Source: Kineosporia babensis
GTDB lineage: Bacteria; Actinomycetota; Actinomycetes; Actinomycetales; Kineosporiaceae
Direction of reading: 5' to 3'
Assembly (NCBI RefSeq): GCF_021129305.1
Contig: NZ_JAJOMB010000017.1
Location: 124,001 to 188,000, forward strand
Length of the DNA: 64,000 bases
Part shown: positions 1 to 64,000 of the stretch, piece by piece
Layout of the letters: each line of letters opens with the position of its first letter
Position numbering within the stretch: the first letter of the stretch is position 1
The notes under the pieces: model-generated
The model's database searches: none
Seen by the model: only the letters and a program-made list of their open reading frames with translations
Told to the model about the DNA's origin: nothing
Translations under genes and position numbers: made by a program

Positions 1-39
1 CCCGCCCGGCGTCTCTCCGACCCAGCTGAGGTGACCAGC

Positions 40-366
40 TCAGCTGATGCGCGACCAGAACTCCGCGCTCACGCCGATACTCTCCAGCCAGCCGGCCTCA
101 CCGATCTTGACCAGGTCGGCGCCGCGCAGCACCAAGGCGTCGAGAACGTCGAGGCCAGCCGCTACATCAAGGGCGTCGAGCACCTTGGGGACGTCCTCGG
201 CGGCGACGGTGAGCCCGTAGGCGTACTCGGCGACGTCCTCCCCGAACAGTTCGGTGGCGTTCAGATCCTCGCCGAGGATCACCAGCGCGCCGTCGTCCAG
301 GTAGGCCTTTACCGTCAGGCCCTCCTCGGACACGAGGGTCACCTCGCGCTCGTCCTCGTCTTCCAT
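40..366 (-). CDS. Small acidic hypothetical protein (108 aa)
   Basis: I do not recognise a family. The protein starts with a run of acidic residues (MEDEDERE) and stays strongly acidic, with short beta-type stretches (GLTVKAYLDDGALVI) followed by a leucine/alanine-rich helical half (VPKVLDALDVAAGLDVLDAL). It has no signal peptide or membrane segment and is probably cytosolic. The reading frame stays open further upstream, but the ATG at 366 is chosen because a TACAGT box ends exactly 7 nt before it, the leaderless-promoter arrangement seen repeatedly in this window. It is divergent from the HAD phosphatase gene with about 58 bp between starts. Real gene fairly likely; function unknown. Confidence 0.6.
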   Translation of the reverse strand: MEDEDEREVTLVSEEGLTVKAYLDDGALVILGEDLNATELFGEDVAEYAYGLTVAAEDVPKVLDALDVAAGLDVLDALVLRGADLVKIGEAGWLESIGVSAEFWSRIS

Positions 367-373
367 AGGTCTA

Positions 374-379
374 ACTGTA
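374..379 (-). promoter_or_regulatory. Leaderless -10 box (TACAGT) for the 366 start
   Basis: Read on the minus strand, TACAGT lies 7 nt before the ATG at 366, so the predicted transcript begins at or next to the start codon. No Shine-Dalgarno sequence is present. Confidence 0.5.
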
Positions 380-424
380 GACACGGGGTAAACGGGGGTG
401 GCTGCGGCAGGGCAGGATGTACGG

Positions 425-1255
425 ATGCGAATGGTTGCGTGCGACCTGGACGGCACGATCGTGCGCAAGGACGGCGAGATCTCACCGCGCACCCTGGCCG
501 CGCTGACCGCCTGTGAACGGCTGGGCATCCACGTCGTGTTCGTCACCGGCCGGCCGCCGCGCTGGATGAACCCGATCGTGCAGATGACCGGCCATCAGGG
601 CCTGGCGCTGTGCGGCAACGGCGCGGTGGTGCTGAACCTCGCCACCGGCGACGTGGTCAGCAGCCGGGCGCTGCCGCTGCCCACCGTGCTGACCGTCACC
701 GAGCGGCTGCGTGAACTCATCCCCGGGGCCTCGTTCGCCCTGGAGACGCTGGACGGCTACCGCCGCGAACCCGAGTACATGCCGATCTACACGGCCGACC
801 CGCACGCTGCCACCGGCCCGGTCGCGACCTTGCTGGACGACAGCCCCACGGTGGTGAAGGTGCTGTGCAAGCAGTCGGCCGAGCACTACGGCGAGCTGGA
901 CTCCGACGAGCTGCTGGTGCTGGCCCGGGGTGCGCTCGGTGCGCTGGCCGAGGTGGTGCACTCCGATCCGCACAGTCATCTGCTGGAGATCTCCGCACCG
1001 GGCGTGACCAAGGCGACGGCCCTGGCCTGGCTGGCCGGCGAGCTGGGCCTGGCCGCCCCCGACGTGATCGCGTTCGGTGACATGCCCAACGACATCCCCA
1101 TGCTGACCTGGGCCGGGACCGGCTACGCGATGACCGGCGGGCACCCGGACGCGATTGCGGCGGCGAGTCGTCAGGCTCCGCCCTGTGACGAGGACGGGGT
1201 CGCTCAGGTGATCGAGGCGCTGCTGGCCGAACGTGATCACCTCCTCGGAAGGTAG
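425..1255 (+). CDS. Cof-type HAD-IIB family phosphatase
   Basis: Predicted cytosolic Mg-dependent phosphatase of the Cof/HAD-IIB group, which acts on sugar phosphates, nucleotides or cofactors; the substrate cannot be read from sequence. HAD motif I is CDLDGT (nucleophile Asp7 and Asp9 from this start), motif II is VFVTGRP (about residue 41), and motif IV is FGDMPNDIPML near the C-terminus, with the C2-type cap between. At 276 aa the length is normal. A GTG at 398 is in frame, but ATG 425 places the DLDGT motif at the usual distance from the N-terminus. The stop codon overlaps the -10 box of the next gene. A second member of the family lies at 6830-7672 on the other strand. Confidence 0.85.
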   Translation: MRMVACDLDGTIVRKDGEISPRTLAALTACERLGIHVVFVTGRPPRWMNPIVQMTGHQGLALCGNGAVVLNLATGDVVSSRALPLPTVLTVTERLRELIPGASFALETLDGYRREPEYMPIYTADPHAATGPVATLLDDSPTVVKVLCKQSAEHYGELDSDELLVLARGALGALAEVVHSDPHSHLLEISAPGVTKATALAWLAGELGLAAPDVIAFGDMPNDIPMLTWAGTGYAMTGGHPDAIAAASRQAPPCDEDGVAQVIEALLAERDHLLGR

Positions 1256-1258
1256 ATT
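1253..1258 (+). promoter_or_regulatory. Leaderless -10 box (TAGATT) for the ferredoxin gene
   Basis: TAGATT overlaps the stop codon of the preceding phosphatase gene and is followed by exactly 6 nt before the ATG at 1265. Confidence 0.5.
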
Positions 1259-1264
1259 CCGCAC

Positions 1265-2083
1265 ATGGCGGCGGAACGACGGCTGAGTGTGGACTGGCCG
1301 GCCTGCAAGGGCCACGGCCTGTGCGCCGAGCTGGTTCCGGAGCTGGTCACCCTGGACGAGTGGGGCTACCCGATCCTGGCCGACCAGGCGGTGACCCGGG
1401 GTGTGCAGTCGCATGCCCAGCGCGCGGTGGCCTCCTGCCCCACCCTGGCGTTGCTGCTGGTCGAGACCGAGGCCACGAACCGCCTGGTCACGCCCAACGC
1501 CGCCGACCCGATCACCGGCGCGATCAAGGCCGCCACCGGCCCGCAGCCCACCCAACGCCGCACCACCAACCGCTCTACCCCCGCAGCTGCCTCTCCCCCG
1601 GTACCCACCAGAAGGTCGCCGCGCACCCCCGCAACTCCCCTACCGGCTCCGACGCCCATCGCTGCACCAACCTCGGGCCCGAACACCTCCAGCTTCCCTG
1701 CGCAGCCAGCCGACTGGGCTGCACCCCCTGCACCCTCTCCTCCCCTTGCTCCCAGCACGACCCCACCACCGACCCGCCGCAGCCGACGCGCAGCCCAGAA
1801 CCAGACCGGATCCGCCACTGGTTCCCTGCCCAGGCCCGCGACCAACGACCCGATCACCGGCGCCATTCAGGCCGTGACCGGCCCCAACGCCGTCCAGCGC
1901 CGCACCCCGCCCACCGGTATGGCCCGACACGCCACCCCCGCGTACGGCCAGTCCGCACTGGTGCCCGAAGCGCAGACGTACGAACCAGGCGAGAGCTTCT
2001 TCGAAGGCTACGAACCCCGCCAGCCCTACGCGTCCAAGCAGCCACGCACCCGCCGAGAAGCCCGAAGCCGCCGCAGCAAGTAG
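1265..2083 (+). CDS. 3Fe-4S ferredoxin with long proline-rich repeat tail
   Basis: The first ~70 residues form a small actinobacterial 3Fe-4S ferredoxin of the type that feeds electrons to cytochromes P450: C14-x5-C20 in PACKGHGLC and C58-P in AVASCPTLAL, i.e. three cluster cysteines with the fourth position not a Cys. Such ferredoxins are usually 60-110 aa; this one continues to 272 aa. The extension is rich in Pro, Thr and Ala and carries two copies of a motif, DPITGAIKAATGP at residues 81-93 and DPITGAIQAVTGP at 195-207, each followed by QRRT. It ends in a basic tail (RTRREARSRRSK). No P450 gene lies nearby. Ferredoxin assignment is firm; the role of the tail is unknown (docking or scaffold is a guess). 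Confidence 0.8.
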   Translation: MAAERRLSVDWPACKGHGLCAELVPELVTLDEWGYPILADQAVTRGVQSHAQRAVASCPTLALLLVETEATNRLVTPNAADPITGAIKAATGPQPTQRRTTNRSTPAAASPPVPTRRSPRTPATPLPAPTPIAAPTSGPNTSSFPAQPADWAAPPAPSPPLAPSTTPPPTRRSRRAAQNQTGSATGSLPRPATNDPITGAIQAVTGPNAVQRRTPPTGMARHATPAYGQSALVPEAQTYEPGESFFEGYEPRQPYASKQPRTRREARSRRSK

Positions 2084-2090
2084 CGCGGAC

Positions 2091-2161
2091 AGGTTCACCA
2101 GGCGTGGTCGCAGTAGTCGCAGGAATCTGCTGCGACTACTGCGACCAGAGCTGGTGAACCT
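2091..2161. repeat. Very long imperfect hairpin (11 + 18 bp arms)
   Basis: Eleven bases at 2091-2101 pair with 2151-2161, a 3-nt internal bulge follows on each side, then 18 bases at 2105-2122 pair perfectly with 2130-2147 around a 7-nt loop. It begins 7 bp after the ferredoxin stop. There is no T-tract, so it may be a processing or attenuation structure rather than a classical terminator; a REP-like element is another possibility. Confidence 0.75.
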
Positions 2162-2300
2162 GCGGGAAAGTGCGGGTGGGCGCCTTGGAAGGTGTCTCAG
2201 CAGAGGTGGCGGTGTGGTCAGCTCTTCAGGATGCCGTGGCGACCGGAACGCGCAACGATGGGCGTGGCGCGCCTTTGCGCCGGTCAGAGGGGAGTTCACG

Positions 2301-2474
2301 GTGGACTTGTGGCAGTGGGCCGTGGTGTTCCTGGGGGTGCTGATCCTGCTGGCCGCGGTGGTCTACGGCATCCAGGCCCGACGGCGCCGGGGCAGTGTGG
2401 TGGCACAGCGCTCACGCAGCGGTAGCGGCAGTAGTGGTCCGCGAGGCGGCGGGGCTCCGGGAGGGCAGCTGTGA
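2301..2474 (+). CDS. Small single-pass membrane protein (57 aa)
   Basis: Hypothetical protein with one N-terminal transmembrane helix (WQWAVVFLGVLILLAAVVYG) followed by an Arg/Ser/Gly-rich cytosolic tail (QARRRRGS...). The GTG at 2301 is chosen over upstream in-frame starts because AGAGGGGAG lies just before it and the membrane helix then starts at once. It overlaps the following PRC-barrel gene by 4 nt (GTGA), so the two are translationally coupled. It may anchor the PRC-barrel proteins at the membrane, which is inference from position only. Confidence 0.65.
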   Translation: MDLWQWAVVFLGVLILLAAVVYGIQARRRRGSVVAQRSRSGSGSSGPRGGGAPGGQL

Positions 2475-3064
2475 GCGTGTTGCTGCGGGCTGCGGATCTG
2501 CTCAAGCGGCCGGTGGTCACCCTGGCCGGTGACGACGTCGCCCAGATCAAGGACGTGATCTATTCGTCCGGGTCCGGTGAGCTGGCCGGTTTCACGCTGA
2601 ACGGGCGGGGGATCTTCGCCGGGCCGCTGAAGCAGACGCTGCCCTGGTCGAACGTGCACGGTCTGGGCCCGGCGGCGGTGATGATCCGCGACCTGGACAG
2701 CCTGGCCGACCGGCAGGCCTTCGACGGCGAACTGGAGGGGGCCGGTGGCGTGGTGATCGGCTCGATGGTGCTCACCCACAGCGGGCGCAACCTCGGGGTG
2801 GTCACCGACGTGATTCTTGACGTGCGTGAGAAGTCCACCGATGCGGTCGGTTACGAGATCGAGCCGAGCGACAAGACCGCTCCGCGCCGGCAGTTCGTGC
2901 CGCTGCCCGACACGCTCTCGGTCTCCGGTGAGGCGCTGATCCTGCCGGACACCGCACTCGAGTTCATCCGCGACGACCTGGCCGGCTTCGGTGCGGCCGT
3001 GGACGAGTTCCGTTCCCGCCTGGGCCGGCCCGAGGCCCACCCGAGTGAGGAGCCGACGCCGTGA
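2471..3064 (+). CDS. PRC-barrel domain protein (two barrels)
   Basis: Cytosolic protein of 197 aa with two PRC-barrel-like segments. The first is around residues 5-75 (DVAQIKDVIYSSGSGELAGF), the second around 100-140 (LGVVTDVILDVREKSTDAVG). The family is found in RimM, photosynthetic reaction centre subunit H and sporulation/stress proteins and usually mediates protein or RNA contacts. It starts with GTG overlapping the previous stop by 4 nt and ends with a 4-nt overlap into the next PRC-barrel gene, so the genes form one operon. The family call is good; the partner is unknown. Confidence 0.75.
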   Translation: MSVLLRAADLLKRPVVTLAGDDVAQIKDVIYSSGSGELAGFTLNGRGIFAGPLKQTLPWSNVHGLGPAAVMIRDLDSLADRQAFDGELEGAGGVVIGSMVLTHSGRNLGVVTDVILDVREKSTDAVGYEIEPSDKTAPRRQFVPLPDTLSVSGEALILPDTALEFIRDDLAGFGAAVDEFRSRLGRPEAHPSEEPTP

Positions 3065-3495
3065 TCAGGTTCAGCGACATCGCGGGCAACCCGGTGATGG
3101 ACACTTCCACCGCGACCACCGTGGGCAAGCTCGAGGCCCCGATCATCGACCCGGCCACGCATCGCATCGTCGGTTTCCGGGTGAAGAAGAGCAAGGGCCC
3201 GGGGGACGTGCTGCTGTGGGCCTCGGTGGCCGGGCTCGGGCCGGATGCCGTCACGGTGTCCTCGGCCGAGCAGGTCAGCGACCCGCCGCCGGAGCTGAAA
3301 GACCGTTCGGGGCGCAAGCTCGACGTGCTCAAGCGGCCGGTCCTGACCGAGCACGGGCATCCGCTGGGCAAGGTCAAGGACGTGGAGTTCGACCCGTCCG
3401 ACGGGCGGGTAACCAACTTGCTGCTGAAGGACAGTTTCGTCGACGGTGGCCGGCTTCTTGGAATAGGTAAGTACGCCGTGGTGGTCGCTGGCTGA
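3061..3495 (+). CDS. PRC-barrel domain protein
   Basis: A 144-aa protein with two short PRC-barrel-type repeats: residues ~20-45 (VGKLEAPIIDPATHRIVGF) and ~100-130 (LGKVKDVEFDPSDGRVTNL). Its start GTG overlaps the stop of the upstream PRC-barrel gene (GTGA). The two proteins look like diverged duplicates: each has the pattern hydrophobic-Gly-x-hydrophobic-x-D-hydrophobic followed by G-x-hydrophobic-x-x-F/L. Cytosolic, no signal peptide. Likely acts together with its overlapping partner and the small membrane protein at 2301-2474; the biological role is not apparent. Confidence 0.75.
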   Translation: MIRFSDIAGNPVMDTSTATTVGKLEAPIIDPATHRIVGFRVKKSKGPGDVLLWASVAGLGPDAVTVSSAEQVSDPPPELKDRSGRKLDVLKRPVLTEHGHPLGKVKDVEFDPSDGRVTNLLLKDSFVDGGRLLGIGKYAVVVAG

Positions 3496-3514
3496 CTTTG
3501 CCCCTCGCGGTGGT

Positions 3515-3520
3515 TACCGT
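3515..3520 (+). promoter_or_regulatory. Leaderless -10 box (TACCGT) for the 3528 gene
   Basis: TACCGT is followed by 7 nt and then the ATG at 3528. This suggests the membrane-protein gene has its own promoter in addition to read-through from the PRC-barrel genes. Confidence 0.45.
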
Positions 3521-3527
3521 CGGTGCT

Positions 3528-5021
3528 ATGGGGGTAGACCCGGAGGAGCAGGTCGCGGTCCTGCAGGCGCGCATCCATGAGCGCCTGGCTCAGTTGCGCG
3601 CGGTCGGGCGGGGAGTACGGGTCGGCGCCGGTGGGCACGAAAGCCTCGATCCGGACGGCGGTCTGGAAGACAGGATGCTGGACGACCCGGCCTTCGACTC
3701 GGCCCTGAACGAGCGGGCGCGGGACGAACTGCGCGAGATCGACCTCACCGACGGCATCGACCTGACCGACGCCCGGCTGGCCGAAGCAGGCTGGGACGAG
3801 CCGGGCCCGGGTGGTGGCGTCGTCGACCTGAATGCGCACGAGGACGACGAGGACGAGCCGGATCAGTACGGCGGCCGGGATCTGCCGGGCGAGCCGGAAG
3901 AACCAGGGGACGGCGGCGGCCGGGGCAGGATCGGTGGGCCGGACTGGCAAGGACAACCAGCGGACGGGGGCGGCCGGTCTGATTCGGATGCGCGGTCCGG
4001 GCGGGGTGGGCTTGGTGACCTGGGCCGGCCTGAAGACCACGAAGATGACGGCTCAGATCAGGCGGACGGCGGCGGGTCAGGCTCCGACGGGCAGGACGAT
4101 CGCGATGGGCTGAGTTGGTTCAGTGGCTTGGATCGGGCTGAAGGGCAAGAGGACGTCGGTGGCCGGGGTGGGTCGCACAGCCGGGACGGGCGGGGCGGGC
4201 GGGGCGGCTTCGGTGGCCTGAACGGCTTCGGCGGTCGAGGTGGACTGGGTGCGTTGGGCGGGCTCGTCGGCCGGGACGGCTGGCGCGGACTTCGGGGGAT
4301 CGGCGGGCGCCGGGCTCCAGAGGATGAAGACGGTCAGGAGGATGACCGTGCCCCGGAGGAAGACGGCGAGTTCGCCGACGCCGGGCCCCGGCTGCTCGGG
4401 AACGCGCAGAGCTCAGGGCGGTCCGGGAGGTCCGGCTCCCCTGGGTCGTCCAGCGCTTCTGGGGCACCACGTTCGATCGATCTGGACGGCTCTGGCGATC
4501 AGGGTCTCGACAACGTGGGTGCTGCCGCCCGGCTGACCGGCCGCGATCGTCCCTCATTGGCCGAGGCGACCGACGCGGTCATCGCCGCCACCCGCGAACT
4601 GATCAACTACGAACGCCGGCTGCCCATGCTGCTGGATGCCCAGCCCCGCCTCCTGAGCCTGCGGATCGTGCGCTGGTCGGGCGTGCTGGCCGCCGCGGTG
4701 GCCGCCGGTCTGCTGGTAACCGCACTGGCCGGCGGGATCGCGCGCTGGTGGGTGCTGCCCGCGCTGATCAGTGGGGGCGCGGGCTACCTGCTGCTGCGGC
4801 TTCCGGTGCATCCGCCCGGCGACCGGCACGAGTCACTGCGGCCGGGCTCGGTGGTCACCGCGTTCGGGGCGCTGGTCACCGCGATCTGCGCCACTTCCGG
4901 GCTGCCGTCGACGGTGCTGCTGCTGGGCATCGTGGCGATCGGCGTGGGAATCTGGCACGTGCAGCAGACACCTCTGCGAATCGGGACCCTGCCCGGGAGG
5001 TTTCGCGACTCATGGCGCTGA
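3528..5021 (+). CDS. Gly/Asp-rich low-complexity protein with C-terminal membrane domain
   Basis: Unrecognised 497-aa protein. Residues ~1-100 are a soluble charged region starting with a helix (VDPEEQVAVLQARIHERLAQLR). Residues ~100-320 are low-complexity, dominated by Gly, Asp, Arg and Ser, with alternating acidic (EDDEDEPDQ) and RGG-like blocks (GRGGRGGFGGLNGFGG). The last ~125 residues hold about four hydrophobic helices (SGVLAAAVAAGLLVTALAGG, WVLPALISGGAGYLLL, a third around VVTAFGALVTAICA, and STVLLLGIVAIGVGIW). The ATG at 3528 is supported by a TACCGT box 7 nt upstream; a TTG at 3498 is the alternative. The gene overlaps the next one by 10 nt. The RGG/acidic region suggests a disordered, possibly phase-separating segment, which is inference. 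Confidence 0.65.
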   Translation: MGVDPEEQVAVLQARIHERLAQLRAVGRGVRVGAGGHESLDPDGGLEDRMLDDPAFDSALNERARDELREIDLTDGIDLTDARLAEAGWDEPGPGGGVVDLNAHEDDEDEPDQYGGRDLPGEPEEPGDGGGRGRIGGPDWQGQPADGGGRSDSDARSGRGGLGDLGRPEDHEDDGSDQADGGGSGSDGQDDRDGLSWFSGLDRAEGQEDVGGRGGSHSRDGRGGRGGFGGLNGFGGRGGLGALGGLVGRDGWRGLRGIGGRRAPEDEDGQEDDRAPEEDGEFADAGPRLLGNAQSSGRSGRSGSPGSSSASGAPRSIDLDGSGDQGLDNVGAAARLTGRDRPSLAEATDAVIAATRELINYERRLPMLLDAQPRLLSLRIVRWSGVLAAAVAAGLLVTALAGGIARWWVLPALISGGAGYLLLRLPVHPPGDRHESLRPGSVVTAFGALVTAICATSGLPSTVLLLGIVAIGVGIWHVQQTPLRIGTLPGRFRDSWR

Positions 5022-5980
5022 TCCGGCCTCGCTCCTCACCCGACACCGAACTGCATCACGCGGTCGCCCAGCTGCGCGACGACGTGGAAGACCTGGGCAT
5101 CGCGATCGCCGACCTGCCCGGCCGCTTCGACACCCTGGGCTCCTCGCTGGAGGAGGTCCGCAAGGCGGTGCGGCAGGTCGAAAGGCGTTCCGAGGAGGCC
5201 GAAGTCTCCGTGCACGACCTGGGCGCGCTGGTGAAGCGGCTGAACGCCCGGGTGGAATGGCTGGAGCGCAACATCCGGCTGCAGGCGGACGTGCCCGAGG
5301 CCGAGCTGGACGCGCTGGAGCGGCGGGATCTGGAGCTGGCGCAGGTGGCCGAGGAGGGGCATCTGGCCAAGGCCGGGCTGCTGCAGCCGGCCAACCGTTC
5401 CTCGCTGGAGGCCGCGGTCACGTCGCACGCCGGAGCGGTGCGCCAGCACTCGCATCACCGGGAGGTGGCCCTGGGCGCCAGCGAGGTGCTGGCCGAGACG
5501 CACCGCGACGATCCTCGGCACGCGGCCGCCATCGAGGAGTTCGAGCTGGCGGTGGCCGGGCTGACCGAGACCCGTGACCGGATGCGGAGTCTGGCCGCAC
5601 CGGCGCTGGAAGCCGCCGAGTTGCTGGCCGCGGACGAGGAGAACCAGGTGGCCGTGGCCGATGTGATCGCGGAGGGGGAACGGGCCTGGGCGGCGTTGCA
5701 GGTCCGGCTGCGAGCGCGGGTGGCCGACGCGGTGGGCGGGGGCGCGCTGCTGCCCAACTGGTTCACCTCGGTGCTCGGTCCGATGCCGGCGGCACAGGAC
5801 ACCCGGGCCTGGATGGACGTGGCGACGAGCCTGCTGGCCTACCGCACCACGTACTCCGTGACCGACCCGGTGATCGCCCTGGGCCTACCCCCAGTGGACG
5901 GTGAGAACCCCCGCCGCCGGGCCTGGTACCACCAGCTCCGGCGGCAGTTCGACGACCTCGACCGGGCTGCCTCCCTTTAG
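5012..5980 (+). CDS. Predicted coiled-coil protein, unknown function
   Basis: A 322-aa soluble protein without recognised domain. Residues ~12-85 have clear heptad character (ELHHAVAQLRDDVEDLGIAI, VRKAVRQVERRSEEAEVSV, VKRLNARVEWLERNI), and more Ala/Glu-rich helices follow to about residue 230. The C-terminal ~90 residues are more globular (NWFTSVLGPMPAAQDTRAWM). ATG 5012 lies 11 nt after GGGAGG and overlaps the upstream membrane gene by 10 nt, so the two are probably co-translated and may form a complex. It converges on the SDR gene at 5977 with shared stop bases. Confidence 0.7.
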   Translation: MALIRPRSSPDTELHHAVAQLRDDVEDLGIAIADLPGRFDTLGSSLEEVRKAVRQVERRSEEAEVSVHDLGALVKRLNARVEWLERNIRLQADVPEAELDALERRDLELAQVAEEGHLAKAGLLQPANRSSLEAAVTSHAGAVRQHSHHREVALGASEVLAETHRDDPRHAAAIEEFELAVAGLTETRDRMRSLAAPALEAAELLAADEENQVAVADVIAEGERAWAALQVRLRARVADAVGGGALLPNWFTSVLGPMPAAQDTRAWMDVATSLLAYRTTYSVTDPVIALGLPPVDGENPRRRAWYHQLRRQFDDLDRAASL

Positions 5981-6789
5981 CTCTTGATCCCGCCGTCGGA
6001 GTACAGCAACTGCCCGTTGATCCAGCCGCCGTCCGGCGAGAGCAGGAACGAGACCAGGGCGGCGGTGTCCTTCGGGCGCCCAAGGCGACCCAAGGGCGTC
6101 CTCTGCTCGAGCTCCTGATGCAGTTCGGAGTCCATCCAGCCGGTGTCGATCGGCCCCGGGTTGATCACGTTCGCGCTGAGGTGGAGGTGGGCGAACTCGC
6201 GGGCGGCGGCCAGCACGATCCGGTCGAGCGCGCCCTTGCTGGCCCCGTAGGGCAGGTTGAACGTGGTGTGGTCGCTGGTCAGGGCCACGATCCGGGGGTG
6301 GTCGACGGTCGCTGCGGACAACCGGCGGGCGAACTCGCGCACCAGCAGCCAGGTGCCCCGGGCGTTCACCGCGAAATGCCGGTCGAAGCTCTCCACGGTG
6401 GTGCTCAGCAGGTCCGAGTCCACCGACTCGGCGTGGCACATCACCAGGGCGTTCACTGGACCGAGCCGATCGTTCACGGCGTCGAACACCGCCTCGGGGG
6501 CCGTGGCATCACTCAGATCGGCCGGAACGGCCAAGGTCTGGGCCCCGGCTTCCCGCAACCGGGAGCCGAGCTCACCGACGTCCCCGATCTGCTCGCCCCA
6601 GGGCATCCGCGCGTCGTACGGCGACCAGTGCGTGGTCGCGACGTCCCAGCCGTCCTCGGCCAGCCGTACCGCGATCCCGGCGGCTATCCCCGCCAGCCGA
6701 CCGGCGCCGGTGACCAGGACGACGGGCCGTTGACTGGCCGCGTCCGTCCCTGCACCGGCTACTTGGCTTGCCTCGGCTTCTGGACTCAT
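5977..6789 (-). CDS. SDR family oxidoreductase
   Basis: Classical short-chain dehydrogenase/reductase, 270 aa, cytosolic, NAD(P)H-dependent. The Rossmann motif TGAGRLAGIA is at about residues 27-36; the active site has Ser in VALTSD and YGASK (Tyr-x-x-x-Lys). The motif after it, NPGPIDTGW, is typical of 3-oxoacyl-ACP reductase-like SDRs, and the C-terminus ends with NGQLLYSDGG. The first 20 residues are an extra Ala/Glu-rich stretch. The substrate cannot be deduced. The stop overlaps the convergent coiled-coil gene by 4 nt, leaving no room for a terminator between them. Confidence 0.85.
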   Translation of the reverse strand: MSPEAEASQVAGAGTDAASQRPVVLVTGAGRLAGIAAGIAVRLAEDGWDVATTHWSPYDARMPWGEQIGDVGELGSRLREAGAQTLAVPADLSDATAPEAVFDAVNDRLGPVNALVMCHAESVDSDLLSTTVESFDRHFAVNARGTWLLVREFARRLSAATVDHPRIVALTSDHTTFNLPYGASKGALDRIVLAAAREFAHLHLSANVINPGPIDTGWMDSELHQELEQRTPLGRLGRPKDTAALVSFLLSPDGGWINGQLLYSDGGIKS

Positions 6790-6829
6790 CCGGCGATCAT
6801 GCCGCCCCCGCGGCGAGTCCTGAAGCGAA

Positions 6830-7672
6830 TTACCGGGCCAGCAACTGCTCGAGCACCTCGGCCAGACCGTCCTCGCCCACCGGAGAGGTGACCACGTCGG
6901 CGTGCACCTTCACGTCGTCGGTGGCGTTGCCCATGGCGACCGCCCGGGTGGCCCAGCCGAACATCTCGATGTCGTTGCGGCCGTCCCCGACCGCCAGCGT
7001 GGCGCCGTCGTCCACGCCGAGGCGACCGCGGATCACCTCCAGCGCACTGGCCTTGCTGACCCCGTCGGGAGCCAGGTCCAGCCAGGCCGTCCAGCCCACC
7101 GAGTAGTTCACCCCGTGCATCCCCACCGACTTGGTCAGCTCCAGGAAGTCGTCCGAGGTGTGCTCCGGGCTGCGGACCACCACGCGGCAGGCCGGTTCGG
7201 CGGAGAGCTCCTCGAACGTACCCACGCGCACGTGCGGGCCTTCCATCTCGCCCTCGGGGAAGTCCCCGGTGACCAGGAAGTCGCCGTTGCCGGTCTCCAG
7301 CGCGTACAGCGCCGTGGGGAGCTGTTCGCGCAGCAGGGCCAGGACATTGGCCGGGTCGAAGGTGACGGTGTCGGACACCTCGTAGCCGTTCGGCACCGTC
7401 GGGTCCAGGCGCAGCGTCACGGAACCGTTGCTGCACACCGCCCAGCCGTTGACCAGGCCCAGCCGGTCCAGCACGGGCAACGTCTCGTACAGCGAGCGGC
7501 CGGTGGCGATCACCACGTGCACGCCCAGGTCGGCGACCGCCCGGACGGCCTCGCGGACCCGGTCGGTGAGCCGCTGGTCGTGGTCGAGGATGGTGCCGTC
7601 GATGTCCAGGGCGACCAGCTTGGGGGCCCAGGGGTCGGTGCGGGGTCGGTTTTCGATCACGTGCTCTGTCAT
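6830..7672 (-). CDS. Cof-type HAD-IIB family phosphatase
   Basis: Second Cof-like HAD phosphatase of the window (280 aa). Motif I ALDIDGT has the nucleophile Asp23 and Asp25; motif II is VIATGRS; motif IV is VGDGRNDIEMF near residue 225, with the C2 cap between. A conserved Lys sits in VSKASALEV. Expected activity is Mg-dependent dephosphorylation of a small metabolite. The ATG at 7672 has TAAACT 6 nt upstream on the minus strand and no Shine-Dalgarno sequence, so it looks leaderless. Divergent from the lipid kinase gene. Confidence 0.87.
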   Translation of the reverse strand: MTEHVIENRPRTDPWAPKLVALDIDGTILDHDQRLTDRVREAVRAVADLGVHVVIATGRSLYETLPVLDRLGLVNGWAVCSNGSVTLRLDPTVPNGYEVSDTVTFDPANVLALLREQLPTALYALETGNGDFLVTGDFPEGEMEGPHVRVGTFEELSAEPACRVVVRSPEHTSDDFLELTKSVGMHGVNYSVGWTAWLDLAPDGVSKASALEVIRGRLGVDDGATLAVGDGRNDIEMFGWATRAVAMGNATDDVKVHADVVTSPVGEDGLAEVLEQLLAR

Positions 7673-7678
7673 TCGCCG

Positions 7679-7684
7679 AGTTTA
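7679..7684 (-). promoter_or_regulatory. Leaderless -10 box (TAAACT) for the HAD gene
   Basis: On the minus strand TAAACT is followed by 6 nt and the ATG at 7672. Confidence 0.5.
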
Positions 7685-7866
7685 AAGGCCCGGAGGTTAC
7701 GGTCCGGGGTCGATTGATGACGTACGAAGCCAAGCCGGGGTGGACGATTCGGTTCTGCTTGAAACTTCGCAGGCCGTAGCCCCCGTCCGGCTGAAACCGG
7801 CGAAGGCCTGGCGAACAGCGGGTTGCATCACCTCGCGTCTGGGCGGGCCGGGACCCGATCCCCGGC

Positions 7867-7872
7867 TAACGT
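7867..7872 (+). promoter_or_regulatory. Leaderless -10 box (TAACGT) for the lipid kinase gene
   Basis: TAACGT is followed by 7 nt and ATG 7880. This fixes the start of the lipid kinase downstream of the longest open frame. Confidence 0.5.
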
Positions 7873-7879
7873 GCACGTC

Positions 7880-8932
7880 ATGTCGATCGGTAGCGATGTC
7901 ATCAGGGACGTCGTGCTGGTTGTGGTGCTCGTGCTGGCCGTCGCGCTGCTGATCGCCCTGGTGGTGACCCGGCGCCGGTTGCTGTTCGCCCGGCGGCGGG
8001 AGGAGTCGGCCGACGAGTCGGCGGCGCCGCAGGCGGCCGTGGTGGTGCACAGCAAGAAGGTGGACGACCACGACGCCCGGCGCCGGCAGATCGAGGTGCT
8101 CTCGGGGCGTCTGGGCTGGCGGGCCCCGGTCTGGCTGGAGACCACGGCCGAGGATCCGGGCCGGGGGCAGACCAGGAAAGCGGTGGAGGACGGCGCTTCG
8201 GTGGTGGTCGCCTTCGGAGGCGACGGAACTACCCGGGCGGTGGCCGAGTCGCTGGCCCAGACGGGTGTTCCGATGGGGCTGCTGCCGGCCGGGACGGGCA
8301 ACCTGCTGGCCCGCAATCTGGGGGTGCCACCCAACCGGCTGGAGTCGTCCCTGCACATCGCCCTGACCGGGCGGAACCGGACGATCGACATCGGGCACGT
8401 GGAACTGGCCGACACCCTGGACAGCCCACCCCGCAAAGAGACCTTCCTGGTGATGTCCGGCCTGGGCTTCGACGCCGAGGTGATGGCCACCACCGCGCCG
8501 GAGCTGAAGAAGAAGATCGGCTGGGTGGCCTACGTGGTCGCCGGGATGAGCCGGCTGCGGGGGCGTCGCACCCCGGTGACGCTGCGGGTGGACGACGGCC
8601 CGGCGGTGCAGCGCCGGATCCGCGCGGTGCTGGTCGGGAACGTGGGGATGCTGCAGGGCGGCATTCAGCTGATGCCGGCCGCCCTGCCCGACGACGGCTG
8701 GCTGGACGTGGTGGTGGTCTCCCCGCGGGGTGTGACCGGCTGGGTGCCGGTAGTGGGGGCGGTGCTGACCCGCCGCAACCACGCCACGGTCGAGCACTTC
8801 CGCTGCAAGACGGTGGAGATCCAGGCCGACCGCCCGATGTTCGCCCAGCTGGACGGGGATCCGGCGGGTAAGGCTCAGTCGCTGAGGGCCCGGGTGGACC
8901 CGCTGGCCCTGGTCGTGCGGGTGCCTGGTTAA
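7880..8932 (+). CDS. Diacylglycerol/sphingosine kinase-like lipid kinase, membrane-anchored
   Basis: 350-aa protein with one N-terminal transmembrane helix (residues ~10-30, VVLVVVLVLAVALLIALVV) and a DAGK catalytic domain: the ATP-binding FGGDGT motif at residues 112-117 and the LPAGTGNLLARNLG loop at about 131-145. The C-terminal beta domain carries QGGIQLMPAALPDDGWLDV, typical of YegS/DgkB/BmrU enzymes. Likely phosphorylates diacylglycerol or a related lipid at the inner face of the membrane. Family members are usually soluble or peripheral, so the N-terminal anchor is a variation. It converges on the 2H phosphoesterase gene with overlapping stops. Confidence 0.85.
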   Translation: MSIGSDVIRDVVLVVVLVLAVALLIALVVTRRRLLFARRREESADESAAPQAAVVVHSKKVDDHDARRRQIEVLSGRLGWRAPVWLETTAEDPGRGQTRKAVEDGASVVVAFGGDGTTRAVAESLAQTGVPMGLLPAGTGNLLARNLGVPPNRLESSLHIALTGRNRTIDIGHVELADTLDSPPRKETFLVMSGLGFDAEVMATTAPELKKKIGWVAYVVAGMSRLRGRRTPVTLRVDDGPAVQRRIRAVLVGNVGMLQGGIQLMPAALPDDGWLDVVVVSPRGVTGWVPVVGAVLTRRNHATVEHFRCKTVEIQADRPMFAQLDGDPAGKAQSLRARVDPLALVVRVPG

Positions 8933-9570
8933 GAAACGGCGACGCGATCGGCGAAGGGCAGGCGGATCTCCTGTTCCCAGGACCAGGTCTGGTTCGCGCG
9001 GCGCAGGGCCACCAGCGAGAGGTGGCGCACGTCGATCGCGGTCAGGCCCTGGTCGGTCCGGGCCAGGCCCTCGGCCAGCACCGGGCCGGGGATGTCGGCC
9101 CCGGCGTAGGCGATGCTGACGTGCGGCACGAAACCACCGGCCGAGGGTGGGAACTGGTGGATCCGTTCCGGGCCGAGCAGTTCGGCCGCGGCCAGTTGCA
9201 GCAGGTCGCGCAGGGCCACGATCTCCTCGACCGGATACACCGGCAGCACCACCGCATCGATGTCGTCGGTGGCCGGGCCGGCATACAGCCGGGGCAGCTG
9301 GCGCCGGGCCACGACCGAGCCCACCGCCTCGGCCAGCCGCTCGATCTGCGCGTCGGGCACCAGGTCGCGGAAGGTCACGCCCTGGACCGTCATGTGCAGG
9401 CCGTGGCGGGCGATCGGGGCCAGGCCGGGGATGCCGGACAGCGCGGCCTGGTCACGCTCCACCCGGGCGTGCAGGCCGTCTGCCTGGGCGAAGGTCAGGT
9501 AGAAGGCCCAGAGTTCGCGGCCGGGCCGCCACTGCGGATCCTCGACCCAGTGGTTCTGCAGGCCGTTCAT
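8929..9570 (-). CDS. 2H phosphoesterase / 2'-5' RNA ligase family protein
   Basis: Small soluble protein with the two H-x-T/S signatures of the 2H phosphoesterase superfamily: HMT in GLHMTVQGV and HVS in PHVSIAYAG, spaced by about 90 residues. Members cleave or form 2'-5' or cyclic phosphodiesters in RNA or nucleotides; several in actinobacteria are uncharacterised. The ATG at 9570 is preferred because GGGGAA lies ~7 nt upstream; an in-frame ATG at 9612 would add 14 residues. The stop overlaps the lipid-kinase stop by 4 nt (TTAA shared). Confidence 0.72.
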   Translation of the reverse strand: MNGLQNHWVEDPQWRPGRELWAFYLTFAQADGLHARVERDQAALSGIPGLAPIARHGLHMTVQGVTFRDLVPDAQIERLAEAVGSVVARRQLPRLYAGPATDDIDAVVLPVYPVEEIVALRDLLQLAAAELLGPERIHQFPPSAGGFVPHVSIAYAGADIPGPVLAEGLARTDQGLTAIDVRHLSLVALRRANQTWSWEQEIRLPFADRVAVS

Positions 9571-9729
9571 CGTGGTGTTCCCCAAGGTCGGTCCGGACTG
9601 AGCGGGGCTCATCCTTGCGCGCTGCCCGGACGAGCGGACAACCGGGTGTACGGCCGAATTGGATCGTCTACATCAATCTAGTTACTGAGCTAGAAAGCAT
9701 TAGACGACAGAATCCTCATGCCGGATCGC

Positions 9730-9735
9730 TAGGCT
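9730..9735 (+). promoter_or_regulatory. Leaderless -10 box (TAGGCT) for the DUF5926 gene
   Basis: TAGGCT is followed by 8 nt and ATG 9744, with no ribosome binding site in between. Confidence 0.5.
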
Positions 9736-9743
9736 CCCCGCCC

Positions 9744-10703
9744 ATGGGAAAGAAGCAGCGCCGAACCGGATCCGCCCCCGCCGCCGTCCTCGACGGTGAC
9801 ATCCCGGTCGTCGGTGGTCGTGAGGCCTGCCCGTGCGGCTCGGGCAAGCGGTACAAGGCGTGCCACGGGCGGGCGGCCCGGATCGAGGCGATGAAGATGG
9901 TCGTGCGCCCCTTCGAGGGCCTGACCGGCGAGTGCGACCTGGTCGCGATGCGTGAGGTGGTGCCCGCCGCGACCGCCGTCGTGCCGGTCAAGGAGGAGTT
10001 CGGCGGCGGGGTGGTCACCATCGCCACGATCCTGCCGATGGCCTGGTCGGCCCTGCACCGGGCGGACGGCACGGTGCTGGCCGGTCTGCAGACCAACGGT
10101 GGCTCCGGCGACGCCAGCCGGGACGTGGCCGCGGCCCTGCTGCAGGCCCGCGAACTGGAGGCCGGCAACCCGGTGCCCGAGGGCGACCTGCCCGGCCCGG
10201 GCCCGCGGCTGCAGGACGTCCTGGACCTGTCCGGCGGCCTCGAGGTCACCGTGCACGAGGGCTTCGAGTTCTGGTTCGCCGAGGACAACGACCTCACCCC
10301 CGAGGTGCGCGAGTCGCTCGAGCAGGCCAACGGCGCCGCGGTGCCGACCAAGCGGCTGAAGTCGGTCGAGGCGGCCTACTGGGTGCAGATGGGCCCGCGC
10401 CGGCACCTGCGCTGGGTGCTGCCGGACGACGAGACCAAGGTGCTCGACGGCATCGCCCGGCTGCACGCCGCGGGTGAGTCGGCGCTGCTGCCGGAGACCA
10501 AGTACGTGGGCTCGTTCCGGGCCTGCGGCCTGATCGTGCCGGTCTGGGACCTGGCCGACGACACCGAGCCGGAAGAGCTGGAGAAGCCGATCCTGGCCTT
10601 CGCCGAGCGGCTGCGTGAGGCGATGGGCCGGACCGAGCCGCTGACCGCCGAAGAGCGCCGGGCCCGCGCGGGTGTGGTCTCGCGCCAGGTCACGCTGCGC
10701 TGA
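9744..10703 (+). CDS. DUF5926 family protein with SEC-C zinc motif
   Basis: 319-aa actinobacterial protein. Residues 29-41 hold the SEC-C zinc-binding motif CPCGSGKRYKACH, as at the C-terminus of SecA, where it binds SecB or ribosomes. The remainder matches my memory of the actinobacterial DUF5926 family, whose function is not established. No signal peptide. The start is fixed by the TAGGCT box 8 nt upstream and by the basic start MGKKQRRTG. The gene is monocistronic, ending with a clear terminator hairpin. A role in translation or protein handling is inferred from the SEC-C motif only. Confidence 0.75.
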   Translation: MGKKQRRTGSAPAAVLDGDIPVVGGREACPCGSGKRYKACHGRAARIEAMKMVVRPFEGLTGECDLVAMREVVPAATAVVPVKEEFGGGVVTIATILPMAWSALHRADGTVLAGLQTNGGSGDASRDVAAALLQARELEAGNPVPEGDLPGPGPRLQDVLDLSGGLEVTVHEGFEFWFAEDNDLTPEVRESLEQANGAAVPTKRLKSVEAAYWVQMGPRRHLRWVLPDDETKVLDGIARLHAAGESALLPETKYVGSFRACGLIVPVWDLADDTEPEELEKPILAFAERLREAMGRTEPLTAEERRARAGVVSRQVTLR

Positions 10704-10726
10704 GCCGTTCGTCACCACAACCGACA

Positions 10727-10774
10727 GGGGGACGCAGGCGCGCACGTTGCGCACCGGCGTCCCCCGTTTGTTCT
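10727..10774 (+). terminator. Intrinsic terminator after the DUF5926 gene
   Basis: GGGGGACGC at 10727-10735 pairs with GCGTCCCCC at 10757-10765, the loop can also pair internally, and GTTTGTTCT follows. Confidence 0.75.
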
Positions 10775-10886
10775 GAGGTACTTAGAACCGAACTGGAGAC
10801 GCCCGCGAGCCTTGCGCACCCCGTCCCCAGTTGTTGATCCCTACGGGTTTGCGCACCCGGACTACCCCACTGTTCGGCTGACCCCC

Positions 10887-10892
10887 TAGCCT
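10887..10892 (+). promoter_or_regulatory. Leaderless -10 box (TAGCCT) for the GT2 gene
   Basis: TAGCCT is followed by 8 nt and GTG 10901. A GGAGG lies within the spacer but only 1 nt before the GTG, too close to serve as a ribosome binding site. Confidence 0.45.
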
Positions 10893-10900
10893 CTGGAGGC

Positions 10901-11686
10901 GTGGCAGACGTGAACGTGCCCGGTGGGCTTGCGGTGATCATCCCGGCGAAGGACGAGGCCGAGCGGATCGCCAAGACCGTCGAGGCCGCCCTGGCCCTGC
11001 CCGGTGCCGACGTGGTGATCGTGGTGGACGACGGCTCCAGCGACGCCACCGCCTCGATCGCGCTCAAGGCCGGCGCCCAGGTGGTCAGCCACGAGGTGAA
11101 CCAGGGCAAGGCGGCCGCGATGGAGACCGGCGCGGCCCGCGCCGCGGTGCTGGACTCCGCGGTTCTGCCGGCCGGGCCGCGGGCGTTGCTCTTCATCGAC
11201 GCCGACCTCCAGGAGAGCGCCGCCGCCACCGCCACCATCGTCGAGCCGGTACTGGCCGGCGAGGCTGACATGACGATCGCGCTGATCCCCCCGCAGGCCA
11301 CGGCCGGCGGGGGCAGCGGACGGGTGGTACGTCTGTCGCGCAAGGGCATCCGTCAAGCCACCGGCTGGACGGCCACGCAGCCCCTGTCAGGTACCCGCTG
11401 CATCAGTCGACCAGCCTTCGACGCCGCCCTACCCCTGGCCCTGGGCTGGGGCGTGGAGACCGGCCTGACCATCGACGTGCTCGGCGCCGGCTACCGGGTG
11501 ATCGAGGTGCCGTGCGAACTGCACCACCGGGTCACCGGCGCGGACCTGCGCGGGCAACTGCACCGCGCCGGGCAGTACCGCGACGTCGGACTGGCCCTGC
11601 TGGAACGCCGGGCCCGCTCGATCCCGGCCCTGAGCCGCGGGTTCCGGCCGGCCGCCAAGGTGGTCCGCAAGGTCCTCGGCGGGTAA
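10901..11686 (+). CDS. Glycosyltransferase family 2 (polyprenyl-P sugar synthase-like)
   Basis: 261-aa GT-A fold transferase. VIIPAKDEAERI opens the nucleotide-binding fold, VVDDGSSDAT follows at about 45-54, and the DxD metal site is FIDADLQ near residue 103. The form resembles dolichyl/polyprenyl-phosphate mannose or glucose synthases without a membrane anchor, as well as GT81 glucosyl-phosphoglycerate synthases. It probably transfers a sugar from a nucleotide donor to a lipid or small acceptor at the inner membrane face. Next downstream is an MptB-like mannosyltransferase that uses polyprenol-P-mannose, so supplying that donor is a reasonable but unproven role. Confidence 0.75.
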   Translation: MADVNVPGGLAVIIPAKDEAERIAKTVEAALALPGADVVIVVDDGSSDATASIALKAGAQVVSHEVNQGKAAAMETGAARAAVLDSAVLPAGPRALLFIDADLQESAAATATIVEPVLAGEADMTIALIPPQATAGGGSGRVVRLSRKGIRQATGWTATQPLSGTRCISRPAFDAALPLALGWGVETGLTIDVLGAGYRVIEVPCELHHRVTGADLRGQLHRAGQYRDVGLALLERRARSIPALSRGFRPAAKVVRKVLGG

Positions 11687-11802
11687 TTCCGGACGTGGCC
11701 TGCACCACACCGAACTGAACTTTCGGTCAATTCGGCGTGCCTTTTCCAAGCCGAGTCCACCCGCGCGCACTTTGTGGCGGGCGATGCTGGTTCGATGGGC
11801 TC

Positions 11803-13335
11803 GTGTCATCCAAATGGGTCTTCAGCGGGTCGGGTGCGCTTTCCGTCCTGCTGCTGGCCGGGGTGGCCCTCGCCGGTGACTCGGCCGCGGTGCCCGGACT
11901 GGGCGGCGCCACCTGGCATCCCACCTGGGACCTCGATCTCGGGCTGAACTCCGGGCTGGTCAGCGGCCTGCTGGTGCTGGCCGCGGTGCTCGGTGCGGTG
12001 GCGATCGGGGCTGGGCTGCTGGCCGTGCGCTCGTGCCAGTTCCTCGCGCCGCGCAGCGTGCTGCTGGCCGCGGTCGGCGTGGTCACCGTGTTCACCTTCC
12101 TGCCGCCGCTCGGCTCGGCCGACCACCTTTCGTACCTGGCCTACGGACGCATCGCCGCCGCTGGTGACGACCCCTACGCCGAGTCGCCGATCGAGTGGCG
12201 CGCAGGCACCGACCCGGTGGCCGGCGCAGTGCAGCCGCCCTGGCAGGACACCCCCAGCGTGTACGGCCCGGTCTCCACCGCCGCCCAGGCCCTGGTGGCC
12301 TGGGCCGGAGACGGCTCGCTGCGACTGACCGTCTGGTTCTGGCAGATCCTGTGCGGCCTGGCCTTCCTGGCCGTGGCGCTGACTCTGGACCGATTGACCA
12401 GAGGCGATGCGCAGGCCCGGGCCCGCACCTGGGTGCTCTGGACGCTGAACCCGCTGATGCTCGGCCAGCTCGTGCTCGGCGGGCACCTGGACGTGATCTC
12501 GGTGGCCTTCGCGATCGGGGCGCTGGCCTTCGCCGCGCGCCGCCCCGCGGTGGCCGGCCTGCTGATCGGCGCCGCGGTCGGCAGCAAGATCACCTTCGGA
12601 CTGTTCGCCCTGGCCATCCTCTGGGGCCTGCGGCATCGGCCGCTGCCGCAGCTGGCCCGCCACCTCGGCATCATGACGCTCTCCGGCCTGGCGCTGCTGG
12701 TTCCGGCCCATCTGTGGAGCGGACGGCACACCTACGACCGGCTGGAGGCGGCCGGCGGGCAGGTCTCGCTGGCCACGCCCTGGCGCCTGCTGACCAACGA
12801 ACTGGACCCGGTTTTCGGCAGTGTGGTGCGCGACGTGGTCGGCCCGGTCGCGATGGGCCTCGGCGCCGCACTCGCGGTGCTTCTGCTGCGCCGCCTGCAG
12901 GGGCGCCCGACCGGGATCGCAGCGCGTGACACCGAAACGGCGTCAATGGTTCTCGCAGCGTTCGCCCTGACCACCGGCTGGCTGCTCATGACGCCGTACT
13001 CACTTCCGTGGTACGACAGCATGGTGTGGGCACCGCTGGCGCTGCTCACCCCGACGCTGCTCGACGGTGCGCTGCTGGCCCGGCTGTTCGTCCTCGTTCT
13101 GGCCTACGTCCCGGGCCGGGTGGTCGGGATGTCCGTACAGGTCGAGGAACTCACTCTGGGATTCCGCAAATCCGTAGCGCCCTGGCTGGAACTCGCCGTG
13201 ATCGTCACGGTGCTGGTCTGGACCTGCTTGCGCCGGAAGGACTTCCAGGCTTCTACTGTTCTCCACGACGATGAGCAACGCCGCTCCTCGGCCACCGTGG
13301 CTAACGATTCGACGCCGGCCAGGCCGACTGAATAG
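11803..13335 (+). CDS. MptB-like polyprenol-phosphate mannosyltransferase (GT-C)
   Basis: 510-aa polytopic membrane protein with roughly a dozen hydrophobic helices and the GT-C style first outer loop (LGSADHLSYLAYGRI), followed by DDPYAESPIEW and VYGPVSTAAQ. These features match actinobacterial polyprenol-phosphomannose-dependent alpha-1,6-mannosyltransferases (MptA/MptB), which extend the mannan backbone of lipoglycans on the outer face of the membrane. GTG 11803 is chosen because the first helix follows immediately. The C-terminal ~35 residues are hydrophilic and cytosolic. The stop codon TAG is part of the -10 box of the next gene. The exact acceptor is not deducible. Confidence 0.8.
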   Translation: MSSKWVFSGSGALSVLLLAGVALAGDSAAVPGLGGATWHPTWDLDLGLNSGLVSGLLVLAAVLGAVAIGAGLLAVRSCQFLAPRSVLLAAVGVVTVFTFLPPLGSADHLSYLAYGRIAAAGDDPYAESPIEWRAGTDPVAGAVQPPWQDTPSVYGPVSTAAQALVAWAGDGSLRLTVWFWQILCGLAFLAVALTLDRLTRGDAQARARTWVLWTLNPLMLGQLVLGGHLDVISVAFAIGALAFAARRPAVAGLLIGAAVGSKITFGLFALAILWGLRHRPLPQLARHLGIMTLSGLALLVPAHLWSGRHTYDRLEAAGGQVSLATPWRLLTNELDPVFGSVVRDVVGPVAMGLGAALAVLLLRRLQGRPTGIAARDTETASMVLAAFALTTGWLLMTPYSLPWYDSMVWAPLALLTPTLLDGALLARLFVLVLAYVPGRVVGMSVQVEELTLGFRKSVAPWLELAVIVTVLVWTCLRRKDFQASTVLHDDEQRRSSATVANDSTPARPTE

Positions 13336-13338
13336 GTT
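13333..13338 (+). promoter_or_regulatory. Leaderless -10 box (TAGGTT) for the methyltransferase gene
   Basis: TAGGTT begins with the stop codon of the mannosyltransferase and is followed by 6 nt and ATG 13345. Confidence 0.5.
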
Positions 13339-13344
13339 GCGGGA

Positions 13345-14412
13345 ATGACCGTGTGGCAATGGGATCCGTCGCTCTACTCGGGGAGCGCCGACTACTACGC
13401 AACTGGGCGCATGCCCTACCCGCCGAGCGCGGTGCAGGCGATCCAGCAGACTCTCGGCCTGGACGGGACCGGCCGGCTGCTCGACGTGGGCTCCGGGCCG
13501 GGTTCGCTGACCTTCCCGCTGACCCGGTCCTTCGCCGAGACAGTGGCAGTGGACGCCGATGCGGCGATGGTCGAGGCCGGCCGGGCCGAGGCGGAATCCC
13601 TTGGCCTGCACTCGATCTCGTGGCACGCGCTGCGCGCCGAGGAGCTGGGCGCCGAGCTGGGCAAGTTCCGCGTGGTCACGTTCGCCCAGTCGTTCCACTG
13701 GATGGAGCAGGCCCGGGTGGCGAACATCGTGGCCGGGCTGCTCGAGGAGGGTGGCTCGGTGGTGCACGTGGCCGCCAGCACCGACAAGGGCACGGGCGAG
13801 ACGCCGCGGACCGCGCTGCGCTTCCCGCAGCCGCCCTGGGCCGAGATCCGCGAGCTGGTCACCCGTTACCTGGGCGAGGAGCGCCGGGCCGGGCAGGGCG
13901 TGCGGCCGCTGGAGATGTTCGACGGCGAGATCGAGGTGTTCGCGGCCGCCGGTTTCGGTGACCCGCGGATCATCGAGGTGCCCCACAACGTGGCCCGGGT
14001 GCGCACGGTCAAGGAGGTGATGGCCGCGGTGTACTCGCTGTCGTACTCCGCGCCGCACCTGTTCGGGGAGCGCCGGGACGAGTTCGACCACGAACTGCGG
14101 GAACTGCTGACGTCGCACGCGGCTTCCGGTGTGATGTTCGCCGAGCAGGTCGGTTCGGTGCGGCTGACCTTCTGGGACGCCCCGGCGGTGCCGGTTGCGC
14201 CGGTGAAACCGGTGAAGAAGGCCAAGACGCCGGCTCCGCGCAAGGCTCCCGCGGCCCGGAAGGCGGCCACGCCTCGCAAGGCTGCGGCTGGTAAGACCAC
14301 CACGCGTAAGTCGGCGGCCGGCAAGACAGCCGCCAAGAGCGCCTCGGCCGAGCCGGGAGTGCCCGCGCCCCGGCCCAAGACCCGGCGAGCCACCAAGAAG
14401 GCCGCTCAGTAG
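13345..14412 (+). CDS. Class I SAM methyltransferase with histone H1-like Lys/Ala tail
   Basis: Residues ~1-280 are a class I SAM-dependent methyltransferase of the UbiE/Methyltransf_11 type: motif I LLDVGSGPGSLTF at about 47-59, the acidic end of beta2 in VAVDADAAM, and the conserved FAQSFHWM motif after beta4. The last ~75 residues form a Lys/Ala/Pro-rich tail (PVKKAKTPAPRKAPAARKA, then KTTTRKSAAGKTAAKSA), closely resembling the C-terminal domain of eukaryotic histone H1 and actinobacterial HupB/Lsr2-associated tails, which bind nucleic acids. Such a tail on a methyltransferase is unusual. The substrate is unknown; DNA, RNA or a nucleoid-bound protein is suggested by the tail only. Confidence 0.8.
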   Translation: MTVWQWDPSLYSGSADYYATGRMPYPPSAVQAIQQTLGLDGTGRLLDVGSGPGSLTFPLTRSFAETVAVDADAAMVEAGRAEAESLGLHSISWHALRAEELGAELGKFRVVTFAQSFHWMEQARVANIVAGLLEEGGSVVHVAASTDKGTGETPRTALRFPQPPWAEIRELVTRYLGEERRAGQGVRPLEMFDGEIEVFAAAGFGDPRIIEVPHNVARVRTVKEVMAAVYSLSYSAPHLFGERRDEFDHELRELLTSHAASGVMFAEQVGSVRLTFWDAPAVPVAPVKPVKKAKTPAPRKAPAARKAATPRKAAAGKTTTRKSAAGKTAAKSASAEPGVPAPRPKTRRATKKAAQ

Positions 14413-14437
14413 CCGGGCCGAGAACTGGGCAAGGGCG

Positions 14438-15694
14438 TCAGGTCGTAGAGCTCGAGATCGGTTCGGGTTCGGCGGCCTGGCGCTCGGGCTGGGGTTCCTC
14501 GCGGGAGACCAGCAGCCACAGCGCCAGCAGGGCCAGGATCGCCCACCAGCTGTAGGTGTTCTGCACGATCCGGGCCAGGAAGTTCGGCACGTCGTTCCCG
14601 GCCAGCAGGTTCGCACCCCACCAGGGCATCCGGACCCACAGGAGCACCGCGCCGGCCACCACGACCGCCACCCGGCGCCAGTCCCGGCCGCTGCCCAGGA
14701 TCGCGCCGAGCACCACGACGCCCCAGTGCATGTGGTGCACCCAGGAGACCGGCGAGATCAGGTAGGCCATCATGCCCAGCACCGCGACCACGGCCACGGG
14801 CTGGCCCAGCCGATCGAACTTGCGGGCCAGAGGCAGGGCGGCGGCCAGCACCGCGACGATCATCAGCAGGTTGATCGCGGTGAAGGCCAGGCTCTCCTCG
14901 TCCGGCCCGATCCGCAGCAGCACGCCGCGCAGCGACTGGTTCGAGGTGCCGCCGTTGGGCCCGAGGCGCTCGGGGTTGAGCAGCGCGTCGGTCCAGTAGG
15001 TGGCCGAGGCCGGGGGCAGGAGCAGCCAGGCGACGATGGTCACCCCGGCCGCCGTGCCGATCGAGGTGGCCAGCACCTTCCAGCGCCGGGTGAACGCCCA
15101 GTGCAGCCAGAACACCCCCGGCGTGAGCTTGACCGCCGTGGCCAGCGCGACGCCTACCCCGCTGCCGCCCGCCCAGGTGCCGCTCTCGCGCGAGCGCCGC
15201 GTCAGGTCCCACAGGCACAACGCCACGATGACCGCGTTGACCTGACCGAACCGAACCCCGTCGGACACCGGCAGCAGCCAGACCCCGCCCGCCGCGAGCA
15301 CGCCCTGCACCAGGCCGGCGCGGTGGCCGAACCGGCGCAGGAACGGCCGGAAGGCGATCCCGACCATCCACCACAGCAGCGCGCACTGCAGCACCGTCCA
15401 CGCCCAGCCCATGACCGAGAACGGCGCGATGAGCAGGGGAAACGCGGTGAAGGCGGCGAACGGCGGGTAGGTGAAGGGCAGGAACTGCGGCTGGGTGGTG
15501 CGCAGTTCGTAGAGCGGGAACCCGGTGACCACGGCCCGCGCGCCCTCGCGGTAGACCTCGAGGTCCACCTGCCAGTTCTCGCGCGGGTAGCTGACCAGGT
15601 AGTGCCAGGCCAGCGGCAACGCGGAGGCGGTCAGCACGACGATCCCCAGCATCAGCCAGGGCGCGCGCTGCCTGAGCGTTCCAGCGTTGTCCAC
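14438..15694 (-). CDS. GT87/DUF2029-type membrane glycosyltransferase
   Basis: 418-aa polytopic membrane protein of the GT87 (PimE/AftC-like, formerly DUF2029) family: about 10 hydrophobic helices, an early periplasmic loop with VDLEVYREGARAVVTGFPLY and the PQFLPFTYPPFAAF motif typical of the group. Members use polyprenol-P-mannose or decaprenyl-P-arabinose to build cell-envelope glycans. GTG 15694 is preferred (AAGAAT 7 nt upstream and a short hydrophilic N-terminus before the first helix); TTG 15724 is possible. It is 25 bp from the convergent methyltransferase stop. Together with the GT2 and MptB-like genes it makes this stretch an envelope-glycan neighbourhood. Confidence 0.78.
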   Translation of the reverse strand: MDNAGTLRQRAPWLMLGIVVLTASALPLAWHYLVSYPRENWQVDLEVYREGARAVVTGFPLYELRTTQPQFLPFTYPPFAAFTAFPLLIAPFSVMGWAWTVLQCALLWWMVGIAFRPFLRRFGHRAGLVQGVLAAGGVWLLPVSDGVRFGQVNAVIVALCLWDLTRRSRESGTWAGGSGVGVALATAVKLTPGVFWLHWAFTRRWKVLATSIGTAAGVTIVAWLLLPPASATYWTDALLNPERLGPNGGTSNQSLRGVLLRIGPDEESLAFTAINLLMIVAVLAAALPLARKFDRLGQPVAVVAVLGMMAYLISPVSWVHHMHWGVVVLGAILGSGRDWRRVAVVVAGAVLLWVRMPWWGANLLAGNDVPNFLARIVQNTYSWWAILALLALWLLVSREEPQPERQAAEPEPISSSTT

Positions 15695-15832
15695 GGGGTC
15701 GATTCTTGCGTGCCCACCTGGCAAACGCTGAACGCCCCTGGTCAGACCGCTGATCTGGGGTGGCCTTTGTCCTCAGCGTCCACGCTTGCGGTGGTCCGGT
15801 CGATCGCGGATCAGCCAAGGGTGGCCAGCCCA

Positions 15833-15838
15833 TACAGT
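15833..15838 (+). promoter_or_regulatory. Leaderless -10 box (TACAGT) for the 15846 gene
   Basis: TACAGT is followed by 7 nt and GTG 15846; no Shine-Dalgarno sequence is present. Confidence 0.5.
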
Positions 15839-15845
15839 GGCGCAG

Positions 15846-18122
15846 GTGAGATTCGGACTGCGGAAACGGTGGGCGGCGCTCGGCGTCCTGACAACGCTGA
15901 TCGCCGGTGCGGCGGCACCCTCGGCGACGGCTGCAGCGGCGGTTCGTGGCGCCGACTCCTCCGTGCCGGGTCCGGTGGTGCTGCTGGGTACCGGCGGGCT
16001 GCGCTGGAGCGATGTCACCGACGAGCACCCGGCGCTGTCGGGGCTGCAGGAGGCCGGCTCCTCGGGCTGGCTGGCGGTGCGCAGCGTGCGCTCGACCACC
16101 TGCCCGGCCGACGGCTGGCTCGGCGTCTCGGCCGGGGCCCGGGCCGGGGACGCCTCCGCGAACGACGGCGAGGCGGTCTGCCGGGATCCGCAGGTCACGG
16201 TGGGCCAGGCCGGTCAGGCGGGCACGGTTGACCAGTGGGACCGCTACCTGAGCGCGGCCCAGGCCGAGGACTTCGACGCCAAGCCCGGCCTGCTGGGCGA
16301 CACTCTGGCCGCCAACAGCGTGGACAGCGCGGCGGTGGGGGCCGGCGCGGCGATTGCCCTGGCCGACTCGACCGGTGGCGTGGCCAACGCCTGGGCCGGG
16401 AGCACCGATGATCCGGAGCAACTCGCCGCCGACGTGGACGCCGCCCTGGCCACCGGGCCGGAGGTGCTCGCGGTCGATCTCGGCGCCGTCATCGACCCGG
16501 CCGAGCAGGAATACAAGCAGCCCAAGAACATTCCCGCGCTGACCGGTGCCTACGCCCGGCCCCGGGCCGAGCAGGTCACCGCGCTGGAGCAGCGGCTCGA
16601 AGCAGTGCTGGCCGAACTCCCGAACGACGCCACGGTCTACCTGGCCTCGCTGGCCGACTCCGGGTCCAAGTCGCGGCTGCGGGTACTGGCCGCGACCGGT
16701 CCGGTGCCGGGCGGCGGCGACTACGGCGACTCGCTGCTCGGTAGCTCCTCCACCCGCCAGGACGGCCTGGCTCAGACCACCGACCTGTTCCCGACCATCC
16801 TGTCCGGCCTTGGGGTAAGCGTTCCCGAATCGGCAGTGGGCTCGGTGGTGCGCCCGGCGGCCTCCGGTATGGAAGACGCGGCGCGCGAGCGCAAGCTGCT
16901 CGACATCGACCAGGCCTCGATCGCAGTCACTCCGATCGTCCCGGTCTTCTTCGTGGGCATCGTGGTGGCCCAGGTGGTGCTGTACCTGGCCGCCACCTTC
17001 GTGATGCGCCGGCGCTCGCGCAGCCTGGACGCCGCTCAGGTGGCGGGGCGCCGCATCGTGCTGCTGCGCTGGCTGCGGCGGGTGGCCGTGGTGTTCGCCT
17101 GCATCCCCGCCGCCACCTTCCTGGCCAACCTGCTGCCCTGGTGGCGGGCCGACCACTCCGGCCTGGCGGCCACCGCGGCGACCATCCTGTTCGTGATCCC
17201 GATGGCGCTGATCGCCAACCTCGGGCCCTGGAAGCACGCTCTGCTGGGCCCGATGGGCGCGGCCGGCGGGATGACCATGCTGGTGCTCGGCGCCGACGTG
17301 GTCACCGGTTCACATCTGATGCTCTCCAGCATGATGGGCCTGCAGCCGGTGGTGGCGGGCCGGTTCTACGGCTTCGGCAACCCCGCCTTCGCGATCTTCG
17401 CCACCGGTTCCCTGCTGCTGGCCGTAGCCCTGGCCGACACCCTGGTCCGGCGCAACCGCCGGCTCCTGGCCGCGGCCGCGGTCGGCGTGGTCGGCATCGT
17501 GGCCACGATCATCGACGGCACCCCCGGCTGGGGCAGCGACTTCGGCGGCCCGCCCGCGATCATCCCGGGCTTCGCGGTGCTGGCCCTGCTGGCCCTGGGC
17601 ATCCGGATCACCCTGCGCCGGGCCGTGCTGATCGCCGGCGTGACGATCGTCGCGATCACCCTGATCGCCCTGCTGGACTGGCTGCGCGGCCCGGAGCAGC
17701 GCACCCACCTGGGCCGCTTCGCGCAGACCGTGCTGGACGGCGGGGCGTTCACGGTGATCCAGCGCAAGGCCGCGGCCAACCTGGACATCCTGTTCACCTC
17801 GCACCTGACCATCCTGGTGCCGTTCGCGGTGGCTTTCGTGGTGCTGGTGCTGGCCCGCCCGGTGTCCTGGGGTGTGCGCCCGCTGCAACTGGTCTACGAC
17901 CGCTCGCCGGTGCTGAAGGCCGGGCTGATCTCGTTCGGCGTGATGATGCTGATCGGCTTCGGCGTGAACGACTCCGGTGTGGCGATCCCGGCGGTGGCCG
18001 CCACCGTGGCCCTGCCCCTGCTGATCGCGATCAGCGTGCGCGCACTGGAACTGGCCGACACCGACCCGTTGCCCGCAGCCGAGGTCGCCAAGGCTCCGGC
18101 CCAGAGCGAGAAGGCGGAGTAG
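15846..18122 (+). CDS. Large membrane protein with extracytoplasmic alkaline-phosphatase-like domain
   Basis: 758-aa actinobacterial membrane protein without a characterised function that I know. An N-terminal signal sequence (RKRWAALGVLTTLIAGAAAP) is followed by a ~350-residue extracytoplasmic domain whose start (GPVVLLGTGGLRWSDVTDEH) and end (GLAQTTDLFPTILSGLGV) resemble alkaline-phosphatase/sulfatase-superfamily proteins, although a full metal-site set is not obvious. From about residue 360 on there are ~11 transmembrane helices, and the protein ends in a short charged tail. Divergent from the GT87 gene, so a role in envelope assembly is likely by context. The GTG start is fixed by the TACAGT box. 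Confidence 0.72.
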   Translation: MRFGLRKRWAALGVLTTLIAGAAAPSATAAAAVRGADSSVPGPVVLLGTGGLRWSDVTDEHPALSGLQEAGSSGWLAVRSVRSTTCPADGWLGVSAGARAGDASANDGEAVCRDPQVTVGQAGQAGTVDQWDRYLSAAQAEDFDAKPGLLGDTLAANSVDSAAVGAGAAIALADSTGGVANAWAGSTDDPEQLAADVDAALATGPEVLAVDLGAVIDPAEQEYKQPKNIPALTGAYARPRAEQVTALEQRLEAVLAELPNDATVYLASLADSGSKSRLRVLAATGPVPGGGDYGDSLLGSSSTRQDGLAQTTDLFPTILSGLGVSVPESAVGSVVRPAASGMEDAARERKLLDIDQASIAVTPIVPVFFVGIVVAQVVLYLAATFVMRRRSRSLDAAQVAGRRIVLLRWLRRVAVVFACIPAATFLANLLPWWRADHSGLAATAATILFVIPMALIANLGPWKHALLGPMGAAGGMTMLVLGADVVTGSHLMLSSMMGLQPVVAGRFYGFGNPAFAIFATGSLLLAVALADTLVRRNRRLLAAAAVGVVGIVATIIDGTPGWGSDFGGPPAIIPGFAVLALLALGIRITLRRAVLIAGVTIVAITLIALLDWLRGPEQRTHLGRFAQTVLDGGAFTVIQRKAAANLDILFTSHLTILVPFAVAFVVLVLARPVSWGVRPLQLVYDRSPVLKAGLISFGVMMLIGFGVNDSGVAIPAVAATVALPLLIAISVRALELADTDPLPAAEVAKAPAQSEKAE

Positions 18123-18128
18123 AACGAG

Positions 18129-18959
18129 CTAGGCCGGAACCAGCATCTCGTTCAGCGTCTTGCGCGTCTCGGCGGGACGGTTGCTGATGATCACCGAGGC
18201 GCCCGCATCCAGACAGACGCGGACCTGCTCAGGGGTGTCGACCGTCCAGACATGAAGGTCGCGCCCGCGCGCCCGGATCCGCTCGCCGAGCCGGGGGTTC
18301 TGCGCGAGCAGCTCCACGTCCGGGCCGATCGCCACCCCGGCCGGCACCTGCTGGTCCAGCATCGCCACCGGCATCCGGCGTTCGACCAGGTAGACCAGCG
18401 ACAGCGTGGGGGCCAGGGCGCGCATCCGGCGCACCGCCAGGGCCGAGAAACTCATCATCCGCACCGGCGAAGGCCGCTCGGGGGTGTGCTGGTCCCAGCC
18501 GAACTCCTTGAGCAGCTGCAACAGCTTGCGCTCGACCAGACCGCCGTAACGGGTGGGGTGCTTGGTCTCGACCGCGATCTGCACCGGCCGGTTCAGGTCG
18601 GCGACCACGCTGAACAGCTTGCGCGCGGTCAGCAGGTGCGAGCGGTCGGACATGCTGACCACGTCGGGCGCCTCGGTGCTCAGGTCGCCCTGCGCGCGGG
18701 ACAGCTTCTTCCAGGAGCCCCAGTCCAGGCCCTCCAGCTGCGCCAGCTCGAGGGTGGAGACGATGCCGGTGCCGTTGGAGGTGCGGTTCACCGTGCGGTC
18801 GTGCACACAGACCAGGTGGCCGTCGGCGGTCAGCCGGACGTCGCACTCCAGCGCGTCGGCGCCGAGTTCGATGGCTTGGAGATAGGCCGCGAGCGTGTGC
18901 TCGGGCTCTCGGTCACTCGCCCCCCGATGAGCGACTACCTGGGGCCGTTCCGATGTCAC
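18129..18959 (-). CDS. Glycerophosphodiester phosphodiesterase
   Basis: 276-aa GDPD/PI-PLC-like TIM barrel enzyme without signal peptide, probably cytosolic, hydrolysing glycerophosphodiesters to sn-glycerol 3-phosphate and an alcohol. Visible catalytic residues: HRGAS at 12-16, the acidic pair ECDV (Glu and Asp, about 39-41) and CVHDRT with the second His at ~54. A conserved Glu follows in VETKHP, and the C-terminal HVWTVDTPEQV is a family hallmark. GTG start. Six bp separate its stop from the convergent membrane-protein stop. Confidence 0.88.
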   Translation of the reverse strand: MTSERPQVVAHRGASDREPEHTLAAYLQAIELGADALECDVRLTADGHLVCVHDRTVNRTSNGTGIVSTLELAQLEGLDWGSWKKLSRAQGDLSTEAPDVVSMSDRSHLLTARKLFSVVADLNRPVQIAVETKHPTRYGGLVERKLLQLLKEFGWDQHTPERPSPVRMMSFSALAVRRMRALAPTLSLVYLVERRMPVAMLDQQVPAGVAIGPDVELLAQNPRLGERIRARGRDLHVWTVDTPEQVRVCLDAGASVIISNRPAETRKTLNEMLVPA

Positions 18960-19033
18960 GCGGAAAAGCGTGCCACACCAAAGGCGCTGGTGAGAGCCTG
19001 TCCCGCGAATGCTCGCCGGCCGTTAACACCGGC

Positions 19034-19076
19034 GTTCCCGGCCGGTCGCGTGCGATGCACGCAACCGGCCGGGAAC
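19034..19076 (-). terminator. Strong hairpin after yceI
   Basis: GTTCCCGGCCGGT plus GCGTGC (one mismatch) pairs with GCACGC plus ACCGGCCGGGAAC around a tiny loop, about 25 bp past the YceI stop. It lacks a strong T-run but would separate yceI from the GDPD gene downstream on the same strand. Confidence 0.6.
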
Positions 19077-19099
19077 CACCGACGGTTTAAGGGGGAGGC

Positions 19100-19651
19100 T
19101 CAGGCCTGCTTCTTGTCGGCCTCGATCTCGAGGACCAGCTTGACCTTGTCGGACACCAGGAAGCCACCGGTCTCCAGGGCGGCGTTCCAGGACACGCCCC
19201 AGTCGGTGCGGTTGATCGTGGCGGTGCCCTCGAAGCCGGCCTTGACCGTGCCCCACGGGTCGCCACCGACGCCGTTGAACTCCCACTTGATGTCGACCGG
19301 CTTGGTGATGCCCTTGATCGTCAGGTCACCGGTGAGGATCAGGTCGTCACCGTCGAGCTTGGCCGAGGTGCTCTTGAAGGTGATCTTCGGGTTGTTCTCG
19401 GCGTCCCAGAAGTCGGCCGAGCGCAGGTGGCCGTCGCGCTGCTCGCTGCCGGTGTCGACGCTGGTGGCGTCGATCTCGATGAACGCGCTGGAGGCCTCCG
19501 GGTTGGCGGCGTCGATGGTCGCCTCGCCCGAGAAGGTCTTGAACTGGCCACGCGTGGTGGAGATCATCGCGTGCTTCACGGCGAAGCCCACGGTGCTGTG
19601 ACCGGCGTCGATCACCCAGGTGCCGGTGAGCTCGGCGGGGAAGTTGCTCAT
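19100..19651 (-). CDS. YceI family lipid-binding protein
   Basis: 183-aa YceI-like protein: a lipocalin-type beta-barrel that binds long polyisoprenoid or amphiphilic molecules. Typical signatures are GTWVIDAGHSTVGFAVKHAM at the N-terminus, SADFWDAENNPKITF in the middle and GDLTIKGITKPV. It has no signal peptide, so this is the cytosolic form common in actinobacteria. The ATG has GGGAGA-type ribosome binding signals upstream. Divergent from the DUF445 gene, with an inverted repeat in the promoter region. Confidence 0.9.
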   Translation of the reverse strand: MSNFPAELTGTWVIDAGHSTVGFAVKHAMISTTRGQFKTFSGEATIDAANPEASSAFIEIDATSVDTGSEQRDGHLRSADFWDAENNPKITFKSTSAKLDGDDLILTGDLTIKGITKPVDIKWEFNGVGGDPWGTVKAGFEGTATINRTDWGVSWNAALETGGFLVSDKVKLVLEIEADKKQA

Positions 19652-19688
19652 GATCTGTTCTCCCTGAAGTCGTCGGTGGGCGGTGCTG

Positions 19689-19719
19689 GTTGAACCCTAG
19701 ATGATTCAACGTTCATCTA
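19689..19719 (-). promoter_or_regulatory. Overlapping inverted repeats upstream of yceI (operator candidate)
   Basis: GTTGAA (19689-19694) is mirrored by TTCAAC (19705-19710), and TAGATGA (19698-19704) is mirrored by TCATCTA (19713-19719). The interlocked palindromes, 38-68 bp before the yceI start, resemble MarR-type operators; no regulator gene is adjacent. Confidence 0.45.
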
Positions 19720-19817
19720 ACTACCTCTGCGCGGATAAATTCCCGCGCTTGGCCGAACGGCAACCGTCCCGTCACCGAGATCGGGCGCCGACGGCGATCC
19801 CTTGAAAGGATCTACTC

Positions 19818-21101
19818 ATGTCCGTTGCCACCGGCCGCCCGCCGATCGCCCCCAAAGTCTCCGGTTCGGCCGAGGCCGACGAGATCCGCCGGGTCCGGCT
19901 GCGGCGGATGAAGCTGGTCGCCACCACGCTGCTGGTCATCGCCGCGGTGATCTACCTGCTCACGCTCAACCAGGACGGCTGGCTCGGCTTCGTCAACGCC
20001 GGCGCCGAGGCGGCCATGGTCGGCGCCCTGGCCGACTGGTTCGCGGTGACCGCGCTGTTCCGGCACCCGCTGGGCCTGCCGATCCCGCACACCGCGCTGA
20101 TCCCCACCCGCAAGGACCAGATCGGCGAGAGCCTGCAGGAGTTCGTGGCCGACAACTTCCTGTCCGAGGAGATCGTCCGGGAGAAGATCCGCCAGGCCGA
20201 GGTCACCAGCCGGGTGGGCAGCTGGCTGGCCGAGCCGGAGCATGCCGAGCGGGTCGGGGCGGAGCTGGCCACCGCCGGGCACGGCGTGCTGAGTGTGCTG
20301 CGCGACGACGACGTGGCCGCGATGCTCGAGCAGGTGGTGGTCCCCCGGGCCGCCGACATTCCGGTGAGTCCGCTGGCGGGCGGGTTGCTGGACGGAATTC
20401 TGGACGATGGCGCGCACCGGCGGCTGGTGGACCTCCTTCTCGATGAGGGACGTTCGTGGCTGGAGACCAATCAGGAGCGGGTGATGCTTCTGGTCACCGA
20501 GCAGGCCCCCGGGTGGACCCCGCAGTGGGTGGACAACCGGATCGCCACCCGGGTCTACACCGAGATGCACCGCTGGCTGAGCGAGGTCTCCGACGACCAG
20601 CAGCACCCGGCCCGCCAGGCCCTCGACGACCTGCTGCGCCGCCTGGCCCGCGACCTGCGCACCGATCCGGAGACCCAGGCCAAGGTCGAGGCGATCAAGA
20701 TCCGCCTGCTGGAGCACCCGGAGCTGCGCAAGGCCACGATCGCGCTGTGGTCCACGGTCCGCCGGATGCTGATCGACGCCCTGGCCGACCCGGAGGGCGA
20801 GCTGCGCCGCCGGATGGTCTCGGCCCTGGTGGACCTGGGGGCCCGGCTCTCCGGCGACAAGACCCTGCAGGCCCGGCTGGACAGCTACGCCGAGGACGTC
20901 ATCGGCTACGTGGTGCGCAACTACGCCGGCGAGCTGTCGATGGTGATCAGCGAGACGGTGCAGCGCTGGGACGCCGAGGACGCCTCCCGCAAGATCGAGC
21001 TGCACGTGGGCCGCGACCTGCAGTTCATCCGGATCAACGGCACCGTGGTGGGCGCCCTGGCCGGCCTGGTCATCCACAGCGTGAGCGTGCTGCTCTCCTA
21101 G
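19818..21101 (+). CDS. DUF445 family membrane protein
   Basis: 427-aa protein of the DUF445 (YheB/YjiN) family. A helix near residues 33-50 (LVATTLLVIAAVIYLLTL) is followed by the diagnostic motif GAEAAMVGALADWFAVTALF and HPLGLPIPHTALIPTRKDQI. A long helical region follows (about 110-400), and a C-terminal helix ends with INGTVVGALAGLVIHSV. Both ends are membrane-associated and the middle is predicted to be a soluble helical bundle; the function of the family is not established. ATG with a GAAAGGA ribosome binding site 7 nt upstream. Confidence 0.85.
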   Translation: MSVATGRPPIAPKVSGSAEADEIRRVRLRRMKLVATTLLVIAAVIYLLTLNQDGWLGFVNAGAEAAMVGALADWFAVTALFRHPLGLPIPHTALIPTRKDQIGESLQEFVADNFLSEEIVREKIRQAEVTSRVGSWLAEPEHAERVGAELATAGHGVLSVLRDDDVAAMLEQVVVPRAADIPVSPLAGGLLDGILDDGAHRRLVDLLLDEGRSWLETNQERVMLLVTEQAPGWTPQWVDNRIATRVYTEMHRWLSEVSDDQQHPARQALDDLLRRLARDLRTDPETQAKVEAIKIRLLEHPELRKATIALWSTVRRMLIDALADPEGELRRRMVSALVDLGARLSGDKTLQARLDSYAEDVIGYVVRNYAGELSMVISETVQRWDAEDASRKIELHVGRDLQFIRINGTVVGALAGLVIHSVSVLLS

Positions 21102-21133
21102 ACCTGATGCTTGACCGGCCGCGCGGGCGAACC

Positions 21134-21161
21134 TAGGCTCGGCGAAGGTCAAACGTTTGAC
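21134..21161 (+). promoter_or_regulatory. Promoter and LacI-type operator of the lyase gene
   Basis: A TAGGCT -10 box (21134-21139) is followed by the perfect 14-bp palindrome GTCAAACGTTTGAC (21148-21161), which sits right over the predicted transcription start. Its core TCAAACGTTTGA matches two other sites at 23636 and 29245 near genes of the same regulon; the LacI repressor gene is at 24789-25820. Confidence 0.7.
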
Positions 21162-21181
21162 TGCGAGCGAAGGAGCCGCCG

Positions 21182-22510
21182 GTGGACCTCCTGTCCAGAC
21201 TTGGTGGGGACGAAGCCCTGACCGCCGTGTTCGCCGAACGCCGGCTGATCGAGGACTGGCTCCTGGTCGAGGCCCGGCTGGCCGAAGCCCTTGAGGCAGC
21301 AGGCGTTATCGCGACTGGGACGGGTAGCCGGATCGCCGCGGCCTGCCGGTACGAGGCGATCGATGTCGAGCGGCTGTGGACCGAATCGGCCAACGTCGGC
21401 TACCCGATCTTCCCACTGGTGAAGCAGATCTGCGCGGCGCTGCCGGCCGAGGACGCGGCCCACGTGCACTACGGCGCCACCACCCAGGACATCATGGACA
21501 GCGCCCTGGCCCTGCAACTACGCGATGCGGCCGCCCGGCTGAACGAGCTCCTCGCTGAATTCGGCGACGCCCTGGCCGAGCTGACCGAGGCGCACGCAGA
21601 AACCGTGATGCCCGGCCGAACCCACGCCCAGCAGGCAGTTCCGACCACGTTCGGGGCCAAGTGCGCGGTGTTCCTGGACGAGCTCACCCGCCACCGCACC
21701 CGCCTGGCCAGGGCCCGCAAGTCGGTCAGCGTGGTCTCGCTGTTCGGCGCCGGCGGCACCTCGGCCGCGCTCGGCAGTGCCGCGCCCGCGGTCCGTGCCG
21801 AACTGGCCCGCCGTCTCGACCTGGCCGATCCACCCGTCCCCTGGCACGTATCCCGAGACCGGGTGGCCGAACTCACCCAGACCGCCGCGCTGATCGCCGC
21901 CACCTGCGTGCGCTTCGGCCGCGAGATCATCGACCTGTCGCGCACCGAGATCGCCGAAGTGGCCGAGGCCGACGGCGTCTACCGCGGCGCCAGCTCGACC
22001 ATGCCGCAGAAGGCCAACCCCATCTCGTCCGAGCTGGCTGTGGGTTTCGGGGTGATGGCCGAAGTCAACGCCCAGGCCGTACTTCGTGCGCTGGAGGTGG
22101 GCCACGAACGCGCGGCAGGGGAATGGCAGGTGGAGTGGCAGGCCGTACCCGCGGCCCTGATCGCCACAGCTGGCTCCTTGCGGTCAGTTGCCGCAATTGC
22201 CTCTGGTCTAAGGGTTTTCCCAGAAAGAATGCGGCAGAATCTGAACGCCGACGGTGGGCGCCTGATGTCCGAGGCCTACATGATCTCGCTGGCCGGGAAG
22301 TTGGGCCGGGACAAGGCGCACGAGGTGGTCTACGCGGCAGTGCGCACCTCCCGCGAGCAAGGCCTGCCGCTCCGAGAAGCAGTGAAATCCGCTGCTGGTG
22401 AGGCAATCTGGTCCGTGGTCGAGCCCAGATTGCCCGAGCCCGAAGACTACATCGGTGCCGCGCCGCAAGCCTGTGCGGCCGCGGTAGAAGCTTGGCGGTC
22501 CAGAACCTGA
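21182..22510 (+). CDS. Fumarase/aspartase-superfamily lyase (PcaB/adenylosuccinate lyase-like)
   Basis: 442-aa enzyme of the aspartase/fumarase superfamily. Three family regions are visible: HYGATTQDIMD (~98-108), MPGRTHAQQAVPTTFG (~143-158) and the signature GASSTMPQKANPISSE (~268-283). The order and spacing resemble 3-carboxy-cis,cis-muconate cycloisomerase (PcaB) and its relatives more than PurB. The rest of a protocatechuate pathway is absent, so it may be an elimination/lyase step on a different acid. The GTG start follows AAGGAG by 6 nt. LacI operator at its promoter; convergent overlap of 64 bp with the Gfo/Idh gene. Confidence 0.78.
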   Translation: MDLLSRLGGDEALTAVFAERRLIEDWLLVEARLAEALEAAGVIATGTGSRIAAACRYEAIDVERLWTESANVGYPIFPLVKQICAALPAEDAAHVHYGATTQDIMDSALALQLRDAAARLNELLAEFGDALAELTEAHAETVMPGRTHAQQAVPTTFGAKCAVFLDELTRHRTRLARARKSVSVVSLFGAGGTSAALGSAAPAVRAELARRLDLADPPVPWHVSRDRVAELTQTAALIAATCVRFGREIIDLSRTEIAEVAEADGVYRGASSTMPQKANPISSELAVGFGVMAEVNAQAVLRALEVGHERAAGEWQVEWQAVPAALIATAGSLRSVAAIASGLRVFPERMRQNLNADGGRLMSEAYMISLAGKLGRDKAHEVVYAAVRTSREQGLPLREAVKSAAGEAIWSVVEPRLPEPEDYIGAAPQACAAAVEAWRSRT

Positions 22511-23571
22511 ACCGACCCACTCGCAATCGACGCGTACCCCGCCTCCACCACCCGCAACGTCTGCAGGGCATCCGAAGCCGTGGTCGGCGCCGCCCCCGCA
22601 CCGGCAATCTCCAACAGCAGGGCCCGCATCGGCCCAGCAAACGCATCCGGAATCCAACGGGTGCTGACCGGGTAGGCCAGCCACCCGTCCGTTGGTAGTA
22701 CTGAGCTGTTGAACTCCAGCGTGTCCGGACGGCCGTGCGGGTAGTCGTACAGCAGGCCGATGGTGCCCCGGATCGACCCGGCCGAACCGTCGATGCGCAG
22801 CGTGGCCCACTGATCGCCGGTGATGTTCTCGTGATTGACGTTGACCAGGGCCCGCGCTCCCGAGGCGAACGTCATGGTGGTGGTCGTGCGCGTCTCCCCG
22901 ACGGCCAGCTGCCCGGGGCGGCGGCCCGCCACGCAGTACACCGAGTCCGGGGTGCCCAGGAAGGAGCGCACGGTGTCGAAGTAGTGGATCGAGTGGTACA
23001 TCAGGTCGAGCTTCGGGGACTTGACCAGCCAGGGCCAGGCCGACCAGTCGGTGATGATGCTGACGTCGATGGTGACCGCGGTGACCTCGCCGATCCAGCC
23101 GGCCTCGACGATCGCCCGGGCCGCGGCCATGCCCTCGCCGTAACGCATCTGCTGATTCACCACGAGCGAGCGCTGAGCGGCCTGAGCCTGGGCCACCAGC
23201 TGCGCGCCGAGCCCGGAGCTCACGGCCAGCGGCTTCTGCGCCAACACGTGCTTGCCCGCCGCCAGCAGGGCCTGGACGATGGCGGGCTGGGCCTCGGGGA
23301 ACACCGCCACGTCGACGACCTCGATCTCGTCGTCGGCCAGGATCTGCTCCAGCGTGTAAGTGCGCGGCAGATCGAACTCGGCCCGCACCGCCTCGGCGCG
23401 AGCGACATCCAGATCGCAGATACCCAGCACTGGTAGCCCAGCCGCGCGGTAGGCCGGCAGGTGCGCGAGGCGGGTGATCGCCCCGGCCCCGACCACCGCG
23501 ACGGGCCGGTGCAGTTCGGCCGCAATGGTCAGGTCACAGGCTTGAGCGAGAGGGCGCAGCCGGTCCAGCAC
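22447..23571 (-). CDS. Gfo/Idh/MocA family oxidoreductase
   Basis: 374-aa NAD(P)-dependent dehydrogenase of the Gfo/Idh/MocA family, which oxidises sugars, inositols or sugar acids. The Rossmann glycine motif VVGAGAITRLAHLP is at about 26-39. The family EKP motif appears as AQKPLA, with the catalytic Lys kept but Glu replaced by Gln. DLMYHSIHYFDTVR gives the later conserved His and Asp region. GTG start after a weak GCGGAG. It shares its promoter region, with the palindrome at 23636, with the divergent solute-binding-protein-like gene, and its last 64 bp overlap the end of the lyase gene. Confidence 0.83.
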   Translation of the reverse strand: MLDRLRPLAQACDLTIAAELHRPVAVVGAGAITRLAHLPAYRAAGLPVLGICDLDVARAEAVRAEFDLPRTYTLEQILADDEIEVVDVAVFPEAQPAIVQALLAAGKHVLAQKPLAVSSGLGAQLVAQAQAAQRSLVVNQQMRYGEGMAAARAIVEAGWIGEVTAVTIDVSIITDWSAWPWLVKSPKLDLMYHSIHYFDTVRSFLGTPDSVYCVAGRRPGQLAVGETRTTTTMTFASGARALVNVNHENITGDQWATLRIDGSAGSIRGTIGLLYDYPHGRPDTLEFNSSVLPTDGWLAYPVSTRWIPDAFAGPMRALLLEIAGAGAAPTTASDALQTLRVVEAGYASIASGSVQVLDRQASTAAAQACGAAPM

Positions 23572-23635
23572 GTGATTCTCCGCTTCTTCGCCGAAGATGA
23601 GCCTTGGCCATCAGATCACCGCGTGATAGGGATAG

Positions 23636-23647
23636 TCAATCGTTTGA
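23636..23647. promoter_or_regulatory. LacI-type operator (TCAATCGTTTGA) between divergent genes
   Basis: Near-perfect 12-bp palindrome placed 65 bp from the Gfo/Idh start and 26 bp from the SBP-like start, so one site can serve both. It differs from the 21149 site in one central base and is identical to the core at 29245. Confidence 0.7.
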
Positions 23648-23672
23648 TCTCAGACGGACATGGGGGACATGG

Positions 23673-24800
23673 ATGCCGTTAAGGATTCTCGGCCGGGCCT
23701 TCGACGGGTTCGACCGAGCCTTCACCAAGCAGCTCCAAAACCTCGATGTGGAGCACGAACTCGTCGACATCCTGGAGCTGGAACGGCGGGTGGTGCACAC
23801 CCGGGCGCCCGAGGCCGACGTGCTGCTCCTGATCACCGACTGGCTGCCCGCACTGATCGAGGCCGGACGCCTGCTGCCGATCGAAACCACCAGCATCCAG
23901 GGCTGGCCGGACGCCTACGCCCCCGCGCTGCGGCAGTTGCAGCAAGGGCCGGACGGGCGCACCTACGGCGTGGCCTATCACGACGGGCCCATGCTCTTCC
24001 TCTACCGCACCGACCTCTACCGGGACCCGCAGGAACAGGCCGGGTTCCGGGAGCGCTTCGGCTACGAGCTCGAGAACCCGCTGGACTGGAACCAGTTCAT
24101 GGATCAGGCGATCTGGTTCAACCGGCCGGAGAAAGGACTCTACGGCACGGTGCAGGCCGGATTCCCCGACGAGCACAACCCGGTCTACGACTTCCTGACC
24201 CAGCTGTGGAGCCGCGGCGGAGACCTGATCGTAGGCGGTCGGTCCGGCCTGGACAGCGCTCCGGCCCTGGAGACGGTAGCGTTCTTCCACGACCTCTGGC
24301 ACATCAGTCAGGTGGTGAATCCGGCTGCTGCGCAATGGGACAGCGTGGAGTCGGGACAGCGGTTCGCGGCCGGTGAAGCGGCGATGATGGTGAACTGGGC
24401 CGGATTCGCCTCACCGCACGACGGCTGCGCGCCGGTGCCCGGAGCCACCACGATGAACGCCTACTGGGTGCTGGCCATTCCGTCCGATGCCCCCGATCCG
24501 CAGCAGTCCCAGGCTCTGATCCGGAAACTCGCCACACCCGAAATGGACGTCGTCACCGCCCTCTCGGGAGGCTCCGCAACTCGCCGGGACTCCTGGGCCA
24601 ACCCACGCGTCCGTTCATCGGCGCCCTATTACGAGGTATTGGAGACGGCGCACCGCAACTCCCGCTCGGTTCCTTCCGATCCGCGGTGGCCGAGGATGGC
24701 GGGAATTGTGAACGAGTTGATGCGCGGATTGATCGCCGACCGCAAGGGTTTTGAGTCGCTGCAGGACGCGCACGAGAAGCTGAACCGGCTACTGACCTGA
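23673..24800 (+). CDS. Solute-binding protein family 1 homologue lacking a visible signal peptide
   Basis: 375-aa protein with the overall pattern of carbohydrate ABC-transporter binding proteins (SBP family 1): DVLLLITDWLPALIEAGRLL, the YGVAYHDGPMLFLYRTDLY segment, NPLDWNQFMDQAIWF, then RFAAGEAAMMVNWAGF and SGGSATRRDSW. The striking point is the N-terminus: from ATG 23673 it starts MPLRILGRAFDGFDRAF with no hydrophobic signal or lipobox. The frame stays open to 23604, but that extension would contain the operator and is also not a signal. No ABC permease or ATPase gene lies in the window. It could be an intracellular ligand sensor or a non-transport sugar-binding protein. Regulated by the 23636 operator. 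Confidence 0.75.
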   Translation: MPLRILGRAFDGFDRAFTKQLQNLDVEHELVDILELERRVVHTRAPEADVLLLITDWLPALIEAGRLLPIETTSIQGWPDAYAPALRQLQQGPDGRTYGVAYHDGPMLFLYRTDLYRDPQEQAGFRERFGYELENPLDWNQFMDQAIWFNRPEKGLYGTVQAGFPDEHNPVYDFLTQLWSRGGDLIVGGRSGLDSAPALETVAFFHDLWHISQVVNPAAAQWDSVESGQRFAAGEAAMMVNWAGFASPHDGCAPVPGATTMNAYWVLAIPSDAPDPQQSQALIRKLATPEMDVVTALSGGSATRRDSWANPRVRSSAPYYEVLETAHRNSRSVPSDPRWPRMAGIVNELMRGLIADRKGFESLQDAHEKLNRLLT

Positions 24801-25820
24801 CGGTGCAGCAGTGGATTCCCTTATCACGAGCACGGTCTCGTCACCCACGACCTCTTCCACCGGCTGATCCGGCGGCGTTCTCAGCAGCAGATCCACCGCC
24901 CGGGCGCCCAAGGTCTGCAGCGGCATCCGCACCGTGGTCAGGGCCGGCACGAGGTGCTCGGCCAGCGGCAGGTCGTGCACCGCCACCACCGAAACATCCT
25001 CCGGAACCCGCAGCCCCCTGCGCCGCAACGTGTTCAGCACCCCAACCGCCATCGCGACGTTGGCCACGAAGATCGCGGTCGGCGCCGGACCTTCGTCCAG
25101 CAACTTAGCCGTTGCCTCTGCTCCCCCGCCCGGCGTGTAGTCGCCCGCCGCCGTCTCTACGTCTTCAGGTGTTACCCCAGCCGACTTGAGCGCCTTGACG
25201 TAACCACTGCGCCGCCGCCGCGCCGTATCCGCCCCCGCCGGCCCAGCCACGTGCGCAACTCGCGAGTGTCCCAGGTCCAGCAAATGGTTCACCGCGATCG
25301 CCGCGGCGTGGGTATCGTCCAAGGTTACGTGGCGGTTCCACGTGCGCCCGCCGTGCCGGTTCACCAGTATCCAGGGCAGCCCCAGCGTGGCCAGCATGCT
25401 CTGATCGGCCGCGGTGAGCTGACCCCCGGCCAGCAGCAGACCGTCCACCCGACCCTGCCCGAGCAGCTCCAGATAGCGCCGCGGGCCCGTCCGGTTCCCC
25501 GACGAAGAGCCCGTGACCAGCACATACCCCCGGGCCAGGGCTGCGCTCTCGGCGCCGGTGATGATCTGGGCGTAGACCGGGTTGGCGAAGTCGGGGATGA
25601 CCAGGCCGAGGGTTGCCGCCTTCGACGTGCGCAGGCTCCGGGCCGCGATGTTGGGCCGGTAGTCCAGCTCCCGTACCGCCGCCAGCACCCGCTCCCGGGT
25701 CTCCGGGCGGATCACCAGCGCGGGGTCAGAGTTGATCACGCGGGAGACCACGGCCTTATCCACCCCGGCCAGTCGGGCTACGTCTACCAGCGTTGTGCGG
25801 CCGGGCTTCGTCGGGGTCAC
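24789..25820 (-). CDS. LacI family transcriptional repressor
   Basis: 343-aa LacI/GalR regulator. N-terminal HTH (residues ~9-32, TTLVDVARLAGVDKAVVSRV) and hinge helix (YRPNIAARSLRT) precede the type I periplasmic-binding-protein-like effector domain (LGLVIPDFANPVYAQII through DVSVVAVHDLP). It probably binds the three TCAAWCGTTTGA palindromes at 21149, 23636 and 29245; this is inferred from their location and from the CG-centred LacI consensus. Its GTG start overlaps the stop of the VOC gene (GTGA), so it is the last gene of the operon it is predicted to repress. It overlaps the convergent SBP-like gene by 12 bp. Confidence 0.88.
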   Translation of the reverse strand: MTPTKPGRTTLVDVARLAGVDKAVVSRVINSDPALVIRPETRERVLAAVRELDYRPNIAARSLRTSKAATLGLVIPDFANPVYAQIITGAESAALARGYVLVTGSSSGNRTGPRRYLELLGQGRVDGLLLAGGQLTAADQSMLATLGLPWILVNRHGGRTWNRHVTLDDTHAAAIAVNHLLDLGHSRVAHVAGPAGADTARRRRSGYVKALKSAGVTPEDVETAAGDYTPGGGAEATAKLLDEGPAPTAIFVANVAMAVGVLNTLRRRGLRVPEDVSVVAVHDLPLAEHLVPALTTVRMPLQTLGARAVDLLLRTPPDQPVEEVVGDETVLVIRESTAAPSGQ

Positions 25821-26281
25821 TGCTCTCCGGGGGGCTGTACCAGTTCCAGGGTGATGTCGTCCGGATCGAGAAAGTAGCAGGTGAACCCGCCGGTGTTGAT
25901 TCCGGCGGTGATCCGCTGGGGCTCACTGACGAAGCGCACCCCAGCCCGGGTGAGCCGGGCGTGCTCCCCCGGCGCATCCGGCACACAGAGAGCCAGATGC
26001 GCCGCGCCGGGACGATGCCGGTGGTGCGGACCGAAGCCCTCTCCCCGGGGCTGCCGGTACTCCACCAGTTCCAGATCGTGTCCGCTCCGGCCGCGCGGCT
26101 GACCCGGCACTGCCAGCTGAGCCACCCGCAGATCGGCGTCGGGGTAGCCCACCAGCCGGCGGGTGTACTCGTTGTTCTGGGCCTGGCGGTGGATCAGCTG
26201 GAACCCCAGCAGCCCGGCGTAGAACTCCACCGAGCGGTCGAGGTCGGCGACCGTGAAGCTGAAGTGCCATACCCCGTGCAT
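25817..26281 (-). CDS. VOC superfamily (glyoxalase/dioxygenase-fold) protein
   Basis: 154-aa vicinal-oxygen-chelate protein. The first module opens with GVWHFSFTVADLDRSVEFY, giving the first metal-ligand His, and the second with AAHLALCVPDAPGEH; the C-terminus CYFLDPDDITLELVQ supplies the usual final Glu. VOC members include glyoxalase I, methylmalonyl-CoA epimerase and extradiol dioxygenases; the activity here cannot be chosen. Sixth bp after the E1-beta stop, with a 4-nt overlap into lacI downstream: clearly part of the SDR-E1 operon. Confidence 0.82.
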   Translation of the reverse strand: MHGVWHFSFTVADLDRSVEFYAGLLGFQLIHRQAQNNEYTRRLVGYPDADLRVAQLAVPGQPRGRSGHDLELVEYRQPRGEGFGPHHRHRPGAAHLALCVPDAPGEHARLTRAGVRFVSEPQRITAGINTGGFTCYFLDPDDITLELVQPPGEQ

Positions 26282-26287
26282 CGGCGT

Positions 26288-27271
26288 CTACCCCTTCACC
26301 AGGGCTCGAAGAGCGTCGGCGATCTGCGCGGTCTGCGGGAGTACGGCCTGGGCCAGCGCGACGGCGGCGGGGATGCGCGTGTCTTGGGCGCCCAGCCGTC
26401 GCGGCGGTGCCTTGAGGGGAACGCCCGCCTCGACCACCCGGGCCACCACCTCGGCGCCGAAGCCGCCGGTGACGTTGGCTTCGTGCACAACCAGTAGACG
26501 TCCGGTGCGGCGAACGCTGTCCTGCACAGCTTCCGTGTCGAACGGGTTGAGCCAGACCGCCTCGATCACGTCGGCGCCGATCCCTTCGGCCGCCACCAGA
26601 TCTGCCGCGGCCTGGACTGATGCACTGATCGCGCCCCAGGTGACCACGGTGACGTCGTCACCGCGGCGCCGCCGGCGGTGCCCACCGATCGGCTGGGGTG
26701 GCTGGTTGAGCTGGACCTCAGCCTTGGCTCCGGGGTAGAGCGTCCGATTCTCGATCACGACCACCGGATCGTCGCAGGCCACGGCGGCGATCAAGACGTC
26801 GTGGGCGTCTTGCGCGCTCACCGGCATGGCCACCCGGATACCGGGTACGTGCAGGAGCAGCGCCTCCAGGTTCTGCGAGTGCTGGGCGCAGGCTCCGGGG
26901 GCGTTGCCCTGCTGGGTGCGGATGGTCAGCGGGGCGCTGAGGCGGCCTTCAGAGACGTAGCGGACGTTCGCGGCCTGGTTGACGATCTGGTCGAAGGCCA
27001 CCAGAGCAAAATCCATCCACATGATCTCGACGATCGGCCGGCGTCCCATCATCGCCGCCCCTACGGCCGCGCCGAGCATGGCCGTCTCGGAGATGGGGGT
27101 ATCGAAAACGCGCTCCCCGAAGGCTTTCTGCAGACCACGCGTCACGCCGAACACGCCGCCGGGGAGAGCCACATCCTCGCCGTAGAGGATCGTCTCGGGG
27201 TATTGCTCCAAGCAGCGGGCCAGGGCTGCGTTGACCGCGCCGCCGTAGGTGAGCTTGACCTTGTCAGACAT
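26288..27271 (-). CDS. 2-oxoacid/acetoin dehydrogenase E1 component, beta subunit
   Basis: 327-aa transketolase-like E1-beta: GEDVALPGGVFGVTRGLQ, the ISETAMLGAAVGAAMMGRRP region and C-terminal domain LLVVHEANVTGGFGAEV. With the alpha subunit it would form a thiamine-diphosphate heterotetramer that decarboxylates a 2-oxoacid or cleaves acetoin. It overlaps the alpha gene by 8 nt. There is no E2 (lipoyl) or E3 gene in the operon, so the complex either uses E2/E3 encoded elsewhere or works with a different acceptor. Operon under the predicted LacI control. Confidence 0.85.
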   Translation of the reverse strand: MSDKVKLTYGGAVNAALARCLEQYPETILYGEDVALPGGVFGVTRGLQKAFGERVFDTPISETAMLGAAVGAAMMGRRPIVEIMWMDFALVAFDQIVNQAANVRYVSEGRLSAPLTIRTQQGNAPGACAQHSQNLEALLLHVPGIRVAMPVSAQDAHDVLIAAVACDDPVVVIENRTLYPGAKAEVQLNQPPQPIGGHRRRRRGDDVTVVTWGAISASVQAAADLVAAEGIGADVIEAVWLNPFDTEAVQDSVRRTGRLLVVHEANVTGGFGAEVVARVVEAGVPLKAPPRRLGAQDTRIPAAVALAQAVLPQTAQIADALRALVKG

Positions 27272-28208
27272 AGAGGTGCTCCAGCGCGGTCGACGGGTCT
27301 ACGGGCGGATCGGCGAGTGCTCGTTCGGTGGCTTCCTTGATCTCGCGCCGGGCCTTTTCTTCAACCCCGTCCACGATTTCATTGGGGACGCCGGCGCCCT
27401 CGAGTTGCCTCCGGAACCTTTTGATCGGCTCGGCTTGCAGATCGGCTTCCAGTTCGCCCTCCGGCCGGTACTGCTGGGCGTCGCCGATGTAATGCCCCAC
27501 GATCCGCCGGGTTTCCGCCTCCACGAAGGTCGGGCCTAATCCATGCGCAGCATTTTGCCGGGCCAGGGCGATCGCGGTACTCACCTGCACCGGGTCATTC
27601 CCGTCGATCCGCACCGCCGGGATGCCCAGAGCTCCGGCGCGGGCCGAAAGGTCAGGGTTGCGGACCATGTCTTCGATCGGCGTGAGTTCACTGTACCGGT
27701 TGTTCTCGCACACCAGAATCACCGGAAGACTTTTCACCGCGGCCAGATTCATCGCCTCGGTAACGCCGCCCTGGTTCATCGCGCCGTCCCCGAAAACCGC
27801 CAGCGACACCCGTCCACTGTTGTCGAACTTCGCCGCCAAAGCTGCCCCGACGGCAATCGGAACCCCGGCCCCGACGATCGAGTTCTCGCCGTAGAAACCG
27901 TATTCCGGCGCCGAGAAATAGGCCGAACCACCGCGCCCGCCATTCACCCCGGTCTTACGCGCTAGCAACTCGGCCAGAATTCCGTGCGCCGGAACGCCCC
28001 GGGCCAATGCCCAACCGTGCCCCCGATAAGTAGCGAAGACTGCATCCTGGCTCTTGAGCTGGGCGCAGGCCCCGACCGCGATCGCCTCCTGCCCATTGGC
28101 CAGATGCACCGATCCGACGATGTCGCCGTCCAGCCGCAGCTGCTGAACCGTCTCTTCCAGAATCCGGATCCGCCACATTCCCAGCAGGTGTTCCAGGGGC
28201 TCGGCCAT
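27264..28208 (-). CDS. 2-oxoacid/acetoin dehydrogenase E1 component, alpha subunit
   Basis: 314-aa thiamine-diphosphate-binding E1-alpha. The diphosphate motif starts at FGDGAMNQGGVTEAMNLA and ends with CENNRYSE (GDG...NN pattern). An early segment GSVHLANGQEAIAVGACAQL and ATYRGHGWALARG matches pyruvate/acetoin E1-alpha. At 314 aa it is on the short side, close to AcoA of acetoin dehydrogenase. The ATG directly abuts the SDR stop codon (TGAATG), so it is translationally coupled. Which substrate it uses remains open. Confidence 0.86.
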   Translation of the reverse strand: MAEPLEHLLGMWRIRILEETVQQLRLDGDIVGSVHLANGQEAIAVGACAQLKSQDAVFATYRGHGWALARGVPAHGILAELLARKTGVNGGRGGSAYFSAPEYGFYGENSIVGAGVPIAVGAALAAKFDNSGRVSLAVFGDGAMNQGGVTEAMNLAAVKSLPVILVCENNRYSELTPIEDMVRNPDLSARAGALGIPAVRIDGNDPVQVSTAIALARQNAAHGLGPTFVEAETRRIVGHYIGDAQQYRPEGELEADLQAEPIKRFRRQLEGAGVPNEIVDGVEEKARREIKEATERALADPPVDPSTALEHLYV

Positions 28209-29225
28209 TCAGTCCATCTCCAGTCCACCGTCGACGTTCAGGGCCTGGCCGGTGATGAAAGAGGCCAGGTCACCGGCCAGGAAGGCGACCACCGCAGCCA
28301 GCTCGGCCGGCCGTCCGACCCGGTTCAGCGGGGTGCGCGCGGCCACCTCGTCCAGATATTTCTGCCCGGCCCCACTACCGAATTCCCGATCCCGGTCGGC
28401 CATGATCTGCGCCCACATATCGGTCAGGAAAACGCCCGGGCAGACCGCATTCACCCGTACCTTGGGTGCATAGGCCAAGGCCGCCGATCTGGTCAGGCTG
28501 AGCAGGGCGGTCTTGGTGGCGGAGTAATCCACGGCATTGGCGCGGCCCGAACGCCCGGCCACCGAGGACAACGTGACAATGCTGCCGCCCTGATCGGCCA
28601 CCATCAGCTCGGCCGCAGCCCGGGTGGTCTGAAATACCCCGGTCAGATTGATATCCAGGGTGCGCTGCCAACTTTCGTCGGTGACTTCGGCGAACGGCCG
28701 GGTCTGCATGATCCCCACGGCATTGACCAGGATCCTCAGCGGCAGTTCGTTCGATGTGGCCTGCGCTCGGGCCACGATTTCGCGGGCCTCGCGCGGGCTG
28801 GAAAGATCACATTCGAGCTTATGGACGGTTGGCCCGCCCCAGTTTTCGCCCTCACCTTTGGCTGGCTCACTTTTGACTGGCTCACCTTTGACTGGCTCAC
28901 CATCAGCTCGCTCAGCTTTGGCTCGCCCGCCGACCGGCGCCAAGGCGCTGGCCTGAGCCAGCAGCTCGCCGACCGCCCGGTCCAGCCGCACCCCGGGCAA
29001 GTCCGCCAACACCACGGTGGCCCCACACCCCAGCAACGCGGCCGCACACGCCTGACCCAGACCACCCCCGCCCCCGGTGATCAGCGCCGTCCTACCAGCC
29101 AGATTCACCGAAAGCCCTTGCCACCCCGCACCTGCACCAACACCCGCGCCCCCGCCGGTGTTCTCAGCGGTACCCACACCGGCGCCCGGATCCGGCCCAG
29201 AAGCGCCGTCGCCGAACTGCGTCAT
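28209..29225 (-). CDS. SDR family oxidoreductase with repetitive insertion
   Basis: 338-aa short-chain dehydrogenase: ALITGGGGGLGQACAAALLG cofactor motif, NAVGIMQT, Ser in VTLSSVAGRSG, Tyr-x-x-x-Lys in DYSATKTA and C-terminal NVDGGLEMD. Two unusual parts: a ~35-residue Gly/Ala-rich N-terminal leader, and an insertion after beta3 with a 5-residue repeat (GEPVKGEPVKSEPAKGEGE) caused by three 15-bp tandem units. ATG 29225 follows GGGGACGG; ATG 29237 is possible. The longer frame to 29297 is unlikely because it would contain the operator at 29245. First gene of the LacI-regulated operon. Confidence 0.8.
   Translation of the reverse strand: MTQFGDGASGPDPGAGVGTAENTGGGAGVGAGAGWQGLSVNLAGRTALITGGGGGLGQACAAALLGCGATVVLADLPGVRLDRAVGELLAQASALAPVGGRAKAERADGEPVKGEPVKSEPAKGEGENWGGPTVHKLECDLSSPREAREIVARAQATSNELPLRILVNAVGIMQTRPFAEVTDESWQRTLDINLTGVFQTTRAAAELMVADQGGSIVTLSSVAGRSGRANAVDYSATKTALLSLTRSAALAYAPKVRVNAVCPGVFLTDMWAQIMADRDREFGSGAGQKYLDEVAARTPLNRVGRPAELAAVVAFLAGDLASFITGQALNVDGGLEMD
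28856..28900. repeat. Three 15-bp tandem units inside the SDR gene
   Basis: CTTTGGCTGGCTCAC, TTTTGACTGGCTCAC and CTTTGACTGGCTCAC follow one another exactly; in frame they encode repeated G/S-E-P-V/A-K. Confidence 0.85.
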
Positions 29226-29244
29226 GTCCGTCCCCATCGACCGG

Positions 29245-29256
29245 TCAATCGTTTGA
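29245..29256 (-). promoter_or_regulatory. LacI-type operator (TCAATCGTTTGA) of the SDR-E1-VOC-lacI operon
   Basis: Same palindrome as at 23636, about 20 bp before the chosen SDR start. Because lacI is the last gene of the operon, this would be an autoregulatory site. Confidence 0.7.
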
Positions 29257-29295
29257 GCGACCGTACGACGACCACCGTGCCTCGTCAACCAGCTC

Positions 29296-29340
29296 ATCGG
29301 GAAGACAAAAGTCGCTATGACGTCGTTCTGTCTTCCCGAT
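29296..29340 (-). terminator. Hairpin between the AAA ATPase gene and the SDR operon
   Basis: ATCGGGAAGACA (29296-29307) pairs perfectly with TGTCTTCCCGAT (29329-29340) around a 21-nt loop. It follows the AAA ATPase stop by about 84 bp on the minus strand and precedes the operon promoter; there is no T-run. Confidence 0.45.
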
Positions 29341-29423
29341 CCCGATGGCGGAAGGCGCTCTGGCTGAGTATCGGGATGACTAGAAGGAGAGGTAGATAGA
29401 GCTAGAAGGAACGATCGAGAGGT

Positions 29424-30650
29424 TCAGTCGCCGGCCTGGCGGCGGAGGTAGCGGCCGAAGTGCGGCACGGTGAAGGCGATTCGACCGCGTTCACCGCTGT
29501 AGATCAGGCCCTTCTTGATCAGGGAGTCGCGGGCCGGGGACAGCGACTGCGGCTTTCGGCCCAGGAGCACCGCGATCTCGGAGGTGGCTACGCCGGCGTC
29601 GGCCATCGACAGTCCGGCCGGTAGTTCGGCGGAGACGTCGGCCATGGCCCGCAGATACTCGCGTTCCGACGGGGTGGCTCGCTCGTACCGGGAGCCGAAG
29701 AAGCCCACGGCCAGCTCGGCCTCGGCTTCGGGGGCGGCCACTCGCACGTCGTCGGCGGTGATCGGGGTGCGCGGAGCGACGTCCCAGGCCACCTTGCCGT
29801 AAGCCTGGATGAAGTAGGGGTACCCGGCCGTGACCTCGTACATCTCGGCCAGGGCGTCCTCGGTGAAGTCTGCTCCCTCTTCCTGAGCCGGGCTGCGCAG
29901 AGCCTGGGCGGCGGCTTCCGGGTCCAGGCGGTCGATGCGGGCGTAGCGGAAAAGGCGCTCGGAGTATGACTTGCTGGCCGAGAGCACCGCGGGCAGGTGG
30001 GGCAGGCCCGCGCCGACCACGACCAGGGGCAGACCTTGCTGGCCGAGTTCGTGGCAGGCGGCGCAGAGGGCGGACACGTCTTCAGGCAGCAGGTCCTGCA
30101 TCTCGTCAATGAACACCGCGACGCCGCGCCCGGCCCCGGCTGCCACGCCGGCGATGTCGGTGAACAGCTCCACCAGGTCGATCTCGATGTCGCCAGAATC
30201 GGCACGGCCGGACACCGCGGGCACGTCGATGCCAGGCTGCCAACGGTCGCGCAGCGCGGTCTTGCCACGACTGGACGGGGCCGCAGGCTCCTTCATGGCG
30301 AAGGACTTCAGGACGCCGAGCACATGCGTGGCATCGTCCCGATGAGCCGGACCAAGCTCCCGAATGGCCTGGTGAAGAGCCGCAGCCAGCGGACGCCGCA
30401 GCGGAGTATCGGGCCGGGCCTCAAGCTTGCCGGTGCCCCACTGCCGCCGGACTGCACCCGAGCGCAGGGCGTTGAGCAGCACGGTCTTGCCCACACCGCG
30501 CAGGCCGATCAGCACCAGGCTGCGTTCGGGCCGACCCCGGCTGATCCGTTCTAGGACCACGTCGAAGCTGCCCAGCTCGGCATCACGGCCGGCCAGCTCG
30601 GGCGGACGCTGCCCGGCGCCGGGGGCATAGGGATTGCGCACCGGATCCAC
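29424..30650 (-). CDS. AAA ATPase (Orc1/Cdc6-like) with C-terminal winged helix
   Basis: 408-aa AAA+ ATPase of the archaeal-type/Orc-like group common in actinobacteria. Walker A is GLRGVGKT (about 47-54), Walker B VAVFIDEMQDL (about 187-197) and sensor-like VVVGAGLPHLP. The C-terminal ~80 residues form a winged-helix-like domain (SLIKKGLIYSGERGRIAFTV). Related proteins occur with toxin, restriction or signalling genes, but the neighbours here give no clear link. GTG 30650 has TACGCT 6 nt upstream. The biological role is unknown. Confidence 0.78.
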   Translation of the reverse strand: MDPVRNPYAPGAGQRPPELAGRDAELGSFDVVLERISRGRPERSLVLIGLRGVGKTVLLNALRSGAVRRQWGTGKLEARPDTPLRRPLAAALHQAIRELGPAHRDDATHVLGVLKSFAMKEPAAPSSRGKTALRDRWQPGIDVPAVSGRADSGDIEIDLVELFTDIAGVAAGAGRGVAVFIDEMQDLLPEDVSALCAACHELGQQGLPLVVVGAGLPHLPAVLSASKSYSERLFRYARIDRLDPEAAAQALRSPAQEEGADFTEDALAEMYEVTAGYPYFIQAYGKVAWDVAPRTPITADDVRVAAPEAEAELAVGFFGSRYERATPSEREYLRAMADVSAELPAGLSMADAGVATSEIAVLLGRKPQSLSPARDSLIKKGLIYSGERGRIAFTVPHFGRYLRRQAGD

Positions 30651-30656
30651 GATCAG

Positions 30657-30662
30657 AGCGTA
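30657..30662 (-). promoter_or_regulatory. Leaderless -10 box (TACGCT) for the AAA ATPase
   Basis: Minus-strand TACGCT is followed by 6 nt and GTG 30650. Confidence 0.5.
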
Positions 30663-31180
30663 TCCAGGTGTCTACGCCCGGTACTAGAGCAACGAATAGC
30701 GATTTATGGGCGATTCGAGCCCCCGGCCGAATGGAGGGTCGGAGATTTCGAGCTGGGGCACGCCGGCGGGAAACGGAGAGTCGGCCCGGTTTGTGACGCG
30801 CCCGGGACCCCGGCCCCGGTCGGATGAGGCCGGATGAGGCCGGATGAGGCCGGATGAGGCCGGCTTTCACAGTGCCAAGCCGAGCGCGAAAAGGCTGGTG
30901 GGGCCGGTCAGACCAGACGGCTTCAGGTCCAGGAGCGGCCTTCGGACCGCGAGTTGTCAGGCGGATGGGGACAACTCGACGATGTGTACACCTGGTACCA
31001 GATGGACCATCTTTACACATCGCGAGTAGCCGCTCGCCGGGTCCTGTGCAATGGCACTGACTAGGAGCCGCGTGTGCATCGGGCGAGGAATGGATCCGCT
31101 CGTCGGCCGACTGGTGCGGTGACCAGCAAGACCTTGATCCGGGGCGCGATCAGCGCGGCTTGAGCACAAACATCAAGCCG
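30663..31180. other. Gene-poor stretch of about 520 bp
   Basis: No convincing coding region; a 145-codon minus-strand frame (30583-31020) is Arg/Pro-rich and looks fortuitous. The stretch holds four tandem decamers at 30821-30860 and an inverted repeat CGATGTGTA (30980-30988) / TACACATCG (31014-31022) that brackets a CTGGTACCAG palindrome. The latter could be an operator or a small hairpin; no gene start lies close by on either strand. Confidence 0.5.
30821..30860. repeat. Four perfect tandem copies of CGGATGAGGC
   Basis: The decamer occurs four times head-to-tail without mismatch in non-coding DNA. Confidence 0.95.
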
Positions 31181-31579
31181 TCAGGGCAGCACGTCCAGCA
31201 GCGTGCGCGGGCCGGCCACCAATGACCCCTCAGGCAGCCGCGCCCGCAGCCCCCGGTCGGCGGTGACCACGAGCGGAACCCGGCCCTCGGCAACGATTTC
31301 CTCAGCCACCGCAACTATCGTGGTGTCGCCGTCGGCGGTGGCCCGGATGACCTCGACCGGCGCGGGCCCCACCGCTCCCTTCGCCTTGCCCTCGACCACC
31401 GCGAGAATCCTGACCACCGAGAGAGTATCGCCGTCCACCGACAGTTCTGAGACTGCAGCAAGACCACCCAGCAACCGGGTGGCGGCGCCGAGCCGATCGC
31501 GCCACCACCCGTCCGGCCGACTGCCCATCACGTTCGCGACATCGACCAGAAGTACTACATCAGAACGATTCTCAGGCAT
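31181..31579 (-). CDS. NYN/PIN-like domain protein
   Basis: 132-aa soluble protein. VVLLVDVANVMGSRPDGWWR carries the D-x-x-N pattern of NYN-domain (PIN-fold) ribonucleases. Later acidic clusters (ATADGDTTIV, VVTADRGLRARL) fit the remaining metal-ligand positions, the last being the T-A/S-D-R/x-D-like motif of the fold. Databases often label such actinobacterial proteins as NTP pyrophosphohydrolase; I regard that as weak. It starts inside the end of the E1 fusion gene (overlap ~8 nt with ATG 31579; GTG 31591 is possible), so it is co-translated with it. Confidence 0.6.
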   Translation of the reverse strand: MPENRSDVVLLVDVANVMGSRPDGWWRDRLGAATRLLGGLAAVSELSVDGDTLSVVRILAVVEGKAKGAVGPAPVEVIRATADGDTTIVAVAEEIVAEGRVPLVVTADRGLRARLPEGSLVAGPRTLLDVLP

Positions 31580-33947
31580 CAGCCAGTTCACCGCACAGAG
31601 CTCGGGCGGTGGACCGGATCCGAGCCTCGGTGAGCTGGACGAACTCAGCGGCCGGACCGGCCGGCAGCGGGCTGTCCTTGGCCGTGACCCGGGCCAGCCG
31701 GCCGTCGTAGCCCTCCTCCAGCACCGCGGTCACGATGCTCTCGGATATCCCCCCGGTGCGCCGGGTCTCGTCCACGATCAGCAGGTTCTTGGTGGCCGAG
31801 GCCGCGCTCATCAGGTCGGCGACCGGCAAGGGCGCCAGCCAGCACAGGTCCACCACCCGGCAGCCCACGCCCTCGTCCTCCAATTGGGCCGCCACCCGCA
31901 GCGCCATCCGCAGCCCGTTGCCGTAGGCCGCGATGGTCAGGTCCGTACCGGTCCCGTGCACCACCGCGCGGCCGATCGCCAGGTGCTGGGCACCCCACTG
32001 CGCGGGCTCGGGGTAGGGCGCCAGCCAGCCGTCGTCACCATCCACAGCCAGGTCACGCTGGTGGTAAAGGGCTACCGGCTCGAGCATCACGCTGATCGTG
32101 CCGTCCGCCTCAGCTGCGGCCAGGCAGGTGCGCAGCAGGGCCGGAGCCTGGGCCGGATGAGCTGCGCAGGCGATCACCAGGCCGGGGATGTCACGCAGCC
32201 CACCGAGCGTGTTGTCCACCGTCACCGCGCCACCGAAACCGCTGTGATAGCCCAGTCCAGGCACCCGCAGGACCATCGGATTGCGGAACGCGTTGCCGCT
32301 GCTGAAGGCCAGCGTGGCGGCCTCGGTCCGCAGCAGTTCCTCGGCCGCGTGCAGGTCGTCCAGACCGAGCTCGGCGATCGGCAGCAACCCGCTGACCGCC
32401 GCGCCCATGGCCAGTCCGAGGATCGAACGGGCATCGGGCGTGGTGTCGGTGACCTGCCCGGGGCCCAGCCGTTTCTGCAGGCCCCGGGTGACTCCGTGCA
32501 GACCGCCGGCCCGGGCCACGTCGCGGCCCATCACCACAACTGCGGGATGCGCGATCGCCGCGTCGAGCAGGGCGCGGTTGATGCTCTCGGCCAGGGTCAG
32601 CGGCCCTTCGGTCTCGGGCCGGCCGGCGGAGAAGACGCTCTGGCGCTGGTCGGCCAAAGGCTCACGGGCCGCGGCCATGCCGACCACGGCCGGGCGACGC
32701 GGGGCGAGCGAGGCCATCACCTCGGCCGCGCTCTTCGGCCGGACTCGTTGCTGGGTAGCGTCTTCCAGAGCCGAGGCGACCCGGTCGCGCAGGTTCAGCA
32801 GCCGCCGGCCCACCTCCTCGCCGTTCATCGCCTCGTGCCGCACCAGCGCGTTCATCGTGGCCACGAGCGGATCGCGGGCCAGGTCGGCGGCGATCCGGCC
32901 GGGCCTGCGGTAGCCGGACTCGTCGTCCGCCCCGCTGTGCCCGCCGATCCGTACACACGACAAGTGCAATAACACCGGACGTCGGTGGGCACGGGCGGTC
33001 TCGACCGCGCGCCGGGCGGTCTGGAACAGGGCGGAGGCATCACCCGCCGAGTCGGCGGAGAAGTACCGCAGACCCTCGCGGGAGCCGAACATCGAGCGGA
33101 TCCAGCCGGGCGGGCCGGAGGTGGAAAACCCGAGACCGTTGTCTTCGCAGACCAGGAGCAGGGGTAGCGGCACACCCTGACGGGACGCCCACAACGCCGA
33201 GTTGATCGCGCCCTGGGCGGTGCTGTGACCGGCCGTACCGTCGCCGAAGCTGGCCACCGCCACAGCATCGGCCGGCCAGTTCAGCCTTCCGCTGCTCATC
33301 CGGCTGCGATCGCGGGGCTGGCGGCCGATGGCCCAGGCCAGGCCGAGTGCCCGGGGTAGGTGACCGGCCACCGTGGAGGGCGAGGGCAGCACCGCGACCT
33401 CAGCATGCGCGGGGGTAGCGCGGCGACCCCCACCTGCAGGCTGTTCCACGCTGCCGGCCAGGCCCCGGGCCACGGCGGAGATGCCGTCTTCCAGCCCGGC
33501 CGAAGCCAGACGGGCCAGGTAGAAAGCGGTGGAACGGTGATGCAGCACCGCGGGGTCGTTGCTGCGCAGGGCCAGGGCCACGGCGGCGTTGCCCTCGTGC
33601 CCGGCCGAGGCCACGGTGTGACTGCCCAGCCCGGCGGCCGCCATCCGGCGCGCGGCCACGTCCAGCCAGCGGCTGGCCGCCTGGGCCTCGAACAGGTCGA
33701 TCAGATCGGCCCGCAACGCCTCGACCGGCGCATCCTCGTCGGTGCCGTCGACCGGGACCATCACGTCCGAGGCCTCGTCGGTGGTCTCGGACGTCGCCTC
33801 CCCCGCGACGACCTCGGACAGCTCACCCCGGGCCAGCCGCTCCAGCACCGGCCCAAGGTGATCGACCAGCTCAGACCCGGGCCCGGGCTCGCCCAGGTCC
33901 GTCAGCGTCAGGGTCGGGGCGTCCTCAGCGGACCGTGGGTGCTTCAC
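31572..33947 (-). CDS. Fused alpha-beta E1 thiamine-diphosphate dehydrogenase
   Basis: 791-aa single-chain 2-oxoacid dehydrogenase E1. The N-terminal half is E1-alpha-like, with the thiamine diphosphate motif FGDGTAGHSTAQGAINSAL and VCEDNGLGFS. The C-terminal half is E1-beta-like: PLTLAESINRALLDAAIA, VMGRDVARAGGLHGVTRGLQ and LLIVDETRRTGGISE. The first ~75 residues are a variable acidic leader. The order resembles branched-chain 2-oxoisovalerate or Vorin-type fused E1s, again with no E2/E3 nearby. The N-terminus overlaps the rhodanese gene by 23 nt and the C-terminus overlaps the NYN-like gene, so the three are one operon. The family is clear; the substrate is not. Confidence 0.82.
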   Translation of the reverse strand: MKHPRSAEDAPTLTLTDLGEPGPGSELVDHLGPVLERLARGELSEVVAGEATSETTDEASDVMVPVDGTDEDAPVEALRADLIDLFEAQAASRWLDVAARRMAAAGLGSHTVASAGHEGNAAVALALRSNDPAVLHHRSTAFYLARLASAGLEDGISAVARGLAGSVEQPAGGGRRATPAHAEVAVLPSPSTVAGHLPRALGLAWAIGRQPRDRSRMSSGRLNWPADAVAVASFGDGTAGHSTAQGAINSALWASRQGVPLPLLLVCEDNGLGFSTSGPPGWIRSMFGSREGLRYFSADSAGDASALFQTARRAVETARAHRRPVLLHLSCVRIGGHSGADDESGYRRPGRIAADLARDPLVATMNALVRHEAMNGEEVGRRLLNLRDRVASALEDATQQRVRPKSAAEVMASLAPRRPAVVGMAAAREPLADQRQSVFSAGRPETEGPLTLAESINRALLDAAIAHPAVVVMGRDVARAGGLHGVTRGLQKRLGPGQVTDTTPDARSILGLAMGAAVSGLLPIAELGLDDLHAAEELLRTEAATLAFSSGNAFRNPMVLRVPGLGYHSGFGGAVTVDNTLGGLRDIPGLVIACAAHPAQAPALLRTCLAAAEADGTISVMLEPVALYHQRDLAVDGDDGWLAPYPEPAQWGAQHLAIGRAVVHGTGTDLTIAAYGNGLRMALRVAAQLEDEGVGCRVVDLCWLAPLPVADLMSAASATKNLLIVDETRRTGGISESIVTAVLEEGYDGRLARVTAKDSPLPAGPAAEFVQLTEARIRSTARALCGELADA

Positions 33948-34263
33948 CGGTCTCGCTCACCATCTCGCGGCCGACCGCCTGCCAGGCACCCATGCCACCG
34001 TCGACGTTCACCGCGTCGAAGCCGTTCTGCCCGAGCCAGGCCACCGCCCGGGCGGAGCGGCCGCCGGACCGGCAGATCACGTACACCTGGCCGTCCGGGC
34101 CCTCGGGCAGTTCGCCGGTGCGGGCCGGCAGTTCCATCAGCGGGATGTGGACCGCGCCGTCGACGTGACCGGCTTCCCACTCGTCGGGCTCACGCACATC
34201 AAGGATCGCGGCCTCGGCGGGCACCTGGGCGGGGTCCACCGAGGGGACCTGCGGCGGGAACAT
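33925..34263 (-). CDS. Rhodanese-like domain protein
   Basis: 112-aa single-domain rhodanese: ILDVREPDEWEAGHVDGAVH is the CH2-A motif and the active-site loop is CRSGGR (Cys ~69) followed by SARAVAWLGQNGFD. It would transfer sulfane sulfur from thiosulfate or persulfide donors to a nucleophilic acceptor in the cytosol. ATG 34263 has GGAGG 7 nt upstream. First gene of the operon with the fused E1, which it overlaps by 23 nt; the functional link (for example lipoyl or thiamine sulfur) is only a guess. Confidence 0.85.
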   Translation of the reverse strand: MFPPQVPSVDPAQVPAEAAILDVREPDEWEAGHVDGAVHIPLMELPARTGELPEGPDGQVYVICRSGGRSARAVAWLGQNGFDAVNVDGGMGAWQAVGREMVSETGEAPTVR

Positions 34264-34535
34264 GCAACAACCTCCGGGGGGATGATCGGGTTCCTCCATC
34301 CTCGCAGGCGCCCGCGAGCGACCGGACATCTGCGGCGGCCTGTCGCCGGTGCGGCGGATCCGGTTCTCGGCAGATCGGAGCCGGCTCTCGGCAGAACAGA
34401 CGAGCAAAACGGGCAAAGCCCGGCGGGAACCCTCTGGACACCGACCGCGTCCAAACTGATGCCGCATCACCGGCACGACACTCCGCAACCCCCGCGACAC
34501 CACGCGTACCGGCCTCCGCACGAAAGGATGAGACC

Positions 34536-35003
34536 GTGAACCACCGATCTTCGCGTCGCCCCTGGCTCGCCGCCCTCTCGCTGGGCGCGGTCGTCGCCCT
34601 GAGCGCCTGCGGCGGCAGCTCCTCCGACGGGTCGGTGACCCCGCAGGACGCCACCGCGGACCCGGGCGCCCAGACCGCCGAGGGCACCGAGCTGAGCATC
34701 GAGGTGACCGACGGCGAGAGCACCACCTGGCAACTGTCCTGTGATCCGGCCGGCGGCGACCACCCCGATGCCAAGGCCGCCTGCGCCGCGCTGGCCGAGC
34801 ACGGCGCCAAGGCGCTGCCGGCCACCGGCCCGGACACCGTGTGCACGCAGATCTTCGGGGGCGAGCAGACCGCAGTTGTCACCGGCTCGTGGCAAGGGAG
34901 GGCGGTCGAGGCGACCTTCAGCCGCCAGGACGGCTGTGAGATCTCCCGCTGGGACGCCCTCGCCCCGCTGCTGCCGAAGGTCTCCGCCGAGAGCGCCCAG
35001 TAG
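34536..35003 (+). CDS. SSI-family (subtilisin inhibitor-like) lipoprotein
   Basis: 155-aa predicted lipoprotein. The signal peptide ends in a lipobox LSAC (Cys ~24), followed by a Ser/Thr/Asp-rich linker and a domain with the SSI (MEROPS I16) pattern: WQLSCDPAGGDHPDAKAACA, then TVCTQIFGGEQTAVVTGSWQ and FSRQDGCEISRWDAL. Four cysteines are placed as in Streptomyces subtilisin inhibitors. The P1 reactive loop lies near the Cys of the DGCEI region. GTG 34536 with GAAAGGA 7 nt upstream. It sits directly upstream of two secreted S55-like serine protease homologues, which may be its targets or partners. Confidence 0.75.
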   Translation: MNHRSSRRPWLAALSLGAVVALSACGGSSSDGSVTPQDATADPGAQTAEGTELSIEVTDGESTTWQLSCDPAGGDHPDAKAACAALAEHGAKALPATGPDTVCTQIFGGEQTAVVTGSWQGRAVEATFSRQDGCEISRWDALAPLLPKVSAESAQ

Positions 35004-35271
35004 CCCGTCCGGATCGCGAGCTCGCCTGGTACGCCGGGGAGAACGACGCCCCCGTGAGGCACCGGTGATCGGTGTGAAGATCGCAAAACCGGTGTGCATC
35101 AGACGAAACCGCACACAAGACGTCCGAAAGGGGTGTTTTCCAGCCGCTTCCCAGGGCTTATGGTGGCGCTCACAACTGGGGGGTTGTTCGGATCTGCCGG
35201 GTCCGGGGGCGACTGCTCAGGCGTCGGCCGGCACGCTCGTGCCCGCCGGATCCCGATCAAGTGGGGGCACC

Positions 35272-37005
35272 ATGACCAGGTCCCGTGCGGCCTGTGGGTT
35301 CATCACGACCGCGGCCGTCTCAGGTCTGCTCGTCGCACTTCCCGCAACATCCTCGTCCGCGGCGGCAACGGACTGCCCGACGGTGTTCCCCACCGCCGAC
35401 GCGGTCGACGGAGTCACCGGCACCGGCTACACGGTCGAGCGCGGCACCACCGCCGACGAGTTCAGCGCCAAGGTGCTCGGCCGGATCACCGACGGGATCG
35501 CTCCTGGGGTGGACATGATCATGGCCGAACTGGACTCCCCGGCGCTTGAGCGGGCAGGCGGGGTCTGGGGCGGGATGTCCGGCTCGCCGGTGTACGCCGC
35601 GGACGGCAAGCTGATCGGCTCGGTCTCCTACGGTCTGGCGGCATCCTCCAAGATCGCCGGCATCACCCCGGCCGAGGACCTGATGGCCCTGCGCGACAGC
35701 AGCACTGGGAGGCCCACGATCTCGGTCTCGCAGCAGAAGGCGGCCCGGATCGCCAAGACCGGTGAGGCCTCGAAGACGCTGGCGGCCAAGGGATTCGAGC
35801 GACTGCCGGTGCCGGTGAGCGCCTCCGGCATCGCCAAGAAGAACACCAAGCGCTACCTCAGCGGGATCGCCAAGAGCAGCGGCCTGGCGGTACGCAGCGG
35901 CGGCTCGAAGATCAGCACCAAGGCCGAGTCCTCGCCCAGCGAGATCTTCGCCGGGTCCAACTACACGGCCGCCCTCTCGTACGGTGACGTCTCGCTGACC
36001 GGCCTGGGCACCACCACCTACGTCTGCGACGGCACCGCGGTCGCCTTCGGCCACCCGTTCCTCTCGGCCGGCCGGGCCGAGTTCTCGGTGCACCCGGCCA
36101 CCGCGGTGTACGTGCAGGCCGACCCGGTGTTCGGGCCGTTCAAGGTGGGCAACCCCGGCGGCGTGGTCGGCACGGTCACCCGGGACAACACGGTCGGCCT
36201 GCGCAGCACCCTGGGTCAGGCCCCGAAGCACGACTTCCCGATCACCACCTCGCTGGTCAACGAGGAGGGCAAGACGGTCAAGGGGAGCACCGTGGGGGTG
36301 TACCAGGCCTACGTCGCCGACATCGCCGCGCTGCACCTGCAGAGCGCGGTGATCAAGGCGAACGGCGCCCAGGGGGCCGGTTCGGCCGAGGTGAAGATCA
36401 CCGTCACCGGCACCCGGGCCGGCGGCAAGAAGTTCTCGCTCAGCCACAGCGACCACTTCGCCGACTCGCTGGACGTCAGCTACCCCACCGCCGACAGCCT
36501 CTACTTCCTGCTGCTGCCGCTGGTGGAGCAGTCGTTCGAGGACGTGAAGATCACCGGGGTGAAGATCACCGGCAAGGTCACCACCGACATCGAGAAGTAC
36601 CGGGTGGCCAAGGTGGAGACCAAGAAGAAGGGCAAGTGGGTGAAGCTGACGAGCACGCAGAGCGTCTCGTCCGGGGCGACGATCCCGCTGCGCGCCACCC
36701 TGACCGCCTACCGCAGCACCAAGCAGGTCACCGTGCCGCTCACCGTGCGGGTGCCGAAGAAGAGCAGCGGATACACCGGCGCGCTGACGATTTCGGACGG
36801 CCTCAGTGCCCTGCCGGCCACCCGGGAACCGAACTCGCTGAACGGTCTGCTGAACCAACTGCGCAACACTCCCTCCAGTGATTCGGTGATCAGCCAGGTC
36901 GACCTGGACACCCCGACCGGCGGCGTACTCAGCAGCACCCGGAAGACGAAACTGGACGCGGCGGTGAGCCCGTACCTGAAGCTCGCCTCGATCACGGTGA
37001 AGTAG
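35272..37005 (+). CDS. Secreted SpoIVB/S55-like serine protease homologue A
   Basis: 577-aa secreted protein: signal peptide (residues 1-32, ending SSAAA), then the S55-like region GTGYTVERGTTADEF, VLGRITDG, RAGGVWGGMSGSPVY with G-x-S-G Ser103, and IGSVSYGLAASSKIAGITP. A conserved His261 lies later in AFGHPFLSAG. The C-terminal ~200 residues are beta-rich without a recognised domain. In SpoIVB the catalytic His precedes the Ser; here the order is Ser then His, so the fold may be permuted or the activity lost. It pairs with a 605-aa paralogue downstream. ATG with GTGGGGG just upstream. Confidence 0.75.
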   Translation: MTRSRAACGFITTAAVSGLLVALPATSSSAAATDCPTVFPTADAVDGVTGTGYTVERGTTADEFSAKVLGRITDGIAPGVDMIMAELDSPALERAGGVWGGMSGSPVYAADGKLIGSVSYGLAASSKIAGITPAEDLMALRDSSTGRPTISVSQQKAARIAKTGEASKTLAAKGFERLPVPVSASGIAKKNTKRYLSGIAKSSGLAVRSGGSKISTKAESSPSEIFAGSNYTAALSYGDVSLTGLGTTTYVCDGTAVAFGHPFLSAGRAEFSVHPATAVYVQADPVFGPFKVGNPGGVVGTVTRDNTVGLRSTLGQAPKHDFPITTSLVNEEGKTVKGSTVGVYQAYVADIAALHLQSAVIKANGAQGAGSAEVKITVTGTRAGGKKFSLSHSDHFADSLDVSYPTADSLYFLLLPLVEQSFEDVKITGVKITGKVTTDIEKYRVAKVETKKKGKWVKLTSTQSVSSGATIPLRATLTAYRSTKQVTVPLTVRVPKKSSGYTGALTISDGLSALPATREPNSLNGLLNQLRNTPSSDSVISQVDLDTPTGGVLSSTRKTKLDAAVSPYLKLASITVK

Positions 37006-37016
37006 CGCCTAGCACG

Positions 37017-37053
37017 AAAAGGGCTCCCGTTCCGGCAGAACGGGAGCCCTTTT
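37017..37053 (+). terminator. Intrinsic terminator after S55-like gene A
   Basis: AAAAGGGCTCCCGTTC pairs perfectly with GAACGGGAGCCCTTTT around CGGCA and is followed by CGTTTGT. A strong, nearly symmetric terminator that separates the two paralogues. Confidence 0.9.
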
Positions 37054-37333
37054 CGTTTGTCCCCATCAGAATCAGCATTTACCACAGGTCCCCAGCCGCC
37101 GGGCCACAACGCCCCCATGTTCACCTTCTGGTTGCGCGTCCGTGCGCAAAACCCGTAACACGCAATTAAAACAACCGTCACGACACCGAAAGCTACCCAC
37201 CAATAACACTTTCCGAAGCCCTATGGTGAACCCGCACCCGAAGAACCCGAACCGGATACCACCGGGCGGATCTCGGGCCTGTCTGCCGGTCACACATCCG
37301 TGCCGGCAGCTCGGACAAGTGAGTGGGGGCTCA

Positions 37334-39151
37334 ATGTCCAGAACTCGTACGGCAAGTGCCATGGTCGCCGGAGTGGCCGTATCCGGTCTTCTGGTCGGCG
37401 TTCCGGCACTGAACTCCTCGGCCGCCAACAAGGCCGCGACCGCATGCCCGGAGGCGCTCCCGACGGACAAGGCCGTCGACGGGCTGAAGGGCACCGGCTA
37501 CACGGTCGAAAAGGGCAACAAGGCCGACCCGTTCAGCGCCGTGGTGCTGGGCCGGATCACCGACGGCATCCAGCCGGGTACCGACATGATCATCGCTGAC
37601 CTCGACTCGCCGGCCCTGACCCGGGCGGGCGGGGTGTGGAGCGGGATGTCCGGTTCCCCGGTCTACACCGCCGACAAGAAGCTGATCGGCTCGGTCTCGT
37701 ACACCCTGATCGCCGGGAACACGAACATTGCCGGCATCACCCCGGCCGCCGACATGCTGGCCCTGCGCAACGACCCGTCGGAGAACGCCCGCCGGGCCGG
37801 GTCGGGCACCGAGGCGAACGAGAAGGTGGCGGTCTCGGCCGCGCTCGCCGCCCGGATCGCCAAGACCGGCGAGGCCACCAGTGCCGAGGCCCTGAAGGGT
37901 TTCCGGACGGTCTCCACTCCGCTCAGCGTCACCGGAGTGGCCAAGACCAAGAAGGAGAACAAGTTCCTCAAGCAGCTCGAGGACAAGAGCGGCGTGCCGG
38001 TCAAGACCAGCACCGGCTCGAGCGCGGGCACCAAGGCCGACTCCTCGCCCAACGAGATCTTCGCCGGCTCGAACTACGTGGCGGCGATGTCCTACGGCGA
38101 CATCACCGCGGGCGGGGTCGGCACCACCACGTTCGTCTGCGACGACACCGCGGTCGCGTGGGGTCACCCGTTCCTGTCCAACGGCCCGGTCGGCTACAGC
38201 ATGCACCCGGCCCAGGCCCTGTTCATCCAGCCGGACCCGTCGTTCAGCGCGTTCAAGGTGGCCAACCCGGGCGGAGTGGTCGGCACCGTCACCTGGGACG
38301 GCACGGTGGGCCTGCGTGGCACCCTGGGAGAGAAGCCGGACTACCAGATCCCGGTCACCACGTCGCTGACCAACGACGCCGGTAAGAAGTTCTCGGGCAA
38401 GACGGTCTCGCTGTACGAGCCGTTCACCGCCGACTTCGCCGCTCTGCACGTACAGTCGGCCGTGATCAAGGCGCTGGGCGCCCAGTCGGCCGGCTCCTCC
38501 GAGGTGAAGATCACCATCAAGGGCACCCGGGCGGACGGCGAGAAGTTCAAGATCACCCACGAGAACTACTTCGCCGACACCTACGACGTCAGCTACCCGA
38601 CCGCCGACAAGGTCTGGTCGCTGGTGTACCCGCTGGTGAGCCAGCCGTACGAGGACCTGAAGATCACCGGGATCGACGTCAGCGGTGAGGTCTCGACCAA
38701 GATCAACCAGTTCAGCGTGAACAAGGTGGAGACCAAGGAAGGCAAGACGTGGGTACCCCTGAAGGACGTGGAGGTCTCGCCCGGCGCAACTCTGCCGGTG
38801 CGGGCCACGCTCAAGGGTTACCGCAGCTCTGACGAGAAGCGCACGCTGAACCTCAACCTCACGGTGCCGGAGGAGAGCACCAGCGGTTCCTCCGGCTGGC
38901 TGAGCGTCCAGGCCGGGGACAGCGACTGGTACTACGACGAGCAGAAGGCCGCAGAGGAGGGCGAGGACCCGGACGCCCTCGACGAGCTGATCGAGGAGCT
39001 CAACAACCTGCCGGCCGGTAACTCGGTGAGCAGCCAGCTCACCCTCTACAGCGAAGACGGCGAAGGGGAACCGCTGACCACCAGCCGCACCAAGGAAGTG
39101 GACGGCGCGGTCGCCTGGTACTACAACGAGTTCTCGGTCTCGGTGAAGTAA
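37334..39151 (+). CDS. Secreted SpoIVB/S55-like serine protease homologue B
   Basis: 605-aa paralogue of the preceding gene with the same architecture: signal peptide to about residue 32, GTGYTVEKGNKADPF, VLGRITDGIQPGTDM, RAGGVWSGMSGSPVY (Ser106 in G-x-S-G), IGSVSYTLIAG, and His278 in AWGHPFLSNG. It is ~28 residues longer, with extra residues after the second strand region and an acidic insertion near the C-terminus (EEGEDPDALDELIEEL). It has its own ~280-bp upstream region after a terminator, so it is separately transcribed. The region before the start repeats the other gene's pattern (AAGTG...GGGGGC then ATG). Confidence 0.75.
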   Translation: MSRTRTASAMVAGVAVSGLLVGVPALNSSAANKAATACPEALPTDKAVDGLKGTGYTVEKGNKADPFSAVVLGRITDGIQPGTDMIIADLDSPALTRAGGVWSGMSGSPVYTADKKLIGSVSYTLIAGNTNIAGITPAADMLALRNDPSENARRAGSGTEANEKVAVSAALAARIAKTGEATSAEALKGFRTVSTPLSVTGVAKTKKENKFLKQLEDKSGVPVKTSTGSSAGTKADSSPNEIFAGSNYVAAMSYGDITAGGVGTTTFVCDDTAVAWGHPFLSNGPVGYSMHPAQALFIQPDPSFSAFKVANPGGVVGTVTWDGTVGLRGTLGEKPDYQIPVTTSLTNDAGKKFSGKTVSLYEPFTADFAALHVQSAVIKALGAQSAGSSEVKITIKGTRADGEKFKITHENYFADTYDVSYPTADKVWSLVYPLVSQPYEDLKITGIDVSGEVSTKINQFSVNKVETKEGKTWVPLKDVEVSPGATLPVRATLKGYRSSDEKRTLNLNLTVPEESTSGSSGWLSVQAGDSDWYYDEQKAAEEGEDPDALDELIEELNNLPAGNSVSSQLTLYSEDGEGEPLTTSRTKEVDGAVAWYYNEFSVSVK

Positions 39152-39160
39152 CCGCCCAAA

Positions 39161-39200
39161 GCCGAAGCCCTCGTCCCGCGTTGCGGACGAGGGCTTCGGC
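39161..39200. terminator. Bidirectional terminator between S55-like gene B and fpg
   Basis: GCCGAAGCCCTCGTCC (39161-39176) pairs perfectly with GGACGAGGGCTTCGGC (39185-39200) around an 8-nt loop, between two convergent stops. Confidence 0.85.
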
Positions 39201-39211
39201 GCGTCTGAGCC

Positions 39212-40099
39212 CTATTTCAGCAGGCGCGACATCCGGCGGTCGGCCAGCACCTTGCCGCCGGTCTGGCAGGTGGCGCAGTACTGCAGCGAGGAGTCGGCGA
39301 ACGAGACCTCGCGCACCACATCGCCGCAGACCGGGCACTCCTGGCCGGTGCGGGCGTGCACCGCCAGACCGGCCCGCTTGGCGTCCTTCAGCTCCTTGGC
39401 CGGCTTGCCCGCGGCCGCCGCGACAGCCGTGCGCAGGGTGTTCTGCAGCGCCTCGTACAGGGTGCGGACCTGGTCCGGGTCGAGCTTGGCGGCCAGCGCG
39501 AACGGCGACATCCGGGCCGCGTGCAGCACCTCGTCGCTGTAGGCGTTACCCACGCCGGCGATCGTGCTCTGGTCCCGCAGCAGGCCCTTGATCTGCGCCC
39601 GCTGGCCCTTGAGGATCCCGGCGAAGACCTCCAGGGTGAAGGCCTCGGCCAGCGGATCGGGTCCCAGAGTGGCGATGCCGGGCACCTCGGACGGGTTCCG
39701 GGCCAGGTAGATCGCCAGCCGTTTCTTGGTGCCGGCCTCGGTCAGGTCGAAGCCGGGGGTGGACTCGTCGTCCGGGTCCTCGAGGTTCGGGGTGAAGCGC
39801 ACGCGCAGGGCCAGCGGGCTCTTGCCCGGCTTGAGCACGGTCTTCACCGCGGTGTCGTTCCAGCGCAGCCAGCCGCCCCGGGCCAGGTGGAAGATCAGGT
39901 GCAGGCCGTCCACGTCCAGGTCGATGAACTTGCCGTGCCGATGCACTCCGGTCACGCTCAGGCCGCTCAGGGCGGTAGGCGGCGGGTCGTAGGTCTTCAG
40001 CGCGCTGATCGCCCCGATTTCGACGCTGTCCACCGCCCGCCCCACCAGACGCTCACGCAGGAATCCGGTCAGGGCCTCGACCTCGGGCAGCTCAGGCAC
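39212..40099 (-). CDS. Fpg/Nei family DNA glycosylase
   Basis: 295-aa bifunctional DNA glycosylase/AP lyase for oxidised bases. The mature N-terminus PELPEVE gives the catalytic Pro and Glu, the conserved helix-two-turn-helix region contains GLLRDQSTIAGVGNAYSDE, and the C-terminal zinc finger is CPVCG...YCATCQTGGK. A Lys of the family appears in HRHGKFIDL. Length is normal. GTG start, preceded by a CATCCT box 7 nt upstream. Whether it acts as MutM or Nei-like cannot be decided from these motifs. Confidence 0.87.
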   Translation of the reverse strand: MPELPEVEALTGFLRERLVGRAVDSVEIGAISALKTYDPPPTALSGLSVTGVHRHGKFIDLDVDGLHLIFHLARGGWLRWNDTAVKTVLKPGKSPLALRVRFTPNLEDPDDESTPGFDLTEAGTKKRLAIYLARNPSEVPGIATLGPDPLAEAFTLEVFAGILKGQRAQIKGLLRDQSTIAGVGNAYSDEVLHAARMSPFALAAKLDPDQVRTLYEALQNTLRTAVAAAAGKPAKELKDAKRAGLAVHARTGQECPVCGDVVREVSFADSSLQYCATCQTGGKVLADRRMSRLLK

Positions 40100-40140
40100 G
40101 CTACCCAGGATGCCCCGCCACCCACTGCCTTGTCAGTGAT

Positions 40141-40236
40141 CGGTGCCCAGACGCGTCCGTAAGCAGTAGAACCAAAGGCGCCCGTAGACGTCCGCAAGCA
40201 GTAGGACCCAGGCGCCCCGAAGCGTCCGTGAGGCCC
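40141..40236. repeat. Imperfect ~35-bp direct repeats upstream of the two-component operon
   Basis: ACGCGTCCGTAAGCAGTAGA, then ~17 bp later ACGTCCGCAAGCAGTAGGA with the shared tail CC(A/C)AGGCGCCC, then a third partial unit GCGTCCGTGAGGCC. The spacing is about 35 bp. They lie between the fpg start and the Asp-tail gene; the function is not evident. Confidence 0.6.
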
Positions 40237-40238
40237 TA

Positions 40239-40277
40239 GATGAGAGGGCTCTCATCTTTCTCTCATCAGCTCTCCTA
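40239..40277 (+). promoter_or_regulatory. 11-bp-spaced direct repeats (OmpR-type operator candidate)
   Basis: TCTCATC occurs at 40250-40256 and 40261-40267, exactly one helical turn (11 bp) apart, with a weaker TCTCCTA at 40271 and an inverted copy GATGAGA at 40239. Tandem 11-bp repeats are the usual binding site of OmpR/PhoB-type regulators, and such a regulator is encoded at 42174-42842 in the operon that follows. Confidence 0.6.
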
Positions 40278-40300
40278 CGGGCTCCGGCAGGGTAAGTGCC

Positions 40301-40669
40301 ATGGGACGACGGAACGTGCTGATCACCGCCGCGCTGCTGGGCGCGGGCGGACTTGCCGTGTTCGTGTTCGCCGCTGCGGCCTCCGGCGACACCACCGACC
40401 TGGATGCCGAAATCGGCCCGGCCGTGGTCGCCAGCGTGGAGGCCACCGACCCGGCGGCGAACATCAATGCCACCCCCGAACCGAACGCAACCGGCACCCA
40501 GACCGGCTCACCGGCGACCACCCCGGCGACCCCCACACCGACCGCGGACAAGGTGGTCAAGAAGGTGGACCCGCCGGCACCGAAGAAGGTCGGGGACGAC
40601 GATGACGATGATGACGACGACGATGATGACAGCGACGACGACGATGACGACGACAGCGATGACGACTGA
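40301..40669 (+). CDS. Small exported protein with poly-Asp tail
   Basis: 122-aa protein: an N-terminal signal/anchor helix (VLITAALLGAGGLAVFVFAA), a Thr/Pro/Ala linker (residues ~40-90) and a C-terminal tail composed almost only of Asp, interrupted by Ser (D12-S-D7-S-D3). Poly-Asp tails bind Ca2+ or other cations. It sits 31 bp after the repeat-containing promoter region and 2 bp before the histidine kinase start, so it is likely the first gene of the two-component operon. A role as an extracytoplasmic cation-sensing or buffering partner of the kinase is inferred. Confidence 0.72.
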   Translation: MGRRNVLITAALLGAGGLAVFVFAAAASGDTTDLDAEIGPAVVASVEATDPAANINATPEPNATGTQTGSPATTPATPTPTADKVVKKVDPPAPKKVGDDDDDDDDDDDDSDDDDDDDSDDD

Positions 40670-40671
40670 CA

Positions 40672-42177
40672 ATGACCGGAACCACGCAACCACTGCCCGC
40701 CGGCCGTAGCGGGCGCTTCCGGCGGCCCGCGGTCGGGGTACGCACCCTGATCCTGGCCACCGTCCTGCTGCTGGCCGCGCTCGGGATGTTCCTGGCCGGC
40801 AGCAGCATCGTGATCATGCAGCGCAACAGCCTCGACGAACGGCTCAACGCCTCGCTGCGGGGTGAGGTCGAGGAGTTCACCGCGATCGCCAAGCAGCCCG
40901 ACCCGGCCACCGGCCGGCCGTACGCCTCGGTGGAGGACCTGCTGGCCTCGGCCACCCAGAAGCAGGCCCCCGACCGCGACGAGGCCTTCCTGGCCCTGCT
41001 CGACGACGGCCAGACCGGCTACAAGCCCAACTTCGACCAGTTCATCAACCTGGAGACGGAGCAGGCGGTGATCGGCGCGGTGAGTGCGCTGCCGGCCGAC
41101 GCGCCCACCCGGATGCGGGAGGTCACCACCACATCCGGCGAACGGATCCGGTACGTCGCGATCAAGGTCCGGGTGCCCGGCGACCCGCGGGTCGGCAACT
41201 ACGTGATCGCCCAGGGCCTGGACCGCAACGCCAAGCAGATCTCCGAGATCGCCACCCGCTTCGCCCTGGTCTCCCTGCTTTCCCTGGTGGTGGTCGGCGC
41301 GGTCGGCTGGATCGTGGCCGGCCGGCTGCTGGCCCCGCTGCGGCAGCTACGAGCCACCGCCGAGCAGATCTCGCACGCCGACTTCACCGAGCGGATCGAG
41401 GTCACCGGCTCCGACGACGTCAGCGAGATGGCGAGGACGTTCAACCGGATGCTGGACCGGCTGGAGCACGCCTTCCGGGCCCAGCAGGAGTTCCTGGACG
41501 ACGCCGGGCACGAGCTGAAGACGCCGATCACGATCATCCGGGGGCACCTGGAGCTGATGGCGGCGGACGACGCGGCCGACGTGGAGGAGACCCGCGCCCT
41601 GGTGATGGACGAGCTGGACCGGATGGCCCGGCTGGTGCAGGACCTGATCCTGCTGGCTCAGACCAAGCGCCCGGACTTCGTGCGCCGCGAGCCGGTGAAG
41701 GTGGCGGACCTGATGGCCGAGGTGCTGGACAAGGCCGTGGGTCTGGCCGACCGGGACTGGCGGCTGGACGAGCAGTCCCCGGTCTGGATCCACGCCGACC
41801 CCCAGCGGATCACCCAGGGTCTGCTGCAGCTGGCCCACAACGCGGTGAAGTACACGGCGCCCGGGCAGGTGATCGCCTTCGGCAGCCGCGCCGGGGCGGA
41901 CGTGGTGCACCTGTCGGTGCGCGACACCGGTCCGGGAGTTTCGGCGGAGGACGCCGAGCGCATCTTCGAGCGGTTCGGTCGCGGTGCCGATGCCCGCCGG
42001 GTCGAGGGCTCCGGACTGGGCCTGTCCATCGTCGGGGCGATCGCCGCCGCCCATGAGGGGTCGGTCTCGCTCTCCTCCGCGCCCGGGGAGTCCGGCGCGA
42101 TCTTCACCCTGAGCATTCCGCGGGCCGCGGTCCCCGCGTCCGCAACGACCGTGCCGATGGCGCAGGAGGTGCCGTGA
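40672..42177 (+). CDS. Sensor histidine kinase
   Basis: 501-aa membrane histidine kinase. TM1 is about 22-46 (LILATVLLLAALGMFLAG), followed by a ~150-residue extracytoplasmic sensor, TM2 about 198-220 (ALVSLLSLVVVGAVGWIVAG), HAMP (PLRQLRATAEQISHADF), the H-box DDAGHELKTPITII, N-box QLAHNAVKYTAP, D-box VRDTGPGVS and G-box GSGLGLSIV. All catalytic motifs are intact. It is encoded 2 bp after the Asp-tail protein and overlaps the response regulator by 4 nt. The sensor domain shows no known fold. Confidence 0.92.
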   Translation: MTGTTQPLPAGRSGRFRRPAVGVRTLILATVLLLAALGMFLAGSSIVIMQRNSLDERLNASLRGEVEEFTAIAKQPDPATGRPYASVEDLLASATQKQAPDRDEAFLALLDDGQTGYKPNFDQFINLETEQAVIGAVSALPADAPTRMREVTTTSGERIRYVAIKVRVPGDPRVGNYVIAQGLDRNAKQISEIATRFALVSLLSLVVVGAVGWIVAGRLLAPLRQLRATAEQISHADFTERIEVTGSDDVSEMARTFNRMLDRLEHAFRAQQEFLDDAGHELKTPITIIRGHLELMAADDAADVEETRALVMDELDRMARLVQDLILLAQTKRPDFVRREPVKVADLMAEVLDKAVGLADRDWRLDEQSPVWIHADPQRITQGLLQLAHNAVKYTAPGQVIAFGSRAGADVVHLSVRDTGPGVSAEDAERIFERFGRGADARRVEGSGLGLSIVGAIAAAHEGSVSLSSAPGESGAIFTLSIPRAAVPASATTVPMAQEVP

Positions 42178-42842
42178 ACCGGATTCTGGTGGCGGAGGAC
42201 GAGGACCGGATCGCCTCGTTCGTCTCGAAGGGGCTGCGGGCCGCCGGGTTCACCCCGACTGTGGTGGCCGACGGGATCAGCGCGCTGGACTACGCCTGTA
42301 CGGGTGAGTTCGACCTGCTGGTGCTGGACATCGGCCTGCCCGGGCTGGACGGTTTCGAGGTGCTCAAGCGGCTGCGGGCCGGGCGCAGCGGCCTGCCGGT
42401 GATCATCCTGACCGCCCGGCAGTCGATCACCGACACGGTGGCCGGGCTGGAGGGCGGGGCGGACGACTACATGTCCAAGCCGTTCCGGTTCGAGGAGCTG
42501 CTGGCCCGGATCCGGCTGCGCCTGCGCGAGGACCCGCGCGAGCCGGAGGCCACCGTGCTCACCCACGGTGCGCTGGCGCTGGATCTGCGCAGCCGCCGGG
42601 CCGCGGTGGAGGGCCGAACCGTGGAGTTGTCCGCGCGTGAGTTCGCCCTGGCCGAGACCTTCATCCGGCACCCGGGCCAGGTCCTGAGCCGGGAACAGCT
42701 GCTCAGCCACGTCTGGGGGTACGACTTCGACCCCGGCTCGAACGTGGTGGACGTGTACGTTCGGTACTTGCGCAAGAAGCTCGGCGCCCAGTGGTTCGAG
42801 ACGGTGCGGGGCATGGGTTACCGGCTGGTGGAGGTGGCCTGA
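42174..42842 (+). CDS. OmpR/PhoB family response regulator
   Basis: 222-aa response regulator. The receiver domain holds the acidic pocket EDED (8-11), the phospho-acceptor Asp in LVLDIGLPG (about 51), Thr in IILTAR and Lys in YMSKPFRF. The C-terminal winged helix (about 125-220) has SAREFALAETFIRHPGQVLS and VDVYVRYLRKKL. GTG start overlapping the kinase stop by 4 nt. It probably controls its own operon through the TCTCATC repeats at 40250-40267. Confidence 0.92.
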   Translation: MNRILVAEDEDRIASFVSKGLRAAGFTPTVVADGISALDYACTGEFDLLVLDIGLPGLDGFEVLKRLRAGRSGLPVIILTARQSITDTVAGLEGGADDYMSKPFRFEELLARIRLRLREDPREPEATVLTHGALALDLRSRRAAVEGRTVELSAREFALAETFIRHPGQVLSREQLLSHVWGYDFDPGSNVVDVYVRYLRKKLGAQWFETVRGMGYRLVEVA

Positions 42843-42843
42843 G

Positions 42844-44031
42844 ATGGGCCTTGACATGCTCACCGGTCCCGATGCCGGCGAGTTGCTGGAGGCTGCGGTC
42901 TCGACCGCGGGCGGGCATCTGGAGGCCTGGCGGGTCACCCAGGTCGACCACCGGGGTGAGGGCACCACGGTCGCCTACCAGGCCACCGTGCAGTGGCCGA
43001 CCGGGCGGACCGACGACGTGCTGGGCGCCAGTTCGCTGGCCGCGGACGACGAGGCCCCGCCGGGGGCGCTCACGCTGTCCGACGGCCAGAACCGGGTGTG
43101 TGTCTGGCGGCTGCCGGACGATCCGGGTCTGCCCGGGCTGAGTGCGGCGTTAGGGGCGGAGACTCTCTCGGCCCTGCTGCGCTCGTTCGGGCTGGATCCG
43201 GCCGGGCTGCGCACCGAGCTGGTCTCCTACCGGCCCAAGCGGCGCGCGGTGATCCGGGTGAGTTCAGCCGGTGGGATGCTGTACGCCAAGGTGCTGCCGC
43301 CCGAAGATGTCGAGGCGCTGCACCGGCGGCACGAGATGCTTTACAACGCCGGGGTTCCCGTGCCGCACAGCCTGGGCTGGACCGACGACGGGCTGCTGGT
43401 GCTGGAGAACCTGCCGGGAACCCCGTTGCGCCGGCGCCTGCTGCAGCCCGACGGCAAACTGCCCCAGCCCGACGACGTGATCTCGGTGCTCGAGCGTTTC
43501 CCACCCGGGGTGCTCGGGCTGAACCGGCGCCGGCCCTGGAGCCGCCGGGCCCCGCAGTACGCCCAGATGATCGGGCATTCGCTGCCCGCCGAGGCGGAAC
43601 GTGCCCGCCAGCTCGCCGAGGTGATCGCATCGGCCCTGAAAGACGTTCCCCTGGGTAGCGATCCGACTCACGGCGACTTCTACGAGGCGCAGATGATGGT
43701 GGATTCCTCGGGCCGGATCGTGGGCCTGCTGGACGTGGACACCGTGGGCCCGGGCTCGCGGGTGGACGATCTGGCCTGTGCCCTGGCGCACTGTGAGGCT
43801 TTGGGCCTGAGTTCGTCGGCGCACGCCGAGCGGTCCTACGCCATGTCCCGCCTGTGGCAGCCGGTTTTCGAGGAACGAGTGGACGCCCGGCAGTTGCGTA
43901 TGCGGGTCGCCGGGGTGCTGATGAGCCTGGCCACCGGCCCGCACCGGGTACAAAGGCCCGACTGGCCGGCCGCCACCGGGCGGATGCTGGACCGGATCGA
44001 GGACGTGCTGCAGGACGCGCCGCGACGCTGA
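42844..44031 (+). CDS. Aminoglycoside phosphotransferase (APH)-like kinase
   Basis: 395-aa protein whose second half is an APH/choline-kinase-like fold: RRAVIRVSSAGGMLYAKVL with the ATP Lys, LLVLENLPGTPLR hinge, the catalytic loop THGDFYEAQMM (Asp present, Asn replaced by Gln in H-G-D-x(4)-N/Q) and the metal Asp in GLLDVDTVGPGSRVDDLA. The first ~120 residues form an extra N-terminal domain also present in some actinobacterial relatives and maltokinase-like proteins. It starts 1 bp after the response regulator stop, so it belongs to the operon. Its substrate is likely a sugar or small metabolite; resistance is not implied. Confidence 0.8.
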   Translation: MGLDMLTGPDAGELLEAAVSTAGGHLEAWRVTQVDHRGEGTTVAYQATVQWPTGRTDDVLGASSLAADDEAPPGALTLSDGQNRVCVWRLPDDPGLPGLSAALGAETLSALLRSFGLDPAGLRTELVSYRPKRRAVIRVSSAGGMLYAKVLPPEDVEALHRRHEMLYNAGVPVPHSLGWTDDGLLVLENLPGTPLRRRLLQPDGKLPQPDDVISVLERFPPGVLGLNRRRPWSRRAPQYAQMIGHSLPAEAERARQLAEVIASALKDVPLGSDPTHGDFYEAQMMVDSSGRIVGLLDVDTVGPGSRVDDLACALAHCEALGLSSSAHAERSYAMSRLWQPVFEERVDARQLRMRVAGVLMSLATGPHRVQRPDWPAATGRMLDRIEDVLQDAPRR

Positions 44032-44092
44032 CCTGCCGCGGCGTGAAGGCATTGGATAACCTCCAGGCGGAGCGCCGCTGTCAGGAGGAGTC

Positions 44093-45721
44093 ATGCCACA
44101 CGACCGGGCCGGGTCGCCGGCCGAGCCGGAAGATCTGATCGACGTCGCACACGTCGTGACCAGTTACTACACCACCCAGCCGGATCCCGCCGAGGCCGCC
44201 CAGAAGGTCGCCTTCGGCACCTCCGGCCACCGCGGCAGCAGCCTGAACGGCTCGTTCAACGAGGCGCACATCGTCGCCACCACCCAGGCAATCGTCGAGT
44301 ACCGCGCTGGTCAGGGCATCTCCGGGCCGTTGTTCATCGGCCGGGACACACATGCGCTGTCCGAGCCGGCCTGGGCCAGTGCCCTGGAGGTACTGGCCGC
44401 CAACGACGTGCGCACGCTGGTCGACGACCGGGACGGGTACACGCCCACCCCCGCCGTGTCGCACGCCATCTTGACCTACAACCGCGGGCGCACCGAGGGC
44501 CTGGCGGACGGCATCGTGGTCACCCCGTCCCACAACCCGCCCGCCGACGGTGGTTTCAAGTACAACCCGCCGCACGGTGGCCCGGCCGACACCGACGCCA
44601 CCGGCTGGATCGCCCGCCGCGCCAACGAGCTGCTGGCCGCGAATCTGGCTGGAGTCAAGCGGATTCCGTTCGACCGGGCCCGGGCCGCGGTGTCCGGGTA
44701 CGACTTCCTCGGCACCTACGTGGACGACCTGCCGAGCATCCTGGACCTGGACGCGATCCGGGAGAACGGCCTGCGGATCGGCGCCGACCCGCTGGGTGGG
44801 GCGGCGGTGGCCTACTGGGGCGAGATCGCCGAGCGCCACCGGCTCAACCTGGAGGTGGTCAACCCGCTGGTCGACTCCACCTTCCGGTTCATGACGCTGG
44901 ACTGGGACGGCAAGATCCGGATGGACTGCTCCTCGCCCTCGGCGATGGCCTCGCTGATCGGCGCCAAGGACCGGTACGCGATCGCCACCGGCAACGACGC
45001 CGACTCCGACCGGCACGGCATCGTCACGCCGGACGGCGGGCTGATGAATCCCAACCACTACCTCGCGGTGGCGATCAACTACCTGTACGCCTCGCGCCCG
45101 GGCTGGGCCCCGGACGCCGGGATCGGCAAGACCCTGGTCTCCTCCTCGATGATCGACCGGGTGGCCGCCGACCTGGGCCGCAAGCTCGTCGAGGTGCCGG
45201 TCGGCTTCAAGTGGTTCGTGCCCGGCCTGCTCGACGGCTCGGTCGGCTTCGGCGGCGAGGAGTCGGCCGGGGCCTCGTTCCTGCGTAAGGACGGCTCGGT
45301 CTGGACCACCGACAAGGACGGCATCCTGCTGGCCCTGCTGGCCTCCGAGATCACCGTGAACACCGGCCGCACACCGAGCCAGTTGTACGCCGACCTGGTG
45401 GCCAAGCACGGTGACCCGGTGTATGCGCGGATTGACGCTCCGGCCACCCGGGAACAGAAGGCCGTTCTAGCGAAGTTGTCCCCAGAGCAGGTCAGCGCCA
45501 CCGAACTGGCCGGCGAACCGATCACGGCGACGCTCACCGCGGCGCCGGGCAACGGAGCCTCGATCGGCGGGCTCAAGGTCACCACCGAGAGCGCCTGGTT
45601 CGCCGCCCGGCCGTCCGGGACCGAGGACGTGTACAAGATCTACGCCGAGTCCTACCGCGGTCCCGATCACCTGGCTCAGGTGCAGCAGGCAGCGAAAGAC
45701 CTGGTGTCCGCCGTTCTTTGA
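44093..45721 (+). CDS. pgm: Phosphoglucomutase (alpha-D-glucose-phosphate-specific)
   Basis: 542-aa enzyme interconverting glucose 1-phosphate and glucose 6-phosphate. All family motifs are present: [10 protein letters not shown] near the N-terminus, the phosphoserine loop [12 protein letters not shown] (about 142-153), the metal site NDADSDRHG (DxDxDR), the sugar loop [10 protein letters not shown] and the phosphate-binding [13 protein letters not shown]. Length matches bacterial Pgm (about 545 aa). ATG with GGAGGAG 3-4 nt upstream. It feeds glycogen, trehalose and cell-wall UDP-glucose synthesis. Downstream genes make fatty acids and are probably transcribed separately. Confidence 0.95.
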
Positions 45722-45744
45722 GCTAGAAAGCACGGGATGAACAG

Positions 45745-47166
45745 ATGACTGTGACGCCTGTCCTGTCCACTTCCGCCGTTGCCCCGGTGGTGTCGCTGGT
45801 CCGTGGGGCCCAGGCCCACCGGGCGGCGGTCGAGCGATTGCTGTCCTCGTACCGGGCGATCCCGGCCGGGCAGCGGGTACGGCTGGCCAAACGCACGTCG
45901 AACCTGTTCCGCAACCGTGCTCCGGTCACCTCGCCCGGGCTGGACGTGTCCGGCCTGGACGGGGTGATCTCGATCGACCCGGCGGCCCGCACCGCCGATG
46001 TCCAGGCGATGTGCACCTACGAGACGCTGGTCGCCACCACGCTGCCCTACGGCCTGATCCCGCTGGTGGTGCCCCAGCTCAAGACGATCACCCTGGGCGG
46101 GGCGGTGACCGGGCTGGGGATCGAGTCCAGCTCGTTCCGCAACGGCCTGCCGCACGAGTCGGTGCTGGAGATGGACATCCTCACCGGCGACGGTGAACTG
46201 GTCACGGTCCGGCCCCCGGACGAGCTGTTCCGCGGGTTCCCCAACTCCTACGGCACGCTCGGCTACGCCACCCGGCTGCGGATCGAGCTCGAGCCGGTCC
46301 GGCCCGCGGTCGATCTGCGGCACGTGCGCTTCGACGATCTGCACAAGCTGACCCAGGCGATCGAGACGATCAGCACCGGTGGCGGCGACGTGGACTTTCT
46401 CGACGGCGTGGTGTTCTCCGCCACCGAGAGCTACCTCACTCTGGGCACTTACACCGACGACCTGAGCGGCCTGAGCGACTACACCGGTGCCGAGCCCTAC
46501 TACCGCTCGATCCAGCGGCGGCAGCAGGACAAACTCACCGTTCACGACTACCTCTGGCGCTGGGACACCGACTGGTTCTGGTGCTCGGCCGCGTTCGGCG
46601 CGCAGAACCCGAAAGTGCGCAAGTACTGGCCGGCCCGGTACCGGCGCAGCGACGTCTTCCACAAGCTGGTCGGGCTGGAGACCAAGTACGGGTTCGTCTC
46701 GCGGATCGACGCCTGGCGGGGTAAGCCCGCGCGCGAGCGGGTGATTCAGGACGTCGAGCTGCCGGTCGGGCGCACCGCCGAGTTCCTCGAGTGGTACCTG
46801 GAGCACGTCCCGATGACTCCGGTCTGGCTCTGCCCGCTGCGGCTGCGTGATTCCGGCAACAGTCTGCCGGCCGACTCGAAACCCTGGTCGCTCTACCCGC
46901 TCCGGAGCGGGCACACGTACGTGAACGCCGGTTTCTGGGGCACCGTGGCGATCGAGCCGGGCCGTCGTGACGGCGACAAGAACCGTGAAATTGAGGACGC
47001 AGTGGCTGGTTTCGGGGGTCACAAGTCTTTGTACTCGGACGCCTACTACGACGAGGCGACGTTTTGGGCGGCTTATGGCGGTAACGACTATCCCGCGTTG
47101 AAGGCCAAGTACGACGGCGAGGGGCGACTTCTGGACCTCTACGCCAAAACGGTGGGACGACACTGA
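45745..47166 (+). CDS. tmsA: FAD-linked oxidoreductase, TmsA/BfaA-like (10-methyl fatty acid reductase)
   Basis: 473-aa FAD-binding oxidoreductase of the DHCR24/seladin type: an N-terminal PCMH/FAD_binding_4 domain (GLDGVISIDPAARTADVQA, LVVPQLKTITLGGAVTGLGI, YGTLGYATRLRIEL) and a long C-terminal domain with many Trp/Tyr (YLWRWDTDWFWCSAAF). In Mycobacterium, Corynebacterium and Thermomonospora this family (TmsA/BfaA) reduces the 10-methylene group made by TmsB/BfaB to give 10-methyl-branched acids such as tuberculostearic acid. The neighbouring gene encodes a CFA-type methyltransferase, which supports the assignment. No tmsC is visible. The gene symbol is by context. Confidence 0.78.
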   Translation: MTVTPVLSTSAVAPVVSLVRGAQAHRAAVERLLSSYRAIPAGQRVRLAKRTSNLFRNRAPVTSPGLDVSGLDGVISIDPAARTADVQAMCTYETLVATTLPYGLIPLVVPQLKTITLGGAVTGLGIESSSFRNGLPHESVLEMDILTGDGELVTVRPPDELFRGFPNSYGTLGYATRLRIELEPVRPAVDLRHVRFDDLHKLTQAIETISTGGGDVDFLDGVVFSATESYLTLGTYTDDLSGLSDYTGAEPYYRSIQRRQQDKLTVHDYLWRWDTDWFWCSAAFGAQNPKVRKYWPARYRRSDVFHKLVGLETKYGFVSRIDAWRGKPARERVIQDVELPVGRTAEFLEWYLEHVPMTPVWLCPLRLRDSGNSLPADSKPWSLYPLRSGHTYVNAGFWGTVAIEPGRRDGDKNREIEDAVAGFGGHKSLYSDAYYDEATFWAAYGGNDYPALKAKYDGEGRLLDLYAKTVGRH

Positions 47167-47310
47167 AGTTACGACTTGTGCTTAAGGCAACTAATAGCTC
47201 AATCTAAGAGGGTCCGCTGTCACGCAAAGTGATTCGGGCTTGGTCGCGCGACGGTCCTTTTGTCGGCTTACGATTCAATCGTCGCGCGAGATTCGTCACG
47301 AGGAGATGAG

Positions 47311-48630
47311 TTGAGCCTCACCACAATCCTGGGCCGTACCGTCGATGACGCCCAGACCCCCCTCTTACTGGCCGAAATCCTCGATCTGCTCCTCGCGGAG
47401 CCCTCACCTGTGCGCTTCACCGCGTACGACGGCAGTTCGACCGGCCGGGCCGACGCCGAGATCACCGTCAGCCTGAACACTCCCCGTGCCGCCGCCTATC
47501 TGGCCACTGCCCCGGGTTCGCTCGGGCTGGCCCGGGCCTACGTCACCGGCGAACTCCAGGTCACCGGCGTTCACCCCGGAAATCCCTACGCTCTGTTAGT
47601 AGCCATGGATCAGCTGAAGTGGCGCCGCCCCGACGTGCGCACCACTATGCGGATCGCCCGCAGCCTGGGCATGAAGCGTCTGGTCCCGCCACCGCCCCCT
47701 CCGCAGGAGACGCTGCCCGACTGGCGGCGTGCCCTGGAAGGCCTGCGGCACTCCAAGATTCGCGATGCCGAGGCGATCCACCACCACTACGACGTCTCCA
47801 ACACCTTCTACGAGATGTTGCTCGGCCCCTCGATGACATACACCTGCGCGGTCTACCCGAACGAGCAGGCCACGCTCGAGGAGGCCCAGTACAACAAGTA
47901 CGACCTGATCGCCCGCAAGCTCGACCTCAAGCCCGGGATGCGGCTGCTGGACGTGGGCTGCGGCTGGGGCGGGATGGTCCGGCACGCGGCCGAGCACTAC
48001 GGCGTGAAGGCGCTGGGGGTCACCCTTTCGGCCGAACAGGCCGAGTGGGCCCAGCAGGAGATCAAGCGCCAGGGGCTGGAAGACCTGGCCGAGGTGCGGT
48101 TCGGCGACTACCGCGACGTGATCGAGGGCGACTTCGACGCGGTCAGCTCGATCGGCCTCACCGAGCACATCGGGGTGCGCAACTACCCGTCCTACTTCGA
48201 GTTCCTGCGGGAGAAGCTGCGTCCGGGCGGGCGGCTGCTGAACCACTCCATCGCCCGGCCCGACAACATCCACCGGGCCCGGGTCAAGGGTGGCTTCATC
48301 GACCGGTACATCTTCCCGGACGGTGAGCTGACCGGCGCCGGCAGCGTGATCGTCGCGCTGCAGAACGCCGGGCTGGAGATGCGGCACGAGGAGAACCTGC
48401 GCGAGCACTACGCCCGCACGTGTGCCGCCTGGGCCGAGAACCTGATGGCCAACTGGGACGCGGCGGTCGCCGAGGTGGGTGAGGCGACGGCCAAGATCTG
48501 GGGCATGTACCTGGCCGGCTGCAGCAACGGCTTCGGCAAGCGGCAGATCGAGCTGCACCAGATCCTCGCGGTGCGGCCGGACGAACGAGGCCACTCGCAG
48601 TACCCGCTGCGGCACACCTTCGGAGTCTGA
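47311..48630 (+). CDS. tmsB: SAM-dependent fatty-acid methyltransferase, TmsB/BfaB-like (CFA synthase family)
   Basis: 439-aa CFA-synthase family enzyme. HHYDVSNTFYEMLLG is the lipid-substrate motif, SAM motif I is LLDVGCGWGGM, and IGLTEHIGVRNYPSYF and RPGGRLLNHSIA are later family marks. Paired with a TmsA-type oxidoreductase it would add a methylene carbon at C10 of oleoyl chains in phospholipids, the first step of tuberculostearate synthesis. The TTG at 47311 is chosen because AGGAGATGAG precedes it; a longer TTG frame from 47260 would span the likely promoter (TACGAT at about 47269). 144 bp separate it from tmsA. Confidence 0.82.
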   Translation: MSLTTILGRTVDDAQTPLLLAEILDLLLAEPSPVRFTAYDGSSTGRADAEITVSLNTPRAAAYLATAPGSLGLARAYVTGELQVTGVHPGNPYALLVAMDQLKWRRPDVRTTMRIARSLGMKRLVPPPPPPQETLPDWRRALEGLRHSKIRDAEAIHHHYDVSNTFYEMLLGPSMTYTCAVYPNEQATLEEAQYNKYDLIARKLDLKPGMRLLDVGCGWGGMVRHAAEHYGVKALGVTLSAEQAEWAQQEIKRQGLEDLAEVRFGDYRDVIEGDFDAVSSIGLTEHIGVRNYPSYFEFLREKLRPGGRLLNHSIARPDNIHRARVKGGFIDRYIFPDGELTGAGSVIVALQNAGLEMRHEENLREHYARTCAAWAENLMANWDAAVAEVGEATAKIWGMYLAGCSNGFGKRQIELHQILAVRPDERGHSQYPLRHTFGV

Positions 48631-48640
48631 TCCCGGGCGG

Positions 48641-48673
48641 GCAGGGCGTGGATCGGCAGTAACCGCGCCCTGC
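48641..48673 (+). terminator. Terminator-like hairpin after tmsB
   Basis: GCAGGGCG (48641-48648) pairs with CGCCCTGC (48666-48673), followed by TTCGCTTCT. Confidence 0.55.
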
Positions 48674-48839
48674 TTCGCTTCTGCTCCACCCGGGTGAACC
48701 TCCGACGCTGAGTGACCCTCGCGGTAACTCGTTCGGCCCTCCCCGGCCTCAGCGCCCGCCCGGCCCGGCCGATGGAGCCCACAAGCGCTTCACCCCAAGA
48801 ACCGGACGGCCGCCGATTCGGCCCGGAAACGGAGCTCCC

Positions 48840-50060
48840 GTGCACGTGGCCCGCCAGGCGATCAACGACGCCACCGGCCACCTCTACGGTTACGAGCTGC
48901 TCTTCCGCGGTACGGCGGGGGCCACCACGGCAGACCTCGACACCGACGGGGCCACCACCCAGACCATCCTGGCCGCCTTCGCCGAGTTCGGAGCAGCCGA
49001 ACTGCTGGGCGGTAAGCCCGGTTTCATCAACCTCACCCGGAGCTTCCTGACCGGGGCGCTGCCGCTGCCGTTCCCGCCCGAGGCCGCAGTGCTGGAGATC
49101 GTCGAGACCATCGAGATCGACCCCGAGGTGGTGTTCGGCGCACTGCAGCTGTCCGCCCAGGGTTACCGCCTGGCCCTGGACGACTTCGTCTGGTCGCCGC
49201 AGGCCGAGCCGCTGCTCGCCGTCGCCGACATCGTCAAGGTCGACGTCCTGGCCATGAGCTGGGAAGACGTGCTGTTCACGGTGGAGAAGTGCCGGCCCCA
49301 CAACGTCCGGCTGCTGGCCGAGAAGGTGGAGGACCGGGAGGTCTACGAGCGCTGCATCGCGGTCGGCTTCGAGCTGTTCCAGGGCTACTACCTGCACCGG
49401 CCGGAAACCCTGTCGATCGAGACGCTCTCGCCCGGGCAGCAGCTGGCGCTGCAGCTGATCGGGCGACTCGGCGATCCGGAGACGACGACCGAGGAGATCG
49501 AGCGCACGGTCCGGCTCGACCCGGCGCTGGTCTACCGGCTGCTGCGGATCGCGAACTCGGCCGCCTCGAGCTCCAGCCGGCAGGTCTCCTCGATCCGCGA
49601 CGCGCTGGTGATGGTCGGCCTGAGCCGGCTGCGCGGCTGGCTGATTCTGCTTTCGCTGGCCCCGGACGCCAGCAGCGAGAGCCGGATGGTGCGGGCGCTG
49701 ACCCGAGCTCGTACTTGTGAGCGGGTGGCCACCATCAGCCGGGTCGCCGCTCCGGACACGGCCTTCACCGCCGGACTCCTCGACGGTATTGCCGAGGGTC
49801 TGGGCCTGCCTGCCTCCGACCTGCTGGAGCGGATGCCCACGCTGACCCCGGAGCTGTCGGCCGCGCTCACCGGTGACGTGAGCCACCCCCTGCGCCGGCT
49901 GCTGACTTCGGTGCGGGCCTACGAGCACGAGGACCTGGAAGAGGCCGAGCGCGGGCCGGTGCCCCTGCGAGTGATGGCCGAGGCCTACCTGCAGGCGCTG
50001 GCCTGGACCACCGAGACCACCCGGGCCACCGACAGTGCTGGGCACCTGGCCACTCAGTAG
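48840..50060 (+). CDS. EAL-HDOD signalling protein (YuxH type)
   Basis: 406-aa two-domain protein. The N-terminal EAL-like domain has GYELLFR in place of the E-A-L motif, LEIVETIEI, LALDDFVW and IVKVDVL; several c-di-GMP phosphodiesterase residues are kept but the first signature is degenerate. Residues ~200-390 form an HDOD domain (LDPALVYRLLRIANSAASS, FTAGLLDGIAEGLGL). YuxH-type proteins are thought to link second-messenger or stress sensing to protein interactions, usually without strong phosphodiesterase activity. GTG with GGAGC 5-6 nt upstream. Monocistronic, converging on the CAP gene. Confidence 0.83.
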   Translation: MHVARQAINDATGHLYGYELLFRGTAGATTADLDTDGATTQTILAAFAEFGAAELLGGKPGFINLTRSFLTGALPLPFPPEAAVLEIVETIEIDPEVVFGALQLSAQGYRLALDDFVWSPQAEPLLAVADIVKVDVLAMSWEDVLFTVEKCRPHNVRLLAEKVEDREVYERCIAVGFELFQGYYLHRPETLSIETLSPGQQLALQLIGRLGDPETTTEEIERTVRLDPALVYRLLRIANSAASSSSRQVSSIRDALVMVGLSRLRGWLILLSLAPDASSESRMVRALTRARTCERVATISRVAAPDTAFTAGLLDGIAEGLGLPASDLLERMPTLTPELSAALTGDVSHPLRRLLTSVRAYEHEDLEEAERGPVPLRVMAEAYLQALAWTTETTRATDSAGHLATQ

Positions 50061-50071
50061 ACCGCTCTGGT

Positions 50072-51514
50072 TCAGGCGAGCTGAGCGCCGAACGTCTGAG
50101 TCCACCAGATGCGTCCGTCGTCGGCCTTGACCGCCGCGACCCCGATGTCCTTGAACGAGCAGTTCAGGATGTTCTTGCGGTGCCCTTCGCTGTTCATCCA
50201 CAGCTTCATCACGCCGGCCGCTGCATCGCTGCCGGAGTTGTCGGCAATGTTCTCGCCGATGCTGCTCCAGCCGGAGTAGCCGGCCGCCGTGAGCCGGATG
50301 CCCAGAGCGCTCTCGCCCGAGAGCTGGTGCGACATCCGGTTGGCGGCCTGCATCTTCTTTGAGTGCGTCCGTGCAGCCAGGCCGAGCTTGGCGTTGCGCT
50401 CCAGGGGCTCGCAGTCGGCCTTCTCGCGCTCTGCGTTGACCAGTTCGATCACCTTGGACTCCAGCGCCAGGTCACTGCTGGCGCCGGAAGCAGAGGACGT
50501 AGTGGTCGCCTTGGGTGTGTCAGTAGCAGCTGTGTCGGTGGCCGCCGTATCGCTGGTTGGCGCTGTGCCTGAGGGCGCGGTGCCGGTGGGCGTCCCCGAT
50601 TCTCCGGTCTTCCCAGGCCCTTCGGATTCTCCAGGCCGTTGCGACCCTTCTGAGTCCTCCGGCTCCTCGACCGACGAGTCGCCGGTGGGTGCTTCCGGCC
50701 GAGTGCTCGAACCGTCGTCCGACCCGACCCCATCCGACCCCTGGCCCGGCTCACCTGACGCCTCGTCCGCCCCCTGGCCCTGCTCCTGACCGGCTTCGCC
50801 GTCGCCCCCGTTCCCCGACCCGGCACCGGTCCCGTTGCCCGACCCGTTACCTGACTGGCCGTCAGTCCCGTTGCCTACCTCGCTGTGAGCGCCGCCGTTG
50901 CCCGACTCGCCGTCAGCACCATCCGACTCGTGCGCAGTCCCGTTGCCTGACTCAGTCCCACCGCCCGACCCGGTACCAGCCCCGCCGCCCGCCTCGCTGT
51001 CAGCCCTGTTCCCCGACTCGCCGTCAGCCCCGCCGGGCTCGTTGCCTGTCCCGTTGCCTGACTCGCCATCAGCCCCGCTCCCCGACTCGCCACCACTCCC
51101 CGGCCGGCCCGGGCCGGTCGGCGAGTTGCCCGGTTGCGTCGGCCGGGTGGTCGGGTCGGCCGGCTTGGTGGTCGGGTCGGCCGGGTCCGCGGCCCCGGTG
51201 GCCGCCGGGTCCGCCGAATCGGCCGTTCCGCCGCTGGACGAGCCCGGGACCCCGCTCCCGATCTCGCCGTTCGGCTGCTGCTTCTGGTCTTCACGAGCCT
51301 GATCCGCCTCTGCCTCGGCTTCTGCATCGGGCCGGGTATCACTGGACGGCTCGCCGAGCGAGGCGAAAGCCCCGGTCATCAGCGGCGTGGGAGTGCCCTG
51401 GTCCCGATTCAGGAAACCGCCTGAGGCCCAGATGGCACCGCTGCCACCGACGACGACTGCGGTGACCGCGCCGATCAGCAGCGGGCGGAACTTCTGATGA
51501 CGGATCAGGGACAT
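50072..51514 (-). CDS. Surface CAP/SCP-domain protein with long Gly/Ser/Asn-rich repeat linker
   Basis: 480-aa membrane-anchored or secreted protein. A signal-anchor helix (FRPLLIGAVTAVVVGGSGAIW) is followed by ~320 residues of low complexity: Ser/Pro/Asp, then many variants of a (A/G)DGESGNG motif and Thr/Ala-rich TDTAATDT repeats. The C-terminal ~125 residues are a CAP (SCP/PR1-like) domain: VIELVNAEREKADC, LGLAARTHSKKMQAANRMSH, SIGENIA and NSEGHRKNILN. Bacterial CAP proteins are extracellular and often bind or modify wall or lipid ligands. ATG 51514 is chosen; GTG 51532 is also open. Confidence 0.8.
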   Translation of the reverse strand: MSLIRHQKFRPLLIGAVTAVVVGGSGAIWASGGFLNRDQGTPTPLMTGAFASLGEPSSDTRPDAEAEAEADQAREDQKQQPNGEIGSGVPGSSSGGTADSADPAATGAADPADPTTKPADPTTRPTQPGNSPTGPGRPGSGGESGSGADGESGNGTGNEPGGADGESGNRADSEAGGGAGTGSGGGTESGNGTAHESDGADGESGNGGAHSEVGNGTDGQSGNGSGNGTGAGSGNGGDGEAGQEQGQGADEASGEPGQGSDGVGSDDGSSTRPEAPTGDSSVEEPEDSEGSQRPGESEGPGKTGESGTPTGTAPSGTAPTSDTAATDTAATDTPKATTTSSASGASSDLALESKVIELVNAEREKADCEPLERNAKLGLAARTHSKKMQAANRMSHQLSGESALGIRLTAAGYSGWSSIGENIADNSGSDAAAGVMKLWMNSEGHRKNILNCSFKDIGVAAVKADDGRIWWTQTFGAQLA

Positions 51515-51533
51515 GACCAGGAGTTTTAGCACG

Positions 51534-51572
51534 TTTGCCAGTTAAGGCGTTGTCATATTGTTACCTGGCAAA
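51534..51572 (-). promoter_or_regulatory. Inverted repeat TTTGCCAG / CTGGCAAA upstream of the CAP gene
   Basis: TTTGCCAG (51534-51541) and CTGGCAAA (51565-51572) form 8-bp arms with a 23-bp AT-richer spacer, 20-58 bp before the CAP start. A regulator-binding site is likely; the regulator is not identified. Confidence 0.5.
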
Positions 51573-51765
51573 TGCTGTCTCGAGCGCGGTCGGGGGGTAC
51601 GGATCAGCAGGCGACGGGTCGGGATTGGTCAAGCCTTGGCCTGCTGTCGGTTAACTGACGCTCGGAACATTCCCGGGAAATCCGTCGTCTTTAGGTATGC
51701 AGTGCACGAGCGGTGCCCGAACGTCTCCGAACGCGTCAGCCGATCACGGACGATGGGAACTTCCG

Positions 51766-52734
51766 ATGAAGGCCGCACTCCGTGACCGTTACGGACCACC
51801 CGAAGTGGTCCGGCTCACCGAGATCCCGAAACCCGCGGTGGGGCCGGGGCAGATCATGATCAAGGTCTACGCCACCACGGTCAACCGCACCGACTGCGCA
51901 CTACGAGCCGGTAAGCCTTTCCTCTGGCGCCTGCTGACCGGCCTGATCCGCCCTCGGCTGCGCATCGCCGGGTGCGAATACGCCGGCGAGGTGGAAGCCC
52001 TGGGCCCGGGTGTTTCTCGCTTCAGCCCGGGAGACAATGTCTTTGGCTTCAACGACGCAAGCTTCGGCGCCCACGCCGAGTACCTGACGGTGAAGGAGAA
52101 GAGCCCAATAGCCCTCCTGCCCGTAGGTTTCGGCTTCGAACAGGCGGTGGCCGGTACCGAGGGAGCGCACTACGCCCAGACCATGATTCGCGGGGCCCGG
52201 ATCGAGCCTGGGCAAGAAGTGCTGGTCTACGGAGCGACCGGAGCCATCGGTTCGGCCGCGGTACAGCTTCTGCACGGGCAAGGTGCTCGGGTGAGCGCCG
52301 TCTGCGACACGGAAAACCTGGATCTGGTGCGAAGCCTCGGCGCCGACAGGCTGATCGACCGGGCCAAAGGCGAGTTCGAGACCCACCAAGGTCAGTACCA
52401 CGCGGTGCTCGACGCGGTCGGCAAGAGCACATTCGGGCAGTGCCGCCGACTACTGCGGCCGGGCGGCGTCTACATCTCGGCAGACGTGGGCCCTTACTGG
52501 CAGAACCTTCCGCTGGCCCTGATCACCCCGATGTTGAGGAAACGCCACGTACGCTTCCCGATCCCTACAGCCAACTCAGAGATGGCCGAGGAATTCCAGA
52601 ACCTCATGCAGCAAGGAATCTTTCGGCCGGTGATCGACCGAACCTACTCCCTGGACGAGATCGTAGAAGCACATCGCTACGTGGACAGCGGCCGCAAAGT
52701 CGGGAACGTGGTCATCACCGTCCGGCCATCGTGA
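51766..52734 (+). CDS. Zinc-independent MDR/quinone oxidoreductase family protein
   Basis: 322-aa medium-chain dehydrogenase/reductase. The N-terminal GroES-like domain begins MKAALRDRYGPPEVVRL; the NAD(P) fold has GQEVLVYGATGAIGSAAVQL (about 146-165), and VLDAVGKSTFGQCRRLLRPG matches YhdH/quinone-oxidoreductase relatives. Catalytic Zn ligands are not evident, although CEYAGEVEALGPGV is kept. Probably reduces quinones or enones with NADPH. The upstream frame to 51697 is unlikely to be translated. No Shine-Dalgarno sequence is seen; leaderless or weakly initiated. Confidence 0.83.
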   Translation: MKAALRDRYGPPEVVRLTEIPKPAVGPGQIMIKVYATTVNRTDCALRAGKPFLWRLLTGLIRPRLRIAGCEYAGEVEALGPGVSRFSPGDNVFGFNDASFGAHAEYLTVKEKSPIALLPVGFGFEQAVAGTEGAHYAQTMIRGARIEPGQEVLVYGATGAIGSAAVQLLHGQGARVSAVCDTENLDLVRSLGADRLIDRAKGEFETHQGQYHAVLDAVGKSTFGQCRRLLRPGGVYISADVGPYWQNLPLALITPMLRKRHVRFPIPTANSEMAEEFQNLMQQGIFRPVIDRTYSLDEIVEAHRYVDSGRKVGNVVITVRPS

Positions 52735-52759
52735 CCGCTACCTGGGTGGGTTCCGCCAG

Positions 52760-52900
52760 ACCGCCGGTTTCGTCGCACCACGGGCACCACCGCACACAGG
52801 TTCCGTCACACCGCAGGTTCCACCGCACCGCAGGTTTCGCCCGCACCACAGGTTCCGTCATACCGCAGGTTTCGCCCGCACCGCAGGTTCCACCACACCA
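52760..52900. repeat. About eight degenerate 17-18 bp repeats (ACCGCAGGTTYCRYCRC)
   Basis: Successive units such as ACCGCAGGTTCCACCGC, ACCGCAGGTTTCGCCCGC and ACCACAGGTTCCGTCAT follow head-to-tail with no unique spacers, so this is a decayed tandem array and not CRISPR. Confidence 0.75.
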
Positions 52901-52960
52901 TGTGACTTTGGTTCGCTCTAAAGCGTTTTCTCGGCAGCGAAGGATGGCGGGCCCCGAGCA

Positions 52961-53013
52961 CCAGGAACCAGGAACCAGGAACCAGGAACCAGGAACCAGG
53001 AACCAGGAACCAG
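52961..53013. repeat. Microsatellite: seven perfect CCAGGAA units plus partial CCAG
   Basis: Exact 7-bp tandem repeat; because 7 is not a multiple of 3 it reads in all frames as a 7-residue period, which explains the apparent open frames there. Confidence 0.95.
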
Positions 53014-53165
53014 CGTGTGGCATCCAGCAGCCGCTGCGTAGTCGGTGCACCCGGGCCCGGGCGGTCACCTCGACGGCCGACGGCCTGCTGGACACTGGCC
53101 GGGCGCGTGGCAATACCAGGATTCCGGCCAGGCTGGCGATCCCACCGAGAGGCGCCGGAAGCGCC

Positions 53166-53201
53166 CAACGGCCCGCGGCGCGATGCGCCAGCGGGCCGTT
53201 G
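53166..53201 (-). terminator. Terminator hairpin after ohr
   Basis: CAACGGCCCGC (53166-53176) pairs perfectly with GCGGGCCGTTG (53191-53201) about 93 bp past the Ohr stop. Confidence 0.6.
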
Positions 53202-53293
53202 GTGGCGTTAGGTCGCGTTCGGAAGCCCGCGCCTACTGCGGGGCACCCAGGCGATCGCCTGGAGGCAATTTCCGAACACTCCCCAGAGCGAGA

Positions 53294-53725
53294 TCAGGCC
53301 GGGTTGGTGGTGACCACGAGCTCGACCGGGATGTTGTTGCGGGTGGCGTTGGAGTAGGGGCAGACCTGGTGGGCGGTCTCGGTGACGGCCTGGGCGGTGG
53401 CCTGGTCCATCGCCGGGAAGTTGACCCGGAGCACGACCTCGAGGGCGAAGCCACCCTGGCCGTTGGAGCCGATGCCGACCTCGGCGGTGACCGAGGAGCC
53501 GGTGGCGTCGGCCTTCTGCTTACCGGCCACCAGGCGGGCGGCGCCGTGGAAGCAGGCGGCGTAGCCGGCGGCGAAGAGCTGCTCGGGGTTGGTCTTCTCG
53601 CCGCCCGGGCCACCCATCTCCTTCGGGACGGCCAGGTCGATGTCGATCACGCCGTCGGTGGACTTGGCGTGGCCACCCCGGCCGTCACCAGTAGCGGTAG
53701 CAACAGCGGTGTAAACAGCGGCCAT
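53294..53725 (-). CDS. ohr: Organic hydroperoxide resistance protein (Ohr)
   Basis: 143-aa Ohr/OsmC family peroxidase that reduces organic and fatty-acid hydroperoxides with dihydrolipoyl or thiol donors. YTAVATATGDGRGGHAKSTD and PKEMGGPGGEKTNPEQLFAA are Ohr hallmarks; the redox cysteines are in YAACFHGAA and QVCPYSNATR. ATG 53725 has GGAGG 8 nt upstream. Divergent from a TetR-family gene; a 16-bp site repeated in inverted orientation lies between the two. The usual partner of Ohr is the MarR-type OhrR, so TetR control would be a variation. Confidence 0.92.
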   Translation of the reverse strand: MAAVYTAVATATGDGRGGHAKSTDGVIDIDLAVPKEMGGPGGEKTNPEQLFAAGYAACFHGAARLVAGKQKADATGSSVTAEVGIGSNGQGGFALEVVLRVNFPAMDQATAQAVTETAHQVCPYSNATRNNIPVELVVTTNPA

Positions 53726-53743
53726 GACAACTGCCTCCAAGAA

Positions 53744-53759
53744 ATCGGACCGATCGTTC
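53744..53759 (-). promoter_or_regulatory. TetR operator copy 1 (ATCGGACCGATCGTTC)
   Basis: Exact reverse complement of the site at 53805-53820 and itself quasi-palindromic around CGATCG. Lies 19-34 bp before the ohr start, where it would block ohr transcription. Confidence 0.7.
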
Positions 53760-53804
53760 TGTCGTGTTGTACTTTCGCGCACCACCCGTTCGCCTGTCAA
53801 GACG

Positions 53805-53820
53805 GAACGATCGGTCCGAT
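53805..53820 (+). promoter_or_regulatory. TetR operator copy 2 (GAACGATCGGTCCGAT)
   Basis: Touches the TAGAGT -10 box (53820-53825) of the tetR gene, consistent with autorepression. Core GGACCGATCGTTC is of the type bound by several TetR-family repressors. Confidence 0.7.
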
Positions 53821-53825
53821 AGAGT
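53820..53825 (+). promoter_or_regulatory. Leaderless -10 box (TAGAGT) for tetR
   Basis: TAGAGT is followed by 6 nt and ATG 53832. Confidence 0.5.
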
Positions 53826-53831
53826 GGGGGT

Positions 53832-54842
53832 ATGGCAACGAGCGAGGCGGTCAGCACCGGGTCGGTCAGACCCTCGAAGGCACGCGAGCGCCTGCTGAGA
53901 ACCGCCTCGGCCCTCTTCTACTCCGAAGGCATCCACGAGGTAGGTGTCGACCGGATCCTCGGCGAGGCTGAGGTCACCCGCTCCACCTTCTACCGGCATT
54001 TCCCCGGTAAGGAGGATCTGGTGCTGAGCTACATCCGGGCGATGGACTCGGCGGTGCGCAGCCACGTGGAGGCAGCGGTGGCGGGCGGTGCCGATCTGAG
54101 CATCCCGTCGATCGGCGTAGAGGTCGGAGCGGCCTCGGTCGTTGCCGGCGACGAGATGGGGGCTCGATCCGGCGAGGCAGGAGCCAGGTCCAGCGCGACG
54201 GAAGTTGGATCCAGCCTCAGGAAAGCAGGATCTGGCGGGACAAAAGCAGGGTCCGGTGGAGGGAACGCAGGATTCAGCGAGGCGGAGGAAGCTGGGTCCG
54301 GCGAGGCCGAGGCTCGGGTCGAGGCTGCCGGAGCCCAGGCCGAGGCGAGCACTGACGGCGCGGCCCAGCCTGGTTTCGGGGAGGAAACCCAGCCCAGTTC
54401 CACCAGCGAGCCCCAACCCGGTTCCAGGGACCAGACCCAGCCAGGTTTCGTGCGTCCGGCTCAGCCCGGTTCCGAGGCTGCGGCCGGAGGTGGGAACAAG
54501 GCTTCTCGTTCGCTGATCGAGGCGCTGATCGACGAGCACACCGAGCGGATCTGCCAGCCGGGCTTCCGGGGATGCGCGTTCATCAACGCCGCGGCCGAGT
54601 ACCCCTCTGCTGATTCCCCGGTCCGCCAGGCCATCGAGGAGCACCGGTCCTGGATGCTCGCCACGGCCACCGACGCGTTCCGGCGGGCCGGGCACCCGGC
54701 TCCGGATCGGGCCGGGCGCCGGTTCATGCTGCTGCGCGACGGCGCGATGATCTCCGGGTACCTGCACGATCCGGAGGCGGCCCGGGCCACGCTGCGCGAG
54801 GGTGTAGAGGATCTGCTCACCAGCGGCCGGTCGAGTTCGTGA
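53832..54842 (+). CDS. TetR family regulator with ~135-aa low-complexity insertion
   Basis: 336-aa TetR-family repressor; relatives have about 190-210 aa. The N-terminal HTH is normal (RERLLRTASALFYSEGIHEV, VTRSTFYRHFPGKEDLVLSY). At about residues 84-220 there is a Gly/Ser/Glu/Ala-rich then Gln/Pro-rich insertion with QPGF/QPGS repeats. The usual ligand domain then resumes (LIEALIDEHTERICQPGFRG, CAFINAAAEYP, GYLHDPEAARATLREGVEDL). The insertion sits between helix 4/5 and the rest of the effector domain. Start fixed by the TAGAGT box 6 nt upstream. Predicted to repress ohr and itself through the two inverted 16-bp sites. Confidence 0.83.
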   Translation: MATSEAVSTGSVRPSKARERLLRTASALFYSEGIHEVGVDRILGEAEVTRSTFYRHFPGKEDLVLSYIRAMDSAVRSHVEAAVAGGADLSIPSIGVEVGAASVVAGDEMGARSGEAGARSSATEVGSSLRKAGSGGTKAGSGGGNAGFSEAEEAGSGEAEARVEAAGAQAEASTDGAAQPGFGEETQPSSTSEPQPGSRDQTQPGFVRPAQPGSEAAAGGGNKASRSLIEALIDEHTERICQPGFRGCAFINAAAEYPSADSPVRQAIEEHRSWMLATATDAFRRAGHPAPDRAGRRFMLLRDGAMISGYLHDPEAARATLREGVEDLLTSGRSSS

Positions 54843-54880
54843 TGTCTCGGGGTTTTGCCACAATCCACAGCACAGGCCGG

Positions 54881-54886
54881 TAGGGC
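54881..54886 (+). promoter_or_regulatory. Probable -10 box (TAGGGC) for the helicase-nuclease gene
   Basis: TAGGGC is followed by 7 nt and ATG 54894; the last base deviates from TANNNT, so confidence is lower. Confidence 0.35.
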
Positions 54887-54893
54887 ACAACTC

Positions 54894-57800
54894 ATGGGAG
54901 TCACGGTGGGCGAGCGGAGCGAGGTGGTCCTCGACCGCACGCGTCGCCTGCTCACCTTCCTGGCCGCCGCCGCCCGGGAGCTGACCGTCCGCCCGGTGCG
55001 CGACGTCCTCAAGCACGAAAGCTCAGGTGGGCCGGGCGCCCTGCTGCCCACCGACGTCCCCCGGCACCCGAAGGTCCGGTTCCGGGGCGCCGAGGCCGAG
55101 GACCGGGACGACTGGCTCGAGGTGCGTAAGGTCCCGCTGCCCGGCGAGCCGCCCGAAGTCCCCGCTGACCTGGCCGGATACGTCTCCACCGATGTCCGTC
55201 CGCCGATCCTGACCGCAGACGCAGGCCCAGCGCCCGAGGTGCAGCAGGCCTTCCAAGAGTGGCTGGAGCACACCTGGCAGCCCTGGGCGGAGTCGGCCGG
55301 CGCCGGTCATCGGGCTCGTCAGCTCTACGAACGGCTGTTCGCCCTGCAACTGGAGGCCGAGCGTCAGCAGAGCACGCACGAGCTGGTCTGGGGGCACAGC
55401 GTGCTCTCCTGGGACGTGGCGCTGGAGCAGATCCGCCACCCACTGCTGATCACCGGCGCGCGGATCGAGCTGGACGCGGCCACCGGGGCCCTGCGCGTGC
55501 TGCCGGACGGCCCGCCCGAACTGGAGCTGGCCGCGCTGGAGGGCCTTGACCTGCCGGTGCTGGCCGAGCTGAACCGGCTCACCGAGCTCGGCGATTTCGA
55601 CGTCTGGGATCAGGAAGCCCGAAAGGCCCTGCACGACAAGCTGCTTGCGCCGCTGCATCTGGACGCGACGGTGCTCGAGGGGCCGAACATCCCTGCGCCC
55701 GGCCCGGTTCCGGTGATCAGCGACACGTGGGTGCTGTTCCTGCGGCGTCGCCCTACCCGGCACGAGCGCTTCTACCTGCAACTGGCCGAGCGGCTGCGTG
55801 AGGACTCGGTGCTGCCCCAGGGCCTGGCCTCGGTGGTGGCCGACGAGGACGAGCTGCAGGTGGCGCAGGCCGAGCTGGAGCAACTGCCCGACGGAGCCGC
55901 GTGGCAGCCGATCGGCGAGCGCCTGCTGATGCCGCTGCCGGCCAATGCCGAGCAGGAGCGGATCGCCCGGCAGCTGGCCCGCGAGCGCGGGGTCACCGTG
56001 CAGGGCCCGCCCGGCACCGGCAAGAGCCACACGATCGCGAACCTGGTCAGTCATCTGCTCGCGCACGGCAAGCGGGTGCTGGTCACCGCGCAGAACGAGC
56101 AGGCGCTGACCGTGCTGCGCGAGAAGATCCCTGAGGAGCTGCGGGACCTGTCGATCGCGGTGCTGGGTTCCTCGAGCGAGTCGATGGAGCAGCTGCGCGG
56201 ATCGGCGCACGCGGTGCAGGACATTGCCGCGCAGATCGATGTCGAGACCGAGACCAAGGCGATCGGGCAGCTGGAAGCCGAGCTCGACCGGGTCCGGGGC
56301 AACCTGCACGGCGTTGAGCAGGCCGTTCTGGAGGCGCTGCGCACCGAGGACGCGGAGTGGGAGCTGCCGGCCGGGCCACAGAAGGCGCCCCAGGTCGCGC
56401 AGTGGCTCACCGAGAACGAGGCCACGCTCGGCCTGATCCCGGACGAGCTGGCCCTGGATGCCGTGCTGCCGTTGTCCGAGGTGGAGCTGGCGCGGCTGTT
56501 CGAGCTGAGCGAGCGGATCACCCCGGCCGATGCCCAGGCCCTGGGCGTCCGGCGCCCGCGCACCGATCTGCCCACGCCGGCCCAGCTGGTCGCGCAGACC
56601 GGCAAGCTGGACGAGTTGCGGCAGGACGTGGCCGATCTGGAGCAGTCCGGGGTGGCCCTGCCGGCACTGGACCAGCTCGGGCCGCAGGAGCTGGCCGACC
56701 TCAGGGCAGCGGTGCACGAGGCGGCGATCCATCTGGCCGGGCTGGAGGCGCCCTGGCTGCTCAAGATCCGTTCCGACATCAGGGGTTCGCAGGCCTCCGC
56801 CCGGTCGTGGACGGTGCAGGCGGAGCAACTCAGCACGAGCACCACCCGGGCTGCCGAGTTGCAGGCCAGGCTCTTCGGGCACGAGGTTCAGCTGCCACCG
56901 GGCGATCCGCATCAGCAGCGTCAGGTCCTGACCGACCTGGGGCAGAGATTCGCTGCGGGTAAAGGGCTTCCGCGATTCGGCGGCGGCGATCTTAAGCAGT
57001 TGCAGGCCCAGGCGCTGATCGACGGCCGGGCGCTGCGCACGGCCGAAGACACCGAACTGGCGCTGACCTGGCTGAACCTCAACGAGGCGCGCTCGGCCGC
57101 GCAGCGGATGCTGGCCCAGTTGCCACTGCTGGAGCCCCTCGAAGAGACCGCCGACTTCGTGCACCGGGCCACGATGCTCACCGAGCAGCTCGATCTGGCC
57201 CTGACCTGGGAGTCCCAGGAGCTGCCGGCCCTGCTGAACCGCACGCGTCCGCTGGTACCGCACCTGGGGCCCGACCTGACCGCCGCCGACCTGCAGGTTC
57301 TGGGCCGGCTGCTGGCCGCCACCGGCGCCCGGCAGGAAGAACGCAAGGTCACCGCTGAGCTCAAGGCCCTGTCCGACGAACTGCGCGAGGGCCCGGACGA
57401 GCCGCTGGGGAATGCCCTGCGCACCGCCCTCGAGCACCGCGACTGGGCCGCCTGGGGTGTCACCCTCGACGAGATCGGGAGACTGGCCGGGCTGGAACCG
57501 GTCGCCGCCGAGCAGCACGAACTGACCGATCGGCTGGCCGCCGTGGCCCCGGGCTGGGCCGCCGCGATCGTGTCCACCAGCGCTGATCCGGAACTGGCGG
57601 GCACCGCCGCCCGGGCGCCGCAGATCTGGCACTGGCGGATCACCGCGACCTGGCTGGACGAGCTGCTGCGGGCCGGTGACCTGGCTCATCTGCAGGCTCA
57701 GGTGATCACCCTGCAGCAGCAGGAACAGGCTCTGGTGCTGCAACGGGCCCGGCGCGGGGCCGCGCTGGGGCTGAAGCACAACCTGCGGGAGAAGAACCGG

Positions 57801-59294
57801 CGGGCGCTGGCCTCCTGGCTGCGGGCGCTGGGCAAACGCGGCAAGGGCACGGGCAAGTACGCCCCGCACTGGGAGAGCGAGGCCCGGCGGTTCATGCCCA
57901 GCGCGATGGGCGCGGTGCCGGTCTGGATCATGCCCGTGCACCGGGTGATCGAGAACTTCGACCCGCTGGTCACCGAGCCGTTCGACGTGGTGATCGTGGA
58001 CGAGTCCAGCCAGTGCGACCTGCTCTCGGTCGGGGTGCTGGCGCTGGGCGCGAAGGCGGTCGTGGTCGGGGACGACCAGCAGACCAGCCCGGCCGCGGTC
58101 GGGGTGAACATCGAGCGGATCATCCAGCTGCAGAACTCGCACCTGAGCGGGGTCGAGGCCAAGAGCCTGCTCACCGTGGACCAGAGCCTCTACGCGCTGG
58201 CCGAGCTGATCTTCCCGAGCACGATCCTGCTGCGCGAGCACTTCCGCTGCGTGCCCGAGATCATCGAGTTCTCCAACCGCTACTACGACGGCGACATCCT
58301 GCCGTTGCGCGAGCCGGTAGTGGCCGGCATCGGCGCCCCGCTGCGGCTGATCCGGGTGGAGGACGGCGCCACCAGCGGCACCACCGACAAGGTCAACCGG
58401 GCCGAGGCCCAGGCCCTGGTCGAGCAGGTCCTGGCCTGCCATCGGGACCGGGCCTACGCCGGAATGACGTTCGGCGTGGTCACCCTGCAGGGCTCGGCCC
58501 AGGGCCCGCTGATCGAGAACCTGCTGCGAGAGCGGCTCGGGCCCGAGGCTTTTGCCGAGCGTCGGCTGAGAGTGGGCAATCCACCGGCCTTCCAGGGCGA
58601 CGAGCGCAACGTGGTCTTCGTCAGCGTGGTGGCGGCCGACGCCACCTGGGCCGCCACCAAGAACGCGGACAAGCAGCGGATCAACGTGGCCGCCTCGCGG
58701 GCGCAGGATCAGCTGTGGGTGTTCCACACGGTCGAGCCCGGCCGGCTGCACAAGGACGATCAGCGCCGGGCCCTGCTGGAGTACCTGCGCGACGCCGCCC
58801 TGAAGCCGCCGACCAGCGAGGACCAGGAAGAACGCTGCGAGTCGGAGTTCGAGCTGGCGCTGCTGCGGGAACTGCGACGGGCCGGGTACGAGGTGCAGGT
58901 GCAGCACCAGGTCGGCCGTTACCGGATCGACCTGGTGGTGGTCGGGCAGTCGGCCCGACTGGCGATCGAGTGCGACGGCGATCGTTACTCCGGCGCGGAG
59001 CACTGGGAGGACGGCATCCGGCGCCAGCGCCAGCTGGAACGGCTGGGCTGGACCTTCTGGCGGATCCGGGCCTCGGAGTTCTACCGGGAGCGGGCCGAGA
59101 CGGTGGGCACGTTGTTCGAGCGGCTCGAGAAACACGGGGTGCTGCCCAAGCCAATGTGGGACGTTGTGCGCACCGCGGTCCCGGCAGCTGCGGTTACGCC
59201 GTTGGTCGAGGAATCGTTGGTCGCCGAGGTCTCCCTCGAAGAGTCAGTGGTCGAGCTACCCGAGGACGAGGACCCCGCCGACGTGCTGTTTTAG
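54894..59294 (+). CDS. SF1 (UPF1/DNA2-like) helicase with C-terminal VSR/MTES_1575-type nuclease
   Basis: 1466-aa protein. Walker A is QGPPGTGKSHTIANL (about 369-383), followed by LVTAQNEQALTVL (motif Ia). A long helical insertion spans ~430-1000. Motif II is VVIVDESSQCDLL (about 1030) with DDQQTSPAAVG (motif III), and QGDERNVVFVSV and RINVAASRAQDQLWV (motifs V-VI) follow. The last ~110 residues have the PD-(D/E)xK core of VSR-like endonucleases (YRIDLVVV, then IECDGDRY with E-x-D and QRQLERLGWTFWRIRASEFY). Such helicase-nuclease single proteins are frequent in phage-defence islands. No methylase or partner is adjacent, so defence is an inference. Converges on ligD-pol with overlapping stops. 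Confidence 0.85.
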   Translation: MGVTVGERSEVVLDRTRRLLTFLAAAARELTVRPVRDVLKHESSGGPGALLPTDVPRHPKVRFRGAEAEDRDDWLEVRKVPLPGEPPEVPADLAGYVSTDVRPPILTADAGPAPEVQQAFQEWLEHTWQPWAESAGAGHRARQLYERLFALQLEAERQQSTHELVWGHSVLSWDVALEQIRHPLLITGARIELDAATGALRVLPDGPPELELAALEGLDLPVLAELNRLTELGDFDVWDQEARKALHDKLLAPLHLDATVLEGPNIPAPGPVPVISDTWVLFLRRRPTRHERFYLQLAERLREDSVLPQGLASVVADEDELQVAQAELEQLPDGAAWQPIGERLLMPLPANAEQERIARQLARERGVTVQGPPGTGKSHTIANLVSHLLAHGKRVLVTAQNEQALTVLREKIPEELRDLSIAVLGSSSESMEQLRGSAHAVQDIAAQIDVETETKAIGQLEAELDRVRGNLHGVEQAVLEALRTEDAEWELPAGPQKAPQVAQWLTENEATLGLIPDELALDAVLPLSEVELARLFELSERITPADAQALGVRRPRTDLPTPAQLVAQTGKLDELRQDVADLEQSGVALPALDQLGPQELADLRAAVHEAAIHLAGLEAPWLLKIRSDIRGSQASARSWTVQAEQLSTSTTRAAELQARLFGHEVQLPPGDPHQQRQVLTDLGQRFAAGKGLPRFGGGDLKQLQAQALIDGRALRTAEDTELALTWLNLNEARSAAQRMLAQLPLLEPLEETADFVHRATMLTEQLDLALTWESQELPALLNRTRPLVPHLGPDLTAADLQVLGRLLAATGARQEERKVTAELKALSDELREGPDEPLGNALRTALEHRDWAAWGVTLDEIGRLAGLEPVAAEQHELTDRLAAVAPGWAAAIVSTSADPELAGTAARAPQIWHWRITATWLDELLRAGDLAHLQAQVITLQQQEQALVLQRARRGAALGLKHNLREKNRRALASWLRALGKRGKGTGKYAPHWESEARRFMPSAMGAVPVWIMPVHRVIENFDPLVTEPFDVVIVDESSQCDLLSVGVLALGAKAVVVGDDQQTSPAAVGVNIERIIQLQNSHLSGVEAKSLLTVDQSLYALAELIFPSTILLREHFRCVPEIIEFSNRYYDGDILPLREPVVAGIGAPLRLIRVEDGATSGTTDKVNRAEAQALVEQVLACHRDRAYAGMTFGVVTLQGSAQGPLIENLLRERLGPEAFAERRLRVGNPPAFQGDERNVVFVSVVAADATWAATKNADKQRINVAASRAQDQLWVFHTVEPGRLHKDDQRRALLEYLRDAALKPPTSEDQEERCESEFELALLRELRRAGYEVQVQHQVGRYRIDLVVVGQSARLAIECDGDRYSGAEHWEDGIRRQRQLERLGWTFWRIRASEFYRERAETVGTLFERLEKHGVLPKPMWDVVRTAVPAAAVTPLVEESLVAEVSLEESVVELPEDEDPADVLF

Positions 59295-60535
59295 TTCTCC
59301 TGGTTCCAGGTCATCCCGGCCCAGGGGTTGTAGTCGGCCAGAAGTTCTTCCTGCGGCGGGCGTTCGGCCTCGGGAACGTGCTGCAGATTGATCCGGATCC
59401 GGTACCAGAGCGAACTACGTCCCCGCATGCCGTCGACCAGTACGTCCACCGGCTCCAGTTTCGCGGCGACATCTGGATATTTCGCCTTCCACACCTCGAG
59501 CCATTCCAGCGCCTCGGGTTTGGTCTTGGTCTTGGCGATCTCGATCAGCGGCATGGTCGACTGCCGGCGGCCCACCCCCTTCGGCGGCTTCTCGGCCGGA
59601 CCCAACTCCTTGGCCAGCGCCAGCAGCGCATCCAGCGTGCCCGGCTGCTCCCCGATGCCTTCCCACGGATCCCCCTGCTCGGTGTAACGCCTGGTCACCG
59701 TGGCCAGCGTGAGCTCTTCCATCCGGCAGTGGGCCACCTCGTCCCAGCGCAGTGGGGTCGAAACCCGAGCATCCGCAACCGCTCTGACCGACCAGGCCGA
59801 GGCGATCGTCCGGTCCTTGGCGTTCTGGTTGAAGTCCACGAAGACCTGCGAACCGCGCTCCTCCTTCCACCAGCGGGCGGTGGCCAGTTCCGGCACCCGG
59901 TTCTCCACCTCGCGGGCGACGGTCTCCGCGGCCAGCCGAAGATCCTTGTACGGACGCGTCGGGTCCACTCGCGCGTAGATGTGAAAGCCGCGTGATCCGG
60001 AGGTTTTCGGCCAGCCGACCAGCCCGTGCTCGGCCAGCACCTGCCGGGCCACGAACGCCACCTCAACTATCTGGGCCCACTCCACGCCGGGCATCGGGTC
60101 CAGGTCGATCCGCAGTTCGTCGGGCTTGTCGAGATCTTCGGCGAGCACCGGATGCGGGTTCAGGTCGATGCAGCCGAGGTTGACGATCCAGGCCAGACCG
60201 GCGGCGTCCCGAATCACCGCCTCCTCGGCCGAGCGGCCCGAGGCGTATTTCAGCTCGGCGACCTCTACGAACGAGGGACGATTGCTGGGCGCCCGCTTCT
60301 GGAAGAACGCTTCCTCGTCGATCCCTTTGACGAAGCGCTTGAGCACCATCGGCCGGCCGCTGACTCCACGCAGCGCACCTTCGGCCACCGCTAGGTAGTA
60401 CTGCACCAGATCGAGCTTGGTGACTCCGACCCCGCCGGCCGGATGCCCGGCCTCGGGAAAGACCATCTTGTCCGGATGCGTCACCGTGACCTCGTGCCCG
60501 GCGACCTCGAGAACCGTGCCCTGCGCCTTCGCCAT
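59291..60535 (-). CDS. Stand-alone LigD polymerase/primase-like protein
   Basis: 414-aa archaeo-eukaryotic-primase-family polymerase as in the PolDom of LigD: the HPDKMVFPEAG start, SFVEVAELKYASGRSAEEAV, the metal DxD in LRIDLDPMPG, KTSGSRGFHIYARVDP and FVDFNQNAKDRTIASAWSVR. In NHEJ this domain adds (ribo)nucleotides at broken ends; separate polymerase genes (PolD1/PolD2) exist in mycobacteria and Streptomyces. No ligase domain and no Ku gene are in the window. ATG 60535 has TAGCCT 6 nt upstream (leaderless). It is ~100 residues longer than a minimal PolDom, with a C-terminal extension rich in Glu/Pro/Trp. Confidence 0.88.
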   Translation of the reverse strand: MAKAQGTVLEVAGHEVTVTHPDKMVFPEAGHPAGGVGVTKLDLVQYYLAVAEGALRGVSGRPMVLKRFVKGIDEEAFFQKRAPSNRPSFVEVAELKYASGRSAEEAVIRDAAGLAWIVNLGCIDLNPHPVLAEDLDKPDELRIDLDPMPGVEWAQIVEVAFVARQVLAEHGLVGWPKTSGSRGFHIYARVDPTRPYKDLRLAAETVAREVENRVPELATARWWKEERGSQVFVDFNQNAKDRTIASAWSVRAVADARVSTPLRWDEVAHCRMEELTLATVTRRYTEQGDPWEGIGEQPGTLDALLALAKELGPAEKPPKGVGRRQSTMPLIEIAKTKTKPEALEWLEVWKAKYPDVAAKLEPVDVLVDGMRGRSSLWYRIRINLQHVPEAERPPQEELLADYNPWAGMTWNQEN

Positions 60536-60541
60536 CTGGCC

Positions 60542-60547
60542 AGGCTA
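60542..60547 (-). promoter_or_regulatory. Leaderless -10 box (TAGCCT) for the LigD polymerase
   Basis: Minus-strand TAGCCT is followed by 6 nt and ATG 60535. Confidence 0.5.
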
Positions 60548-60827
60548 AGCCGGGGTAGGAGAACCGGCAGGAGGAACGCGCGGGTTGGGGAGTCCGCCCA
60601 TGCCGAGATGGCGGAGGCAACGAGGTGCGCTTGGCCCACAGTTCCCACCATCACCCTCCGAGCGACTTCGATCACCATGAGCCATAACCCAAAGGCGCAC
60701 TTCCGCTATCTATGTGTTTATGCTGATCGCGTTACGGATTTACCGTACCTGAGCCGACTATTACCAAACAGAGCAGCTAAAGCAGGTTTCACTCCGGCGG
60801 CGGATGCATGCGGACGGCGAAAGCTCC
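60548..60827. other. ~280-bp gap, locally AT-rich
   Basis: No gene. Around 60680-60790 the GC content drops visibly compared with the flanks. A small palindrome TACGG-ATTTA-CCGTA (60733-60747) lies about 95 bp before the XRE gene and may be an operator or a remnant of foreign DNA. Confidence 0.45.
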
Positions 60828-60833
60828 TACCGT
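60828..60833 (+). promoter_or_regulatory. Leaderless -10 box (TACCGT) for the XRE gene
   Basis: TACCGT is followed by 6 nt and ATG 60840, supporting this start over an upstream in-frame ATG at 60804. Confidence 0.5.
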
Positions 60834-60839
60834 CCGGAC

Positions 60840-61094
60840 ATGCCCACTCTCCTGGATGTGCTGCCGCGCAACGTCGCGGCCGAGCGTGCCCGCCGCGGGT
60901 GGCTCCAGAAAGATCTTGCGAAAGAGCTTGGCTGGGGCGGAACCAAGGTGTCCGAACTGGAGACCGGGGCACGCCGGGTTCAGGTCGACGAACTCGGTCC
61001 GCTGTGCCGGGCTCTCGGTGTGCCGCTGTGGAAGCTGGCCGAGGGTACGGATGCCGAGGAACTCGAAGCCCTTGGCCTGACGCCCCCTCACTAA
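60840..61094 (+). CDS. Small XRE/Cro-type HTH regulator
   Basis: 84-aa protein consisting of a single HTH_3 domain: LPRNVAAERARRGWLQKDLA, then the recognition region ELGWGGTKVSELETGARRV and the closing helix LCRALGVPLWKLAEG. No effector or protease domain. It probably binds DNA as a dimer; the palindrome at 60733 is a candidate site. Its stop lies 4 bp from the convergent NAD-kinase-like gene. Small free-standing XRE proteins often control mobile or defence modules; whether this one belongs to the NADK-SPFH-NUDIX block is unknown. Confidence 0.8.
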   Translation: MPTLLDVLPRNVAAERARRGWLQKDLAKELGWGGTKVSELETGARRVQVDELGPLCRALGVPLWKLAEGTDAEELEALGLTPPH

Positions 61095-61098
61095 ACCC

Positions 61099-61962
61099 TC
61101 ACACCAGCGAAAGTCGCTGCGCCGCCACCCGCACGGTGACCTGCTGGCCCCAGCCGACCGTCAGCCGGTCAGCCTCCAGCCCGTCGCCGAACACCACCAG
61201 GTCTCCCTCGGCGACCAGCGGCAGTTCCTCGGAAGCGGCCAGCCGACCCTGGGTCTGGCTGGTTCCGGTGAACGGTGAGGGCCAGGCTTCGCGCACGAAC
61301 CAGGCCAGGCTCTCGTCCAGAGGGCCCGGCAACTCTGGAGCGTCGGTTCGTTCCCGGGCCAGCGAAGCGCACCAGCCGGTCGAACCGGTGCCGGTCCCGA
61401 CCAGGATCCCCGAGGAAGACTGCCGTTCTCCCCGGATCCGATAGCGGGCGGACTGGTGGCCCGCGTCGCCGATGTACAGCTCGTTGAGGGCCCGCAGCGT
61501 CTGGCCGTCGTCCAGCAAAGCCTCCACCATCGTCCTCTGCTCGAAGGCGCTGGACCCGATACCGGCCAGCAACCCACCCACAGCTGCGGCCGAATGCCGA
61601 ACCAGAACACCCGGATTCACCCCCGGCTCCGGATCAACGCCGAGCACCGGCTGCCCGTTCACATACTTGGCCACGTTCGCCACCAGACCGTCCTGACCGA
61701 CGGCAACCACAACGTCCTCTGGCTCGAACCGCAGCCGAGGCAGATCCGCCCGCTCCAGCGAAGCACGCCGCCAGCCACCCGGAATCCCGTTCTCCACCAG
61801 GCGTAATGCCTCGTGCAGGGCATCGTGCCGAGCCTGCACTGCACCCAGATCGCGGCCGCGCGAGCGCAGGAAGAACTCGGCCTGGCCCCGGGTGCTGTGC
61901 CGCTCCAGCAGCAGGTCCAGCTCGCTGCGGCGATGCACTAGAACCGCGCGGGGAGCAATCAT
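61099..61962 (-). CDS. NAD-kinase-like protein
   Basis: 287-aa protein with the ATP-NAD kinase fold. The GGDG motif appears as VGQDG (residues 88-92, second Gly replaced by Gln, catalytic Asp91 kept). GVDPEPGVNPGVL replaces the usual G-I-N-x-G-x-x-G-F-L. NELYIG (160-165) corresponds to the N-E/D substrate motif, and GILVGTGTGSTGW (185-197) to the S/T-P-T-G-S-T-A-Y phosphate loop. The N-terminal ~75 residues (LERHSTRGQAEFFLRSRGRD) differ from NadK. It may phosphorylate NAD or a related nucleotide, or only bind it. ATG overlaps the SPFH stop (ATGA), so the two are translationally coupled. Confidence 0.75.
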   Translation of the reverse strand: MIAPRAVLVHRRSELDLLLERHSTRGQAEFFLRSRGRDLGAVQARHDALHEALRLVENGIPGGWRRASLERADLPRLRFEPEDVVVAVGQDGLVANVAKYVNGQPVLGVDPEPGVNPGVLVRHSAAAVGGLLAGIGSSAFEQRTMVEALLDDGQTLRALNELYIGDAGHQSARYRIRGERQSSSGILVGTGTGSTGWCASLARERTDAPELPGPLDESLAWFVREAWPSPFTGTSQTQGRLAASEELPLVAEGDLVVFGDGLEADRLTVGWGQQVTVRVAAQRLSLV

Positions 61963-62951
61963 CGGGACAGGGCCGTCAGTGCGCTGGTGACCGCGTCCGG
62001 CGTGATGGTCAGGCTGCCGACCTGGGGCAGATTCTTGGCCGCCTCCCGAGCCGCCAGCGCCAGCAGCACGGCTTGGTCCATGTCGGCGTAGATCGCCATC
62101 CGCGCCGCCTCGGTCTCCGCGTCCGCCGCCCCGACCAGACGCGTGCTCTCCGCCCGGGCATCGGCCAGCAGCCGAGTTTGCTCCGCCTTCGCCTCGGTCT
62201 CGATCCGCCCCGCCGCGGCCGCCTCCGTCGCCCGACGCCGCTCATTCGCCCCGCGCCGGCTGACCAGCTGCTCTTCCCGCGCGGCGAGCTCGATCTGGGA
62301 CTGCAACTCGTTCTCGCTGATCGCCCGCTCCCGTTCCACCGCCAGCGCGCGACGTTCGTACGTAGCCTTGTCCGCCTCCTGCTGCACCTGCTCACGTGCG
62401 GGGGTCTGCAGCGCCCGCTCCACGTCGGCCTCTGGACGTAGAGCGATCACCCGTACGTCCACCACTTCAACGCCCGTAGCGCTCAGCCGCTCATCGCTGC
62501 TCAGTCCCGTGGCCATCCGCTCCCGCACTGCGGCCAGCCCGGCCGTAAGCGCCTGGTGCAACGTGAAACCGGTGAGCAGATCCAGCGCGTGCTGCTGAGC
62601 AGCCTCAGTGAGCATCTGGGCGATCTGTTCCAGGGGACGTCCGCGCCAGGTTCCCTTCTTAGGGTCCAGTCCGAAGTCCAGCCGGCGGGCGGCCAGGTCC
62701 GGGTCGGCCATCCGGTAGGCCACGGTGGCCTGCACGCTCACGTCCTGGAAGTCGGCGGTGCGGGCGTGGAACAGCAGGCCGAGCTCGCGGTCGTCGATCG
62801 GCACCTCGCTCAGCGCGGCGCTGAGCGGGCGGAACCAGAAGGCCTGGCCGGGGCCGGAGTGCACGGTCCGGCCCCGGCGCACGTGCACCAGGTGATCGGT
62901 GGTGGCGCTACGGACGTGCCAGACCAGGGGGTAACGACGAATCTCGGCCAT
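61959..62951 (-). CDS. SPFH/band 7 domain protein
   Basis: 330-aa SPFH (stomatin/prohibitin/flotillin/HflK) family protein without an obvious N-terminal membrane helix. Residues ~10-180 form the SPFH domain (GPGQAFWFRPLSAALSEVPI, DVSVQATVAYRMADPDLAA, ATGVEVVDVRVIALRPEADV). Residues ~180-280 form a long charged coiled coil rich in Arg, Glu and Ala (QEADKATYERRALAVERERA), and ~280-330 a more hydrophobic end. SPFH proteins assemble into rings at membranes and recruit partners. ATG 62951 follows AAGGGA by 6 nt. The operator at 62973 lies just upstream, and the NAD-kinase-like gene is coupled downstream. Confidence 0.8.
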   Translation of the reverse strand: MAEIRRYPLVWHVRSATTDHLVHVRRGRTVHSGPGQAFWFRPLSAALSEVPIDDRELGLLFHARTADFQDVSVQATVAYRMADPDLAARRLDFGLDPKKGTWRGRPLEQIAQMLTEAAQQHALDLLTGFTLHQALTAGLAAVRERMATGLSSDERLSATGVEVVDVRVIALRPEADVERALQTPAREQVQQEADKATYERRALAVERERAISENELQSQIELAAREEQLVSRRGANERRRATEAAAAGRIETEAKAEQTRLLADARAESTRLVGAADAETEAARMAIYADMDQAVLLALAAREAAKNLPQVGSLTITPDAVTSALTALSR

Positions 62952-62972
62952 GATCAATCCCTTCACCGTTTA

Positions 62973-62987
62973 TCGTCACTTTGACGA
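62973..62987. promoter_or_regulatory. NrtR-type operator copy 1 (TCGTCACTTTGACGA)
   Basis: Perfect inverted repeat TCGTCA-CTT-TGACGA preceded by TTA, 22-36 bp before the SPFH start. Same TCGTC-N5-GACGA pattern as the site at 63025. Confidence 0.65.
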
Positions 62988-63024
62988 GTTCTGGTGAGGG
63001 TGACGCTAGCCCGGAGCTTTGTTA

Positions 63025-63039
63025 TCGTCAACCGGACGA
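63025..63039. promoter_or_regulatory. NrtR-type operator copy 2 (TCGTCAACCGGACGA)
   Basis: Inverted repeat TCGTC-N5-GACGA, also preceded by TTA, 31-45 bp before the NUDIX regulator start. Two copies within one divergent promoter suggest joint control of the SPFH-NADK operon and the regulator gene. Confidence 0.65.
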
Positions 63040-63069
63040 AAGACCGTCACTCGAAAGGGACCCATCGCC

Positions 63070-63804
63070 GTGTCCGGCACCGAGACCTATGACCCGTCCA
63101 AATACCCGCCGATCGCGGTGACGGTGGACATCGTCCTGCTCACGATCATTCAGGACAGCCTGGCGGCGCTGCTGATCCGGCGGGGCGCGGAGCCGTTCAA
63201 GGACAGCTACGCCCTGCCCGGCGGCTTCGTGCAGCCCGACGAGACGCTGGCCGCAGCGGCCGCGCGCGAGCTGGAGGAAGAGACCGGCGCCCGGGGCATG
63301 CACCTGGAGCAGCTGGGCACCTACGGCGACCCGGGCCGCGACCCGCGGATGCGCGTGGTCAGCGTGGCCTACCTGGCGCTGATCCCGAACCCGCCCGAGG
63401 TGGTCGGCGGCAGCGACGCCACGTCGGCCGAATGGTCTCCGGTGGCCTCGTTCCTGGACAGCACCCTGCCCGAGACTCCCTCGCTGCTGGCCTTCGACCA
63501 CAGCCGGATCCTGCGCGACGGCGTGGACCGGGCCCGGGGCAAGCTGGAGTACACCGGCCTGGCCACGGCCTTCTGTCCGGACGAGTTCACCGTGGGCGAG
63601 CTGCGCCGGGTGTACGAGATCGTCTGGGGCGTGGACCTCGACGCCCGCAACTTCCACCGCAAGGTGACCGGCACGCTGGGTTTCCTGGAGCCGACCGGCG
63701 AGATGACCACCCGCGGCGGCGGCCGCCCGGCCCAGCTGTTCCGGCAGGGCCCCACCCAGAGCCTGAACCCGCCGATCCTGCGGCCCAGCCCCACGGTGAT
63801 CTGA
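63070..63804 (+). CDS. NrtR-type transcriptional regulator (NUDIX domain + winged helix)
   Basis: 244-aa protein: a NUDIX domain (about 15-145) with a complete Nudix box at residues 52-74 (G-x5-E-x7-R-E-L-x-E-E-x-G-A pattern), then a winged helix (about 155-230) with ILRDGVDRARGKLEYTGLA, FTVGELRRVYEIVWGVDLD and ARNFHRKVTGTLGFL. This combination is that of NrtR/ARaR regulators of NAD and sugar metabolism, which sense ADP-ribose or related effectors. In many NrtRs the Nudix box is degenerate; here it is intact, so hydrolase activity is possible. GTG 63070 after AAAGGGA. Predicted to bind the two TCGTC-N5-GACGA sites. Confidence 0.85.
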   Translation: MSGTETYDPSKYPPIAVTVDIVLLTIIQDSLAALLIRRGAEPFKDSYALPGGFVQPDETLAAAAARELEEETGARGMHLEQLGTYGDPGRDPRMRVVSVAYLALIPNPPEVVGGSDATSAEWSPVASFLDSTLPETPSLLAFDHSRILRDGVDRARGKLEYTGLATAFCPDEFTVGELRRVYEIVWGVDLDARNFHRKVTGTLGFLEPTGEMTTRGGGRPAQLFRQGPTQSLNPPILRPSPTVI

Positions 63805-63858
63805 CCGGGCGAGGCCTTGGACCCTGGCCGTGACGATCTGCGAACGGTTCGACAAAGA

Positions 63859-63896
63859 ACCTGCTAACGGGAGCGTAGAACACCTGCTAACGGTAG
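63859..63896. repeat. Two direct repeats ACCTGCTAACGGNAG before the final gene
   Basis: The 15-mer occurs at 63859-63873 and 63882-63896, 23 bp apart (about two helical turns), then AT-rich TTTTAGCCT leads to the start of the last gene. A paired regulator site or promoter element is likely. Confidence 0.65.
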
Positions 63897-63906
63897 TTTT
63901 AGCCTC

Positions 63907-64000
63907 GTGAGCAGCTATGACGCCAGAATAGTCGATCTTGAGCTTGATGAGCTCCTCCCTGGACTGGCGGCCATCAGCCTCGATGGCCCCAAAGGTGTCG
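63907..64000 (+). CDS. DUF4143-type AAA ATPase, N-terminal part only (runs off the window)
   Basis: Only 31 codons are visible from GTG 63907: they read YDARIVDLELDELLPGLAAI, then SLDGPKGV at the edge. This matches the start of actinobacterial AAA_14/DUF4143 ATPases, in which the P-loop (GPKGVGKT) follows at this point. These proteins are of unknown function and often sit singly in accessory regions. An ATG at 63916 is an alternative start. Confidence 0.65.
   Translation, partial: MSSYDARIVDLELDELLPGLAAISLDGPKGV

What the first reader, a model, noticed from the sequence alone, without database searches (positions are those of the whole stretch)
60840..63804. Candidate NAD-linked membrane-scaffold system: SPFH protein + NAD-kinase-like protein under an NrtR-type regulator
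An SPFH protein and an NAD-kinase-like protein are translationally coupled (ATGA overlap) and transcribed divergently from an NrtR-type regulator with an intact Nudix box. NrtR regulators are known to sense ADP-ribose-type molecules and to control NAD metabolism. Here, instead of NAD biosynthesis genes, the apparent target is a ring-forming membrane scaffold plus a diverged NAD kinase. The set looks like a sensor/effector module that responds to NAD breakdown, for example stress or NAD-depleting phage or toxin attack.
Basis: partly seen in the sequence, partly recalled or inferred. Interest (0 to 1): 0.75.

Follow-up and report, generated by a model that had tools for sequence, protein, structure and literature searches.

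The report
NAD-controlled scaffold and kinase-like gene pair
Bacteria from several phyla carry the same two genes side by side, a scaffold-type (SPFH) protein and an altered relative of NAD kinase, usually next to a regulator of the kind that senses NAD breakdown, so an unstudied part of NAD metabolism becomes testable.

Summary
In 116 of 116 evaluable loci an SPFH homologue lies directly upstream of the NAD-kinase-like gene (NADKL); 91 of 111 also have a divergent NrtR-type regulator. Loci come from Actinomycetota, Chloroflexota MAGs, Proteobacteria and one spirochaete, some on plasmids.

NADKL has the NAD-kinase fold (Foldseek's first hit is human mitochondrial NADK2, TM 0.76) but forms a separate deep family in which GGDGT reads G[QPS]DGL. 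The SPFH protein shows no membrane helix.

I found a probable operator, TTATCGTCA-NNN-TGACGATAA, in 52 of 52 scored shared promoters, usually as a pair. In this genome its only further match (three mismatches allowed) lies before pncB, followed by a pncA-like gene.

Kinase activity, effector and SPFH-NADKL contact are untested. A phage-defence role found no support. New variant of a known kind: an NrtR NAD regulon with an unusual effector operon. Ten paper searches showed no description of it; the 2008 paper on NrtR regulons could not be read.

The parts
61959..62951 (-). SPFH (Band 7) protein, 330 aa, SPFH domain and a long helix, no membrane helix seen
   Evidence: Pfam Band_7 1.6e-14; model pLDDT 88.7, helix 174-288 of a model that starts at the second residue; Foldseek HflK/C, stomatin, erlin, prohibitin; conserved start
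61099..61962 (-). NADKL, 287 aa, NAD-kinase fold of NADK2 type, motif VGQDGLVAN in place of GGDGT
   Evidence: profile hit NADK2 E 1.8e-16; model pLDDT 93.7; Foldseek 7r4l TM 0.76; motif
63070..63804 (+). NrtR-type regulator, 244 aa, Nudix domain and winged helix, intact Nudix box
   Evidence: NUDIX 2.4e-17, NrtR_WHD 5.5e-17; Nudix box
63022..63042 (.). candidate operator 1, over the -35-like box of the SPFH promoter
   Evidence: three mismatches to the 21-bp palindrome; PWM 24.1
62970..62990 (.). candidate operator 2, downstream of the promoter
   Evidence: three mismatches; PWM 28.7
62989..63009 (.). marginal third operator-like site over the -10-like box
   Evidence: PWM 11.5, 13 of 18 positions
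63003..63031 (-). promoter-like pair for SPFH-NADKL: TTGACG (63031-63026), 17 bp, TAGCGT (63008-63003; 3 of 6 to TATAAT)
   Evidence: the same arrangement in 48 of 52 family promoters

Best explanation
This is an NAD-responsive effector operon. NrtR (63070-63804) binds 21-bp palindromes over the promoter of SPFH-NADKL and represses it; in this species it also controls pncB(-pncA), that is NAD salvage. When NAD turnover rises, ADP-ribose or a related ligand releases NrtR, and salvage enzymes and the SPFH-NADKL pair are made together. NADKL, an NADK2-type protein, most likely binds NAD and phosphorylates it or a close relative, possibly with an unusual phosphate donor, while held in a soluble SPFH oligomer. 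The intact Nudix box suggests that NrtR may destroy its own signal and so reset. Shown by computation: gene order and linkage, fold, motif conservation, operator motif and its trans sites. Inferred: repression, effector, SPFH-NADKL contact, oligomer, catalysis.
For: SPFH directly upstream of NADKL in 116 of 116 loci, divergent NrtR in 91 of 111. SPFH profile hits 29 of 50 genomes, the same 29 that have NADKL. Operator in 52 of 52 scored promoters, 92 sites against a shuffled mean of 0.85; -35-like box inside an operator in 44 of 52. In the own genome only three places match; the third is before pncB. pncB sites in 5 of 5 module-bearing genomes of this genus and 7 of 7 of genus g57. In g57 the regulator lies elsewhere, yet 7 of 7 SPFH promoters carry two sites. 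NADK fold. ADP-ribose releases MsNrtR from DNA (PMC6800001, passages).
Against: Nothing experimental. The catalytic motif is altered, so kinase activity is unsure. Only 12 of 27 module-bearing genomes with pncB have a site before it, 0 of 15 outside genera g1 and g57. 9 of 109 SPFH promoters have no site and 20 of 111 loci have no NrtR nearby, so the pair can do without this regulator. Sites do not prove binding, and the PWM was trained on promoters it is also counted on.
Confidence: 0.5

Rival explanations
1. NADKL is a pseudokinase: an NAD(H) or ADP-ribose-binding sensor that gates the SPFH assembly and phosphorylates nothing.
For: GGDGT is G[QPS]DGL in the family and GQDGLVAN in all eight plasmid proteins read, a loop recalled to bind phosphate.
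Against: The motif Asp (D91) is invariant in the 46-row alignment, as are N160 and the GTGTG stretch in part; strict conservation of so many pocket residues fits catalysis as well as binding.
Confidence: 0.22
2. NADKL is a kinase of something other than NAD, for example nicotinamide riboside, NaMN or ADP-ribose, feeding or clearing salvage intermediates.
For: Co-regulated genes are salvage genes: pncB here, pnuC in G001; deep separation from 13 canonical NAD kinases; the host has a canonical NAD kinase elsewhere.
Against: Nearest solved relatives in the profile search are NAD kinases throughout the significant range.
Confidence: 0.15
3. A defence module triggered by NAD depletion by phage or toxins.
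For: Patchy distribution and plasmid copies; a RES-family NAD+ phosphorylase gene lies 2.6 kb from the pair in one Rhizobium plasmid; a helicase-nuclease distantly like Hhe and ProA lies 2.7 kb away here.
Against: No PADLOC family for SPFH or NADKL; no recurrent neighbour beyond close relatives in 80 loci; the operator links the pair to salvage genes.
Confidence: 0.08
4. Chance neighbours: an ordinary SPFH gene beside a decayed NAD-kinase gene.
For: Single-protein family searches for NADKL are almost empty.
Against: 116 of 116 linkage, invariant motifs over phyla, and operators kept where the regulator is elsewhere.
Confidence: 0.02

Closest known systems
NrtR NAD regulons (M. smegmatis MsNrtR, PMC6800001; NrtR-family paper PMC4666351; passages read of both)
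   Same: Nudix domain plus winged helix, divergent from its target, palindromic sites, NAD salvage genes among the probable targets
   Different: Operator unlike the mycobacterial GTTTTCGA-N7-TCGAAAAC; Nudix box intact in 63 of 65, where PMC4666351 calls it impaired in NrtR regulators of NAD metabolism; main linked target is SPFH-NADKL
Human mitochondrial NAD kinase 2 (NADK2; 7r4l, 7n29)
   Same: Best profile hit (63 bits, E 1.8e-16) and first Foldseek hit (TM 0.76); shared ALNEV..G and SSGL..TGTG..W stretches
   Different: GGDGT replaced by G[QPS]DGL; 16-19% identity over the structural alignment; partner SPFH gene
Bacterial NAD kinase (NadK/PpnK)
   Same: Fold, NE-type and TG-rich motifs in part
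   Different: 37 bits or less against the profile; separate side of the tree with 100/100 support; present in the same genome as another gene
SPFH proteins (HflK/C, stomatin, prohibitin, erlin; also major vault protein)
   Same: SPFH fold followed by a long helix
   Different: No transmembrane or hydrophobic anchor seen; next to NADKL in the loci examined

Membership tests
NrtR regulators | Nudix-type N-terminal domain and NrtR winged helix in one protein | tested here: met
   NUDIX 2.4e-17 and NrtR_WHD 5.5e-17, both over Pfam's cut-off; NCBIfam NtrR model 132.6 bits, below its cut-off of 400
NrtR regulators | Palindromic sites before NAD metabolism genes | tested here: met
   Sites before pncB in the own genome and own promoter; binding itself not testable
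NrtR regulators | DNA binding relieved by ADP-ribose (or NAD as co-repressor in NdnR) | not testable with these tools
   Known from papers for other members
NAD kinase | Pfam NAD_kinase match over cut-off | tested here: not met
   No family for the window protein at E<=0.1; 17 of 46 relatives match weakly, best E 3e-4
NAD kinase | GGDG catalytic motif | tested here: not met
   G[QPS]DGL in 96 of 96, one of them with a second GGPDGV stretch
NAD kinase | NAD-kinase fold | tested here: met
   pLDDT 93.7; NAD kinases fill the 50 Foldseek rows shown
NAD kinase | Phosphorylation of NAD | not testable with these tools
   Needs an assay; hence described as NADK-fold, not filed as an NAD kinase
SPFH / Band 7 | SPFH domain by profile and fold | tested here: met
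   Band_7 54.8 bits against a cut-off of 23.6; Foldseek
SPFH membrane scaffold | Membrane anchor (hydrophobic stretch) | tested here: not met
   1 of 81 over 1.6, at 1.61; other kinds of anchoring not tested
SPFH membrane scaffold | Ring-shaped oligomer | not tested
Anti-phage defence system | Match to a known or candidate defence family | tested here: not met
   None for SPFH and NADKL; one weak match (E 4.4e-6) to the Nudix domain

The most novel reading that the evidence does not exclude
A new kind of NAD(P)-handling machine: a soluble SPFH assembly that holds an NADK2-type enzyme with a rebuilt phosphate loop (GQDGL), switched on with NAD salvage when NAD is broken down, and passed between phyla on chromosomes and plasmids. 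It could phosphorylate, store or shield NAD(P), perhaps with a donor other than ATP.
Probability: 0.3. Interest if true: 0.88.

Novelty: new variant of a known kind. Interest (0 to 1): 0.7.

Why it matters
Few bacterial SPFH proteins have an assigned job (general knowledge), and none of the ten paper searches showed one tied to NAD. This one comes with a fixed neighbour of known fold, a regulator of known type, a readable operator and probable co-regulated genes, so its role can be tested directly. The G[QPS]DGL family has human mitochondrial NADK2 as its nearest solved relative; a published phylogeny (PMC6675116, passages read) found no consistent prokaryotic sister clade for the eukaryotic NAD kinases.

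Tried and rejected
Rejected: (a) membrane scaffold, no anchor seen. (b) 'Instead of NAD biosynthesis genes', because of the pncB and pnuC sites. (c) Phage-defence module. (d) The HTH gene 60804-61094 and LigD-pol 59291-60535 as parts: among the loci only same-genus ones have them (plus one 32% LigD match in Cellulomonas, L053). (e) G092's pnuC-nadR sites as proof for this regulator: another NrtR paralogue lies about 2 kb away, so they are only suggestive; the G001 pnuC site is cleaner because that genome has one NrtR match at E<=1e-30. (f) G008's site: 285 bp before a nadR-like ORF as called, but also 66 bp before a DUF3788 gene on the other side, so its target is unsure.

Led nowhere: the short core TCGTC-N5-GACGA in the own genome, 21 sites against 12 for the control; G139 sites at 439069, 445508 and 8471267, of which the ORFs at 445508 and 8471267 were tested and have no Pfam family; E. 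coli genomes, no match by DNA; neighbours.

Limits: loci are not independent. Several are the same or nearly the same genome reached twice (for example L007/L024, L009/L076, L005/L023 have identical promoters), and many are Arthrobacter or Cellulomonas relatives. Two split duplicates (L021, L022) were dropped. My script dropped 18 SPFH and 3 NADKL sequences from the motif counts. Of the promoters extracted, 11 shorter than 60 bp (some with a wrong start) and one of 824 bp were left out. The PWM was trained on promoters it is also counted on; the seven g57 promoters and the pncB sites were not in training. Part of the -35 box is part of the operator consensus, so their overlap is not independent evidence. 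The shuffles keep base composition only. 3.5% of random 340-bp windows score >=10, but these include true operator loci. One module-free genome (L199) has a pncB-upstream score of 9.9, just under the limit. Loci of about 3.9 kb can miss a distant regulator. In the 116 of 116, loci whose SPFH gene is truncated or broken count as linked. The canonical kinases in the tree were picked by having GGDGT and TPTGS; two of them have long branches and six rows have odd composition. By E-value the first two Foldseek hits are close (1.5e-17 NADK2, 3.2e-17 a Pseudomonas NAD kinase); the TM-score separates them more (0.76, 0.59). The search scored at most six candidates per genome.
Full report
Observation. 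The three genes exist as described. The SPFH gene (Band_7, 54.8 bits) and the NADK-like gene (NADKL) run leftward and overlap by ATGA; the NrtR-type gene runs rightward. Two starts should be moved: SPFH to the ATG at 62951 (conserved start) and the regulator to the GTG at 63070. The single NADKL protein has no Pfam match at E<=0.1.

Co-occurrence. A scan of genome contigs (84,980 species) gave 362 relatives of NADKL, of which the best 80 were kept. With loci from relatives, phylum genomes and nine plasmid records, 116 of 116 loci with at least 900 bp upstream have an SPFH homologue directly upstream on the same strand, and 91 of 111 with at least 1500 bp have a divergent NrtR within 3.2 kb. 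Of 50 genomes searched with the SPFH profile (E<=1e-15), 29 match: the same 29 in which NADKL was found, and none of the 21 in which it was not. The module is patchy: 18 of 118 genomes among relatives and 12 of 396 in the phylum with E<1e-100, the own genome counted in both, plus one broken copy, G370.

Range. Hosts include Kineosporia, Cellulomonas, Arthrobacter, Jiangella, Glycomyces, Klenkia, Nocardioides, Frankia, Mycobacterium attenuatum, Acidimicrobiia MAGs and Chloroflexi MAGs. Among plasmids 62 records match, 42 of them Rhizobium. In Rhizobium, Methylomonas and Providencia the order NUDIX < > SPFH > NADKL is annotated, the last as 'sugar kinase' or 'hypothetical protein', and those NUDIX proteins carry the NrtR winged helix. 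In the Treponema and Roseomonas loci SPFH-NADKL stands without a detected NrtR. No relative was found in viral contigs or phage records.

What NADKL is. A 46-row profile hits human mitochondrial NADK2 first (63.2 bits, E 1.8e-16); the next sequence scores 37.2 bits. AlphaFold gave pLDDT 93.7 and pTM 0.88; Foldseek puts NADK2 first (E 1.5e-17, TM 0.76, rmsd 5.7), a Pseudomonas NAD kinase second (E 3.2e-17, TM 0.59). Shared with NADK2: the ALNEV..G and SSGL..TGTG..W stretches. In all 96 sequences counted the GGDGT site reads G[QPS]DGL (82 VGQDGLVAN, 9 VGPDGLVAN, 3 IGQDGL, 1 VGSDGLVAN, 1 VGQDGL with a second GGPDGV stretch); NE or ND follows in 79, my expression failing in 17; FVREAW is present in all 96. 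The eight plasmid proteins read keep GQDGLVAN. A tree parts the family from 13 canonical NAD kinases with 100/100 support. The host has a canonical NAD kinase elsewhere. That GGDGT shapes phosphate binding, and that changes in a like motif switch the donor in phosphofructokinases, is recalled and comes from no call.

What the SPFH protein is. Model pLDDT 88.7, pTM 0.53; SPFH fold and a helix at 174-288; hits HflK/C, stomatin, erlin, prohibitin, lower down the vault protein. No anchor seen in 80 of 81 members, one borderline. Oligomerisation is inferred from the family.

The regulator. The Nudix box is intact in 63 of 65 full-length members; the exceptions are L048 and L060. PMC4666351 (passages) says it is impaired in NrtR regulators of NAD metabolism and that several are inactive. 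PMC6800001 (passages) reports ADP-ribose releasing MsNrtR from DNA.

Operators. In 52 of 52 scored shared promoters there is at least one 21-bp site (12 or more of 18 positions), in 37 at least two, 92 sites in all against a shuffled mean of 0.85, maximum 4. Paired sites mostly lie 33-34 or 44-45 bp apart. 48 of 52 have TTGAC[AG]-N16-19-TANNNN (shuffled mean 0.37, maximum 3), 44 with the -35 inside a site. By PWM, 100 of 109 loci with an SPFH start and at least 60 bp upstream have a site, 98 have two. The nine without are mostly loci that also lack a nearby NrtR.

Trans targets. In the 9.4-Mb genome three places match within three mismatches: the two here and C3:253104; the reversed-pattern control has none. 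The third, with a second site 50 bp on, precedes pncB (NAPRTase_N 2.5e-25), followed by a pncA-like gene (Isochorismatase 1.9e-23). The own genome has one NrtR match at E<=1e-30, the window's. A site scoring >=10 upstream of pncB is found in 12 of 27 module-bearing genomes with pncB (5 of 5 of this genus, 7 of 7 of g57, 0 of 15 others) and in 3 of 28 without the module: G001 and G284, which keep a close NrtR, and G006, whose site has a different core. In G001 SPFH-NADKL is absent while NrtR and an operator remain, and another site lies 20 bp before pnuC. In g57 the regulator lies away from the pair, but 7 of 7 SPFH promoters (L108, L109, L111-L115) carry two sites, and in 5 of the 7 genomes a site lies about 10 bp before the distant nrtR (G139, G221, G274, G295, G358); for G242 and G306 the list was cut and I could not see.

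Reading. In this genus and in g57 the pair is a probable member of an NAD-salvage regulon, most likely acting on NAD itself or its breakdown products. In other lineages only the shared promoter carries the operator, or none was found. The chain 'NAD breakdown, release of repression, SPFH-held NADKL acts' is inference beyond the operator step.

Literature. Ten searches were made. No paper in the held library has SPFH with NrtR, SPFH with NAD kinase and Nudix or SPFH with NAD kinase. Two have NrtR with NAD kinase (listing only; other subjects by title). One held SPFH, ADP-ribose, NAD+, bacteria and operon; its one SPFH mention is a reference entry. The 2016 proteobacterial regulon paper PMC5343134 has no SPFH or NAD kinase in its main text. 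The 2008 paper on NrtR regulons was not held, so an earlier mention there cannot be excluded.

Noticed in passing
window 54855-59294 (+): 1479-aa helicase with a C-terminal MTES_1575 nuclease domain, distantly like candidate anti-phage proteins (PADLOC PDC-S37 E 1.3e-55, Hhe 5e-32; NCBIfam ProA far below its cut-off).
   Followed up: no
window 59291-60535 (-) and 60804-61094 (+): LigD primase-polymerase gene and a small HTH gene beside the trio; among the loci the set is kept only in the same genus.
   Followed up: partly
window 7823-8932 (+): A YegS-type lipid kinase (DAGK_cat 1.3e-18, YegS_C 7e-17), the second hit of the NAD_kinase model in this genome; not related to the finding.
   Followed up: yes
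L225 8517-9074 (Rhizobium sp. Pop5 plasmid): A RES-family NAD+ phosphorylase gene 2.6 kb downstream of the NUDIX/SPFH/NADKL set; one instance only.
   Followed up: no
L227, L230, L231: NADKL, with an intact, broken or truncated SPFH gene, lies beside tet(H) or tet(J) in Acinetobacter, Proteus and an uncultured plasmid; listings also show partial NADKL in small Pasteurella, Actinobacillus and Psychrobacter plasmids. Described only.
   Followed up: no
G358:C26:11850 and G221:C16:42396: A different palindrome, TTATAGTC...GACTATAA; in G358 it lies 75 bp before a second NrtR paralogue, so paralogues may use shifted operators.
   Followed up: no
L224, L226, L227 intergenic regions: By eye, repeated GTGTC/GACAC(TAA) half-sites with the same GTC-N5-GAC spacing but other outer bases than the actinobacterial operator; not scored.
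   Followed up: no
L220 (G001): Sister species in which NrtR, HTH, LigD-pol and an operator remain but SPFH-NADKL is gone.
   Followed up: partly
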